64,000 nt of DNA from Sporopachydermia quercuum (taxonomy: Eukaryota; Ascomycota; Sporopachydermiomycetes; Sporopachydermiales; Sporopachydermiaceae), in assembly GCA_001599295.1 (NCBI GenBank), contig BCGN01000007.1, positions 136,433 to 200,432 on the forward strand. Direction: 5' to 3'. Made by a program: the position numbers and the translations under genes. The notes below the pieces were generated by a model. It had not been told where the DNA came from and did not search any database. It saw nothing but the letters and a program-made list of their open reading frames with translations. This document shows positions 1-64,000 of this stretch, piece after piece. Each line of letters begins with the position of its first letter. The stretch's first letter is position 1.

Positions 1-372
1 TGAAGAGTCCATATTTATTAGACTGTCAGGATCAAACTCTGGGACACTATTTATATTTCCATTAGGAATTCCATTGGATAAGCTGCTGTGAATATCATTT
101 GATAGGCCATTGGCAATATCATTAGAAATACCATCAGAAAACCTAGTGACATTCGATTGTAGAGAATTCTGATCGGTGTTGGTATTATAAATAGATGACA
201 TATGTCTAAACCGGGGATTGTTGAGTTGATTCATATCATTGTTCATTAGACCGGACTGCAGAATATTGCTTAATTCTGAATCCTGGTTTTCAATTGCGTC
301 TGGNGCCAGGAATGGTTCCCAATCTTTAGGTGGTCGACCATCATTGGTAAATTCAGAAGCTTGAGGGTCCAT
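1..372 (-). CDS. N-terminus of an unknown Asn/Ser-rich protein (partial)
   Basis: The frame opens at an ATG at 372 and stays open for 124 codons to the left edge, so only the N-terminus is here. The piece is polar, rich in Asn, Ser and Asp, and looks disordered. It begins MDPQASEFTNDGRPPKDW and later holds short imperfect repeats of the type SNDI/SNGI (about residues 84-110). I recognise no domain. Asn/Ser-rich starts like this are common in yeast transcription factors and signalling proteins, but that is only a hint. The next gene to the right diverges from it and starts 2 kb away. The open frame in an AT-rich genome makes it likely to be real; the product is unknown. Confidence 0.55.
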   Translation of the reverse strand, partial: MDPQASEFTNDGRPPKDWEPFLXPDAIENQDSELSNILQSGLMNNDMNQLNNPRFRHMSSIYNTNTDQNSLQSNVTRFSDGISNDIANGLSNDIHSSLSNGIPNGNINSVPEFDPDSLINMDSS

Positions 373-2392
373 AATTTCGGTGATCCTATAATACTATATA
401 GGCAATAATGCTATTTTTGTATATGGTAAATAAGTGTTGTCTTGGTGTTGTACTATATAATTTGATATGCTGTGAATCACTTATAAACTTCGTTGGCTGC
501 TCTATTTCGGTTCCAATGATGTAGTATGTTGTAAAGTTCTCGTTCTCTTCTGACTCGTATTTATAACATAATCGAGTTTTAACAAACAAAGGTCTGTTCA
601 ACCAACCGTTTACTAGTCTAACAGCCTATGAATGATTAAGAACAAGCAGGAGGTACAGAGGTAGTAAGTATCAAATAAAACCAAGTTGAATCGAAAACTG
701 TTTGAAAACTCGTTTTGAATGCTATACAGCATTAATAGTAAATACTCTTGATAACACTCTTAAAACAGAGTCAAAATGAGTTTCAAGTTTTACGACCTGT
801 TTCTTGCCGCTTTGCTTATATTGTCGTTGCAGTTGTCGTTTCTGTCAGTGGCTACAATATGATTGATTGATTGACGATTCAAATGAATACGTATCCATAC
901 AATAACATAGCCTTGGCAGCGTGTGAATTTTATATTATGAATCTTGTAAGAATCTGCATTTTCATTTACACGTATTGTTATTGAAATACAGTTATGTTTT
1001 CCATTGTCTTAATACAAATTAGTATCTTATTATCGGGTAGATGCTATCAATAATTGCACAACTTCAATTTTAAGGGAAATTTTTGTTTGGAACCAACAAA
1101 ATGAGTGGCATAGACCCTAAATTAGTGATCGCACTTGGAATATATTATGCGGAGGGTCTGAAGAGAGGGGTCTATTAGGAGGGGTATGCAAGTTATATTA
1201 CATGGCTAGGTGAGTTATATGCATATGTTGCAGATGGCGCAGATGGTTGTTCACAGTAAGCTTTTTGAAATGGTACGAGGGAGATGCTACGAGATAAAAT
1301 ATGGAAAAGTAATGGAATACATGCTGGAGGGTAGAGAGAAAAGAGTAGTATTGCATTTGGCCGTTGTGGTCTAATGCAGGCAATATGTACTCTTTTGATT
1401 GCTGTAGTTGACTGTCTAACAGGAAGTGCTCATGAATTATTAGCTTACATAATCACCTATTAATGAATGGATAAGGTAAAGGGTCTAGAGATCAATGCAA
1501 TTAAACCACCAGGACAATGAGGATTAAACCCGGCAGTCAAATATTGAAATNACAGGATGCCTTTAGTTAAAAATCAAAATTTCAACAGAGTTTCAACTAG
1601 ACCACAGTTTTGATGGAGTCTGAGCTTTCTTAGAGAAAAATGAACATCAGTCGAAAATGATGAGTCTTCTCAACAAACTTATCGCTATGCCTGTGGCGTT
1701 CAGTAGAATCAAGACCTTCATGCAAAATCTGCACTGATATTAGGTGTTTACTTTCAAATATACCGATCAGAATCTGAGGCTGAACTGTGGATAGCCCCGA
1801 TACAGCGTTAGCGATGTCTTCCCCGTAAGTTCAATTCAGTCTCCTTTTTAGACATGCTTTCTCTTACAATTGTTTCCTTATAATTTGATTACCCAACAAG
1901 ATTTTACACCCATCCCTATAGCCATCGGAGTTAATGATTACGTAATGAAACTTATATCAATACCATTCACATTCCAGTATAGAGCGTTCAGTAGATAACA
2001 TAGATAACAAACAGTTGGCACTCAGAAATGCCAGAAGGGTATCCAAACAATTGAGCCCAATAAATTCCAAACTTTCAAATCTGCTCTGCATTGCAGCTTC
2101 AATAAACTGTAAACAAACAACATCCCTAAAATACTAACCATCACATCATGTCCGTAATCAACTATGGATAGCACGTGACAAAATTCTATGATATATCGGA
2201 CATATCTAAACTGAAAATTATTATCGGACAAATATATATTATATATTAGTTCGCGAAACATTGTTGTTTTCTACGATAAGTTTCATCTCATCAACAAGGC
2301 ATCTAATTCTGATACCTTTGTCACAATTGAAGCTCAAATCGTTCATTCAAGCTGGAAATATCAGCTGAGAGTGTAATAGAAAAGTGTTCAAA
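373..2392. other. Intergenic, divergent promoter region
   Basis: Two kilobases lie between the starts of two divergent genes. Only short ORFs without recognisable similarity occur. A CACGTGAC E-box is at 2172-2179, about 220 bp before the SR-protein start. I see no RNA gene or repeat. Confidence 0.5.
2172..2177. promoter_or_regulatory. CACGTG E-box upstream of the SR-protein gene
   Basis: A single CACGTG followed by AC lies about 220 bp before the ATG at 2393. In yeasts this palindrome is the core of Cbf1 and Pho4 sites. Which factor binds it here cannot be told from sequence. Confidence 0.35.
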
Positions 2393-3344
2393 ATGCCTCG
2401 AAACACTGTCTTTGTGAGTGGTAAGTATATGAAGACTTTCGAACTAGAGAGATAGCATTGTTAGAATGAATGAGGATCCGAGGATTCTCTGCTCGGTCGC
2501 CCTCATGAAAGGAAAAAGCCCATGAAACGACATCAATTTGCTATACTAACCAGTGAATATCAGGCTTTTCTGTAGGTGTCAGAGCCCGAGATATTGCACA
2601 CGAATTTGAAGAGTAAGTATAAAGGGTTTGAAAAGTATTATAGCTAGTTCGGTAGAGGAGCCATTGATATTGAATGGAATCGTGACTAACGAGCTTTTCA
2701 TTGTCAGATTTGGCCCTTTGATAAGATGCGATATCCCACCATGCAGAAATGGAAGACCTTACGCTTTCGTTGAGTTTGAAGATGAAAGAGACGCAGACGA
2801 AGCTATTTATCAAATGGATAGAAGAAGACTTCGTAACGGAGATCTAGTGAAATGTGAACTCGCCAAATCAGCACCATATTCTAAAGGTGATAGAAAAGAT
2901 AGGGGTTATAGAGAAAGAGATTCCGGAGGTAGAAATAAACGAGGACGAGATAGGGATCGAAAAAGGGATAGGGCCAGAGGTTCGAGAAAGGGAAGTAGAT
3001 CACCTGATAAGGAGAAGGATACAAACAGAAGCAGAAGCGGAAGCAGATCACGAGATAGAACTACAAGCAGAAGCAGAAGTCAAAGCCCCACAAGGAGTAG
3101 ATCTGGAAGTAGGAGCCGATCACCAGCTCAGAGCAATGGAGGTAACAATGATTCATCAGTTAATGAACACAAGGAAGGTTCTAATGATGATACTGCAAAT
3201 GGAGACAACCAAGATAACAGTGAGGAAACTAACGGTAAAAATGTTCCAGCTGAACAAGAATCTAATAACAATGTAGCTGGCGTGCCTGAAAATGCAGCTG
3301 ATGAGAAAAGAACTAAGGACTCATCAAAAGGACAATCGACATAA
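2393..3344 (+). CDS. SR-type RNA-binding protein (one RRM plus RS domain), three exons
   Basis: Join 2393-2420, 2564-2612 and 2708-3344; 237 residues. Both introns start GTAAGT and contain an ACTAAC branch site (2545-2550 and 2685-2690), with acceptors at 2563 and 2707. Splicing restores an RRM: RNP2-like TVFVSG at residues 5-10 and RNP1-like RPYAFVEF at 42-49, in the form typical of SRSF1/Srp2-type proteins. Residues about 100-165 form an Arg/Ser and Arg/Asp-rich domain with many RS, SR and SRSP units. The tail is acidic and polar (Asn, Glu, Asp). Known family role: nuclear pre-mRNA splicing factor or mRNP adaptor, phosphorylated by SRPK kinases. An ATG at 2628 in the same frame lies inside intron 2 and is not the start, since it would remove half of the RRM. 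Which SR orthologue this is remains uncertain. Confidence 0.88.
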
Positions 3345-3565
3345 GAGAAATAGGAATGAAATTCTTTTATTACATTATGTCTAATGAACATAGAAATCAC
3401 TACTGAGATTATTGTCTTAGATTGACTAGATAAAGATAAAAATCAAGTAAGATATCAAAATGCTCATATTTATAACGTTAAACATCTGGAGCGATTATGA
3501 ACAAATATTCCAAACCTGCCTGTCGGTTCCAAACACTTTCTTCGCATTTAACTGCTCCTACTCAT

Positions 3566-4558
3566 TTATTCAATAACGCATACAATTTTACCCTTACTAA
3601 CGTTTGATGCCATATAATCATGTGCTTTCGAGATATCTTTCCAGTTGAACACTTTATCAATAGGTATGACAAATTCACCAGATTGGATTCTGGGCAAATA
3701 TCTTTGTTTAATAGTATCAAAAATCTTTGCTTGGTATTCAATACTTCTTGATCTCAATGTGGTTCCCTCTATTTTCAATTTTTTCCTTAATATTTCAAAT
3801 AAATCAACATTTTCTGCAACTGCACCACCCATAATAGCCAGCACTATTAGTTGGCCTTCTGGTCGAAGAATCTTCAGGTCTTTGTTAAAATAGCTACCTC
3901 CAACAGGATCAATTATAAGATCAACACCATCTTTATTTTGAATCACTTGTTCAAAATCTTCTTTCTTGTAGTTGATTGTTGTACATTTACCCTTAGATAT
4001 ATGATCCATTATTTCTTTAACAGCAGTACACTTTTCATCAGTTCCCATAGTTAGGAACACTTCTGAGCCTTCAGAAGTAGCGATTTGACCAGCTGCTATA
4101 CCTACACCGCTTGCGCCAGCATGAATTAACACTTTTTCGCTTTTGTTTATATTTCCAACTGCTGTAAGACATTGAGTTGCTGTTGCCCACACCTCGGGGA
4201 TGGCAGCTCCTTTTATCTCATCAATATCACCTAATGGCAAAAGCATTCGTTCGTCAGCAGCTACATATTCAGCATAAGCTCCTCCGTATACCAAGCCAAA
4301 TACACCGTCTCCATTTTTAAAGACCGTTGAGCCATTAATGTCAGCTATAGTCCCAGAGAACTCAACTCCCAATGTGTCTGGGGCATTTGGTGGCATAGGG
4401 TAAAAACCTTCTCTTTGAAGCAAATCCATACGATTTAAACCAAACGCTCTCACTTTGACAAGTACTTGGCCTTCGGTGAGCTTGGGAAGAGAAAAATCCA
4501 CTATTTCTAGTGCCGAAGAAGGACCCTTACCATTTTGCACTCTAACAGCTTTCATCAT
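3566..4558 (-). CDS. NAD(P)H quinone oxidoreductase, PIG3/TP53I3 type
   Basis: This 330-residue protein is a zinc-free medium-chain dehydrogenase/reductase. It has the GroES-like N-terminal fold (about 1-120, with LNRMDLLQREGFYP near 41-54 and LGVEFSG at 63-69), the nucleotide-binding motif HAGASGVG at 146-153, and the PIG3-type signatures NYKKEDF, DPVGGSY and a C-terminal SKGKIV. Known family activity: NADPH-dependent one-electron reduction of quinones, probably cytosolic; PIG3 proteins occur in bacteria and many eukaryotes. The start is a double ATG (4558 and 4555) and either may be used. It converges with the SR gene, 221 bp away. The general class is certain; the substrate is not. Confidence 0.87.
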   Translation of the reverse strand: MMKAVRVQNGKGPSSALEIVDFSLPKLTEGQVLVKVRAFGLNRMDLLQREGFYPMPPNAPDTLGVEFSGTIADINGSTVFKNGDGVFGLVYGGAYAEYVAADERMLLPLGDIDEIKGAAIPEVWATATQCLTAVGNINKSEKVLIHAGASGVGIAAGQIATSEGSEVFLTMGTDEKCTAVKEIMDHISKGKCTTINYKKEDFEQVIQNKDGVDLIIDPVGGSYFNKDLKILRPEGQLIVLAIMGGAVAENVDLFEILRKKLKIEGTTLRSRSIEYQAKIFDTIKQRYLPRIQSGEFVIPIDKVFNWKDISKAHDYMASNVSKGKIVCVIE

Positions 4559-7500
4559 TGTTACAGGAAAGAGAGATGAGTATGTGACTACTCTACAGTA
4601 CTTTAAGAGTAAAAGTGTTGATAAAACAAAAGCTTGAAGATTTTAAATACAATAACTAATCACAAAAATTTTTGACTAAATTAATTTCTGTATTTATTAT
4701 TGTTGAATAGGATACAAATAGGAAATAGTCAATAAAAATGTCCTTTCGCTGAGTAATCAATAATAACTATATTGACGAAAGAAGGAAGCAATTGTGTACA
4801 AATCCGGGGTNAAATGTTTGCCCTTAGAACAGGATGAGAAGTGATGTTAATTTGGGGTTTGATATGGGAGGCAGTTCACAAGACAGTATTTATTGATTAT
4901 GTGATCTAAATAGGGACGGCTATTAATAGGTGATTGACCATAAGTATGGAAGACGAGAAAGGAAAAACAGAGAGGAAAAACAGAAAGAAGAAACAGAAAA
5001 AGAAATCTTGAAACTGAGTAGAGGTAATTGAAAAGTTGATGACAATGGAAATTTAAGGAATATAATTGTTCAAGATTCAGGGATGAACGGGAAGTAAATT
5101 GAGCATGCAGTGAGGTATTATAGTGCGGTTGAAGTCGCCATTGGTAGCCGTTGGAGAAGTATGCGTGGTCCTTGAATATCAGCTTTGTTCCTAGAATATT
5201 TAAATGATTCAAAGTAAATCAAATNCAATCAGTAGTTTTTTTAAAATAAGATGTGGAGTGTTTCCCGAAAATTTGTAATTGAACATTGCGAATGATCTGA
5301 GAGCCTTGGTATAGTAAATGATTCAACACAATTCCCCAAAGATTGGTTGCAGATCAGGCCAAATATATCAATCAGTACACTGTCAACAGAAACAAGTAAA
5401 CAGGACTTGAAAATCATCTTCAGTATTTATTTAGAATCAATGACGGAATTATCGGGAGCTCAATTATAGTTATCATTCATCAGATCTTACGCTACTGCTT
5501 CTGCCTTATTTACACGGAGACAACATTGTTTCAGTCATGCAAATGCATTTTAATGCATTTTAACGACCATATAAAATCCTGAGAAATATACTGTAAAAAA
5601 TAAGCTACGTTGAAATATCATCAATTCACCTAAAATGATATGTTTTCAGGGAAATATATGAAGAAATCTCGGTTGGATTATTCGAATATNTTCTATGTAT
5701 CAATGAACTAAGAAAGAAAAACAGGAATTAGAGTTTACTCTTTGACAAAGTAATGTTTTCGACCGAAACAGAACCTAAAGTTCCAGACATCTCACCTCTG
5801 GAGTAAAGCTCATTTTGTCGGTTTGTTGATATCATTGGATCTCAACAGTACCACAACAGTTTCTATATATTCAACAGTTTTCGTTATAAATAAGCGCCGA
5901 CGGTCTCTATTATAGCTTGTACTTTGTCCTTGAAGAAAGCTGCTCCAACGGGTTAGACGAAGTCCAAAGATGATCTGTACTGCAACTTTACATCACATTC
6001 TCTGGCAGGATCTCACAGAGGTTCTTTATAGTTTGTGCTCTCAATGAAATATGATATAAGCCAGTACAATTAATATTGAACTCTAGCTTCATGGAACTAT
6101 AAAATCCTGGAAAATGCTCCCAGTCCCATCGTTGTTCNTTGATGGAGAAACGAGACCGAGAAACAGTTATTCCATTGAAAGACAAACCCTAAACAATAAA
6201 ACAAAAATAGGAAACTTACACTTATCCTTCCCAAAAAGTAATATGCAGATATACGGAATNGATTACAGTAGATGTACTTAAGTATATATCCAAGCATCGA
6301 TTTGGGAATTGTTCCTGAGAGTCGTATCTCATTGAATGATATAATAAAATACATACTATGGTACAAATGACTTAATATATTTAGTTCTTTTAATAGACCA
6401 AAGGAAGATCAAACATTGGTAGCCTTTAAGCTATAAGCTGTCCAAAATTGAAATCAAATGGAATCATTCATGTCCACATCGAAGCACTTGAAGATTGAGT
6501 AAAAGGACTTTCATGCTCAGTGATGGACAGACCACTAATAATAATAGCATGTATTGCATTGTCCATGTATTACATATAAGATGTAAACTCACAAGGAGAA
6601 AAAGTTTCAAAGATATGAGCCTCAACAAGAACAAACATATAACTATTTCAACTCTTGCTATTAAAATCTTATTACCCTTTCCGATCTGAGACCTTTAAGT
6701 GATTTTTACTGCATTTGTAACCACCTAATTAGAATCCTTGCAGTTGACGTTTGACTTCGGTTTTCAATAGAATTCTAAGCTGCTAATGATAATTTAACAG
6801 TAATAAGGGCGTTGTTAGAAAACATTCTCCAAGATCCGGGCTGTAATATTCTCATTGTTTCATCTGTAAAACTTGTGAAACTGATGATAGTATATTTGAA
6901 TGACCAAATTCACAGTGGCTGGTTCGGTCAATAGAGTTCAGATACTACTAAGAAGAAACAATATGTATAATCTTTCTCTTTGATAGCGGACCACATGAGG
7001 AATCAATTGATNTACTTACTTTCCGCACTTCAGGTAATATTTACCGCCTACGTAATTAGATTAGTTTGGCAAGATTCTATTGATTTAAACAAACAATACG
7101 CTTCAAGTAGCAGATTCAAATGGTCGAATCATATATGTATGCCACGCCACACACTTATCAGTCTAATAAATATTACAACATGCTAACAGAATATCATTAT
7201 AACTGACATCCTGAATACTCTAAAACACTTGACCATATTCTTTCCATTTCAAATTGTAAATTGAGATATAATTGATCTTCGCATATTTCAGATCATGTTT
7301 TTCATTAATTTCTTGTTCCTTCTTTTATTCACAGTCAACTGCAGTTTATAGGAGAATTGCATTAGTCTTTTCTATAGCTGAAATCATTTAGCAGTTGTAC
7401 TGAAGAACTTTATCTAAATATAAACAAAGTTAGTTGAAATAAGAGTTTTTATAATGCTTAACAGTTCAACCTTAAGCTTCAATCTTTTATCCAGGCACAG

Positions 7501-7651
7501 GCTATTGTAGGTACATGAGAAGAGGATCATACATTTCGCTCATAGTTATACTCATAATTAAATACAATTTCGTTCATAAAGTACAAGGAGAAGGGCAGAG
7601 AACACACTTAAGATAGTGAAAGTATCCTTTACAAATAGGAAAGTTTCAACT

Positions 7652-7661
7652 CTATATATAG
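7652..7661. promoter_or_regulatory. Rlm1/MADS-box-like site CTATATATAG
   Basis: CTATATATAG matches the Rlm1 consensus CTA(A/T)4TAG exactly and lies about 300 bp before the PIR gene start. Rlm1 is the cell-wall-integrity transcription factor that controls PIR genes in Saccharomyces. The assignment rests on one short motif in AT-rich DNA. Confidence 0.4.
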
Positions 7662-7773
7662 CTTCGTATGTAAAATGGTTGAAATTGAATTCTAACTAAT
7701 CATTTTTCCATCATTTACTGACACTCTTATATATAACGTTGATTTGGGTAACCGTCATTAATATTTTCAGAAA

Positions 7774-7783
7774 TATATATAAA
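7774..7783 (+). promoter_or_regulatory. TATA box of the PIR gene
   Basis: TATATATAAA lies about 180 bp before the ATG at 7963, a suitable place for a strongly regulated yeast cell-wall gene. AT-rich flanks make chance matches common. Confidence 0.4.
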
Positions 7784-7962
7784 GACAACTGGTCCCATTG
7801 ATTGATTACTTTCTCTTATAGAAATTGAGAGTTTTTCACATGAGCTCTAAAGAATCAAACTTGATCTTGTGATAAAAGTAATCTTCACAGTATTTATCAT
7901 CGAAACACATAATAAAAAACCGAGCTCAACCGAACTATTCGTGAAATCTCATATCCTCTAAA

Positions 7963-8925
7963 ATGTTACCCATCAAAACTCTAGGTGCTATTTTAATGGC
8001 TATAACAGCTGTTAAAGCAGCTTATGTTCCTTCTGAACCTTGGACTACCTTGACTCCAAAGGCCTCTGCACCATCTGGTGCCATCACAGACTATGATGGA
8101 AGCTTTGGTATTGCCATTAATCCAATTGCCTCATCCAAGGGCAAGAGAGATGCTGTGAGTCAAATTGATGATGGACAAGTCCAAGCCCCTACTACAACAA
8201 AAAGTACTGTTCCAGCTGTTGTTACCCAAATTACTGATGGTCAAATCCAAGCCCCTACTACAACCAAGAAGACCGCTCCTGCCGTTGTTACTCAAATTGG
8301 CGATGGTCAAATCCAAGCCCCTACTACAACCAAGAAGACCGCTCCTGCCGTTGTTACTCAAATTGGCGATGGTCAAATTCAAGCACCTACCTCAACTAAA
8401 ACTCATGCTTCAGTCGTTACCCAAATCACTGACGGCCAAATCCAAGCTCCAGCTAAGTCAACCGGTACTCCGGTGACCCAAATTAGCGATGGTCAAGTTC
8501 AAGCTGCTACAGAAAGTGAAACTAATACACCTGCTACTCAAATCAGCGATGGTCAAGTTCAATTGCCAACCCAATCAGTGATAACTCAGGAAGAAGACGG
8601 ACAAGCTGTTAGCATTGAACAAGTTGCTTGCGCCAGTGACGGTACTTTATCTATGAAATTAAATAAGGGTGTTCTCACAGATTCCCACGGAAGAATAGGT
8701 TCAATTGTCGCCAACAGGCAATTCCAATTTGATGGTCCACCACCACAAGCTGGTGCCATCTATGCTGCTGGATGGTCAGTTACTCCTGATGGACGTTTAG
8801 CTTTAGGTGATTCAGATGTTTTCTATCAATGTCTGTCTGGTAGCTTCTACAACTTATATGATGAATCTATTGGAGGACAGTGTCACAAGGTTTACTTAGA
8901 TGTTGTTGCTTTGATTGATTGTTAA
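7963..8925 (+). CDS. PIR-family cell-wall mannoprotein
   Basis: The 320-residue precursor has a signal peptide (about 1-19), a Kex2 site Lys-Arg at 61-62, then seven PIR repeats of the form Q-I/V-x-DGQ-I/V-Q (starting near 67) and an eighth degenerate copy ([10 protein letters not shown]). The C-terminus has the family's four-cysteine pattern exactly: C-66-C-16-C-12-C, ending two residues after ALI. Known family behaviour: secreted, cleaved by Kex2, O-mannosylated, and linked to beta-1,3-glucan by an alkali-labile ester through the first Gln of the DGQ motif. The start has a good context (AAA before ATG). The gene stands alone, with long spacers on both sides, and its promoter has an Rlm1-like site. 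It resembles Saccharomyces PIR1, PIR3, HSP150 and CIS3; which one cannot be settled. Confidence 0.96.
8239..8370 (+). repeat. Two identical 66-bp tandem units inside the PIR gene
   Basis: Units 8239-8304 and 8305-8370 are identical over all 66 bases and encode 22 residues each, with one DGQIQ motif. The neighbouring repeats are more divergent, which points to a recent duplication or gene-conversion event. Length variation in PIR repeats between strains is well known. Confidence 0.9.
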
Positions 8926-10676
8926 ACTAATTGGAGTTCTACTTTGACTTTTCATTCGTTATTGCATTCAATCTCGGTATATCTAATTAGTTGAACCAAC
9001 TGATTTCTATCAGTAGGTTTGATTTCATTCTTACTATTTGAACTTCGACTTTCGCTTCGTTTTTCTATATTCTTTTCTTTATTATGAAGATTCGGTGAAT
9101 ACTTTCTTAATTGATTGGTATTTCATATAATCTATGATTTTGGGTTTCTTTACTACTAATTTGCTTTTAATGCATCGGTGACTAAACATTTCTATCAAGT
9201 GACATTTACAGCTGATTTACCGACTGTAGTTTTCACTTGAATATGAAATTATTGTTTGTATAGTTGGTTAATAAAAATAAATTTTCTGAACATGAATAAT
9301 TTAATGACCTTCTGGGATGATGAGTAGGAATAAGAAGAGACAAGGAGATGGATGAGCTAGGTGAGAGAAAGTAGTTAGGGTTTGAACACAAGTACTTGAT
9401 TTATGCAACTTGCAACTGCCAAGCATTTTTAGCGTATCGGCTTTAAACATTGCAGGCCTGTTTAAGAAACACCCTTGTCTGCAACAGATGAACAACTACA
9501 ATAATAAAGCTTAATGAGCTTTTGTATTGATGTGTATATATTGAAATCGAATAAACACCCTTTTGGTTTTTCTTTCTTTTTTTACATTCAACTTTCAGTA
9601 GTTTGTTCGGATCAATTCAAAACTGGAAGTACATGTTAATCTCAGGTAAATCTTTTTCTTGAACCTTAAAATTTAACTTTTAGTGGTTTCAAATGTATTA
9701 TTGGAGCTGTTTTCCATACTTTGAGACCATTGTGCAGTGCCCACCAAAGAGCAATAGAGTAGCTACGGAATTTCATAACTGGAGATCGTTTGCAGTATGT
9801 CAGTTGATGATTTGCAAAAATATATGTAAAATTGTATGCCTAATTTGGTCCTGGAGGNAAACATCCTCTACCAGCTCATCGCAGTCTCACTGCCTTCTTT
9901 AAGGAATGAAGTTCTTTATGATTCATTTCCTTCCTTTGACATGATGAGGAATGCTTCCTTAGCAAGAAACTATTTTCATAATCATTNAATCTGTTCGGTT
10001 ATTCCGATCAGAATCATAAAATGTGATATTTGATTGAGAGCAGACGAGAGCAACTATAATGCGCCCTAAACCATGAAAAGAGTGCCGGAATAGAAAAAGG
10101 TTACCAGAACTCATTTTGATTAGTCGAAAGACTAGTATGTTAGTGCTATCGAATTTTTGTCTATCCGTGTATTGCTTATTCTAATAAAGCTGATGAATTC
10201 AACAATCAAAGTCTACTCTACACTATTCAACCATCTCTTCTGAATATTTACTTCAGATGAAAACTAGCAATTCAGTCCTGTAATGTAAACGTTAGCCGCT
10301 GACGGCTCATCCTTACAGTTTGAAACTTCCCGTCTCATCATGCTACAACTTTTTCAGCCCGAGACCCGGCTATAGAAGGCATTCAGACTTTCAGCGTTAG
10401 CTTTTGAAACCCAAAATCATTCTCTTCTCCTTCTTTACCATTTTAGCACAACTGCCGTGAGCACCAATCCTCATTTTAACCTTAACAGTATCAATAAAAA
10501 AACATGTGTAGCCGTTATGCTAGCATTAAAGCTGCATATCTGCTGCAGCCTGTTAAGTGTCTGCAATGAATAAAATTTTCATCCCTTTTAGCGCAAACGT
10601 TAAAACTTTATATTCATTTCCGCCTTATTCACCAATTTTATCCAATCATTTAGTGCTTCTTCTAGCTCATTTCCAC

Positions 10677-10682
10677 CACGTT
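10677..10682 (+). promoter_or_regulatory. CACGTT, possible Pho4 site of PHO84
   Basis: CACGTT followed by TT lies about 420 bp before the PHO84 start. CACGTG and CACGTT are the known Pho4 core sites in yeast PHO promoters. No CACGTG was seen in the preceding 2 kb, so this single weaker site is the only candidate. Confidence 0.3.
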
Positions 10683-10789
10683 TTCCATTAGTCTATGCAA
10701 GGGAATACAACTTAAATAGAAATGTCCCTTTTTGGTAAGTGAGGCAGTATTTTAGCCAAAAATTAATATATTCTTGACACAGTAACGCC

Positions 10790-10946
10790 TACCAAGGCAT
10801 ACCAAGGACGTCAAAAGGCTTATTTCCTAGATTAATAAATACCAAGACTTTTGCTAAGATCTTTATTTTGTTTCCAGTAAGTTGTCGTGTGACATATTTC
10901 GCTATTCGGCCATTGAACACCATAGTCTTATACCAAGAATACCAAG
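10790..10946. promoter_or_regulatory. Cluster of five TACCAAG elements in the PHO84 promoter
   Basis: TACCAAG occurs at 10790, 10800, 10840, 10931 and 10940, all in the same orientation. Two pairs are spaced 10 and 9 bp apart, about one helical turn. The cluster lies 150-310 bp before the PHO84 start, where upstream activating sequences usually are. I know no factor with this site. Confidence 0.4.
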
Positions 10947-11099
10947 CTTTTGCTGTACTTTTAGGCTGTTCTAAACCGAAAGAGCTTCATTACATTTCTA
11001 TAAGGAGATATTAAGATCTCAAATTTCAGGCCAGTCAAAGCTAGTATTTAATATAATACACACGAAACTTCACAGGAACTCATATATTATAGATAAAAA

Positions 11100-12815
11100 A
11101 TGAGTACGGCGAATGTAAAAACTGCTGGTGGTAACGCAGCATTTCATAACTTTGTTAATGACTTTGCTCATATCGATGACCCTCTGGAAAGAAGAAGATT
11201 AGCACTGGAAAAAATTGACAATGCCAAATTCTCTTGGTATCATGTCCGAGCCATTATGGTTGGTGGTGTTGGTTTCTTAACCGATTCCTANGATATCTTT
11301 GCTGTTAATATTGCGACAGTTATGATGGGTTATGTCTTCTGGGGTAGCTCTATTGGTGGTAATGGTGTTATTCCTTCTTCTTCCAACTCTTTGATCAAAG
11401 TCTCGACGTCTGTTGGTACTGTTATTGGTCAATTGGGATTTGGTTTCCTTGCTGACGTTGTCGGTAGAAAGAAAATCTATGGTACTGAATTAATGATCAT
11501 TATTGCTGCCACTATTGGTCAATCTATTATTGGTGAATCTCCTGCTGTCAATTTCGTTGGAGTGTTGACCTTCTGGCGTATTATTATGGGTTTGGGTATT
11601 GGNGGTGACTACCCTTTATCATCTATTATTACATCTGAATTTGCTACAACCAAATGGAGAGGTGCTATTATGGGTGCAGTTTTTGCTAACCAAGGTTGGG
11701 GTCAATTGTTAGCTTGTATCGTTGGTGTTATCTGCGTTGCCGGCTGGAAAGATGATTTAGTCCATGCTACTGATGCTTCAGAATGTACTGGTAATTGCTT
11801 GGTTGCAGTCGATCAAATGTGGCGTGTTCTAGTTGGTTTCGGTTGTGTTCCTGCTGTTATTGCTTTATACTTCAGAATGACCATTCCCGAAACTCCTAGA
11901 TACACTTTTGACGTTTCTCGTGATATCGAAAAAGCTGCTGCTGATGCNGACAAGTTTGTCTCTGGTGAACACGGAGAAGCTTCTAAGGAAATTGTTGATA
12001 TGATCAAAGAGCAAAAGACTGAAGATGAAGAGAATGAAGTCGACACTGAGAAAGTGTTACCTCCTGAGGCTTCTTTTGGTGATTTCAGAAGACATTTCGG
12101 CCAATGGAAACATTTTAAGATTCTTGTGGCTACTGCTGGTTCCTGGTTCTTACTTGATATTGCTTTCTACGGTCTTGGATTGAACAACTCTGTCATTCTA
12201 GAAACTATTGGCTATGCTTCAAAGAATAATGTCTACGATCACTTATATAACGTCTGCGTTGGTAATATCATTTTAGTATGTGCCGGATCAATTCCTGGTT
12301 ACTGGTTCTCTGTTTTCACTATTGATACTATTGGAAGAAAACCAATCCAAGTTGGTGGATTCATTATCTTGACTGTTTTATTCTGCATCATTGGTTTTGC
12401 TTATCATAANCTTAGTTCTCATGGGTTGCTTGCTTTATACGTTTTGGCTCAATTTTTTATGAATTTTGGTCCTAACGTTACTACATTCATTGTNCCCGGA
12501 GAGTGCTATCCTACAAGATATAGATCAACAGCTCATGGTATGTCAGCAGCTTCCGGTAAAGTTGGAGCTATTGTTGCTCAATCAGTTTTGGGTCCTTTGA
12601 TTAACCATGGATGTGCTGCAGATAAGCCCAACTGCTGGTTGAATCATGTTATGGAAATCTTTGCATTATTCATGTTCTTAGGTATTTTCACTTCGTTATT
12701 AATGCCTGAAACAAAGAGGGAAACTCTTGAAGATTTAGCAGAGAGATTGCATGGTGAAGTCAATGTTGTGAAGAAACGGCCTGAGGCTGAGATTGAGAAT
12801 GGCGAAAGCGTGTAA
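11100..12815 (+). CDS. PHO84: High-affinity phosphate/H+ symporter Pho84
   Basis: This 571-residue plasma-membrane transporter belongs to the major facilitator superfamily, phosphate:H+ symporter family. The N-terminus carries the conserved HIDDPLERRRLALEKID block (about 21-37) and GFLTDS.DIFAVN at the first membrane segment. The family signature GLGI.GDYPLSS lies near residues 165-176. A central hydrophilic loop (about 280-330) separates two six-helix halves, and the C-terminus has PETKRETLEDLAERLHG. Length and motifs agree with Saccharomyces PHO84 (587 residues). CTG codons in the DPLERRR and LALEK blocks stand at Leu positions, which shows the standard genetic code. All five N bases in the gene fall at third codon positions. 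The known role is phosphate uptake under starvation, with signalling through PKA. Confidence 0.97.
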   Translation: MSTANVKTAGGNAAFHNFVNDFAHIDDPLERRRLALEKIDNAKFSWYHVRAIMVGGVGFLTDSXDIFAVNIATVMMGYVFWGSSIGGNGVIPSSSNSLIKVSTSVGTVIGQLGFGFLADVVGRKKIYGTELMIIIAATIGQSIIGESPAVNFVGVLTFWRIIMGLGIXGDYPLSSIITSEFATTKWRGAIMGAVFANQGWGQLLACIVGVICVAGWKDDLVHATDASECTGNCLVAVDQMWRVLVGFGCVPAVIALYFRMTIPETPRYTFDVSRDIEKAAADXDKFVSGEHGEASKEIVDMIKEQKTEDEENEVDTEKVLPPEASFGDFRRHFGQWKHFKILVATAGSWFLLDIAFYGLGLNNSVILETIGYASKNNVYDHLYNVCVGNIILVCAGSIPGYWFSVFTIDTIGRKPIQVGGFIILTVLFCIIGFAYHXLSSHGLLALYVLAQFFMNFGPNVTTFIXPGECYPTRYRSTAHGMSAASGKVGAIVAQSVLGPLINHGCAADKPNCWLNHVMEIFALFMFLGIFTSLLMPETKRETLEDLAERLHGEVNVVKKRPEAEIENGESV

Positions 12816-13980
12816 GTGGTTTCATTAATAATTATAACAAGATAAGAAAGGAGATGAAACAAAGATAATTTATCAAACCTTTTGGGCATTTTTGAATATA
12901 GAAAGAAAGAAAAAGTTGAAAACAAGGGGTAATAGATGGATGTGAGTAGTTTATTTGCATGATTTTCTAAAGAATTTAATGATACAGAAGAATAGAAGTA
13001 TGTAACTAAGTACGGGTATAAACCATGGGAACATGGGTTAATATAATATAATGGATTCTATAAATTATGAAGCTGGATTGAATGTAGACTTATTGTAGGT
13101 GAAGAAAATAAATATATATATTTGTTTCTGTGTGTTGGTGTATGTATATGCGTATGTGAGAATGGGGGTTGTAGTAGATGAGACAGTTGTAATGCTGGTT
13201 GATCCATTAATTCTAGGGATTGGTCTTGCCATTCATCAGTAGGGCCGATTTGATGTATCTCACTTCTTACTAAACTTGCATTGTAATTGTAATAATAATA
13301 ATTCGCTATAAATGTCAGTTTGTGGAGTTAGCACCGACTGATGATATTAATAATAGGACAAAAGAGATTGCAGGCATGAATCTTTGGTGCATAACTCGTA
13401 GGAAATACAGTAGTGAGTGTGATAGCCGGTGGATTAATAAAAGCTTGTATTATACTATTATAAATGGAAACAATAGGACAATCTACAGGTCTTCGAATTA
13501 AATGAAATATGAAGTAGCAGATGACGGATGGCTCAGACTTGGGCTCATAACTGATTATAAGAATCAACTGACTTTGATAGCTCTTTATAATTATTTAACA
13601 TGTATTCTTTTCTAGTCTTCTCTGAGTTCTTCTCTCCATTATCAGTTGTTTCCTATGGTAATGCGTGCATTCCCTTAGAACTTCCCTTTCTGAGATGCTT
13701 AAGTATTTTAACGACCTTAGCCCGGATGATTGGAAGTGAAAAGAACAGAGAAAGAATTCAGGAACTATCATTATATTTTGTATATTAAGCACGCAATATC
13801 ATATTATATGATCGATACGTTATTGAATGATAATTCGAAAGACTCATCTGTACCAATTTATTATCTTAGTCAAGCTATCATGTTCTCATCTTCATTTCAA
13901 CTTTCAACTTCTATATTTAAGTCCTAATCATTCCAGCCGAATAAAACCCTAAACTTTTCTATTTCCTCATTATTCATTTC
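12816..13980. other. Intergenic region between convergent PHO84 and rhodanese genes
   Basis: The 1.2 kb between two 3' ends holds only short ORFs (13328-13567, 13595-13792, 13600-13788, 13730-13927) that overlap each other on both strands and show no domain. Nothing else was recognised. Confidence 0.4.
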
Positions 13981-14379
13981 TCATTTGGCTTCTTCGTCTA
14001 ATTCCTTTGACCATTCAGTAAACGATCCTTTATAATTTCCTCTACGTCTATATCCAGCCTCACCAGCTTTCTCTTCAGATAGCGTTGATCTATTACCACG
14101 AACACAATAAAACAGTAATTCTGTTTCGAGCCGAGGTTTGGGGAAGTTGAAGTGCTGTTGAAAATCTTCTTCGCCTAGTTCCCAAGCATCTGGATTGCTT
14201 CTTATTGGTACCGATATAGAATTGGGGATGGATCCTAATTTCCTTTCTTCAGGCTCACGTGCATCTATTAGTAGGAATCCCTTTTCCTGTTGTTGTTNTA
14301 ATGTGTTTTCGCTCAAGGCTTTTATCTCTGCATAAGTATAGATTTTAGCAGGAGCAATTGTAGAATTTGGTACTGTCAT
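13981..14379 (-). CDS. Single-domain rhodanese (thiosulfate sulfurtransferase)
   Basis: The 132-residue protein is one rhodanese domain. The active-site loop is CVRGNR at 92-97 (Cys92 is the persulfide carrier), preceded by the strand ELLFY. The substrate-side motif LLIDAREPEERKLGSIPNS (about 36-54) and the closing YKGSFTEW (116-123) are typical of the yeast RDL1/RDL2 group. Known activity: sulfur transfer from thiosulfate to cyanide or to thiols such as glutathione. The ATG at 14379 is the first in frame; the frame stays open above it, but there is no earlier ATG. No clear mitochondrial presequence is present, so a cytosolic RDL1-like protein is slightly favoured. One N changes codon 28, outside the active site. 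Confidence 0.88.
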   Translation of the reverse strand: MTVPNSTIAPAKIYTYAEIKALSENTLXQQQEKGFLLIDAREPEERKLGSIPNSISVPIRSNPDAWELGEEDFQQHFNFPKPRLETELLFYCVRGNRSTLSEEKAGEAGYRRRGNYKGSFTEWSKELDEEAK

Positions 14380-15686
14380 TTTGCATGATCTTCGCCTTGA
14401 GAAAAACAAGAATCAATAGATATGTAGCCTGATTGGCAAGCTGGTAGAGCCTTTTGGAGGATAGGGGATTGACTAATGAATCAGCTACTTATACAGAGAT
14501 AAGTATTGAAATATATCTTCTGATAGTGAGAAAACGACAATCGAAGTGTCAATTAATGAATTTGGACAATTTCAGCAATTTGGCGATAAAAGTACGTTGA
14601 CTAATATATAAAGCAGATGAAAAAAGGAAATGGATAGCAAGCGAGCCTGAATATTGAACCGAAAGTGCAAAGATTAAAACATAAAATTGGTGAAATAAAT
14701 ATTATTTATCTCTGGTGATTNAAAAGCCATTAAGCCAAATTTTTACTTATGATGTACTAACAGCAAAGGAAAGAATATAATTATTGGTGTTTTGATAAGG
14801 ATTAAAGCTATAAGGGATAGAAAAGAATGGTCAAATATTCAGTCAAAATGGTGAATTATTCACTATAGATTAGGTTAACATTTAGGTTGATATGCATAAA
14901 CTGTGCATATATGTGCACGAGACATGCATAAATAAAACGTATATAAACCGAGACCAAAGGAGGTGAATGAACTGAATTCAGTATTTCAAGCCTCACGTAT
15001 TGAGAGTTGATAATAATAATTTTAGTTTTTGAAATGATAGTTTAGTAGGTATATATGTGATTCATTTGTTTGGTTGATTCCCAGTGTGAAACAATACTGT
15101 TTGCTATGTATTGAATATCCNCATTTAAGGTTAAACTTCGTATAATTCTTGCATAACAGATACAGTGCTGTTGTAACGTAAAAGACTTAGCTTTATTTAT
15201 AACAACCAGGTATTGATTTGTATAAGGATATACAAAAACCGTCAAATAAAACGTTTATTGAAAATTAGATAAACACACTTATAATTGTTTTCAGTACACG
15301 CTTTATTCTATTAATTCGTTTGAAGTCTTCCGTTAATGAGTTTGGCGAGATGAAGTAAAGATGAAGTTTAAGGTTCAGATAGTGTAGATAAACTCTAAAC
15401 CTTAAGTGGGGTTGTCAATGGTCCTAGAGTTACAATGTTTCATATCATCCTTTACCATATACTTCTCAAGGCAATACAAATAATAGCATTCAAATTGCAA
15501 ATAATCTTTTTCCCAAAACTAGCTTTCAAAATCAAAGTCTGTTACATGACACTGATTTATAACAAGTGTATACATCTAAGTTCAATATAAAGCGAGAACG
15601 TTAACTTTATTTAATCTAAATATAATACATGTAAATATCAACTATTAAATATCAAAAAAGGCTTTCACTATCAAGCATATATCTGA
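14380..15686. other. Intergenic region, promoter of the rhodanese gene
   Basis: In 1.3 kb of AT-rich DNA between two minus-strand genes I see no supported gene, RNA or repeat. Confidence 0.4.
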
Positions 15687-17165
15687 TCAAAGAAGCGTTC
15701 TTTTCTTATTGAAGTCGAAAAGAGAAGTAACAAAACTGACAACAAGGGGCCTTAAATATATTCCCGATTCACCATTCAATAATTGCCATTGAGACTTGAT
15801 TATCATTTGAGTAGGTCCCCCTGCATTACCTCCAGAAAGACTACCAGTACTACTAGAATTTGTTCTGGCTCTTTTTCTCTCAGGAGTTGAGTCATCATTT
15901 TGATTAGTTGTTGCATTTGAGCTTCTGCCAATTCGTAGTAACAAATCTTTCCAAGTGATGCTTTCATCATCTACTATGACTGTAGTATCTGTCATTCGTA
16001 CTGGGAGGATCACAGTCTTCTCACAAGACACATTATACCGTTTATAACCATCAGGGAAGAATACTTGATTTGATGCCACATTAAGAATTCGTAAAACTTC
16101 CAGCAGTTTTGCTTTTGTTTTACCATCAATTAATGCAAACGTATCTTCAGGTGACTCGGGAACTGATGCTATTTCCAGCCTTATATCTAATAATGACACC
16201 TGGAAATCAAGTATGCGATGAAAAGTATCAACATAAGGCCTTTTATATGATACAATATAACTGGAACCACCAGAGGGATTCGAACTATCGGGAGCTCTAG
16301 ATATTTCTTTTGGCCGCACGTCGGAGAGATCCAGAGCAATTTCCTCCTGGCCATCAAAAGGATTGATAATTATTTCATGCTTTATTAATCTTTGCTCCAA
16401 TCCAAGAAACCTGTAATAGCGGGCTTCCTTTATTAGCCGTTTTCTATGATCTTCACATTCAATTTGAACAGCTGTGCCTTGTAGATAAGAAAGTAAATCT
16501 CGGAATAAATCAGGACTTCTATTAGGAACAATTGGCGGAGAAATCGGAGGAGGTCTTATTAATGCTGGTACTTTGGCCATTATTTTGTAAGGATCGGCGA
16601 AGAAAACTTCATACGAAATTGTGAAAAAGTTTGGCGAATCTCCAGGTGATTTCATAATGTCTCTGGAAAACCTGAATAGCTGTGAACCAACTCTAGCAAA
16701 TATATCAGACGAAAGCATTTGAGCTTTAAGCCTTGGTAATGCAAAGTAATTAGAGTCATGAAACAAACAAACAAATTCCATTTCATCTTTAGGGCTTATG
16801 TGATATCCTTGTAGATGTTTTGCAATAAGCTCGAACACATCAGGACTTCTATCTATGAGTAGTTTTTTACTGGCATTTTCAGCTCTTTGGAAGAACTCTG
16901 TAAAGTAAGAAGGTCCATCTGAAGACAATGAGGCACCACTTAATTGAAATACCTTGTTTCCAACTTGAATTGTGTATAGTTGTTCATGTGGTAGAAGTTC
17001 TGGAATTCTAGGATCAAATTCCTCATCCAACGCAACAGTGCGCGCGCGCATGAGATGTGGTTTGATACTCGACTTACTAGATTTATCTTGTGATTGAACA
17101 CGAGATTGAGGTTGAGACTGATACTGGGATTGAGATTGAGATTGTGGTACTGATTGCGAAGACAT
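15687..17165 (-). CDS. Double BTB/POZ (K_tetra) protein, YLR108C/YDR132C-like
   Basis: From the ATG at 17165 the protein has 492 residues. After a Gln/Ser-rich start (1-35) comes a KCTD-type BTB domain (about 62-155, with YTIQVGNKVFQLS and SPDVFELIAKHLQGY), followed by a second, weaker BTB-like unit (about 160-260, with QLFRFSRDIMK and SPDLFRDLLSYLQG). The C-terminal half has a separate fold ending in a polar Ser/Thr/Gly stretch and a short conserved tail. This arrangement matches the Saccharomyces paralogues YLR108C and YDR132C, whose function is unknown. An in-frame NTG at 17234 would add 23 residues if N is A; a stop lies just before it, so the true start may depend on that base. A GCGCGCGCGC run near 17041 codes for Ala/Arg. 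Confidence 0.8.
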   Translation of the reverse strand: MSSQSVPQSQSQSQYQSQPQSRVQSQDKSSKSSIKPHLMRARTVALDEEFDPRIPELLPHEQLYTIQVGNKVFQLSGASLSSDGPSYFTEFFQRAENASKKLLIDRSPDVFELIAKHLQGYHISPKDEMEFVCLFHDSNYFALPRLKAQMLSSDIFARVGSQLFRFSRDIMKSPGDSPNFFTISYEVFFADPYKIMAKVPALIRPPPISPPIVPNRSPDLFRDLLSYLQGTAVQIECEDHRKRLIKEARYYRFLGLEQRLIKHEIIINPFDGQEEIALDLSDVRPKEISRAPDSSNPSGGSSYIVSYKRPYVDTFHRILDFQVSLLDIRLEIASVPESPEDTFALIDGKTKAKLLEVLRILNVASNQVFFPDGYKRYNVSCEKTVILPVRMTDTTVIVDDESITWKDLLLRIGRSSNATTNQNDDSTPERKRARTNSSSTGSLSGGNAGGPTQMIIKSQWQLLNGESGIYLRPLVVSFVTSLFDFNKKRTLL

Positions 17166-17234
17166 GTCATTAGTTCTCTGACCTATATCAGTGTTGGAGC
17201 CGCTAGAACTTTCAGAAAATGTCCGTGATTCCAN

Positions 17235-17841
17235 GATTTAAAATTTGGTGCTCTTTNGGTAATTTGTGGAGAAAATGATTNAATGGCTCTGTCTGAATAT
17301 CAAAAGAATGAATGTAGGAGCACTAACAATAGCAATAGTAGTATATCAACCAGTGTTCAGTCAATCAAGAGAATCAACCTATTGTTCCTTATTTGCAAGG
17401 AAATCAATTGGAGTAGCAATCAAGTATAAAACATCCTTACTTAAATCAGAGATATTACGTTTTTCAGTTGGTAGCTGTCCAACATCCTGTAAATAAATGC
17501 AATGAAAATGATGAATATTATTGAATATTCCATCCCAATTGATGCATTTACTCATCATAGGTATGGAATGCGGTTGTGCTTCTCCTGGTATAGCATATAA
17601 TTAAAACCTATTATGGGACAGCGTGATCATATTGAAATGGTAACATGTTGTAATATATACCCCCTGTTATGAGACAGTAAGGTTTCGTTCGCACACTGTT
17701 GAGCACAAACCTATTATTGGACGATTTATCTATAAGTCAAATGTTGGGATTCAGCAATAGTCGCTGGGATGGTAGGACTAATTATGGGAGATGTGATCAA
17801 TAAATAGCTTAAAATGAAAAAATTACTGGAAAACAAATCAG
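17235..17841. other. Short intergenic region between two minus-strand genes
   Basis: This is the promoter of the BTB gene and the 3' end of the HCNGP-like gene. One 76-codon ORF on the plus strand (17266-17496) has no recognisable feature and contains an N. Nothing else is seen. Confidence 0.4.
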
Positions 17842-18545
17842 TTAATGGTCGGGGTTTATTGAAACAAATTGAATTCCTTCTTTTTCACGCTCGTCTCGTT
17901 TTGCTTTCTCTGCTGTATTGTTAGTAGTATTCACTGAAAAGCTGTAGGTATCTTTCTACCATGCGTAATTAATAGAATATTCAAAAGTTTCAACTTACGT
18001 ATCTCTCTCATATAACCTTCTCTAGGAAGGTCAATTGGATTAAGAACTCTAGATGAAGTTCCATATCCATTAAAGCTACAGTAGTCTAGAGAATACATCT
18101 TCCTTAGACCTAGAATTACTTCTGCATCCTCTAATGCACCTGAATTGATCAAAGTCTCATTGTAATGCTTTCCTTCTTGTTTCAATGATAAAAATGAGAT
18201 CAGCTTTTCATTTGTCAGCCCAGAAATACGTTTCACAGTGTTTGTATAATCTGGAAGGGAAGGCGTTGGCACCGGCAACGTGAGGCTTTTGAATGTGATC
18301 TCTGGTTTTGATTCTACTGATGATGGGTCAATTGTTGAGGACGTCTTAGTATTATCACTACTTGTTTCTTGGTCCACCTTGATTTCACTGGAGATGAGGG
18401 TTTCAGTATTCACTTTTAAACCGTCAGCTGCTGAATTATTTTCTTTATCAACAGCTGCATTTTCAGTCTTGTTTATATGATCATTTTCCCTGTCTTTATC
18501 ACTATCGCTCTCACTGTTACTGTCATAACCAACTAGTCCACTCAT
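17842..18545 (-). CDS. HCNGP/SAP30BP-like nuclear protein, two exons
   Basis: Exon 1 runs 18545-17999 and exon 2 most likely 17909-17842; 204 residues. The intron has donor GTAAGT at 17998 and a TACTAAC branch site at 17926-17920, then two possible acceptors three bases apart (ends at 17913 and 17910). The first exon has an acidic Ser/Asp start (GYDSNSESDSDKD, as in human SAP30BP), a disordered stretch, and then the HCNGP domain (about 105-200): KQEGKHYNETLINS, a degenerate middle part, and NPIDLPREGYMREI. Exon 2 completes it with KAKRDEREKEGIQFVS, just as the family ends in KAKKERTKIEFV. Human SAP30BP is a nuclear protein linked to transcription repression and to splicing of short introns. 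Without splicing the frame would end in unrelated residues. The family call is from pattern alone. Confidence 0.75.
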
Positions 18546-19195
18546 TCTCAGTATCAGTCACTTCTCAAAACTTCGTACTATAAAGGAAAAGAAGCATTTT
18601 ATGTTCAAAAATGAACTCTTCTCAGAAATCCCACTTTAAAATCAAAATTATCTATACAAATAAATAGAATGAGATAGAATTTTGGAAGCAATGATATCCT
18701 ATTCCTTTGCTATATTAAGTAGTTATGGTGATGTGACTACGGATGGAGTAAGAATTGGTCACATGATATACAATATACTAATTCAGGGAAGCTTGAGTTG
18801 AACATTAATGAATCGTTCTTAGAACTAATATATAGCGAAGAAAAGATCCACTAAAAAAGCCATTATATATACAAATCTACAAATAATAAATCTACAGATA
18901 ATAATTCTCAGTAATATATCAAATTGTATATTAGTTAGTTCGTAACAATATGTTGAAACAACAATGCAAGACATAGCGGAACAAGTGTGATGGGAAAGGG
19001 TATTGAATTTTGTGTATAATGGAATCATTAAACAGGAAAAGGATGTAGGAGAATGATGTGAATATATGAAATACAAGACGCAATAAAAAACATAAAAAGA
19101 AAGATGGAGATGAATATCATAAAATTTTTTCTTTCAGAAAGTGCAATTGAACAGGGGAAAAGAATAGTGAAGGTAATTGAATAGCCATCTTAATC
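18546..19195. other. Intergenic region upstream of the HCNGP-like gene
   Basis: Promoter of the HCNGP-like gene and 3' end of the next minus-strand gene. The only ORF (18825-19076, minus) is short, AT-rich and without a domain. Confidence 0.4.
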
Positions 19196-20245
19196 TTAAC
19201 GCAAGAAATTCTGTATACCATCCATAGAGAAACTCTTAAGTTTCCGTTCTTTCAGTAACTTAATTTGTTTCGATGATAATGCATTTAAGCTTCTTGAATG
19301 GGGAATTGATTTAGTTCTGACTGATTGGTCAATGATTGCTGACTTGGTAGTAGTTGCACCAGACTTCAATTTATTCTGTAGATATTTTCTTGGTGGAGTA
19401 ACAAATGATGGTAAAGAAAACTCTTCATTAGAGTTCTTCACAGTTGAAATAATATTGTTGAAAATATTCAATCGGGAGTTGAAAGTGTTTTCTAGTTTCA
19501 TAAAGGTGTGTAGTTGAATTGGTTCTCTTATAGGAGCTGATGTGATGGTATTATTAGTGTTGTTTGTATTATTATTATGGGATGAATTATCAGGTATGGT
19601 AATAAATCCTTTATAATCTTCAATGCTAAGGTCAGTCAATGGCTGATGTAGGTGAGGTGTGGGCGATCCTGCTGATACTTTGATGACATCTCCAGTACCA
19701 GGTTCAATGTTCTCCTTGATATCAGTAGTATCTGTGTTTACAGGGGTGAATAATGTTTCATTTCCATTATCAGATGCAATTTTAAGAGTATCCTGAAACA
19801 CATTGAACTTCAATTTGGGTTTTGCTCTTTGGATTCTTGCTTTCCATTTAGATGATGACTTGTTACTATTAGAACTTACGAATGGCGATCCAATACTAGC
19901 AGTAAACATTGAATCTTCCGTATTTGCTTTAGGTGTACCAGGGGCCAAATCCTTATTAGAATCTGCTCTTTTCATTGAGAATTTGAGAAGTCTCGCTGGT
20001 GATGAAATCTTTCCCCCTTCAGGACNAGGAGAGTTATTAGCAGAGTTAGAATCCAAGTGCTGGAGTGGGATTCTTGAAGGAGAGTGACTAGGGGAAGATT
20101 TTGTAGGAGACTTGCCCGTTTTTCCGGGGGAATCCAGCATTACTTTCAGTTTCAGTGATTCATTTTTATTTAGTTTTTTCAGTGGTGATTGTTTCTTGGG
20201 CGATTGGCTTGAAGACCGTTTCATTGTTTGAGAACCTCGTTCCAT
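19196..20245 (-). CDS. Disordered protein with many CDK sites and a KEN box
   Basis: The first in-frame ATG is at 20245 (349 residues); the open frame above it has no ATG before a stop. The protein looks largely disordered. Its N-terminal 90 residues hold six full CDK consensus sites S-P-x-K/R (starting at 15, 20, 39, 46, 55 and 82), with another, TPPR, near residue 290. A KEN box, the degron read by APC/C-Cdh1, is at 177-179 (DIKENIEP). A short ordered-looking patch KLKFNVFQDTL lies near 144-154 and another, LTDLSIEDYKGFITIP, near 203. The C-terminus is basic and ends in NFLR. These features suggest a cell-cycle-regulated protein, such as a CDK substrate destroyed late in mitosis. I cannot name a family. 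Confidence 0.7.
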   Translation of the reverse strand: MERGSQTMKRSSSQSPKKQSPLKKLNKNESLKLKVMLDSPGKTGKSPTKSSPSHSPSRIPLQHLDSNSANNSPXPEGGKISSPARLLKFSMKRADSNKDLAPGTPKANTEDSMFTASIGSPFVSSNSNKSSSKWKARIQRAKPKLKFNVFQDTLKIASDNGNETLFTPVNTDTTDIKENIEPGTGDVIKVSAGSPTPHLHQPLTDLSIEDYKGFITIPDNSSHNNNTNNTNNTITSAPIREPIQLHTFMKLENTFNSRLNIFNNIISTVKNSNEEFSLPSFVTPPRKYLQNKLKSGATTTKSAIIDQSVRTKSIPHSRSLNALSSKQIKLLKERKLKSFSMDGIQNFLR

Positions 20246-21557
20246 TGTAACACTTGAATTGGAATCGCTAGATCTCTCAAAATACAATAAAATGTTCAGT
20301 TAATAGTTCTCAACGATAGTTTCTGATTTTCAATGACTCAAATGTTCTCGTTCTTGTTGATACTATGATTAGTGGTTCTATAGTCTTCAGTAGATCATAG
20401 AATCAAGCACAAGCAGTCTATCTATTATAGCGATCGGCTTGTGGTTTTTCTCTCGATTCTACAGTTGCAAATTTGGTTCAGATATCAATTCACTTTCTAA
20501 ATCAATTCTAACTATTTTCAACCACTTCCTTTTAGTTTGAATCGTTGCTGGTAAGGAAAAGTAGACATCTATTCATCTTTGTGTAGGAAAGAAATCTCCC
20601 TACTTTAAAAGCTATAGGAAAGGCCTCTCTCTATTACACTGCGCGTTGTGTACGTGACTGAATTAACGTTTACATGTAGAAGATCTATATTTTGAACTTT
20701 AATTAAACTCAAAGCTATTATTGAAATAAATATATCACGAATTACCCCCTTCATTCAAAGGAGGTACTACGCAAATAGACTAAGAATCTTCTTGAAAGAA
20801 GCAGAAAGCAAGGCGTTTGTTTCTTATTTGAGCTTGATAAGAAACAGTAGGCTATCTAAAACCCTTTTCGAGATTTTCAGCTAAGGTCAAATCACTGGTA
20901 TGCAATTTGGTAATTCCTAAGGATTCACTCAATTCTACTCTCTATCTCATGTGACCCTTCATTCTTGCCATATCAGAAAATTGACTTACTGAGTTGGAAT
21001 TTTGACCTTCGCGTCTCCTCCCACTTACTTAGCTGGCAAGAAGTGAAAATTTTCAAATAAAGTTTCGAGGTAGGAATAAATTCCATTAAGCGGATAAGAG
21101 AAAGCAATGAATAGAAAGAAGAGAATAGAACAATCAAAGGGCATTTATTTCGATATTAGCTATGGAAGTTTGTTGATAATTTTGTTTAGAAGCTTTCAGC
21201 AAAAAAGTCAGCAATCCAGATAAAGTCTCATCTATGTTGAATGCTACCTGTTTTGTTGATAAATATTGCAAATGTGACTGGCAAGAAGCTTGACTGTAAA
21301 TAGAAAATGGACAAACCAATGAACAGTTGAACTACTCATCTAGAATTTTAGGAATACAGCCAAATTTTAAAGAGTATATTAGTCAATAAGAATATTTCAG
21401 GATTTAACTGTTTCTATTCAAAAACAAAATACATTGTGCCAACTGGTTAAAATAACAAATACTCAGTAGTATTAAAACTATATACAATGTAAATCAGAAG
21501 ACCATTGTCAATACTAATATCCAAGTAATCTAATACCTAAAATAGTAAGAAACATGT
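20246..21557. other. Intergenic region between two minus-strand genes
   Basis: The 1.3 kb holds the promoter of the gene ending at 19196 and the 3' side of trpB. One 61-codon minus-strand ORF (21134-21319) shows no domain. No RNA gene or repeat was recognised. Confidence 0.4.
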
Positions 21558-22784
21558 TTAATATTTCTTGGTAATCAATTCAGGATAGTTTTCACAGACG
21601 TAATCAATATCCTTATCACCTCTACCACTTAAGTTNATAAGAACCTTAGAACCCTTAAACTTATCAGCGTTGAAGATAGCATAGGCAACAGCATGCGATG
21701 ATTCTAAGGCAGGGATTATACCTTCATACTTACTCAACATAAAGAAAGCATCAACAGTCTCTTTATCAGTAGCACCAACGTTGGTTTCGGTACGACCAAC
21801 ATCTCTCCAGAAAGCATGCTCAGGTCCGATTGATGGATAATCTAAACCGGAAGCAATAGAGTGAACGGGAGCAGGTTCTCCGTTTTCATCCTTAAGCATA
21901 ACGGAATTGAAACCATGCATAATACCTTCGGAACCAACTGCTAAAGAAGCAGCATGATCACCAAGCTTCTCAATGCCTTTTCCTAATGGTTCAACACCGT
22001 AAAGCTTGACATTTTCATCATCAACGAAACCAGAAAAAATACCAGCAGCGTTAGAACCACCACCACAACAGGCAATAACATGATCAGGTAAAGAACCAGT
22101 AGCTTCCAAGAATTGTTCGCGAGCTTCAATTCCGACCACTGATTGGAAGTTTCTAACCATCTTTGGGAAAGGATGTGGTCCAACTGCTGAACCAATACAG
22201 TACATAGTTGAAACAGGATCCTTCATATACTCTTGGAAAGCTAAATCAACAGCTTCTTTCAAAGTCCTCAAACCAAAAGTAGCGGGAATGACTCTGGCAC
22301 CAAGAATTTCCATTCTCAAAACATTGGGGTGTTCCTTTGCCATATCAACTTCTCCCATATAAATATCACATTCAAGACCAAAGAATGCTGCAGCGGTTGC
22401 CAGTGCTACACCATGTTGTCCAGCGCCAGTTTCAGCAAGAATCTTCTTCTTACCGAGCTTTTTTGCTAACAATGCTTCAGCCATACAATGATTAAGCTTA
22501 TGAGCTCCCATGTGATTAAGATCCTCTCTTTTCAAGTAAAGATCAAATCCGAGCTTTTCACTCAATCTCTTGCAGTATGAGATCGGAGTTGGTCTGCCCT
22601 GGAAATTTTTACGGATATCCCTTAATTCTTTCAAATATTCAGGATCTTTCCATAATTTTTCGTACTCAGCAGCAATCAAATCCATCTCCTGTTGAATTTG
22701 AGGTGGAACAAATGATCCTCCATATTTACCAAAGTATCCCTTTTCATCGGGGTAGTTCTCCAAGTATGGCTTTTCGAAAGACAT
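21558..22784 (-). CDS. trpB: Stand-alone tryptophan synthase beta subunit (TrpB)
   Basis: This 408-residue, intron-free gene encodes a complete TrpB. It has [14 protein letters not shown] near 15-28, the PLP lysine Lys96 in GAHKLNH, the catalytic Glu118 in [11 protein letters not shown], the PLP-phosphate loop GGGSNA at 241-246, and Ser386 in LSGRGDKD, which contacts the PLP ring nitrogen in this family. The reaction is indole plus L-serine to L-tryptophan. No alpha subunit (TrpA) domain is present or encoded nearby, whereas fungal TRP5 is a TrpA-TrpB fusion of about 700 residues. The sequence around the lysine ([10 protein letters not shown]) also differs from the TRP5 form (HTGSHKINN). This suggests an extra enzyme gained from bacteria. 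Its codons are strongly yeast-like (GGT, TCT, GCT, AAC), so it is well adapted and probably well expressed. The ATG at 22784 has a good context; the open frame above it has no ATG. Seipin diverges 750 bp away. Confidence 0.96.
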
Positions 22785-23535
22785 GGTTAAAATAAACAAT
22801 CTTATACGTTAGTGATAGTTGTTTGACGTAGAACTCAACAACTGAGATAGTTAATAAGTTTCACCTGTGCTCCAAGCTTTTGAATACAAGTCAATTTTTT
22901 GTATTCAATGAGCTAATGATTCTGTGGGGTTTTCAGGCTCCTTCGTGCTGCCATTTGTTTTTCTCTCTTTTCCTCTTTTCTTCTTGGACAATTCACTCAT
23001 ACCTCTCCCTCGGACGAGGCCAAACAATTCTCCACTTCACCCTGTTATCAGACGAAATCTAACTTTTACTGAATGAAGAAGGTTCAATTTTCGCTGTAGT
23101 CTTTCCATTTTGATGATAAGATTAGAATACTAAAATGCTAAACAGGGAGATAAGAGACATTTGCTGTCCTCCCTAGTAAGTTTAGTTTACATCTAACTTA
23201 AAGTTTTAATGAACTCTAAAACCAACTTTAACCTTAAAATGCTTTCTTTCGTTGCTATAAGGTTCTCGTTCATCAAAGAATTATTGATCACATAATATTC
23301 TCTAAATTACGATTACATCATCTCTTTGTATGCAATTGATGCTTTCCGAAACATATTACTTAGATGTTTTCTCTTCTTCTTCTGTCTACTGGTACAGAGA
23401 AAGTGCAATAAAAGGCTTGTGAATGGTACATCTAGTTTNTTATTTGATATTTTCACTGTCTGAATTACCTGATTTATGCTGAACAAAAAATTGACTCCGC
23501 TGGCTGAATTTTAACCAGGTTTAATCCATTCTAGA
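22785..23535. other. Divergent promoter between trpB and seipin
   Basis: This 750 bp serves both genes. A TGACTC, the core of a Gcn4 site, occurs at 23492-23497, close to seipin and far from trpB; one such hexamer is weak evidence. A pyrimidine-rich stretch lies near 22950-23000. Confidence 0.4.
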
Positions 23536-24783
23536 ATGGCCGAATCCAATAGACGCTCAACGTCAAGCCTTGTGGGGTCAACGCCGAGATCGTCATTGGA
23601 ACGGCATTCGGAACGGCGATCAGAGTCCGAGGAACCATTACCGAGATCTGCGCCCTCTCCAGTTTCTAATGATACGTTTTATGAAGCTACAATGAAACTA
23701 GTCAGTTCGGCTCTAGCTTCTGTTAAGTATATCCTGCCGAAACTCATCCGGGCTTACTTATACATAGCAATTGGCTTATCAACGTTCGGCATATTACTTT
23801 TTTGGGCTGTTATATCCTATTTGTATATATACAATCGGTATATTCCTACAAATGTGACATCTTATCCATTGGAATTTGATTATTGGTCTCCAGGAATGTT
23901 TGGAAGAAGTTGGAATGAAGGATCAGCCTTTGACCGACACAACGTGATCGGAGTTCAACCGGTCAGTAAAGAGCCCTTTTTCGGTTCCAAATCCCAAACA
24001 GGGAATCAAAAACCTAAGTGTGGTTTTATTACCACTTCTAACTTAATTTCTGACTCGGATGCGCAGCTCAATCCCGCTTTTCTCCATTTACCCTCTGCTT
24101 CAATTCCAATCACCTTGCCTCTGAACGTAGCATATGATGTGCATCTACAACTTGAAATCCCATGCGATCAAGCGGAAACTGTTGCAACAATTCAAGCAAC
24201 TTTTCCCGAATGCTCTTATCCTATTCGAAAACTTATTTTTATTAGCGACCAATGTGAAACCAAATTTAAGCTACTGAAAGCGTTCTTCTACTGGTTTTTA
24301 TATTTAATCCGAGACCGAGTGTCTCCGGGATACAGTGAAGTAAGGTTAATCCAAGGATGGAAAGTTCCTTCCGCATGTGCCAAATCAGGTAATTCCGCCA
24401 GTTTAGGTTCCGATCCAGCAGCCCCATCAGGATGTATAATTAAGTTTTTGCTCGATAGGGATATTAAACTACTCTCAGGATCCAGAGTGGTGTTCATTGC
24501 TAAACTGAAAAGCCTGAGGTATTTAATGTATTATTATAGAATTCCGTCTTTTATAATTGGCGTCTTTGGTTTCTTTGTTGTTGAGTTGCTTGTATGTGGG
24601 ATTGTTGTTACTGTCGTTGTTTTCAATGGCAAGGGAAATAGGAATAATGGTATTAGGGATAGGGAAGGCAGTAGTAATAGCAATGATAGTATCAAAGGTA
24701 ATAATGATAGGCATGGTGATGGTCATAATAGCAGTAATAATAATAGTAATAATGATAATAATAGTAACGACAATTATGGCTGA
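23536..24783 (+). CDS. SEI1: Seipin, lipid-droplet biogenesis protein
   Basis: The 415-residue protein shows seipin architecture: a polar N-terminus rich in Ser/Arg (1-50), a first membrane segment at about 74-98, a lumenal domain starting with the conserved YIP....YPLEFDYW and containing PLNVAYDVHLQLEIP (the seipin core strand pattern), a second membrane segment at about 338-363, and a cytosolic tail. Known role: ring-shaped ER oligomers at ER-lipid droplet contacts that organise droplet formation. The lumenal domain has an insertion before the YDV strand compared with human BSCL2, and the last 45 residues are a low-complexity Asn/Ser/Gly/Asp tail coded by AAT and AGT-type triplet repeats, probably variable in length. 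The family is clear from topology and motifs; overall identity looks low, as is usual for seipins. Confidence 0.82.
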   Translation: MAESNRRSTSSLVGSTPRSSLERHSERRSESEEPLPRSAPSPVSNDTFYEATMKLVSSALASVKYILPKLIRAYLYIAIGLSTFGILLFWAVISYLYIYNRYIPTNVTSYPLEFDYWSPGMFGRSWNEGSAFDRHNVIGVQPVSKEPFFGSKSQTGNQKPKCGFITTSNLISDSDAQLNPAFLHLPSASIPITLPLNVAYDVHLQLEIPCDQAETVATIQATFPECSYPIRKLIFISDQCETKFKLLKAFFYWFLYLIRDRVSPGYSEVRLIQGWKVPSACAKSGNSASLGSDPAAPSGCIIKFLLDRDIKLLSGSRVVFIAKLKSLRYLMYYYRIPSFIIGVFGFFVVELLVCGIVVTVVVFNGKGNRNNGIRDREGSSNSNDSIKGNNDRHGDGHNSSNNNSNNDNNSNDNYG

Positions 24784-25521
24784 TGATGAAAATGAATTTG
24801 ATAGTGGAAATTTAAATTGAGCTCTAGAACCGTTTTTAGAGTGCGTTTAATTTAGTATTCTTCTTCATAGTTGCTGGTAGTTTATGTATGTGCAATTGAT
24901 TGTAATTGATTGTAATTGATTGATGTATCTTCTAGCACTTCCAGAAGATGAGAAATGAATGATGGAAAGGATGACAATGTAAATAGTTGCAAATTGGGAT
25001 CTAAATATGGACGTAAACTTCTAGTACTACTGCACTAAATTCTACGGTAAGTGCATTATATTGAGTGAGCAAAAAAAAAGAGTGTTCTATATGCCCTCAC
25101 TGAATTCATTTGCAATGAATCGAATAAAAAACTATATAACGATTGGCAATTCGTGATTCAATACGAATATTACATTACCTAATTGTTCCTCCTATTGTTC
25201 TTACTGTTGTTAATTTAACTATGGATATTCATTCTCTGGTGTGAATGGTGCCAGCTCTTCTGTCGATCATTACAATGTTCTCATTACTTGATTATATTTG
25301 CTCATTTCACTCAAGTCATCCAATTAATTCAATTAATTCTGTTCTATTTGACAGAGCAGATGCTAATAGCAAAGTAGCAGATATAAAATAAGCATTTCCA
25401 AGTACTTGAACCATCGGCATGCCCGACAAATGTCGCTCTTCTATCATACTATTATTTTCAGGCAACAAATCTTCCCAAAACCTATTGCCAATATTTATCA
25501 TCAATCTTCAATGACCAAAGG
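24784..25521. other. Convergent 3' region of seipin and the DUF1765-like gene
   Basis: The region holds three imperfect copies of a 10-bp unit (listed separately) and a short minus-strand ORF (25316-25504) just beyond the stop of the DUF1765-like gene, with no domain. Nothing else was found. Confidence 0.4.
24891..24920. repeat. Three tandem copies of a 10-bp unit (TGYAATTGAT)
   Basis: The unit TGCAATTGAT is followed by two exact copies of TGTAATTGAT, about 110 bp past the seipin stop. It is a simple short tandem repeat with no known role. Confidence 0.7.
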
Positions 25522-28500
25522 TCAAGAAGGGAAAACTCTTCCTGGATACTCCGGAATCATTCTTGGTAAAAGAATATGATGCAAATAGCAATTACTCCTA
25601 TTTCCAGGATCCCCGGAATTTCCTGAATTGTTCTTACTACCGCAATTATGCTTCTCCTCGTTATTAATAAACTCTTCAAACTCACTGACGGTACATGTCC
25701 ATTCGGCTAGCGATCTAAGAAAATACACGTTCAGTTTGCTGTTCAATTCATTCGCAGTGTTTCTGTCTATTGTCGAGGTAATTTCCATTCCAGATGTGAA
25801 TGGCAGTCGTATGATTGACATACTATGGGTATCAGATAAATGAGATGCCGATTTACTATGGTGATGACTATGAGGAATGATGTTGCTATTATGGCACTGA
25901 TTAATAGACTGTCCANTGTGTTTCCTGATAGTATTATTACTAAACTCTTTGGTTGAATTGATAGGAGAAGAGTTGTTTTCACCTGTTGAGTCTCTAACCG
26001 GAAATCTCTTAGTCCTATCTTCATTAATAGCACTGAAATGTGACTCGCCATCAATATTGTCAAGAGGATAAACTAAAGGATCGAAAGCGTGTTTGGTGCT
26101 GAACGTAGTATTGATATCAAACCCATCGTCAAGTTGGTTCATTTCGTTGATTATTTCACTTAAGAGGTTATCTCCTTTAGAATATATTGAGTCGTTGATA
26201 GTATTAGTAGGAGTATCATTAGCATCAAGACCATAAGCATGTTTCAGAATAGCCCCATCAGAAATTACCCTCCTATTAAAACCAGGATTAATTCTGTTAC
26301 CAACACTACCATTACCCATACTATGATTACCATTATCAGCAATCAATGGTGGTCCAATATTATTCCTCTTATCATAGGAATTGATATCACGGTTAGAACC
26401 ATTATTTTTGGAGTTGATTTCAGTACTATCTCCAATACTATCAATTCTATCACATTTCAACAGATTAGCGATTTGTTTTTCTGCTTGGAATGCAAATCTC
26501 AAAGCTGGTCTGGGAACTTCAGGAATTCGTTGTTTCAGTTCAATTGGAATAATAGTTTTGCCGTCATGTCCATAATCATTAGTACTAGCACTATTTATGC
26601 TAACTGTAGATGTAGATGTATAAGTCAGCGAGCTAACGTTTGAATGACAACGAGCATTGCTTGAACTAGGACTATTAAATATTGAAGAGTTCCGACTAAG
26701 AAGAGCATTGTTATCAGTACAGGACATTGCACGACTGATTCTATTCAGTTTCAAGATACTTTTCCTATGGTCAGGTGTATTTCTGGAAACAAGAGGACTG
26801 TTACCAATATTCTCATAGGGACCAGCAGTAGAGCCACTGCTAGAAACACCGGAGAACCTGTCAGAGTTTGCTAATTCTAGAGCTAGTTCATCCGGGCTCT
26901 TATTACTATTATTANCAGGGTCAATGATGTTAAATCTATTGGTGGCTTTACTGGCATCAGTAGTATAGTGACTTGCAGCATCAAACCAAAGTTCATCTTC
27001 ATCTTCAGTAGCACTGTTAGTGTTACTATCAGTAGTGATGTTTCTATTGCTATTCCCATTGTAGTTTCCAGATTCTTCAGCTTTTATTGCATCAACACTT
27101 TTATCTCCTGCTTCCTTTTCAAGGTTCTTCTCATTATTAGCAAAAGGCTTGAATATGTTCAGCTTCTTACTAAACAATGAGCTGAACGATGACATTAACC
27201 CAGAGTTGAGCTTTTCATGACTGCCTCTATTACTCCGGATGCTTTTATTGCTGTTTCTCTCAAAAAGAAAGTTCCTTTCATTAATATGAACAGTCTCTTT
27301 ACTTTTGTCATTAATACCAATTGAATACACACCATCATACACTCCAGATAACTGATTGGCTTCAGTACTATGATTTGACTCTCCTAACTGCATATATATA
27401 TTATCATCAAAAACATCATAAAAGTATATTTTATGAGAAAACTGAATCATGTTTCCTTTCATTCGCCTTNTAGAAGATAAATCAATCTGATTACCATGTT
27501 CCTCATTCTCTGAAATAGTATAATTGAATTTTCGAGAGCCCAGTCCCATATTGGGTGCTTCCTTCATAATCAGGTACCCAATTGGCGTTGTGATTAAGGT
27601 TTGGCCGTTAAGGTTCATATTCCTATTTGAGATATGAGCTTCATTATTCACTAACTCAATTGTCTGACTCAACCTTATTTCAACTTCTCCTCGTATTCTT
27701 TCATTATATTTTGCGTATAATGGAGGAATGATCAATCGATGGCTTTTGTGACTAAACTCATGCAGATTCTCGGTTCCTATTCCACCACCTGTTGATGTGA
27801 TTTTCCAGCAAACAAGTCGCAAATAATAGGATCTAATTGTTGGTTGCCAGTGGCCGAAAAATCGGTTCCAATTGGTCGGAGAAAGTAACCATTGGGTGAA
27901 CTTAAACCTTCTTGCGTAAAAGTCAATTTCCCAATTAGGAACCAGTTGTTCTGTTCCGCTAATAATACTAATCAGAGCTTCTTCGGTTAATGGGATATAT
28001 TCCCATAGATTATATAGGAATGATAACACCTGGCATTCTAATTGAAAGCTCTCGGTACGTAAAACCATTTTACAGATTCTTTCCCAGAAATCCCAATCTA
28101 TGTTTAAGCTAGAAAGAGAGTTATTGATCACCGGAGTTCGGATATATGTGCCAAACTGGTTAGCCGCTCTTTTTCTACCGGGTAGGTCTAAGATGTCAAA
28201 TGCCAAACCATCGGATGCACCGAAGTTATCGTAAGAGTTGCCCATTGCATTTAATGTACTTTTTGATGTTTCCAAGCTTGCAGGCAGCATTAAATTAAGC
28301 AGCATTTCTTCGCTTACTTGCAGATACATAGAAGCTAGGTCAATATTCTGTACTGAAACTTGTTTACCGACTGCATGCAAAAGAATTTCAAACTGACGAG
28401 CACATGCTAGAGATAGCAATTGTGAGGACGGATGAAGGATAGAATTAAGGTTGGAGCCAATTGAGTTCAAATCTAGCCCGCAAGAAAAANCGCTATTTTC

Positions 28501-31413
28501 AGAATAGTTAGAATCATATTCTAAATAGGAAGAGTTCCGGATATTACTATTTCTGGTATCGATTTCCGCTTTCTCCCGAGCCAAACTGTTACCAGTTCTG
28601 TTACTCTGGTGATCGTGTCCGAATTCAGCCGCACAATACCCAGGTTTGACAACAGTAGCATCCGACCGTTCAGATCCATCAGGATTTCCGTTTCCATCCA
28701 CTACACTTCCACTAAAGGCTCTAAAATTAATAGTCTCTGGTTCAAATTGAGTAACAAACTCCGGTTTCAAGATCTCATAATTACTTCTGTATAGAATCTC
28801 TCTTATAGAAGCAAATAATTTATGCGACTTGATCTGATTCAATCGTTTATTCTGGTTAGAAACGTTTCTAGGAGTAAAATCCAACGATACGTTGAATTCA
28901 CTGAACTGTTGTGAATGGCCGAAGTTGCTATTATTGATGGTTTTACTGTCATTAAGTGTTGTGCTTGAGAAATTCTTACTAAGCCTGTTGTTATTGTAGT
29001 TATTGTTGTTGTTACTATTGTAGCTTTCAATAGGTCTTCTTGGCGATCCAGTAGAAGTAGAAGCAGTAGTAGTGTTATTACTATTAGAAGGAGGTATTCT
29101 AATATTTGATCCTGTCTTAAATCTCCTTAGCTTATTACTGTTGCTATTGGCATCACCAGCTCCATTTCCAATCGCCATTGGAGTTTCAGTATTGAAACAA
29201 CATAATCCATTCAACAGTTTGATCAAATGTGCCTGTATGACTAATAACCCAGGGGCTAATGTATGCAAGTTGAAAGGAATACCACTGTGCGCAATTTCCC
29301 AATTGCTGTACCTAGTATTGCCATTATCTCTGTTGAATACTTTAGAAATAATAGTATAATAGTGAGTTAAAAATGCATAGAAAATGTTGGAATTAGACTT
29401 TGTCCATAGTTCCTTCCATTGAGAATTTAATTCTAAAGCGGAAGTTGAACCAATATTAAAGTTTGAGTTCGTAGAACGAGATAGGGAATCACCGGGGAAA
29501 TTTGCCCCGTTTGAATTCGGTGTGTTCCTGTTTACAGTAGCGAAGAACGCAAAATGATGCTGCCAAGACCGGATAGATGGCGGAAGCAAAACGTTGTTCC
29601 GTTTCAAGGGTCGTTTCTTCCGAGCTTTACGTTTGTTCTCTTGATAATAAAGTATGGGAAATGCGGTGAAATATGCCACCTGGGAAGGAAACTGACATCT
29701 AACTTTCGGTATGAATTCTTTGGCATTTTCAATTGTCGGGTTGACTGGATTAAGGTTTGAGTTCTCGGGGAAGTTTCCTGTTTTGGAGTAAGGCTCTTTG
29801 ATTCCGTTGTTCCCGCTGTTATCATTGTTTCCGGATTCACTCTTTCTTCTTGCAATTAACTCAATCACATTGCCATCTTTTTCGTTCTTCCCACACCCAT
29901 TAAACGTCTCCTCAATCACCTTGTTAACCAGATCCCAGCTCACATTTAGCGAGTACAGTAAAACATGTGCCATCCCCGGAATATGGAAAAACCCATACGC
30001 AAACAGTTTCCCTGTAAATGCCGAAATTGATATCGGTATGGTTTTCCGTTCAAGCTTAGGGATAATATACTCAACTGTCCTTATCAACAGCTGCTCATAC
30101 TCTCTATATTCTGTTTCCGTATACTGGGCATATCTACTAGGTTCATAGGGCCAAGTGATATACCATTCATCGCGAGAGAGTATACAGGAGATTACTTCTA
30201 AGTATGCCGAACGGTCAGTGTTGGTCACAGCTTGAGGTTTGATAAGCAATTCAAGCATCAAGTTCCACCATTTGGTGAATATTGACAATTTCTTGGTAGA
30301 AAACAATAGGAACTCGTCAAAAGGTATCGCGGAGTTACCCCCATCGATGATGTCGATATATCCATTGTTGGCCCTTAGAAACGGTAGTAAATGCAGCCTT
30401 AAAATGTTGCTTCTTGACGCGTTTGATTTGCTGCTGAATTTATGCAATTCTGTGTCTATTCGTTTGATTTCTGATAGTATTTTACTTAAAGTGGGGTGTT
30501 TAATTTTAGTAGTTGTCCGGCTGCCATTGATATTGTTGTTGCTGCTACTGCGGATGCTGCGGCTTTTGTTGAATAGGCTTGTAGATGACTTAGATTTGGA
30601 TCTCAACAGCTTGTTCTGTTGAGTATTTCCACGATGGGGACTTTCCTGAGGCACCGAGGGTAAAGGTTTTCTCTGCGGATGATGTGCGGATGATGCTGAT
30701 GCCGATGAGAATGATGATGATGAGTGTGATGCTAGTGACGAAGCCAAGGTCTGTTTGAACNCTGATGAGCTCAGAGTTGATGGCTGAGGCTGCGATGGAG
30801 GTTTCGGAATTGAGTTTGTTGGAGAAGACGATGAGACCGAAGATACAGAAGAGGAGGTGGACGCGGATGTGGAACGGGAAGCTGATCTTGACCAGAAAGG
30901 AGCGTTCGGGGCGGGTAACCCGAGATTCCGAATACTACGTTTGCCCAGGGAAGAACTAGAAGACGACACCGAGCTTTGTCGTAACGAATCTCGGCTCAAG
31001 ACCGGTAAAGGTTTCGGAAGATTGGGGATATCATGTCTGGGTTTATTTGAAGTTCCGAGCTCGGTTGGTGGCTGAAAAGTCCCAAAGTCGAAATCGGGAG
31101 AAGAGGGATCGGAGGATACATCTGATCCGATGTCCAATGAGGCAATACCATATCCGAAAAAAGGCTTGTTGCTAGTTAGGGTTTGCGGATCGGAACGTGA
31201 GTTTGAGCTTGAGCTTAACTCTATTCTCAATTCAGATGATCTTGTGTTTGTCCCCGGTTCAAATTTGTACAGTGAATTTGTGTAACCGGAGTCCATTTCT
31301 TCCGATAATCCAATTTCTGGCTCGGATGTATAGATCGAATTCGGGTAATTTGGATGGGGAAATATCCTTTCAGGCGGGACAATCGGCTCGGAGGTTGGAA
31401 TATTCATTCCCAT
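25522..31413 (-). CDS. Large DUF1765-like fungal protein of unknown function
   Basis: A single open frame of 1963 residues. The first 300 residues are a Ser/Pro-rich disordered region. The ordered core starts near 310 with helices and holds the motif WPYEPSRYAQYTETEYREYE from Trp421, then AFTGKLFAYGFFHIPGMAHVLL near 470, the pattern I associate with the fungal DUF1765 family (GK-FAY-FF-PG). Mid-protein blocks about 1080-1290 (WDFWERICKMVL, WEIDFYARRFKFTQWLLSPTNW, RSYYLRLVCWKI) are also ordered. Long Asn/Ser-rich linkers lie between. Near the C-terminus, LAEWTCTVSEFEEFI matches the family's LAEW pattern, and the protein ends IPEYPGRVFPS. All five N bases alter second codon positions in disordered parts. 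Function is unknown; the repeated helices suggest a scaffold. The start could be Met1 or Met3. Confidence 0.68.
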   Translation of the reverse strand: MGMNIPTSEPIVPPERIFPHPNYPNSIYTSEPEIGLSEEMDSGYTNSLYKFEPGTNTRSSELRIELSSSSNSRSDPQTLTSNKPFFGYGIASLDIGSDVSSDPSSPDFDFGTFQPPTELGTSNKPRHDIPNLPKPLPVLSRDSLRQSSVSSSSSSLGKRSIRNLGLPAPNAPFWSRSASRSTSASTSSSVSSVSSSSPTNSIPKPPSQPQPSTLSSSXFKQTLASSLASHSSSSFSSASASSAHHPQRKPLPSVPQESPHRGNTQQNKLLRSKSKSSTSLFNKSRSIRSSSNNNINGSRTTTKIKHPTLSKILSEIKRIDTELHKFSSKSNASRSNILRLHLLPFLRANNGYIDIIDGGNSAIPFDEFLLFSTKKLSIFTKWWNLMLELLIKPQAVTNTDRSAYLEVISCILSRDEWYITWPYEPSRYAQYTETEYREYEQLLIRTVEYIIPKLERKTIPISISAFTGKLFAYGFFHIPGMAHVLLYSLNVSWDLVNKVIEETFNGCGKNEKDGNVIELIARRKSESGNNDNSGNNGIKEPYSKTGNFPENSNLNPVNPTIENAKEFIPKVRCQFPSQVAYFTAFPILYYQENKRKARKKRPLKRNNVLLPPSIRSWQHHFAFFATVNRNTPNSNGANFPGDSLSRSTNSNFNIGSTSALELNSQWKELWTKSNSNIFYAFLTHYYTIISKVFNRDNGNTRYSNWEIAHSGIPFNLHTLAPGLLVIQAHLIKLLNGLCCFNTETPMAIGNGAGDANSNSNKLRRFKTGSNIRIPPSNSNNTTTASTSTGSPRRPIESYNSNNNNNYNNNRLSKNFSSTTLNDSKTINNSNFGHSQQFSEFNVSLDFTPRNVSNQNKRLNQIKSHKLFASIREILYRSNYEILKPEFVTQFEPETINFRAFSGSVVDGNGNPDGSERSDATVVKPGYCAAEFGHDHQSNRTGNSLAREKAEIDTRNSNIRNSSYLEYDSNYSENSXFSCGLDLNSIGSNLNSILHPSSQLLSLACARQFEILLHAVGKQVSVQNIDLASMYLQVSEEMLLNLMLPASLETSKSTLNAMGNSYDNFGASDGLAFDILDLPGRKRAANQFGTYIRTPVINNSLSSLNIDWDFWERICKMVLRTESFQLECQVLSFLYNLWEYIPLTEEALISIISGTEQLVPNWEIDFYARRFKFTQWLLSPTNWNRFFGHWQPTIRSYYLRLVCWKITSTGGGIGTENLHEFSHKSHRLIIPPLYAKYNERIRGEVEIRLSQTIELVNNEAHISNRNMNLNGQTLITTPIGYLIMKEAPNMGLGSRKFNYTISENEEHGNQIDLSSXRRMKGNMIQFSHKIYFYDVFDDNIYMQLGESNHSTEANQLSGVYDGVYSIGINDKSKETVHINERNFLFERNSNKSIRSNRGSHEKLNSGLMSSFSSLFSKKLNIFKPFANNEKNLEKEAGDKSVDAIKAEESGNYNGNSNRNITTDSNTNSATEDEDELWFDAASHYTTDASKATNRFNIIDPXNNSNKSPDELALELANSDRFSGVSSSGSTAGPYENIGNSPLVSRNTPDHRKSILKLNRISRAMSCTDNNALLSRNSSIFNSPSSSNARCHSNVSSLTYTSTSTVSINSASTNDYGHDGKTIIPIELKQRIPEVPRPALRFAFQAEKQIANLLKCDRIDSIGDSTEINSKNNGSNRDINSYDKRNNIGPPLIADNGNHSMGNGSVGNRINPGFNRRVISDGAILKHAYGLDANDTPTNTINDSIYSKGDNLLSEIINEMNQLDDGFDINTTFSTKHAFDPLVYPLDNIDGESHFSAINEDRTKRFPVRDSTGENNSSPINSTKEFSNNTIRKHXGQSINQCHNSNIIPHSHHHSKSASHLSDTHSMSIIRLPFTSGMEITSTIDRNTANELNSKLNVYFLRSLAEWTCTVSEFEEFINNEEKHNCGSKNNSGNSGDPGNRSNCYLHHILLPRMIPEYPGRVFPS

Positions 31414-34400
31414 TTCAAGCTTGCTTTCATTGGCGATAGTTGCTGTGTATGGTTGTGATGTGCGTGTTCTGCATGCAGTTCCTCTGCATTTAGGGTGTAA
31501 GAAGGTGATATCTGAAGATCAGCTATCAATTACTATAATAAATCTCAAAACAAGCGGATCCAATGGCGAATTAGCACAGGAGTATATATTTTATCTGCCA
31601 GTTTGCCTGTTGATTTTGACGATTTTAGTAAAGTAGCACAACCAGCGCTTGCCCGTTTATGTATGTGTTCACCGAAATGCAGGTGAGCGTATTGATGGAT
31701 GCTTACTGAATGGTCTACCGAACTAGCTTCCAATTTGTTCAAAACAGCAAATGTCTCTTTAATGAATGTAACTGATTCTTGAAATTTGGCCTAGTTTCTG
31801 CTGTTCATTTGCTAATTTTGCTTGTAGTATCACGGTGTTGATGTGTACAACAGCCTTCTTTGTTCGATATGCTGTAATATGGTATGGTATGGAATGGAAT
31901 GTATGGTAGGAAGATACATGTATGGGTTGAGTTTGGTCCAGAAATTCAGGGCTGATGTTGTTGAAATCGTGATAAAAAGCNACTATTCAGTTCAATTAGC
32001 TGTATATAAAAGAAATAGCAGTATTCAGGGAGGAAGAACAACAAGCGTAGATTGGAAATGACGCAAGTGGATAATCAATGATAACTGTGAAGAGAAGAAA
32101 GAAACAATAGATGATGAAACAGTGAAGATGAGGAATAGGTGTACGTAAAGGAATGTGGAAGTGTAAACAGCAGGTTCAAATGGAAATGTGTACGGTGTTC
32201 CTAATTTGGCATCTGTGTGAGATGAGATTCTATTTATAGTGGGAACCTTAAACGAACATGAACTGCATACGGAAGGGAGGACAGCAAAAACGTAACTTAT
32301 AGGTGAAGTTATTGGGAAAGTACTGGGGATGAGAACGAAAGTATAAAATGAGGAAGAGGTAAAGGTAACGGTAAAGGAAAATGCGGCACGAGATGAGATT
32401 GGATTGTGGATTGTGGATGTAAGTTCATCAGAGTAGGAATGAGAGTATGTTTGAAGTGCAGCTTTACTGGCGAATAATAGAAAATAGAAATAGAAGTACT
32501 TGTTTGACAAAGGAGACACTGACAGTAATTACTGAGAGACCATCCGAACAATAGCGGTAATGTCAATCAAACGAATAGCTGTTACAGGAAGATCAAGAAA
32601 TTGAGAAGAAATTGACATTTCAATAGATAGAAATGTCAAATCGTTAACTAATTCACTTAGTGAGTTATTTTAAATATTGCTTGTATTTGTAGATATGTCT
32701 GTCCTGCTTGTTCACCTTGAAGCTGCAGGCATCCGGCAGCCCTTGCTCGAGGCCTCCAGTTATCAAGCATAATATACAAGCAAATGCCTCTATAGTAAAA
32801 AACTGAAAATCTTTGCTCAATCTATTTGAGCTAAATCTGGCAGACCTGTTAAAAAGTCAAGATTAAAGCCGATCCTTTTAGATGTCCTATTTAATGCCTT
32901 GGTATATATAACAAGCACGCTAGTCAATCCTTATTGGCAGAATTTCGGTTANTTAACAAAAAAAATAGTAGTGTATTCAATTAGAAATCAGGAATTAGCT
33001 GTTCTAGTGTCATTTAGGGACTCTTCCTAGCGGATTATTCAATTCTGCTCCTCTATTTAATAGCATCCTACTCATAGTAATCACTGCTCTCACTTCAAAT
33101 CTCCTGGCGATGTGAATATTGGTTCCTAGTTTTATCCTTGTTTCATCAAACGTTGTCATTATACATAAATGAAATCAATGATAAATTCAAATTAGATGTA
33201 ATAACTCTATTTATATTGAGTATAGTACTTTTTCCAATCATCTCTCTATGTGCTTTCTGTAGTTAATATAACAAGTCATACCATAAAGAAAAGTTTCATA
33301 TGGCAGAAAATTATCATCACTAGTGAAAGATTCCTTTCTGATAACTAGAGAAGAGGATATTACGGTATGGAATTAACGATTCGGTCATACTTTGAACTTA
33401 AAGATGAATATGCATGGTTAGGGAACCTTAATCGGTTTTCAGTAAGAGCTAAGTTTGATTTTCGCCCATATTGGCTGTTTATCAATGAGATTAGTGGCTG
33501 AAAGCAAAATAGTTTGAAGAATTTGAGCTCTGTGCTAACAGCTCATTGTCTTCTTTTATGATCGATTGGTTTTCGTGTAACAGATTATCATTGTTCTCAC
33601 GTTCTATATGCTTGTCAATTGAAAGCACAATAAACAGAACCGAGAGTTGATATTCTATTACTTTAGGTATTTCTAAATGCAGAACTTAAACTCATTAGTA
33701 TAACTTTGTTTCCTAGGCGAAACTAACTTACCAAAACAACGAAACTAGATTCTCCATGTCTAATAACAACTCAATAAATAATTGAATTCTTTTCAAAATC
33801 TGAAACAAATTTCTCGTAAAGTGATATTCTTCTCTACAATCTAACAATTCTGAGCGTTAATTACACACCGGTTGGTTCATTCGAAAGAAATATCTTATCT
33901 AACAAGAGAACCGAAGAACCTAATCTCCCTCAAGTTTTTCCGACCCAGCTTTTTTCTATGTAGAACCCCAAAATAGACACTCTGCGTATGTACAACTCGC
34001 CGCAATTTGTTCCAAGTTTTTCTTGATGACGTAAACCTTCTCTTATCATTACTTGGTCAAACAATGATGAGTTTATTAAATGTGTGAGTCAACTGCCAAT
34101 GGCTTCTCCGTCTTGGCTTTGTATAGTAAATGAGGGCCATAATAAAATAATGGAAGTAATTGTATGTAAAGTAAATTGAATGTTTGGCGAAATATGGGGT
34201 AATCAGCTGTCATTGTTTATTGTAATAAAATTAGTTCAAATTCGATAGCTAGTGTCAACATCAATGATGTAATTACCTAGCATTGAAGTTGGTTTGAGAG
34301 TCAAAAGAAAGAAAGAAAGAAATATGCTATATATAAAGTTAATTGTTGAGAGAAGTCAGAGACATTAGCATGTAATGAATCAATTAACGAGCTGCGGGCC

Positions 34401-34840
34401 TATTATACTGAACAGTGGTGCCAACGACATCACAAATTCTCATCAGTTTGCACCTACGCTTCCGAAGATACGTTGGTTATTCAATATATAAAATTACGGC
34501 TGTCAGCGCCTGAAGTTGAAGTTTGAAAGCTGTTATCAGGCTTTGTGTGTAATTGGTGTGTTGGAATGTTTTATTGATGAATTTGGAGGATAATGAAGAA
34601 GCATTGCTCCAATCGAAATTTATACCTCTCTCTAGCTAATTGAACCTGAACGTACTATCAAATATCCATAATTAATAAGAATGGATCAATATAAATGAGA
34701 ATTTATTTATTTGTAGAAACAAACGTGAAATGAAAAAAGTAATAAAATGAATACTGCCGCAAGTATCGCCTATTCCTTTGTATCTACCCTCTTTTCTTTT
34801 GATCGCATAATCAAATAAGCAAACAATCATGTGAATTTAT

Positions 34841-34853
34841 CACGTGCCACGTG
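34841..34853. promoter_or_regulatory. Tandem CACGTG E-boxes, distal JLP1 promoter
   Basis: CACGTG at 34841-34846 and again at 34848-34853, separated by one base, about 1.06 kb before the JLP1 start. Cbf1 binds CACGTG in promoters of sulfur-assimilation genes. Confidence 0.45.
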
Positions 34854-35501
34854 AGTAGCTGAGCCTTCAAATCTGGTTTTTTTCAGCCGCAGTCAAGCCA
34901 TAGATAAATCTCCCCATATAGTCGTCACTGGACTTTCAAGTAATAAAAACCAGATCAATCTAGTTCATCATTGAATAATGTTCTGCACACAATCACCCTT
35001 CGATTCAGCGTGTACTCAACTTCCTTTGTTATCAATCGGGACTACTTAATCAACTATCTTCTACAATTCTANGCTTTACAAGAAGCTTGTTCAGACATTG
35101 AATATTTCTCTAGATTTTCAATTGGTACTAATAGGAATACTCTTAATATCTAATCAATAGGACTTCATAGAGCATTCTCTATATAACTACATGAACTTCA
35201 ATTAAACAAACTACCGTCTATACATCATCTCATCAGCAATTCTCTAACAAACAAGGTCTATTTGCAGTCTTCTCACCATTCGAACAATCAAATTTCATTA
35301 ATTCTCCAATCCATCCAACAATCTATATAATCCACATATAAACAATCTACCACTGCCAAGCATTTCTCAGTTATTTATGAATGTCAGGTTTTATATCGGG
35401 ATATTCTTCTATGTCCGACAAAATGTACCACTTATCNGAGCCAATTGTAAAGAAAGGACCTATTTGACGCACACTATGACACTATGACACTACATATCAG
35501 T

Positions 35502-35557
35502 CACGTGAGTATACATCTAAACTTGAGGTTTCTTCGAATCTGATCATATATCACGTG
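35502..35557. promoter_or_regulatory. Two proximal CACGTG E-boxes of JLP1
   Basis: TCACGTGA at 35501-35508 and TCACGTGG at 35551-35558 lie about 400 and 350 bp before the JLP1 ATG, 50 bp apart. TCACGTGA is the full Cbf1 consensus. JLP1 in Saccharomyces is induced by sulfur limitation, which fits. Confidence 0.55.
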
Positions 35558-35903
35558 GAGATAGGACAATGTGCAAATATTGTCTTAATCTAAGAGGAAA
35601 AATTGTAATCTCTTAGCATTTTTACCACTCTATGAAATCATCGAAAGTTTTCTCTTCCACTTTGATTGATTTTGATGAAAACCAATGGCAATGAGGACTT
35701 TTGACCTTTGTAATTTCCCCTCTTCTGTATGGTTTACAGAAAGTATTTAATGCTACCCTCTTCCAGTTATTCAACATGATCATTTTACAGGAAACCAGAA
35801 CCTTTTATCAATTGGAAGACTANAATAGACTTGTATTACTCAGAACAGCGCTACAGTAGTATTTCATTGCCCTCCTTCTTGGTATAATTAATCTCTTTTC
35901 AAA

Positions 35904-37085
35904 ATGGCCCCTAGTGCTTCTGCAACTGTCACTGTTGTTGAACAAAACGACGATGCTCGTCTTCTGAAAGACAAGAAAGCTGAAGAATTAAGAGACTTGG
36001 TGAATCCCAAAGGTTTTTACGGCGGCTTCCCTTATAGAACTGTTGAGGATGAAAATGGAGATTTTATCATTCCTCCTGAGGATGCCAAGGAATCAGCTTA
36101 TCCTCAATTTTTGCCCTTTCATCATAGAGATTTAGTTTTTGATACACCTGAAAGTTATGAGGTTGAGGATGTTGCTAAAAGGGCTGATCCTTCTCTTAAA
36201 AATTTGTTTAACTCTGATGAGATCAAAACAAAAAACATTACCCCAAAGTTTGGAACTGAATTGAAAGGAATTCAGTTATCAAAGTTAAATAGTGCTCAGA
36301 GAGATGAACTCGCTCTTTATATTCAAAAGAGGAAACTAGTTGTTTTACGTGATCAAGATCTTAAAGATCAACCTTTAGAGGATATTTCTAATTTTGGAAA
36401 GCATTTCGGTCCACAACATATTCATCCTGCCGCTGGTGCAGCTAAAGGATTTCCTGAAATNCTTACTGTTTACAGACCAGGATATTCTACAGACTATGAA
36501 AAAGCCTTTAAAGAGAGATTAAACTCTATCAACTGGCACAGTGATATTTCTTTCGAAGAACAGCCAGCTGCTCTCTCTTTTTTAGCAATCTTAGAATTGC
36601 CTGATAGCGGTGGTGATACCTTATATGCTGATACAGTTGAGGCTTATAATCGNTTGTCCCCTGCGTTACAGAAATTCCTTGAAGGATTGACTGTTGTTCA
36701 TTCGGGATTGGATTTTGGAAAATTAACCAGTTCTAAGTTTGGCGATAAGGGTATCAAGCGTAAAATCTCTATTAGTGAGCATCCACTTGTTAGGACTCAT
36801 CCTGTTACTGGTGAAAAGGCTTTGTTTGTTAATCCAGGTTTCTCAAGAAGAGTTGTTCAATTGAAGAAGGAAGAATCTGATTGGTTGTTGAATTTTTTAT
36901 TTGAACATATTTCTAAAGGTCAAGATTTCCATGCTAGAGCTAAATGGGAACCTGGTACTATCGTTGCTTGGGATAACAGATTAACTTTACATAGTGCTTT
37001 ATTGGATTGGGATACTAATGAGACAAGACATGCTTTTAGATTAACTCCAATTGGAGAAAAGCCATATTTTGACGGATCAGCGTAG
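35904..37085 (+). CDS. JLP1: Fe(II)/2-oxoglutarate sulfonate dioxygenase (TauD family)
   Basis: The 393-residue protein is a TauD/TfdA dioxygenase like Saccharomyces Jlp1 (YLL057C). The iron-binding facial triad is His212 and Asp214 in NWHSDIS and His363 in RLTLHSALLDWD; the 2-oxoglutarate-binding arginine is probably Arg379 in RHAFRLTP (Arg375 is the alternative). Other family blocks are FGTELKGIQLS near 115 and LRDQDL near 148. Reaction: oxidative cleavage of taurine or other alkylsulfonates to an aldehyde and sulfite, giving sulfur for growth. It is expected in the cytosol. The ATG has a good context (CAAA before it). Both N bases are at third codon positions. The promoter has four CACGTG boxes, in line with Cbf1/Met4 control of sulfur genes. 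Confidence 0.94.
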   Translation: MAPSASATVTVVEQNDDARLLKDKKAEELRDLVNPKGFYGGFPYRTVEDENGDFIIPPEDAKESAYPQFLPFHHRDLVFDTPESYEVEDVAKRADPSLKNLFNSDEIKTKNITPKFGTELKGIQLSKLNSAQRDELALYIQKRKLVVLRDQDLKDQPLEDISNFGKHFGPQHIHPAAGAAKGFPEXLTVYRPGYSTDYEKAFKERLNSINWHSDISFEEQPAALSFLAILELPDSGGDTLYADTVEAYNXLSPALQKFLEGLTVVHSGLDFGKLTSSKFGDKGIKRKISISEHPLVRTHPVTGEKALFVNPGFSRRVVQLKKEESDWLLNFLFEHISKGQDFHARAKWEPGTIVAWDNRLTLHSALLDWDTNETRHAFRLTPIGEKPYFDGSA

Positions 37086-38349
37086 TGGGTTTTTCGGCTT
37101 TAGATCGAACATAATGAAGCGTTTGATTCTTTCGTTTTTCTTTTTATTGTTGAGAGAGGATAAGTATAATGCTATTGATTAGCATCTTAGATTTTGGTTA
37201 GACTTTCAATCTTATAACCGTAAGAACAACTGTAGAATCAAGTAAATTAAGGACGATATAGTTTTCCCTAGCGATTCTCAAATCTAACAAATACAACAAC
37301 TGCAATTAAGGAACTGATTAGGAGATTACTAGTTCAAAGTGATGTTAATGAGCAGACTTAAAAATTGGGAGAAGATCTAGTTAATTTGCCTCTAAAGGGC
37401 AATAATTTTTAATTACTAGTAAATATGTAGAAAAAGAAATAATATTGAGTCTCCTTAGAAATACTTATGTTGTATGTCTCTACTTCAAATCCTTCCAATT
37501 GAAGTGGAGGTAAAGTAATTTCAATAGCTCGGTTTTAAATTTCAGGAGATAACAGAAAATAACTTAGCTTAATTGAATGGTCATAGCTGTTGGGAGGTNA
37601 GCGAATGATGAGAAGTTTGAGTTATTCTTTCTCCAAAAAGAAGATATTAAACATCCAAGCCTTCCACATCATATATTCCCAAATGGGAATAAATGCCAAG
37701 CGCTCTTGATCTGCATGATTGCGCAATTAGGTACTATTATTTCCAACCTTATTNCAGGCCCTCCGATTCTTGTTGCCCTATCTTTCTAACGCAAATAATT
37801 TCCCCTTTAATGCCAACAAAAGGAGTAATCCTACTAATCTTNCTATTATTTATGATTATGATATTAAGTAACGGATTTTGCCGTTATCTTATTATCTCCT
37901 TTGTTTGGTATACCTTGGTTCTTTATCAGGAATAACAGAAATAAAGTTTCTCTAGATTTACCCGATTAACTGTCGTAAGCAAAATCAACGATTAGATTAT
38001 TTCACTATTGGATTTATGACGACTTTTTTTCACTCTTCTCGTTCTATGTTTTTCATACACCGTAATGGTCAACTCCTTTCCATTTTTTTCTCTTGTCTTT
38101 TCTTTTGTTTTTTGTCCTTTTTTCTCCCTTCAATAAACAGGATTTTTGGGAGTTCGCAGAGAGCAACGTTACTGATTGGGCACTATAGCTTGGAATAAAA
38201 TAACGAGATTGAGGGATATCGCGTGCGAAGACAACACTAGAAAAGAGAACTGTGTAATCTTAGCATAACGAAGTACCGCAGGCANCCCGTCGAATGTATA
38301 TCAAAATTAAGATCTTAGAAGATAAAATTAAAGATATAAAATATTGGAA
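37086..38349. other. Intergenic region between JLP1 and the Mpv17-like gene
   Basis: The 1.3 kb holds the JLP1 3' end and the next promoter, which includes a pyrimidine-rich tract at about 38080-38130. Short ORFs (37577-37789, 37693-37935, 38016-38198) are interrupted by N or low complexity, and no domain is seen. Confidence 0.4.
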
Positions 38350-39168
38350 ATGAGTAAAAGTAATCACCCTACTTTGCTATCGAAGTACATTCATTTACTG
38401 GAGACACGACCATTATTGACGAAATCTGCTACTGCTGCAATTCTGTCAGGATCAAGTGAAGTGCTATCATCAGTGCTTGCTGGCGATAGCTCCAGGGAAT
38501 ATGAAATCTCAATACCTATCATCAATTTAAAGAAAACAGCATTCACAACGACTCATATGAAGCTGAATAAAAAGTCTGATGGTGGTGAAGAAGAAAACGA
38601 AGTTCAATATCAATATGATTTGTTTATCGATTATAAGAAGATCTCTTTTAAATCATACCTTTCCACCAAAGTACCTTTAATGGCATTATTTGGTTTCAGT
38701 ATTTCAGCACCTTTGTCACATTATGTTTACCAACTACTGTTTCAGTATTTTGGACCATCAACAAAATTGGCGAAGAGTTCACCAAAATTAACAAAAGTTC
38801 TCCATATAATAGCATCCAACTTAACTCTCTCACCTGCTATAAACATTGCATTCATCCTTTACATGACAATCATTTCAACTAAAGTTGGTTTAGAAAAGTA
38901 TAAGAATATCGGATCAAAATTAAAGTACCTTTTCCAATTATATGCATCTAAAGGTACTGAAGCATTAAAGAAGAATTTACTTCGAACATTAAAGGTCTCT
39001 TGGATCATGAATCCAGCCGTTTTATTGTTTGCTCAGAACTTCGTTCCTCCTACATTATGGGTTCCTTTCTTTTCATTGTTTGGATTCGTATTAGGAACGT
39101 ATAACAACTATACAGTGAAAAGGAAATTGTTGGATCAAAAGAAGAACGAGAAGGCAAAGAATGAGTAA
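38350..39168 (+). CDS. Mpv17/PMP22-family membrane protein
   Basis: From the ATG at 38350 the protein has 272 residues. The N-terminus YIHLLETRPLLTKSATAAIL is the family's start (YL..L...P..T....). A hydrophilic insertion (about 45-90) follows, then GFSISAPLSHYVYQLL and SNLTLSPAINIAFILYM as middle membrane segments, and the C-terminal SWIMNPAVLLFAQNFVPPTLW with FGFVLGTYNNY. The last two blocks match the filamentous-fungal PMP22-like members (SW...P..LAFAQ.F.P...WVPFF) better than Saccharomyces SYM1. Family members form channels or pores in the peroxisomal or inner mitochondrial membrane. Four hydrophobic segments are visible. The organelle cannot be decided from sequence. A TTG codon two positions upstream is in frame but is not a likely start. 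Confidence 0.85.
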   Translation: MSKSNHPTLLSKYIHLLETRPLLTKSATAAILSGSSEVLSSVLAGDSSREYEISIPIINLKKTAFTTTHMKLNKKSDGGEEENEVQYQYDLFIDYKKISFKSYLSTKVPLMALFGFSISAPLSHYVYQLLFQYFGPSTKLAKSSPKLTKVLHIIASNLTLSPAINIAFILYMTIISTKVGLEKYKNIGSKLKYLFQLYASKGTEALKKNLLRTLKVSWIMNPAVLLFAQNFVPPTLWVPFFSLFGFVLGTYNNYTVKRKLLDQKKNEKAKNE

Positions 39169-41252
39169 GAAAGAAAGAGGGTGGAATGTAGTGTTGAGTT
39201 GAAGATAGAGATGAAGATGCAGGTTAAACAATAGAACGTTTCTTGTTTTTCCTCTGTAGGAGTAAAAAATGTATTGCATATAATACCAAACTAAAATAAA
39301 GAGATAACTGGATTGTCAGGTTAATACAAGTTGAAATGTAGGAAATTTTATATATGTGAATGCCTGATATCTGATGCCTGGTGCCTTATAGACTAAAGTA
39401 TAGACCAATTGCTGATTGATCCAAAATCTTACGATTAAGCGAACTTCTTCTTGTTTACCTGATATTCAATCAAATTCCCGTTGTTCCGGTAACCTATACC
39501 ACCAAGAATAGTATGTGATATTTTACACAACGGAGNTCATAGGCCTTTTTTGAAAACAGTTCTCTGTTGTAACCTGCGTATTGGTTTTATGTAAATTGAA
39601 ATACTGCAAATTACTCACCAACCAATATGTATATAATTAAAGATTCTAGCTCACTCACCAGAGCATTTCGACGACGATCGGCATACTCTCTGTANATCTA
39701 TAGCTAAAATTATTATCACCATATGCTTTTTTGTCAGTCCCCACAATCAAATATAGTATAAATCCCTTCTGCTTCACAATTCTATTTGACATGCACGAAT
39801 TAGAACTCTGCATANGCGTACAGTATGCAAAGCCTAAAACAAGCATAAGCGACACGGCGACACGTTAAATTTCCTTAACTATGAAAGAATCAACATACAG
39901 ACAAGGTTTTTCTTAACAATCAAGATGATCTGAATAATAGTACTACTCGCATGAAAAAATTTCGTGTTTTTATTTAATATCCTGAATGGCTAAATCTCAA
40001 TCGTTTAACTCGACTATTATTTTAGTGAAATATCTAGGAAAAGCTGTTTCATTGGCATTCCCAACCCTTTTAGCAAGTTTCAGTAGAACCTAGTCTCTTC
40101 ATTGCGATACTTCGATTTAGCTGTTGAATAATGATATTTATGGGCTCTAAACGCATTTTAATACACCCGCAGATTTTCGTTCTCAACCTTGAATATCCTG
40201 TTATTTCCTCCATTGCGATTCATTTCTAATATCTCATTTCTAAAATAAAGGAAACACCAAAAATCCAATACAATCAAAATTTCAATCCTGCTTAAAGTTT
40301 TCTTAGGTTAGGCAATTCATATGATTATTATGTATGCACAGTTAGCTTGCTTTAATTACACACAGCTCACACTTTATTCCATTTTCAAACAGCAAGATGA
40401 GTAGTTATGGTAAATTGACATCAACAACTCTATCACTACCTAAGATTTCACCCTTCCAATCCATTCGTAATTAGATCAATAAGAACTTAACAAATCTAAA
40501 CAATCTCAATAGCATTCCCACTTTCTATTCTCCTTCCAGCTCACTTCCCNCTTGTTTCCCCTCGAAACCCTCCCTCATCCAAACGCCAAAAATGTATGCC
40601 CCTCTTGCATGTTCCTGCATTTCCTCTAACCTGTTCTCCTAATCGGGTATCCCAATTTCATCTACTTTAAATAGATTTTACTTTTCGTGTCTGCGGTCTA
40701 AATCATATAAGCATCTTTGTGTTTGGCGATGATGCACTAATACAATAAATTCATGAGCTTCAAGCTACGTTTATCTATTGTAGCTTATTCTATCCTCTTC
40801 CCTCTACGTTTAGATGTTGATTCAGTTGATGTTATATTGCTAATTAGCATCGGATAAATCAAGTGTAATATCAGAGAAGCAATCAGATAAACTGTAGCTT
40901 CTATCGTGGGTTAAACAGCATCTGTCGTCTATCGATTAGGAGTAGTAACTTTAACTATACTACTGTTGGTGATAAATAAAAGGTGGCATAATAACAGAGG
41001 AGAGAAGAGAGAACGGGAAACAAGACACAAGTCCATCAAGGAATGCTAGTAAACCAGGTTAACTATTGCTAGTGACAATCGTTGCATCTACAAGGAAGAT
41101 AGTGCCAATTGGTTTATCTACTGAACTGCTATTACACTATTACCAGATGACCAGTATCTCTGTTTTACGGGAAGAGAAAGAAACAAACCAGAATATACAG
41201 TAACATAACTTGCCATAAGCTGTACATTATTTTATAGTGAACTTTCACTAGT
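39169..41252. other. Intergenic region before BUD14
   Basis: Two kilobases between tandem genes. No ORF with a domain, no tRNA and no clear repeat was recognised; the one listed short minus-strand frame (39655-39855) contains two N bases. Confidence 0.4.
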
Positions 41253-42833
41253 ATGACTTCTACAATACAAGAATCAAAGAATTATTTCGATTCGCGCGTG
41301 GCCATTACTGATAGCATCTCTGATACTGACGGACTCGCGACTGTCAATGAATCTACCAATACATTTGATACTGAAAACACGGATGATAGCATCACCAACA
41401 CTTATGATTTAAGTGTGCCGTTAACACCACCGACGGAACCAATCGATCCCCAATATGTTTATGCTATTTATGATTTCCTAGCAACAGATCCTTCCCATAT
41501 CACTATACATAAAAATGATGCTCTACAACTATTAAACGATGAGAATTCTTATTGGTGGTTAGTGAAAGCTGCCGATAAAGATGAAGTTGGATTNGTTCCT
41601 GCTGAAACACTTGAAATATACCCTGAGAGATTGGCAAGACTGAATAAATTCAAGAATGAAGAAATAGAGAGGTTAGGTGATATAGGACTAGGTATCGTTG
41701 GTATTGAGAATAATAATAATGATAGTAATGGAACGAGCGTTGGTTATTTTGATGTCGAAGCAAGAAATTGTGATTCAATTGGTATTAGAAATTTAGATGG
41801 GAGCATCAGTAAAAAAAGCGTCTGTACAATTAGTAGTAGCAACGTGGATTTGCCTATCGATGGTGGCAGTATCAACAATGGCAATGATCATATAATGCCA
41901 TTGAATATAGGCAAGAAAAGTGAAGGAGATAAATCAGTATCTTTCTCCACAATAACTTATGTTGATGATATGCTGAAACCAGCAATAGAATTGCCCTTGA
42001 ACTCTCCAAGCTGTTCGCCTGAGCCTGTAAGTGTGGCTGAGTTTGAATCAATGGCGCAACTTATAAATAACGCGGAAAAAGAAATCAATTGGAATGCAAC
42101 TGAGGAGCAGACTGAGGAGGAGGTTGAAATAGTCCAAGAGGAAGATACAGTGGCGCAACCAGTAGAAAAAGAGATTCNNACTAAGAGTAACTCCGTGCAA
42201 CGCCCTATTGGGCCCCTGTCATCAAGTCATCGAACAGAACCACAATCAGGGCATTCAAANCAAAGTAACCAACCCAAACAGCTTACTGGCTTGCCCAAAT
42301 CATCACCAGCAACTACAAGTACTATTCTCAATTCACCAGAAGCTGCTGTTTCGCCATCTTCTCCTGCATCACCAATATCACCATTTTCGCCTGCTCCTTC
42401 TTCATTGTCCTCGATATCATTAACGCCTATTGACCCCTTGATGTCACCATCAACAACTCTGGTTTCTTCCAAATTCCAGGAATTGGAACAATCAATGCAG
42501 GATATCCTATTACCAATAGAAGAAGAAACGCCTGATGATGATATTTCTAGAAATGGCGAATCAGGCTCTCCCAGTTCATCAAGAAGTTACAAGTCTTCGC
42601 CAAAGCCTCCATCATTACCTTTACAGTCACGTTCCAAACAGTCAACAGGAAATTCCTTTTTGTCTCCATCTCGTCAACAAGAGCAGCAAAACATCAGAGA
42701 AGGTACATATAATGGGCTATCCCTACAGTCACTCACCAGAATACTTAATCCTGAAATAAACACAATTTATCAACCATCATTTAAAAAGCTACAGAATCTC
42801 AAAGAACGATTAGATGCAATTCTAAACAGTTGA
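41253..42833 (+). CDS. BUD14: BUD14/Tea4-like SH3 protein, PP1 (Glc7) regulator
   Basis: The 526-residue protein has one SH3 domain at about 68-125 (YVYAIYDFLATDPSHITIHK, then NSYWWLVKAADKDEVG and VPAETLEIYPERLARLNKFK). The SH3 core followed directly by PERLARLNK is the signature of the Bud14/Tea4 group. Residues 227-231 (KSVSF) form an RVxF-type docking motif for type 1 phosphatase, again as in Bud14 and Tea4, which bring Glc7/Dis2 to the cell cortex. The rest is disordered, with a Ser/Pro-rich region (about 340-490) full of possible phosphosites. The C-terminus ends in a short helix (FKKLQNLKERLDAILNS). Known roles: polarity, formin (Bnr1) and microtubule/dynein control. It converges with KAP104. 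The orthology is by domain plan and motifs. Confidence 0.8.
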   Translation: MTSTIQESKNYFDSRVAITDSISDTDGLATVNESTNTFDTENTDDSITNTYDLSVPLTPPTEPIDPQYVYAIYDFLATDPSHITIHKNDALQLLNDENSYWWLVKAADKDEVGXVPAETLEIYPERLARLNKFKNEEIERLGDIGLGIVGIENNNNDSNGTSVGYFDVEARNCDSIGIRNLDGSISKKSVCTISSSNVDLPIDGGSINNGNDHIMPLNIGKKSEGDKSVSFSTITYVDDMLKPAIELPLNSPSCSPEPVSVAEFESMAQLINNAEKEINWNATEEQTEEEVEIVQEEDTVAQPVEKEIXTKSNSVQRPIGPLSSSHRTEPQSGHSXQSNQPKQLTGLPKSSPATTSTILNSPEAAVSPSSPASPISPFSPAPSSLSSISLTPIDPLMSPSTTLVSSKFQELEQSMQDILLPIEEETPDDDISRNGESGSPSSSRSYKSSPKPPSLPLQSRSKQSTGNSFLSPSRQQEQQNIREGTYNGLSLQSLTRILNPEINTIYQPSFKKLQNLKERLDAILNS

Positions 42834-44439
42834 TTAAGCAAGTCGCTTTATTGAATTGTATAGCATTCACGAGCTGTATTACATTCAATAATCATGATAG
42901 TTTCACAGTGTCTCACGCATGTATTACTTGAGTTTTGAATTAAAGTAAGGCCTAAGGTAGAATAAATGCTTCTGAAGCTTCAAGAAACCCTTCGAAGCTT
43001 CTATGAGTTGAGCTCATAATTGGNCCTAAGAAGCTGGTCGGCTGTAGTTAGGAAGAGTGTTGGCCTTTATCTGATTATTACGGTAGATATCAAAGGCAAG
43101 TCAGNTAATATACTAATTTAATATGTTTGGAGGGTGCTAGGAAGGTGATAAATGTTCTTGTAGTTATCTACCTGAACATAGTTTATCATGATAATTCGTT
43201 GACCTGTTTGGAATCCAACCATTTACCAGCAATCAATTGTTCAACTGTTGGTTATGTCATGATTTTCTGCCATATTCATTGTGATGGTGATTGCCATTCA
43301 TCCAGATGGCATCTAAACAACATAGAATATTAGAATATCACTAGTTGTTTTTCTGCTACCACCATTGACACTCGAACTGAATATGGGCTGAAGGGCCGTN
43401 CAATTAGTATTATTGGTTCTAATTCANAAGTACTTTCAGCTTATGAAAATCTGTGATTCCACGGGATTTCATTAAATCAGAAAAGAACCTATTATCAACG
43501 ATCTCTCATTCATTAGACTGATAAAATGGGATGTCTCGAGTTCATTGCTGGTATATGACGGAACCATAGTTAATTGATAACTAGTTCATACTTATTTTTG
43601 TGGTCTCAGCGTTCTCAGCGCTCTAGGTGTTCTCGGTGTACCGATGTTACTAATGATGTATCCCTGTATTAACAGTATGTTACTGTTACTATTAGTACAA
43701 GTCANTAATGCTCAATGTATTGTGTACTGATGTTATCGTTACAGTAATAGGTTTTGTATAGTCTAAACTCATAGAATAGCTTATAGGATAATATCATGTT
43801 ATTCAAATTTATATGATACGTTAATAAGACAATATAGTGATAAAATCAGGTGCTATTATGTTGATATGATTTATGATTTTGTTAGGCCTACGATGTTCGC
43901 TANTGTAAAAGCGATTGTACCAGTAAATTCTTATCTGTTATTACAGTAGGGATCTCTTGTAGTATCATCATTTCCACTTCTTACTGTCGCTCGATTTACA
44001 TTCGACCGAATAGACGAATAGGTACTATAAGCTTCTGTCTATTTTTATTTTATTCTTACTGTATTCACATAGCTATTAAACATACTCTACAAGAATAATG
44101 TGGGGAGTAATGCATTGTTTCCTATAATAGTAGAGTTTTTTTTGCTATTGTACCACTCATACATCAATCAGTAATAATCACATATATGTTTGTGTTGTAT
44201 CTGGATTAATTTAATTTATCACTATACTAGGAGATGTTCTGGCCTTCACCTTTACCTTTGAACAGCCATACGCTTTTTCATTCGCACTGTTCATCCACTT
44301 TAATCATTATAAAATTTACTTGCTTGCGCTGTTAGTGCCATAGTCACTACTATTCTTATGTTAATAATAATTCTTATCGTATTCTTATAATTATTACCAA
44401 TTATTTCCCTTATTTTCTACCAAGTGCTCCACTCCATTC
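42834..44439. other. 1.6 kb convergent region between BUD14 and KAP104
   Basis: Two genes end toward each other here, so no promoter is expected, yet the gap is 1.6 kb and holds several N bases. It includes a GAAGCTTC/HSE-like cluster at 42974-43001 and a degenerate repeat of GTTCTCRGYG at about 43608-43640. One 68-codon plus-strand ORF (43127-43333) has no domain. Confidence 0.45.
42974..43001. promoter_or_regulatory. Heat-shock-element-like cluster (GAAnnTTCnnGAA)
   Basis: GAA, TTC and GAA at 42974, 42979 and 42984 form a perfect three-unit heat shock element, followed by a second palindrome GAAGCTTC at 42994-43001. It is 140 bp past the BUD14 stop. No gene start is visible near it, so it may be a chance palindrome or mark an unannotated transcript. 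Confidence 0.3.
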
Positions 44440-47343
44440 TCATGCACCATAAACATTAACTAATGTACTACACAACTCCCCATCAACTACTTTCAATACT
44501 TTGCTCCATTCATCTTTCAGCATTTCTTTATATCCAGCTACTAAAGCTTGGAACATTTTAGCTAATTCATCGCTGGGATTACTATAACGAGCAATACAAT
44601 CTAGAAATAATGTCAAGGTAACCATTGATACCGCATTTGATCCCTTTGTCGGTTCAGCTAATAATGCTTGAGGATTATGAGATACTATATTGCAGAATCC
44701 TCTAAAGGCAGTCTCCTTTTCATCATTCTCTTCGACAAATCTCATTCGAAGTATCCATTTTCTACCGATCGACGCAATAGAGTCCGCAAATACTTCAGGA
44801 TTAGCCATACCGGTTCTTCCAATAGTAATAGCAACGTTTTCGAGAACAGTTGCTTGAAACATTCCATCAGATGTTCTTGGTGATTGTAGAATAGATAGTA
44901 ATAATGTAACGATCTCTGGAAGGAAAGGTCTAATACTTGTCCCTAGTCTCAGTGCCATTTCACCTAGAGCCCAAACAGCATTGTTGCATACTGCATCAGG
45001 ATAAGCAGCTTTCATATCATGTTCATTGATTATTGCTGTAATAAGTCGGTCACTATAAGGGAGAACCACTGGTTCAAATACATGAATAGATAAATCACCT
45101 AATAATGCATAAGCAGATTGTCGTACTTCGTTAACAGGGTCTTCAAAACAGTAGAGTAAGGCTTCCATTAAATCTCTGATACCGCTTGGCTCTTGCTTCA
45201 TTACTTCAGATAAGTCTTGGCCTTGGGCAGCTGCTGTTACGACGATTGCTCCATTGGCATTAATCAACTCAACGCTATGAGCGCTTAATCCCTGAATTAA
45301 ACCGTCAATAAGATCAATAGATGTAACGACAAAGTCCTTCTCAGGGATATCAACAGTCACATCTACCTGACTGGCTTGATCTTGTTGTATACATTCAATT
45401 AAAATCAAGAATGCCCTTCTATATACAGGAACTGCATAAGGAGCAAATCCTGTACCTAATACCGCAGAAACTGACGATAGACATTCTAATAAAGGCCATA
45501 AATCTTTATCTGTGTTTTCTATTTGATCCCATTTCTCAATCAACGGGTTCAATAGCAGAGGAATTAACTCTTTCTTGCTGCCAAGATCACTACCGACTTG
45601 CTCAACAAATGTTTGCACTGCAGCAAACAATAATGGTAAGTTCTTGGTTTTATATTTTTTGAAACATAAAGCAAAGTGCTGTAAAATAGGCTCCAAATGA
45701 GGAACAAGAAGCTCAGGGCTGCAGAATTCAATAAATGTAGAAAATGCTCCACATCCAGCCTCCTGGACTTTTTTATTATGATCCAATGAACATTCCATGA
45801 TCGCCTGTAATACAGGGAGAAAATAAGAAGCATGGGGACCATTTCCCATAGCTTGAGTAGTGATCCATTGAGAGTACCTTCCCAGAGTCCAACAGGCAAT
45901 TTGCCTAACAGCAAAATGACCATCTTTCATACTTTGAGCAAAGAAAGGAATCAATTGAGGTAAATCTGGGGTAGATAACTCAAGGCATCCCTCAGCAATT
46001 GCACCCAATGCTAATATAGCTGCTTCACGAATAATCCAATCAGGTGATAAAATTCTCTCTTTCAGTAAAGGAAGACTGATATTCACTACGGAATCAGATG
46101 CAATACTAGCAAATAAATCTAATGTGGCTGCTGAGCATTTTCTTAATGTCCATTGAGATAAATCAGCATCAAATAAATCATCATCATCATCGTCCTCTTC
46201 ATCGTCATCTTCATTCTCACCAAACTCATATTCTCCATTGCCATCATTAAATGATCTATCGTTACTATCGCCAGATTTACCCTTTTTGTTAGTTGTGTTG
46301 TATCTTCTTACCTCTTTCTTTTTAGCCATAACTGGTTTTATATCCTTCGTTTCATCTTCTTGATCAGCATCGTCTTCATCATTCATTTCTAATGCTAGTA
46401 TTTCCATGTCAGAATAAACCATCTTCTCAATAAGAACTGGGATGATGGATTCTAGATAGCTTTCAATGATCTCCAAAGGCATTTTGGAACTCGCCAAGCC
46501 AAACAAAAACTCACATGCTTCCAAAGCAACGGATTCGTCTTGATCTTTTACAGAATGCAAACAGTAGTTAACAACACCATTTAAGTGCGGTTGCAGCTTA
46601 TCAGGTCTTACTTCCAGAATTAAAACAAACGCTGTGCAGATGTTTTTACGTACTTCGCCATCAGGATAAGTTGCTAAGCTAAACAAACAGTTCAATAAAG
46701 CGTCTAGGTTAACGAAAATGCTCTGTGATTTGGCAATGATGAACTGGTTTAATGAATGTATGCTTAGGCTTTTCACTTTGCTTGATTGTGATTCAGCGGC
46801 AAATTGAATAAATTTAGGAACAATAAATGCAGTTGGGATAACTCCATTGTATGGAGTGTCTAGAGACTGAGAGCTGTCTTCACAGATCTTAGCTAGAGCA
46901 CCTAAAGCACCTTCTTGAGCAACAGTGTTACCATTTATTGCTAGTTCCATTAGTTTTTCTAAGGCTTGTGGCCATTGTTCGAATCCTAAAGCAGAGAATA
47001 AATTAGTTATAACATTACCTGTGATGTTTCTAATGATCTTCTCGGTATCTAAAAGACCATCGAAAATACCATTTTTGATGTATTCTTTCACAGCTGGTGG
47101 AAACAAAGAGCTATTTTTGCTCACTTCATTCTTTAGATAGATACCTGCTGATGCCCTTAATGCTGCAGGAGAGTCATGAGAGAATACTAGGATGTATAAT
47201 AAATAGTTATTGAACTCTGGTTGGAGTTTAGCTTGATCTAAAGTTTCCGAAGCAGCCCTTCTTTGGTTGGCATCTGGTGATAGAGCAGCAACCAGGATCG
47301 CTTTCAGCTCTTCAGCAGCTTTAGAATCAGGGGTCCAAGACAT
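44440..47343 (-). CDS. KAP104: Karyopherin beta-2, transportin (Kap104)
   Basis: The 967-residue protein is made of HEAT repeats throughout. It has the importin-beta N-terminal region (RRAASETLDQAKLQPEFNNY near 28-47, the Ran-binding part) and RASAGIYLKNEV near 63. The long acidic H8 loop at about 330-395 contains runs of Asp and Glu (EDDDEEDDDDDDLFDADLSQ), followed by WTLRKCSAATLDLFA, the transportin signature. Ordered HEAT repeats continue to the C-terminus. Known role: import of PY-NLS cargoes such as Nab2 and Hrp1, released by Ran-GTP or by loop insertion. Saccharomyces Kap104 has 918 residues; the extra length here is mostly in the loop. RPT2 diverges from it across 1.2 kb. Confidence 0.94.
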   Translation of the reverse strand: MSWTPDSKAAEELKAILVAALSPDANQRRAASETLDQAKLQPEFNNYLLYILVFSHDSPAALRASAGIYLKNEVSKNSSLFPPAVKEYIKNGIFDGLLDTEKIIRNITGNVITNLFSALGFEQWPQALEKLMELAINGNTVAQEGALGALAKICEDSSQSLDTPYNGVIPTAFIVPKFIQFAAESQSSKVKSLSIHSLNQFIIAKSQSIFVNLDALLNCLFSLATYPDGEVRKNICTAFVLILEVRPDKLQPHLNGVVNYCLHSVKDQDESVALEACEFLFGLASSKMPLEIIESYLESIIPVLIEKMVYSDMEILALEMNDEDDADQEDETKDIKPVMAKKKEVRRYNTTNKKGKSGDSNDRSFNDGNGEYEFGENEDDDEEDDDDDDLFDADLSQWTLRKCSAATLDLFASIASDSVVNISLPLLKERILSPDWIIREAAILALGAIAEGCLELSTPDLPQLIPFFAQSMKDGHFAVRQIACWTLGRYSQWITTQAMGNGPHASYFLPVLQAIMECSLDHNKKVQEAGCGAFSTFIEFCSPELLVPHLEPILQHFALCFKKYKTKNLPLLFAAVQTFVEQVGSDLGSKKELIPLLLNPLIEKWDQIENTDKDLWPLLECLSSVSAVLGTGFAPYAVPVYRRAFLILIECIQQDQASQVDVTVDIPEKDFVVTSIDLIDGLIQGLSAHSVELINANGAIVVTAAAQGQDLSEVMKQEPSGIRDLMEALLYCFEDPVNEVRQSAYALLGDLSIHVFEPVVLPYSDRLITAIINEHDMKAAYPDAVCNNAVWALGEMALRLGTSIRPFLPEIVTLLLSILQSPRTSDGMFQATVLENVAITIGRTGMANPEVFADSIASIGRKWILRMRFVEENDEKETAFRGFCNIVSHNPQALLAEPTKGSNAVSMVTLTLFLDCIARYSNPSDELAKMFQALVAGYKEMLKDEWSKVLKVVDGELCSTLVNVYGA

Positions 47344-48569
47344 TGCTAAGACAGGTACTCTAATGTATGGGAAAAGCTAATAAAAGTTCTTTTTCAATAG
47401 AGTGCTAAGAAGTGTTCAAATTATATAAAAAACATCAGATATTCAGATTCTCTTTGAACAATACTTCCTTTACTTCCAGTGGATTGTAGCTTGAAGACTT
47501 CTGATTGGTATTAGAGTTATTCGAGGGCTATTCGTATCTACCCTTCAGAACAACACTAACAGGTCACTTGAGAGAACTGAAAAGCGGAAATTGAAATAAC
47601 TTTTTTTTTCTTTATTCTAAAAGCAGGCCTCTTTGAATAAACCTTCAAGAAAGTCTATCTACCAATATCTAATTCAGTGTTGTCGATAAAAGACGATAAG
47701 GCATATAATAAGAGCTGCCAATGATAAGTTCTGTCACACGCTGAATCTCCAGCAACCAGAATTCTGATGAAAAGACTGTTGATTCTCGCTTACTGAATAC
47801 CTTTTTTTAATTCAGAGTTTACTCTCTGTATGATCAAAACCCTTTCCAACTAGCCTTATATCCTGTTTCATATAATGTCGTATATAAGCAGACGTAATTG
47901 CTACACAATATGATGGTGATGATGTGTTAACACCAGCCAGTAGACCCATACAATCTAGAAATTTGAATTAAGATTTCTCTCACAAAATAAATTTTTTTTG
48001 TTTGTGTGTATGTTGTTTTCGATTTGTAGAATAATCACAAAATAGATTACAGACAAGAAAAGTACGTTACCCGGTTGCAATATGAATAATTTGCATTTAG
48101 GCTTACGTGATCTAGGTTATTCCAAATATAATTGCAACTAAGAGCTGTAATCTATCAACCGCTAGTTATGAGACACCGCAATACACCCAATCACTTGAGC
48201 TAATCCAAATTGTCTTCAGAGAGCCCCTACTAACGGTGTCTCTTTTCGGGGCATAGGAACACTCTCTCTTATTTGCCTCTCATTTGTTTGTGAGGCAAAA
48301 TGAAAGAAGGAAAGGAAACACATTTGATATTTCAAACACCTGTTGTATTAGTTGATGATGATGATGTTTAGAAACTGTTTGAAATTTTGAATTTGATGCT
48401 GAAGCAGAACATGAGACTTTGAGGACAGTAAGCGGATAGATTGACCTTACTGAAAGTGTTGATATCAGGTAGCTAGTTGTTCGTACTGGTCAGTATTTGT
48501 ACTATCAATTGATTATTGGAACAATTGGCATCATTTGCATCTCACCAGAACAGTTCATAGTCAATCATA
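47344..48569. other. Divergent promoter of KAP104 and RPT2
   Basis: The 1.2 kb holds the RPT2-side inverted GAGGCAAA pair (separate entry) and a GCCCC/GGGGC inverted repeat at about 48222-48252. No ORF of note is seen. Confidence 0.4.
48271..48300. promoter_or_regulatory. Inverted pair of GAGGCAAA, Rpn4/PACE-like, before RPT2
   Basis: TTTGCCTC at 48272-48279 and GAGGCAAA at 48292-48299 form an inverted repeat with a 12-bp gap, about 270-300 bp before the RPT2 ATG. The element resembles the proteasome box of yeasts (GGTGGCAAA in Saccharomyces, GAAGGCAAAA reported in Candida), which is bound by Rpn4. Confidence 0.5.
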
Positions 48570-50435
48570 ATGGTATGTGAAAAAGATATCAGGCTAGAAT
48601 GACTATTTTTATGTCAAGCGTATTCTTTTGTCGTTTCAATAGTTTAGCTTTTTGGCTGTACGAGGGAATGGAATTGAATACTTCTGATAGTGAAATAACT
48701 CTAGAATGATTGGTTTGAGCACGAGACACAAGAGACTAGTAGATGCAATCAGTTGCGTCTTTGCCAATCATTTCCGTTGATTATTACGTTGATTGGGGTC
48801 ATCAAAACATTCTTTTATTCATGGTTCATCTAGTAATCTCATTCTACAAGTTCATCGCGCTCTATACTACTATTGTTGCATTATGTAAGAGGGTACATTT
48901 ATCTACGGATACTAACTATTGATACAGGGTCAAGGAGCTAGTGGAATGTCAGGAGCTCCTGGCGATAAAAAGAAAGACGATAAGGTATGTTGGTAATTTA
49001 TTCTTGTTGAAAATGGCTAAATTTCTTCCTGTTGTCTGACCTGATTACTAACTATGTCATTTAGAANAAAGACAGTACGTATTTTGTGGAAATGGATTAG
49101 AATTTACCAGAAGAAATCCAAGATCAACTACTCAAAAGCAAGTCGGCCCTAGTTTTTGTACTAACATTCATTTCTCTAGAACCAAAGTATGAACCACCGG
49201 TAGCAACAAGAGTTGGAAGAAAGAGGTCTAAGAAGGGACCAGATACAACTGATAAACTACCGACAGTCTTCCCAACAACTCGTTGTAAATTAAAACTTCT
49301 CAAGATGGAAAGAATCAAAGATCACTTATTATTAGAAGAAGAGTTCATTCAAAACGAAGAACGATTAAAACCAACAGATGCTAAAGTGATTGAAGAACGT
49401 GAAAAAGTCGATGAAATCAGAGGAACTCCAATGAGTGTTGGAACCCTTGAAGAAATCATCGATGATGATCATGCTATTGTTTCCTCAAGTACGGGACCCG
49501 AATACTATGTTTCCATTCTCAGTTTTGTTGATAAGGATCTACTTGAACCCGGAATGTCGGTTCTACTTCATCATAAAACTGTGTCCATAGTGGGAATTCT
49601 TCAAGATGATACGGATCCAATGGTTTCAGTAATGAAGTTAGACAAGTCACCAAAGGAATCGTATGCTGACATTGGTGGATTAGAAGCTCAAATCCAAGAA
49701 ATAAAGGAAGCTGTAGAATTACCTTTAACTCATCCTGAACTTTATGAAGAAATGGGTGTTAAACCCCCAAAGGGTGTCATTCTTTATGGGGCTCCCGGTA
49801 CTGGTAAGACGTTATTAGCAAAAGCAGTTGCCAATCAAACTTCTGCTACTTTCTTGAGAATTGTTGGTTCTGAATTAATTCAAAAGTATCTTGGTGATGG
49901 TCCAAGATTATGTCGTCAGATTTTCAAAGTGGCAGCAGAGAACGCCCCTTCAATTGTATTTATAGATGAGATTGATGCAATTGGTACCAAACGTTATGAG
50001 TCAACTTCAGGAGGCGAACGTGAAGTTCAAAGAACAATGTTGGAACTGTTGAATCAGCTGGATGGATTCGATGATCGAGGTGATGTTAAAGTGATCATGG
50101 CTACGAATAAGATTGAAACGCTAGACCCTGCTTTAATTCGACCAGGTAGAATCGACCGTAAGATTTTGTTTGAGAATCCTGATCCTTCAACTATAAGAAA
50201 GATTCTTCAGATTCACACTAGTAAGATGAGTTTGAATGAGGATGTTAATTTGGAAGAATTAGTTACTGCCAAAGATGATTTGTCTGGTGCTGATATTAAG
50301 GCAATATGTACTGAAGCAGGTTTGTTAGCATTAAGAGAAAGAAGAATGAGAGTCACAGCGGAAGATTTCAGAGCTGCAAAGGAAAGAGTGATGAAGAATA
50401 AAATTGAGGAGAATCTAGAAGGTCTTTATCTGTAA
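48570..50435 (+). CDS. RPT2: 26S proteasome ATPase Rpt2, four exons with two micro-exons
   Basis: Join 48570-48572, 48928-48984, 49065-49074 and 49180-50435; 441 residues (Saccharomyces Rpt2: 437). Exon 1 is only the ATG; donor GTATGT follows at once. Exon 3 is 10 nt. All three introns have TACTAAC or ACTAAC 12-15 nt before the acceptor. The spliced start MGQGASG is the N-myristoylation signal of Rpt2, and exon 4 opens with [14 protein letters not shown], as in the family. Then come the coiled coil and OB domain, Walker A GAPGTGKT at 227-234, Walker [12 protein letters not shown], the AAA second-region arginines, and the C-terminal HbYX motif LYL that docks into the 20S alpha ring. Role: ATP-driven unfolding and gate opening. 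CTG stands at invariant Leu positions (QLDGFDDRG). The ATG at 49305 is internal. One N affects a lysine-rich codon in exon 3. Confidence 0.96.
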
Positions 50436-53409
50436 AGGAAATCTGGAATGTTAGAATACTATGGAGAATATATGCCATTGTTCTCCATACTATGTTCAGT
50501 TGAATGGAATGAACTAGTCACGATCATATATGTATCACATATGTATGTGGCTGATCAAAGGAATTCTATAAACAAATAGAATCATCAACTGTATAATCAT
50601 CCTATNGTTATTATTTATATTTATAATTCTGAGTTTTTTGTAGATTAGTCACTTATTCTACTTTGCTTGTTTAGTCGATGTGGGAGTCTTTCTGGTTCAC
50701 CGATAATATCAACAGCTTCCCTCTAGTCAGCATTTTATATTCTGATATATTATATATATATATTCTGATCCATTGCAGCTTGTCAATTAATAAGTAAGAA
50801 TCATCAATTTAATTCAAATATAGACAATCATTTGATCCAGTTCTTCCTTTCATGTTAATTGAATAGAAAATGTCTACTGTTCGCTATTTTCATTGTCTAA
50901 GAAATCTGACCTAAGCACTCTCATGGTGTGATAATGGATAAACTGTTGTCCATACACCATCTTAGCACAGCATCTTTTGATGATTATTTTTTAATCCTCT
51001 CTTCTTCTCTTCTCTTCTTTTCTCAAGCAAGCTGAGTATTCCTACATAATATTAAATATCGCCCTTGATAATTCAACTCTGCAGCGTTCTACCAGATTGC
51101 AAACAGCTGGCTGTCATTATCTACTGAAGGTTTAACAGCAGTAGTGTTACCTAGATCTGNTTCAAGCTTTCTTTTTCTTTTTATCACATTCCACTTAACA
51201 TCATCACAATCAGAACTGATGTTATTACAATATAAATTCCTTTTTATTAACTGTTTTCTGGTTTTTATTAAAAAAAATATATATATATAAATTCAATCAT
51301 AACATAACAAGACGGAATTGTTATTACTAATGGTATAGTATCATTCAATGGAGTATCTGTAGCTGTGAGGTTACAATTGTCGAACTAAATCATTCCTAGA
51401 ATGTTTTGAGAATCCAGTCAGATTCACCTGTTGATGTGCTATGTGTATNTTAACAGATATTCTTGAGTCTCCTGAAATAAAGCGATATATGTTCAATAAT
51501 GCTAGAACTGAGGAAATGGTTATCAACGGTTCCTAAAAAAGAATATGACAGATCAGCAGAGCAGTCATTTGATATAATGGGTATTAATTACTTAAAGTAA
51601 GCAATTTTACATAGTCTACGTCTGAACAGCATCTCCCGTTCACGCTATCAGCTTTTCAAGTTATTATTCACGAGTACATATTTCTCAGTATTTTAAGCAT
51701 CAACAATAGTCGCTCTCATTGTAGTCTTATCATATTCTCGTCATATTTGACAGTAAGACATCTAATACTTATGTATGAACGAAGTACGAACCTATCCTCG
51801 TTCGTAAACAACTATTGGAAGAATATATTGTTACTAATGTACAATTTGCTCCAAAAGCTATTTACTTTAGTATCAATGAATTGGTTTACCTTCCTTGTCT
51901 CCTTCCCATATTCTATATTGTTTCTATATCACCCATCGTCCCATAAGTGATCTTCGAGTTAAAGCAACCCTATTCAATCCTTCTGGCNCCAATGTTTTCG
52001 AATCCATTGTTGAGTAGAACAGCCGGAAACTGCCAGTATATAATCTCCTTCAGCTGCTTATAATTTATTCATTCATTATGCGTCAATCATTACTTGCTAA
52101 TCATGATTTACTTCCTTCTATGACATATAAACAATGACGAATTGCTCATATGAACAAAGTTGGATCATATGATATTAACGTTTGTGGTTCCATGCACGGC
52201 AACTGCGTTANTATGCACCTGGGATTCAAGTTTACTGTTTACCCCACCTTTCAAACCTTTATAGATTCAAAGTGGGCTCCAATTCTATTAATGGAAGTTT
52301 CAATGCTCATTGATACCAAGGGTAATTTCTAGCTGAAGAGATCAATTGAGTGCAAGAACCGGTAGACTAGCTCTTGCTCATGATCAACTAGAAACTAAAT
52401 GCATTTATCATGGAAGGAGCATATCGCTGTATTCTATTTGAATCTCGGTTAATTGCCAACCCTTAAGTGCGTTATCTGTTAATTCCGCAGACCCTCGTTG
52501 GCTCTCCTGTTCACCCCTAACATATTCATACATACTAGGAGTGAAACTACTGCAAGGTTGGGCGGTCTATTTGTAATAATAGCAGAAACGTTGAATTAGT
52601 TTCACTGAAAAAGTCGGAAGTTTCCACTACCTGGTTGAAAGAAAAATCCACTTCAAACTGGTGTAATCTTTATGTAATGTCAACTAAGGCAAAGCCAAGA
52701 CCCTTCTCAAATCCTTCATTGCAAACCTTCCCACATATTATAATTTGAAACTAGACACCATCATTTGTAACTATTCCTCTCCACTAACCATAAGTTTTAC
52801 TTTAAATCGTACAACTGAGCTTTTATCAGCCACAATTTATCTATCTCCTTATTTCTTTCCCAGTTAATTTCCCTTTGCTCAGAACTCCTTCAATCAATCA
52901 ATCGCATTCAGACCCTCTATTAAACCCTTCAGGCCCCCTTTGGCCTTCCATTTTCTTCTCTCTTTTAGGTAATCATCTCCCATTCAAGTAAAAAACCCTA
53001 GTGTTCTCCACTATTTCCTCAATCAAGGAATTCACACACAAACTCCAGACGAGCCACTTAAAATAAAAAAAATACTGGCAATTGTTATGTTATTAGCTTA
53101 TTAGTAACATCATTGTTGTTAAAGTTATGTCTCGCATTGATATCATCGAGCAACAACAATTGTATAAACTCAGTATATTATATTAAAGCATTGTTTGCAA
53201 GTTCGAAGTTGCAGTCGACCACACGTCATCTGGAAGGAACATTGAACAGATCAGGTATATTAGTTTCATCAAGGAAAAAGGAAATAAGTAGGTTACCCCA
53301 TCATTTGGCAAGTGAATTAATGAAGAAAGGACTTCATATTGGGAGAACGACACATAAATAAAATATATCAACAAGAGACACGAGTATTGGAAGGATTTAG
53401 TCTTCAGTT
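50436..53409. other. 3 kb intergenic region between RPT2 and PTC1
   Basis: AT-rich with TA runs near 50750 and 51275. Short ORFs (51747-51950, 52150-52332, 53113-53361) show no domain. The part just before PTC1 (about 52850-53000) is pyrimidine-rich, as expected of a leader or core promoter. Confidence 0.4.
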
Positions 53410-54927
53410 ATGTCAAAATTATTAAGAATTCCTTCAAGGAAACAATCAGAACGAATACTGGAACCAGAGAAAAACGGAGATACACTTCTATCAACAGTTG
53501 CGTCACCACCGTTAACATCAAGCAACAAAGAAACATCACCATCACCACCATCAAGCAGAAATAAAAGATTAGAATCAATTGCATCAAAAATGCTCAGTTC
53601 AGTTAAATCACGATTCAAAACTGGCGATCCTTTGTTGAACGAAAACTCTCTTTCAAGGAATACAAGAAGAACATCAGATTCATCCGCTAAATCCCCAAAT
53701 CCATTACCAATAGATGATGAATTCTTACAACAATTATCATACTCAGTAGGTGTTTCAGAAGAGAAAAATCAAAGATGCAGACCTACAATGGAAGATGTTC
53801 ATACGATAGTATATAATTTCATGGATCGAACGGATGCAGGTTATTTTGCTATATTTGATGGGCATGCTGGAAGGCAAACAGCTAAATGGTGTGGACATCA
53901 TTTGCACGAATATCTAGCTCGTGAAATAGAACGCATTGAGGGTTTACAAAGAGAGAAGGATGTTCCCTTGGCGTTAGATCGATCATTTAGAAGAGCTGAT
54001 GATGCTTTGAAAGATATATGTGGTAATTCTGGTACTACTGTTGCAGTAGCATTATTAAGATGGGAGAAAGAAGCTGGCTCTAATCAAAGATCAAGAATGT
54101 TATATGCCGCAAATGTTGGTGATGCCAGAGTAGTTCTCTGTAGATCTGGAGTTGCTCTAAGGCTTACTTATGATCATAAGGGTTCTGATGAGAAAGAAGC
54201 AGCTAGAGTAAGTGAATTAGGAGGTATAATGGTAGCTAATCGGGTTAATGGTGTCCTAGCAGTAACAAGAGCATTAGGCGATGCCTATTTAAAAAAACTA
54301 GTAACAGGAAGACCCTATACTACTACTACAAAACTAACAAGTGAAGATGAATTTTTAATTGTTGCCTGTGATGGATTATGGGATGTCTGTTCAGATCAAC
54401 AAGCAGTGAATTTGATAAGGCATGAACATGATCCTGACTTAGCATCCAAGAAACTTGTGGATTATGCAATGAAAAGGTTTTCAACTGATAATCTGACCTG
54501 TATGGTTGTCCGGTTGAAGAAACAAGTAGAGAAAAAAAANGAGGGAGATGATGAAAAAATTAGTGACAGAAGTGTACCAAATGATTCGAATGAACAGATA
54601 ANCCAAGAAGTCGAAGCTGAAATTCCATTTGATGTGGCAAACGAAAGAAAAGATGAAGAACAGTCAGAAACTGAAGAGAAACATACACCACCAACTTCAG
54701 AGAAGAATTTTCAACAGGAAGAAAAGGCTACCGATACTATTTCTCATATGGATGTAGAAGCACCTGTGAAGAAATCAGAGCTTGATCATCTTGCTGTACC
54801 ACATGAACCAAATGGAAAAGCGCAATCTGAAAGCAATAAACTACAAACAAGTGCATTAACAAGTGATACATCTAATGAACACTCTGTTGATATTCCTACT
54901 ACATCTCATATCAAAGATACACAGTAG
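53410..54927 (+). CDS. PTC1: Type 2C protein phosphatase Ptc1
   Basis: The 505-residue protein has a PP2C catalytic domain at about 108-375. Metal-binding and catalytic motifs are intact: TMEDVH at 126-131 (Glu128, Asp129), FDGHAG at 149-154, GNSGTT and NVGDAR mid-domain, CDGLWD at 320-325 and TDNLTC at 359-364. The short domain with [19 protein letters not shown] matches Ptc1 rather than Ptc2/3. Known role: Mg2+/Mn2+-dependent dephosphorylation of MAP kinases (Hog1) with the Nbp2 adaptor, and organelle inheritance. It differs from Saccharomyces Ptc1 (281 residues) by a Ser/Thr-rich N-terminal extension of about 100 residues and an acidic, Ser/Glu-rich tail of 125 residues, both probably regulatory. 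It converges with the SNA-type gene. Two N bases lie in the disordered tail. Confidence 0.92.
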
Positions 54928-55200
54928 TTTGTTAGCTGTTGTATCAAATCAAATGGTTTGCACTTATCAATTGCATCCCTTACCTACTACATGCTCACCT
55001 AGCAAATTATGTATTTACAATATTCACTTTTTCAGTATTAATATTATGATCCATAAAACATAGTATAATCATTCTCTGTTTTCCTTATACACATATGTTC
55101 ATATCATATCATATCTCGTATATACTTTTTAATAAGCTAATGAATCAATCAACCCAACCAAAACTGTCTAAACATATAATTATTCACAAAAAAAATACTA

Positions 55201-55785
55201 CTAACGCTGTATTTTATTATCACCAATTTTCAAATCTCGTGGCAGATTGGATTCACCTCCAATTTGATCATATGGTGGAGGATCTGAACTACTTTGACCT
55301 TCATTCAGACTACCATAGGCTGCTGCTGCTGCATTCTTTGGATCAGATAGCTGTTGTGAGCTTGGTGATCCATTAGATTGCGTAGGATTTATTCTAGTTT
55401 CTGTTACAGATCCTGTTGACGCTGGGGCACCTCTTGAAAAAGTTGTGTCTGCCACTGCTTCGACTTCTGCAGGCCTTGGTGTTACCGTGGCAGATCTCAA
55501 CGTTTCATAATCCCCCTGATGATCACTATCTGTGTATCTAACTCCTGTTTCAATATCAGTATATTCATAGACATATTCGTCAGGATTAATATAAATAATG
55601 TAGAATGAATGAAGGATTCCAGGCAATGCACCAAGCATGCACAAAGCTATATTGATCAAAGAATCAGCAGAAAGGAATCCTCTTTTGATCCATACTGGTA
55701 GAGGTGGGAAAAAAATAGCCAGTAGATAAAGTAGGAAGTTTCTTCCGCTGACTCGAGTGGGCCGTTCAAGAGGATCTCGCGACAT
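55201..55785 (-). CDS. PMP3/SNA3-SNA4-type membrane protein with PPPY motif
   Basis: From the ATG at 55785 the protein has 194 residues (an in-frame TTG two codons upstream is not a likely start). The first 66 residues are a UPF0057/PMP3 domain with two membrane segments (about 17-33 and 41-65): LLYLLAIFFPPLPVWIKRGF followed by INIALCMLGALPG. A cytosolic tail of 128 residues carries PPPY at 169-172, a binding site for the WW domains of Rsp5. This plan matches Saccharomyces Sna3/Sna4, which are sorted through multivesicular bodies to the vacuole by Rsp5. SNA3 and SNA4 cannot be told apart here. The gene lies 273 bp from the PTC1 stop, in convergent orientation. Confidence 0.9.
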   Translation of the reverse strand: MSRDPLERPTRVSGRNFLLYLLAIFFPPLPVWIKRGFLSADSLINIALCMLGALPGILHSFYIIYINPDEYVYEYTDIETGVRYTDSDHQGDYETLRSATVTPRPAEVEAVADTTFSRGAPASTGSVTETRINPTQSNGSPSSQQLSDPKNAAAAAYGSLNEGQSSSDPPPYDQIGGESNLPRDLKIGDNKIQR

Positions 55786-57738
55786 TTGCAATTATGAGAG
55801 CAGGCTTCTTAGTGAATGCAAAAGAGAAAGAAAGAATGTGAGGTACAACAAGTGCAGTGTTAATAGTAGTGTACTGGTACTGTAGTATAGTATAGTACAG
55901 TATAGTATAGTATATTCAATAGTACGTTCAATTATCCAAGATATCTTTAAGATTGGATTGTTTGTTGCTGATTAGCTGAATGATCTAATAGCAAGATATG
56001 TAAATTGCAGCTTTTAGATATCGTCAAACTAACCATTTAATAATCCTCTATTCATTTAATGGTGGAGAGGGGGGCTAATAGAAGACAAAGAGAAAAGGCA
56101 AAAAAGAGTTAACATTCCTGCCTTGGCATACTGCATGTTACGTGACTATTTTTCTCAGTTGCATATGAAAGTGTAAAAAAAGAATGGTAGAAGGATTTTT
56201 GATGGATATGAGTTAATGTTTGAGTGGAAAAGTAAGTGATCGTAGAGCTGATTTACTGTAACATTTCGGAAAATGGAAGCTATTCACTGATGATTTGTAC
56301 GAGAAATATCAGTTAGAATAGGTTTTATTGTTAATTGATATACGGTAGACAGAAGTTAGGGTAAGATTAATATGTACATGTGAATCGGAGAAAGGGATCA
56401 ATAGATTTTGCATAATGTTGCATATGTTGCACATGATACATATTGACGGTTAGGACGAAAGGTCTAATTACCCCTATATTCGAGCATTTGATATATTCGG
56501 TGAATTCAAAACGTATGGCACAGCTTCGTTTATTGAACAAGTAAGTATAGGATGTTTATTGGAAAATCTTACTCTATTTCTCTTCCTACATTTACTTATT
56601 CTCCCAAGTAAAGCCATACAAGCTTTTCTTTTCAGATTTACCCTTACGATGAAAGATCCCAAAGAATAGACCCTTCGTAGTAGGGAGAGGCTGTTCAGTG
56701 AGTGCATTTAGTTGCATTATCAATGTGAAACTAGAAGCTAACCATTTTTATGAGAATGAAGAAGCCTATACGTTTGTTTTATTCGCCAAAGATAATAACT
56801 AAATTTTTTTTTTTTGTATTTTAGCAAACTGTATGTAGATTAAGCTACGTTTTTCTCTTCATCTTTTATAATGGTCATATGTTTAGTTCATACTTCAACT
56901 GGAATTGAAATTCGACTTGACACTGACAAAATCAATGATAAAATAATAAAACCTCGTATGTTCATTCTTGACCAATACCTGCATAAATATGCAGCTGTAA
57001 AGATTAGGCATAAACTCAATCTATTATTTTTACATTCAAAACTCAGTTGTCATGTATAATCTTTGGTGTAATACTATTAATTTGAAGCAGCAAAACAAAT
57101 CAAAACAGTAATTCATCTACCAAAGCCACCCAACCACTTTTCCAGTTTTATTATCTAAGAATCCCTTGAACACCCATATTATCAACGCCATCTTTCCCCA
57201 ATATTCTTCCCTCTATTCTTCATCTCCAATCAGCATTTCCTGCACATTCCTACAATATTGCATACTTATGCATCAACCCTCGAATCTTATTTTCCTTCCC
57301 CAAATAAATGCACATGATAAAAGCACTGGTTCCTTCTGTTGTCCCAAGTCAAATATTCATTCATTGTGCACGTCTAGACCATTTATAGTATTTATGCTTC
57401 TGTTATAGTTGAAATAGCTCTAATGATCGATGATGATGATATAAGAAATAGGGTGAAAGAAATAGAATTATATTGAACGTTTATAGTAGTTATAAGTAAG
57501 AGAATACTTAGCGAAAGAACGGTAGGAAAGAAAGAAAAAAGTAAAGGAAAGATTCCGTCAGTCAAATCAAATAAACAAGTCCCGTATTCTCATATTTACT
57601 ACTATCATCCAGTATAAGGTTGTTTGATAGATTGCTTGATGCTCATTTCATGAGTATAATTGAAGTCAAACGCTCTTATTATTTGTTGCTGTTCGTTGTT
57701 TGCTACTGATTTGAAAAACTAATTGTACACCTACACCT
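55786..57738. other. Intergenic region between divergent SNA-type and Asn-rich genes
   Basis: A TATAG-type repeat lies close to the SNA start (separate entry). ORFs at 56474-56707 (minus), 56871-57059 and 57166-57408 (plus) show no domain. No RNA gene was recognised. Confidence 0.4.
55883..55914. repeat. TATAG pentamer microsatellite
   Basis: About six units of AGTAT/TATAG, with one C interruption, lie 100-130 bp before the SNA-type start. Length variation here could move promoter elements, but that is inference. Confidence 0.7.
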
Positions 57739-59583
57739 ATGATTTCAAACCTTGAACCTTTAACTCATAGACCCAAAAATAACTCTTCAGATACTCACAA
57801 GAGATCTACTAGACGTTCTCATGATCAACCAAACCATAAATCACCATTTTCATGGGTCAAAAAATTAATTGTGGGTCCTTCAGGATTAGGATCTCAAACG
57901 AACTATCGTGACCAGAATCATGGAATGAGAAACCGAAATAAACAGTATGACGCTCAGAGCAATAGACATTATGTGGGGTTTATATCAGAATCAGAAGCAG
58001 AAGGAAAAGGAGGAGGGCAAGGAGAAAAAAGACAATTTCAGAATGGCGTTATGAGAAATGATCAAGAGAAAAGAATGAATAGCAGCTATAAAAGTGAAAG
58101 TGAAAGCGCCAGAACATCAAGGAACGGAAATACTGATACTGGCATTGCTACTACTACTACAAGTGCTGATATTAATAGTCTGAATAATATCCCTCAACAT
58201 AATTTAACTGGTATTAATACTAGTAGTATCACCATTGGCTCTATCCAGAGCAATAGCACCAGCAGTTATGATAGTAGTATTATTAGCAATACAACTAGTA
58301 ATACCAACAGTAATAATACTAATGTCAATAGTTGCGATTCCGAAGGAACTTTCAATTTGAACAACGACCTGACAAGAACAGCTCGTGATTATGAACCAAG
58401 TATTAGCTCAGTATTAGGTGTATTTGAAATACCCCATACTCCTAAAAGAATAGTGGGGCTGAACTCTGAAATGACCAGGGAAGATCAAATAATCAGAAAA
58501 GAACAACAGGAGGATTCAATTGGGGTTCGGGAAAGGAAATTAATATTACAACACCAGGAACTGGCTGATAATGAGCATAACATTACGAATAATAATAATA
58601 ACAATGGTGCTACCACCATTAGTGTTGGCACTGCTAATAATACCCTCACTAATAATACTACTGGTAACAACAACAAAGCTTATAGCAATGGTAAAGCTTC
58701 AAATGACATCGGAATAACTTACCCGAAATCTCTGCAGTCTAATTCGGATGCTGCAATTCAAGGTTTGGAAACTGATTCTATGACTGATCAAATATCATTC
58801 TTCTCTGCAAAGAGCTCTGAAAGTAAACCATCAAGCCCGCCGAATAATAGCAAGTTCTTTGATACAGGTATCAAGGGAACAGAGGTACCTAGTGATTTAG
58901 AATCAGCAAGAAGCAAACTCAGTAGAAACAGAAATATCCATAAAGACAATATAAGCATTACATCTAATTCAACACCTTCAATTACCCCAACTGTCATACT
59001 ATTAGAAGAGGCACAGCAAGAGGAAGAAGAAGAAGAAGAAGAACAAGAACAAGAACATTATCACCGCTTGACAGACCAGCAGAACCTTCAGCAGTTAACA
59101 TTAGAGGAGGCTGAAACACTCTCTTCTAATTTATCTAGCATACCTTCAATAGTTCGTCCTAGTCTTCCTAGCATCCAGTCGTTCAACATACCGAGATCAT
59201 TATCAAGATCCTCCTTGACATCTGGACAAACGTCAACGTCTCATTCAACGAAATCTGTTTCTGTTATATCATCGAACTCAGCGGATGAAATTGTTTCAGC
59301 CACTACAACTGTTATATCATCGTTTTTTTTACCACCAGGAAATGGTAATCAAGGTACAAATCAAAGTACTAACCAATCTTCAATCGGTGGATCAATATTC
59401 AATACAAGTCATCATTCATCAGGTATAACATCATTTGGGGAGAATGACTATGCTTCTATCATTACGATTGCATCGTCATCAAGGAGAAGAAGAAGAAGAA
59501 GTTTAGATACAAATGCTAGTACAATGGGAATAGCACCAAGCTCAGTTAGGAGTTTTGATCTAAGTGTTGATAGTTTTACATGA
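57739..59583 (+). CDS. Asn/Ser-rich unknown protein with a conserved C-terminal motif
   Basis: The 614-residue protein is mostly low complexity: Asn/Thr/Ser runs coded by AAT/AGT triplets (about 140-200 and 275-315), and a Glu run (about 425-440) ending in EQEQEHYH. Two patches look conserved rather than random: WVKKLIVGPSG near 39-49 and SVLGVFEIPHTPKRIVG near 222-238. Near the C-terminus, NDYASIITIASSSRRRRRRS with SLDTNAST and APSS (about 573-602) resembles a tail I associate with fungal signalling or polarity proteins, but I cannot name it. No domain, signal peptide or membrane segment is visible. The open frame of 1.8 kb is real by length. Function unknown. Confidence 0.72.
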   Translation: MISNLEPLTHRPKNNSSDTHKRSTRRSHDQPNHKSPFSWVKKLIVGPSGLGSQTNYRDQNHGMRNRNKQYDAQSNRHYVGFISESEAEGKGGGQGEKRQFQNGVMRNDQEKRMNSSYKSESESARTSRNGNTDTGIATTTTSADINSLNNIPQHNLTGINTSSITIGSIQSNSTSSYDSSIISNTTSNTNSNNTNVNSCDSEGTFNLNNDLTRTARDYEPSISSVLGVFEIPHTPKRIVGLNSEMTREDQIIRKEQQEDSIGVRERKLILQHQELADNEHNITNNNNNNGATTISVGTANNTLTNNTTGNNNKAYSNGKASNDIGITYPKSLQSNSDAAIQGLETDSMTDQISFFSAKSSESKPSSPPNNSKFFDTGIKGTEVPSDLESARSKLSRNRNIHKDNISITSNSTPSITPTVILLEEAQQEEEEEEEEQEQEHYHRLTDQQNLQQLTLEEAETLSSNLSSIPSIVRPSLPSIQSFNIPRSLSRSSLTSGQTSTSHSTKSVSVISSNSADEIVSATTTVISSFFLPPGNGNQGTNQSTNQSSIGGSIFNTSHHSSGITSFGENDYASIITIASSSRRRRRRSLDTNASTMGIAPSSVRSFDLSVDSFT

Positions 59584-60858
59584 CTGATCTTTAGATTCCT
59601 GGGAAAAGTGTGATTTAATGTATATCATTGCTNAGGAGACTTTGTTGCTGGTAGCACGTTGTGCTGGTAAAAGATTATTTCTGGTGATGGTGTATTCATT
59701 TTGTTTCATAGTTAATGGAAATGGGCTTGGAAATCATGAGGATAGAAATATGATAGTAAATATTGAATAAATAAGACAAAGAGGAATAGTGAGATTTACC
59801 GAATAATAGCGACTGTGTAACTGTGGAACTAGTACCAAGAATAGTACAAAAAAATAGGAGCAAAATTGGAAGAAAATGCTATCAAACTTGGACCCCCACT
59901 CTCCATTAAAACTAAGAACACCCATTGATCCTATCGTAATCACCACATCTCATCAACGCGATATGCTTAATCCACTTATGAACAAATCTTTTCAAATTAA
60001 AAGCTCTTCATAGGATTCATTCATCATATTTAATTACCCCTTCATCTTTAGTTTGTTTATTTTATAGCCAATTCCTCACTATTATTATCATCATTCTTTC
60101 ATCTCATTGTCTTCCAGAAACAAAAGAAGGAAAAACTAATTGTTGGAAAGGGAAATAAGGTTCTAAATGACTCAGATGACTATCTAGTTATTTCTTAAAA
60201 CAAAAAATGTCAATAAAATTTAAAACTTTATTTAGGAATTTGTTTACATTTTCGCCTCATTTTAGAAATTCCAGGCACAAACGTTAAATTATAGCTTGAA
60301 ACCTAAATCTCCAGGCTTTCTGCTTGAAAGGTTTTTCTTTCTCTGATTTCAGCGTGGACAATCATTTCGTGAATAAATATAAATGACAGAGAAGGAAAGA
60401 ATAGAATCAGTTCATTTAATATTATTAGACGAAACAAGAAGTTTATTTTGATACTCAGAAGGCTTTTCTTTCTTCTGTGACCAGAACCTGACATAATTAA
60501 GGTTGGGATTGCATAAAGAATGCATGAGGGTTTTTATGGTTTAATAAAATAGACGTTGGACGTTATACTACTAATAAAATAGCAGCATATNGCCATTATA
60601 TTGTTGGATGAATAACAGCATAATACCTGTACTAGATATTCATAGGGAAAGAAAAATCAAAAAATTTCTAATAAGGTATCCACTTATAATCATTGATAAA
60701 ATTAGTCCAAGGAACTGAATGAATGTTACTTCGCTGACATTTTCATATGCAATTGAACGCAAGAAAGCCTTGAAGCATAATTTTTCTTGTTACAAGTGGC
60801 TAACCCTCTTTTTAAAGTTTGGCTAGCCATTTCATGAAGAATGAAAGGTGAAAACCAG
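59584..60858. other. Intergenic region after the Asn-rich gene
   Basis: Two short minus-strand ORFs (59734-59946 and 60303-60494) show no domain. Nothing else was recognised. Confidence 0.4.
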
Positions 60859-61217
60859 TACCTTATCATATTGATTACTTGCTAGTCCTACTACCCCCAT
60901 CTCTAATTCCTCAGCTCAATACCAAGGAAAAACCCAAATTAACCTTCTTCAATCTACGATTAACTACAACATGCAAGTCTTTCCATCATCTCTTAGCACC
61001 CATGTTATATGTTCGTGTACCGTCTATCACCCCAATTGCAGCCCATGCCTTTCTCGCTATTTTAACTCTTCAATATCCAAACCTAAAACCACATCTAAAC
61101 CTAAACTCAGTCATACCAACAACAAAAAATCCTCATTCTAAGAGTCAACTGGAAAGGTTGTTTACTTTTCTTCCTTATTGTGCCGGATCATTACATTACT
61201 ATTATATTCCCCATTAA
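60859..61217 (+). pseudogene. F-box-like fragment or hidden exon
   Basis: A frame open from 60852 to a stop at 61217 has no ATG near its start, but translates to an F-box-like sequence: PYHIDYLLVLLPPSL, then FNLRLTTTCKSFHHLLAPML and LYVRVPS. The pattern L.L...C..F..L..P.LY..V is typical of fungal F-box proteins, and what follows (AFLAILTLQYPNLKPHL) also fits such proteins. The piece ends after about 119 codons, short for the family. A CCAG acceptor just before 60859 could open it as an exon, yet I find no convincing donor or branch site. It may be a decayed copy. The function, if any, would be substrate recognition by an SCF ubiquitin ligase. Confidence 0.35.
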
Positions 61218-62269
61218 ATGCTAAACGAAGATCAACAGTTTTCATTAAAATTTCCATGGGTAAAACATGTTTTTCTACTAAATATCTTTTTTAAATAGTA
61301 GAGAAAACATTCACCCGATTGAACAGTTCCTAACTAGTTGTAGTTATAGTTCCAACAGGTGAGGAGATCGTTACTGTGTTACCTACCTACTTGCTTGCTT
61401 ATAGTAGCTAAAACAGTACTACAACACTACAGTAGCGTCAACAAAGAGCACTTAGCTGTAACAACCAGAACTACTTACAAAGAGTATATAAATAGTAGTT
61501 ATTATAAACTGCTGTTTAAATAATATATCAATAGATAATCCACAATAGGAAAGCAGTTAACCATCAATTAGTTGGTTATTGCACCAGGGTTGTTTGTTGT
61601 TTATATCAAGAGGAGTTGTCATTATTGTTGATAGATAGTTGGATCTTTAACAGAGACAGCTTGTTTGACTTTTTAACAATTTATACTGATTGCTTTGTCT
61701 TTGAGAAAGAAATAAAAGAGTAGCTATATACCAGAAGTTTCAGCATTCAATGCCTCATTGCTGGTATTATTCCTGTTGGATCAAGTATTAACTAAGACCA
61801 GTGATCATTTGAACGTACTTTGAAAGATACCTGAATCAGAATCGGCACAAGCAACAGTAGTAATAGCAATAATATCATTTGTCACCAAAAAAACTCATTA
61901 GCGAAGAAAGGCAAGGCACAGAAGTTTGAACGTGAATCACAGACTCTTTTCTAATAGAAAAANTATTTAGGAGACATATTTGTATACATTGATTTCAGAG
62001 CTGCAACGACCAAAATTTACTGATACTGCACTCATCTGTTAAATCAGGCATCACAAATTCACAAATTCACAACTCATCCATCAACTTGTTCTAATATCTG
62101 TTACTGCTATTTCTGCTGCATAAACTATCATTGATATCAGATCATATAACCGTTTGAATCAACCTCAACCTCAATTTCAATCTCAACTTTNACTCAATTG
62201 AATTTCAATTCATTATTCAGGTACTCAATTATTAATGAAAGACTTCCATTGCATTAATCAAGATTTAAA
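61218..62269. other. Intergenic region and leader of the LRR gene
   Basis: About 1 kb without a supported gene. The last 230 bp contain short direct repeats (CACAAATT, and CTCAA/TTCAA units between 62160 and 62215), probably in the 5' leader of the next gene. Confidence 0.4.
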
Positions 62270-64000
62270 ATGTCTTCATCGTGTGATGGCGATGCCTATA
62301 TTCATAATCTAGCGGCATTTATAAGAACCAATGAACGTCAAGTAAGTATTTTACTGCTCTTGCTCTTGTTAATATTATCATTGTTAATATTGTTATTTTT
62401 ATTATTTTTAATATGTATTATCAACATATTTCAAGTAACTCATGGACTAACTATCATTCTAGCTTGCTAATGCTTTAATGGCATCCAGAAGAAACACTCA
62501 ATCCAATAATTCAAGGCTATCACGACAAATACCAATCAGCATAAAACCAGTTAGATTATCCTTATCCTTACACCATCTATTCTATCTTTTATCAAGATTT
62601 CAAGACCTACAAGACCTCAACATTTCATCAATTGGCCCTATGAACATAAGACTTGAAAACATTCATAATGACGATGCACCTCTAAACTACGTTTCGTTCT
62701 TATCTGATCATGCATACCATAAAAGCTTAGCTAGGAATAATAACTCTGATGTTGCTTCAATTCATTCTGTATCTTCCATACGTTCTGTCATGTCCTCGAT
62801 GTCTACATTATGGAACGGATTATCAGCAGCTACAGGTGGACTGGTTGGTAATGGTGATGAAAATGCCAAATACGAGAAAGAGATCAAACTGCTTGAAGAA
62901 GATATCAAATACATTTATTCTGCTTTCACCAAATTGCCTTGCTTAAGAATTGCTCCTGATTGGAAAGGCAAATTGATAGAAGGCTATGAGGAGTATCCAT
63001 TTGATACAGCTGTACCATTACTAGTGTTTAAGAATCTATCAGTGTTGGAATTAAATGATACAGATTTCAAAGAAGTGTTTGGATGGAATACATTAGCTGA
63101 ACAGCTGAAGTTTCTTATTATCAAACGGGGGAAACTAAGCGATGTGACGGATTTGATATTCCAAGTAATAATTGATGATGCGAATCACAGAACATCGTTT
63201 TCATCACCAATGGCATCAAATGGCCACGGGTCAGTTTCGGGCTGGCATCCTTTTCATAATTCAGGCTCATTTTCTTCCAATAGCCCAGCAATAGGAATGG
63301 GGGTTGGCCAAGGCCTTGATTCAGGCACTGGTTTGAGCTCGACACCGGGAACAGGGATCAGCTTACCTATTAGAAGAAGAACCCGCTCAGGATCTCGTTC
63401 AGGTTCAAAATCCCAGACAGGACTATCTCCTAGTGACAATCTAAACGTTCATTCTGCTTCTGGACATCATAATAACCTGTTATCCAGCAATAACCATCTG
63501 GGTATCAGTGCAAACAATCATTCAAGCTCCTATTTGCCAAATTCCTTGCCTTCCAACCCGGAAAGAAATTATTATAACTATACCAATCTTAATACCAGTA
63601 CGCCACTAATTCATTCCATCAATAACCACCAGGCAAACACTTCTGAAGAATACGATTCATTCAACCGTTCCAGCGTTGCAAATAGCAAATTCAATAAATC
63701 TCCCAGTGCTATTACTTTGTCTGGTTATTCTGCCCATAAGGTTAACTCTTCTATTGATCGGTCGGGGAGCCAGAAGTCAACACACTCAGGCAATTCGAAC
63801 CGCTCACATCGTTCAGGACGATCCACTCGTTCAGACTCTTGTTCGTCATTATCTTCTACCAATTCAAACACAATTCTTTCACAGCAACAGCAACAACAGA
63901 ATACGTCTAACGAGGAGCTGACTTCATACTTCACTGTTCCAAACCATTTACACTTATCGTCAACAAAATGGAGATTCCTGAAGCATTTATCTCTTGCAGA
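62270..64000 (+). CDS. Leucine-rich-repeat protein, two exons seen, 3' end missing
   Basis: Exon 1 is 62270-62341 (24 codons); the intron 62342-62462 starts GTAAGT and has ACTAAC at 62446-62451, 12 nt before the acceptor; exon 2 from 62463 is open to the window end, giving at least 536 residues. The spliced start reads AAFIRTNERQLANALMASRR. Residues about 190-260 hold LRR-like strands (VFKNLSVLELNDTDFKEVFG, then LAEQLKFLIIKRGKLSD). A long Ser/Asn/Gly-rich insertion follows, and the frame re-enters an LRR at the edge (KWRFLKHLSLAE). The plan, a broken LRR with a big disordered insertion, resembles fungal LRR proteins of the SPAC926.06c kind, possibly related to STK11IP. Without splicing, the frame would end in hydrophobic intron sequence at 62470. 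Exact identity is open. Confidence 0.75.

Follow-up and report, generated by a model that had tools for sequence, protein, structure and literature searches.

The TRP5 enzyme carries the alpha and beta domains of tryptophan synthase in one chain, and the TrpB2 form of the beta subunit is often independent of trpA. The Psilocybe enzyme named TrpB is, despite its name, a fused alpha–beta enzyme as well (PMC11046786). A lone TrpB has been described in Cryptosporidium (cgd5_4560), where it is described as horizontally acquired and proposed to use indole from the gut microbiota (PMC4777385). Here we describe a free-standing TrpB gene on a nuclear contig of a budding yeast. Like its Cryptosporidium counterpart (PMC4777385), it is a TrpB in a eukaryote, in all likelihood horizontally acquired, with a possible use of microbial indole. 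Unlike the yeast, Cryptosporidium is an apicomplexan parasite, and its donor is described as proteobacterial; the two cases are likened by description, not by sequence. With TRP5 and the Psilocybe enzyme, the yeast protein shares the final step of the pathway and a PLP-dependent TrpB domain, whereas those enzymes have both domains fused and the yeast protein is beta only, from another branch. Its closest likeness is to a bacterial clade marked by the motif GAHKLNHCM[A/G]E (hereafter the KLNHC clade), with which it has in common the family, the motif, the length, 130 invariant positions and the lack of a linked trpA; it differs from the sampled members in lying on a nuclear contig and in being at most 70% identical to them. 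In the literature searched (supplements and most subscription papers being outside its scope), there is no report of a yeast with a lone bacterial TrpB: the searched text of PMC13376923 mentions neither tryptophan nor TRP5, and that of PMC5499181 has no TRP5, its single mention of tryptophan concerning mitochondrial UGA. As far as we found, the yeast case is new, while the acquisition of a lone TrpB is already known from Cryptosporidium.

The reading that we consider quite likely is that a TrpB for indole salvage, independent of TrpA, passed long ago from bacteria into a budding yeast, which would recover indole as tryptophan. The analysis shows the sequence, the predicted fold, the clade, the conserved catalytic set and the genomic behavior of the clade in bacteria; we infer the transfer event and the activity, substrate and benefit of the enzyme in the yeast.

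Table 1. Features discussed in the window, i.e., the whole 64-kb stretch of DNA that was analyzed.
Feature	Coordinates	Strand	Remarks
Stand-alone tryptophan synthase beta (TrpB), KLNHC clade	21558..22784	-	408 aa, intronless; ATG at 22784, stop at 21558
Divergent intergenic region, TrpB/seipin	22785..23535	.	751 bp; A at -3 of the TrpB ATG
Seipin, neighbor on the TrpB promoter side	23536..24783	+	Pfam PF06775; start 751 bp from TrpB
ORF on the 3' side of TrpB, 1.27 kb away	19196..20287	-	First in-frame start codon TTG
Proteasome Rpt2, main exon	49305..50435	+	Closest solved chain S. cerevisiae Rpt2
Putative introns, Rpt2 upstream exons	48910-49179	+	GTATGT/GTACGT donors, TACTAAC branch sites, by eye
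RS-rich RRM (SR-like) protein	2628-3344	+	
HCNGP-like protein	17931-18545	-	Sub-threshold match
Zinc-type quinone oxidoreductase	3566-4558	-	

The gene is an uninterrupted frame of 408 codons. Its product scores 499.6 bits against the TIGR00263 trpB profile, above the cut-off of 392.45, and 137 bits against Pfam PALP; among the 25 models listed of 41 that match, the highest score is that of the PRAI-TrpB fusion model NF010376 (519.6 bits, under its own cut-off of 819). The best match by phmmer among solved TrpB chains is 5ey5_B, 'LBCA-b', at 1.5e-135. The AlphaFold model, built from a 10-row alignment (mean pLDDT 77.9, pTM 0.81), gives a predicted TrpB fold, and all 50 PDB matches listed by Foldseek (of 1909) are TrpB or TrpB-derived, with TM-scores by query of 0.84–0.89. 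Confidence in this model is moderate, with pLDDT below 50 at residues 1–3, 274–276 and 312–319, and we claim no fine structural detail from it. Conserved in the yeast protein (E. coli numbering) are K87, E109, Q114, the GGGSN phosphate loop (232–236), D305, E350 and S377, residues whose roles we take to be catalytic. Two other identities were tried and rejected. As a TrpB2 (TIGR01415, trpB_rel), the protein reaches 164.7 bits, far under the cut-off of 518.85, and it is of the TrpB1 type; as a TRP5-type fused enzyme it would need a TrpA domain, and the 408-residue chain is TrpB only. Searched by tblastn with two bacterial TrpA queries, one of them from E. coli, the window gave no match at E ≤ 1, and E. 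coli TrpB matched 22736–21606 at 6e-106. The sequence-only reading, which had called the gene complete and intronless, with its catalytic residues and no TrpA nearby, was right on each of these points.

With the yeast protein as bait, at least 584 relatives were confirmed in bacterial and archaeal genomes, the best 80 of them at 64–69% identity. All 80 carry GAHKLNHCM[A/G], where the usual TrpB has GAHKINN or GAHKVNN; this universality is partly by construction, since AHKLNHCM was among the six search patterns, and whole-protein searches without that pattern recovered the same clade in the sampled phyla. After removal of rows with stops or with fewer than about 350 aligned residues, the yeast TrpB is 63–70% identical to 100 clade rows (which include genes fetched twice with different ends, e.g., L063, L102 and L163), against 43–57% to 45 other bacterial TrpB rows. 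No bacterial relative more than 70% identical was found among the sequences sampled. Counted with the search centers included, the clade is present in at least 4 of 249 sampled genomes in the phylum of G006 (the Clostridia side; G006 and G020 had been found previously), at least 19 of 200 in that of G001 (Campylobacterota, at a strict E of 1e-182, where all 12 genes fetched carry the motif), at least 3 of 198 in that of G004 (Bacteroidota) and at least 7 of 149 in that of G022 (Spirochaetota). Such scattered occurrence among the phyla suggests that the clade is passed between bacteria as well. A sister group of TrpBs, marked by GAHKINHCLG, was also seen, in two genomes each of Bacteroidota and Spirochaetota and in Photobacterium and Acinetobacter records from a plasmid collection (six rows, L156, L157, L165, L166, L167 and L168); the Acinetobacter copy adjoins prmB and aroC.

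In the trees, the sole fungal homologue is one TRP5 beta domain, whose sequence was entered without a database record. FastTree places all 101 KLNHC rows among 153, the yeast TrpB included, in one clade (0.998), with TRP5 beta outside. Under a mixture model in IQ-TREE (63 rows), the KLNHC clade of 39 rows is recovered at 100/99, and the yeast TrpB lies within a 25-row group of Campylobacterota and Clostridia, again at 100/99. That run gave a long-branch warning for outgroup rows, TRP5 among them; when TRP5 and four long rows are left out, the 25-row group still has 100/99, and the yeast TrpB joins four Helicobacter-like rows at 92/83, a placement that is not decisive. Neither a grouping of the yeast protein with Clostridia (p 0.39) nor a sister position to the 24 remaining rows of its group (p 0.30) is rejected; a bacterial KLNHC clade without the yeast protein is rejected at p 0.02, for a group named after the tree had been seen. 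The donor was probably of the Campylobacterota/Clostridia branch. The end branch of the yeast TrpB has a length of 0.42 and its best identity is 70%, so that no close donor was found; the same two values suggest that the transfer is old, with a closer, unsampled donor being possible.

The yeast protein keeps all 130 positions that are invariant in the 100 bacterial clade rows, and 19 of the 20 clade-signature columns. Overall, it differs from these rows at 30–37% of residues. Retention of the invariant positions and of the catalytic set in spite of such divergence indicates, as far as sequence can tell, long purifying selection for the ancestral function, not decay. At the face toward TrpA, where we take R175 and K167 to be contact residues, K167 is kept in the yeast TrpB, and R175 (present in 60% of other TrpBs) is replaced by Q, the residue in 59% of the clade being E.

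How the clade is placed in bacterial genomes bears on its function. None of 80 clade loci has a TrpA match at E ≤ 1e-3 in the sampled flanks, which extend up to 4 kb (at least 1 kb on both sides in 65 of the 80, at least 3 kb in 47; six usable TrpA queries), and all five control loci with a canonical trpB, none of them a source of the queries, gave a match. The yeast protein belongs with this stand-alone KLNHC clade by monophyly and by the lack of an adjacent trpA, in its window as at the bacterial loci. Thirty genomes with a clade member were searched whole. In four of them, one contig carries both clade trpB and trpA, with 32.7 kb to 1.5 Mb between the two; in 21 they are on different contigs, and the distance there rests on the flanks. 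By comparison, 14 TrpBs from outside the clade are found no more than 302 bp from trpA, one of the 14 beside a contig-edge trpA fragment below the cut-off; the canonical trpB of several Campylobacterota genomes is itself not close to trpA. The 80 loci show no conserved operon within flanks of up to 4 kb, the commonest neighbor family (ORFs of at least 100 aa, clustered at 1e-15) being found in nine loci. We also note a contig from a viral collection (L171:1-2051), in which a clade trpB is cut by the contig start and followed, after about 215 bp, by an ORF resembling a serine recombinase by eye; a mobile element may have integrated on the 3' side of this gene.

A further TrpB scores over the cut-off in 25 of the 30 genomes. 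In the remaining five, i.e., G009 and G011 (Clostridia MAGs), G021 (Marinilabiliaceae JC040), and G022 and G023 (Spirochaete MAGs), the clade TrpB is the sole TrpB. The same five have no trpA over the cut-off (G021 has a match at 9.5e-4), no match to indole-glycerol-phosphate synthase (IGPS, trpC) and no trpD over the cut-off, and the 14 control genomes are all positive for each of the three. G007 and G013 also have no trpD over the cut-off, but they do have trpA and IGPS. As four of the five genomes are metagenome-assembled and their completeness is unreported, each single absence is provisional; trp genes are often clustered, and one missing contig could remove several. With trpA, trpC and trpD absent, the clade TrpB of these five genomes could use only outside indole, and the coincidence of the three absences in precisely these five speaks for a salvage enzyme. 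On this genomic evidence, the clade behaves as a TrpA-independent enzyme and is likely dedicated to indole salvage. Indole salvage, which the sequence-only reading had put forward for the yeast gene, is accordingly in keeping with clade genomics as the probable role.

In TrpB, K87 forms a Schiff base with PLP and E109 serves as acid and base, and serine is converted to an aminoacrylate that is attacked by indole. In the yeast, a bacterial TrpB of the TrpA-independent clade, which occurs in the sampled Campylobacterota, Clostridia, Bacteroidota and Spirochaetota, would have arrived directly or via another eukaryote and been retained for a long time in the lineage. The enzyme is probably cytosolic, having no targeting extension past the bacterial start, and would make L-tryptophan from L-serine and free indole. 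Indole released by tryptophanase-bearing bacteria could in this way be recovered and biosynthesis spared, and perhaps indole would also be removed as a growth inhibitor. If TRP5 is present in the host, the salvage role could be redundant. Should salvage prove true, a eukaryote would have gained access to a compound that is both a bacterial signal and a waste product, in a case that is easily tested; a yeast is more convenient in the laboratory than Cryptosporidium when the question is if an acquired TrpB really salvages indole. The genomic pattern of the bacterial clade, away from trpA and kept without the pathway, also marks it as a possible natural stand-alone biocatalyst.

The transfer may be real and the main role something other than tryptophan nutrition, such as the removal of toxic indole or the making of another beta-substituted alanine from serine and some other nucleophile. 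TrpBs are promiscuous, the Foldseek matches listed include TrpBs engineered for other substrates, and nutrition alone may be a weak benefit if TRP5 is present. However, the retention of all 130 clade-invariant positions speaks against another substrate, and the five genomes in which the clade member is the sole TrpB, without trpA, trpC or trpD, point to tryptophan supply; we regard a non-nutritional main role as unlikely, if the least unlikely of the alternatives. Somewhat less probable still is that an early-branching yeast living in a community that exchanges indole uses the bacterial TrpB as its working tryptophan synthase, possibly with TRP5 lost and with a dependence on bacterial indole.

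Seipin, a PIR cell-wall protein and an Rpt2 with apparent yeast-type introns, closest among solved chains to that of S. cerevisiae, give the window a yeast setting, in agreement with the ordinary yeast neighbors named in the sequence-only reading. The window also encodes a transporter, a BTB protein, a DUF1765 protein, a TauD-family dioxygenase, transportin, PP2C and a Pmp3-domain protein. Neither a tRNA nor an Rfam match was found in its 64 kb. All three CTG codons of the Rpt2 main exon fall on leucines conserved with S. cerevisiae Rpt2, which argues against both a CUG-Ser and a CUG-Ala yeast as host: the contig is budding-yeast nuclear DNA with standard decoding of CTG as leucine. The intergenic region between TrpB and seipin has one TGACTC, presumably a Gcn4-like motif, whose position (23492) is 708 bp away from where TrpB starts. 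A Gcn4 signal was nevertheless rejected: the window has 22 copies of TGACTC/GAGTCA (a count without shuffle control), and a single match in a promoter region is not notable.

Codon usage fits the host and is not diagnostic. The yeast TrpB has a codon score of 0.738, within the 0.60–0.77 of 13 other frames in the window, so that the host-like codons claimed earlier are there; as an argument they are weak, because 13 of 95 bacterial clade members score 0.738 or higher with the yeast codon table, and by codons alone an AT-rich bacterium would be possible. These bacterial scores, together with a 3' neighbor whose Pfam search gave no match, are what could be said for bacterial contamination joined to the contig through an assembly error. 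Against it, TrpB is internal to a single contig, with seipin 751 bp away and fungal families such as PIR in the window, and no sampled bacterial sequence is more than 70% identical to it. In addition, its GC3 of 0.31 is within the 0.21–0.37 of the other window frames, whereas the eight top-scoring bacterial clade genes have 0.11–0.17. The gene also has, like its neighbors, a single N at a third codon position (21636, in an ATN codon); in the 15 coding frames, 12 of 20 Ns are at third positions, seven at second and one at first. We consider contamination very improbable.

That a TRP5 beta domain, available in fungi for duplication, was duplicated and split off is scarcely credible, given that the AU test rejects the yeast protein with TRP5 beta at p 4.8e-115, that the two are 46% identical (both values from the one TRP5 sequence, entered without a database record) and that the clade signature is common to bacteria. 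The protein tree, proposed with the sequence-only reading as a check, therefore has the yeast TrpB inside a bacterial TrpB clade and apart from that TRP5 beta domain. Of the old bacterial transfer claimed there, the bacterial origin stands (0.998 in FastTree, 100/99 in IQ-TREE and the AU test against TRP5), and its age is a reading of branch length.

Several further observations concern the host and the window. The 5' part of Rpt2 (48900–49305) apparently has three introns, above expectation for an intron-poor budding yeast, which is of use in placing the host. The RS-rich RRM (SR-like) protein and the HCNGP-like protein (23.3 bits against a threshold of 26.3) are likewise encoded in the window, and with the Rpt2 introns they hint at an early-branching budding-yeast lineage. 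The best solved relatives of the zinc-type quinone oxidoreductase are named merely quinone oxidoreductase. Finally, the window holds 66 Ns, all single except one adjacent pair and about one every 970 bp; they look like masked heterozygous sites, so that a diploid strain, or else a consensus assembly, is probable.
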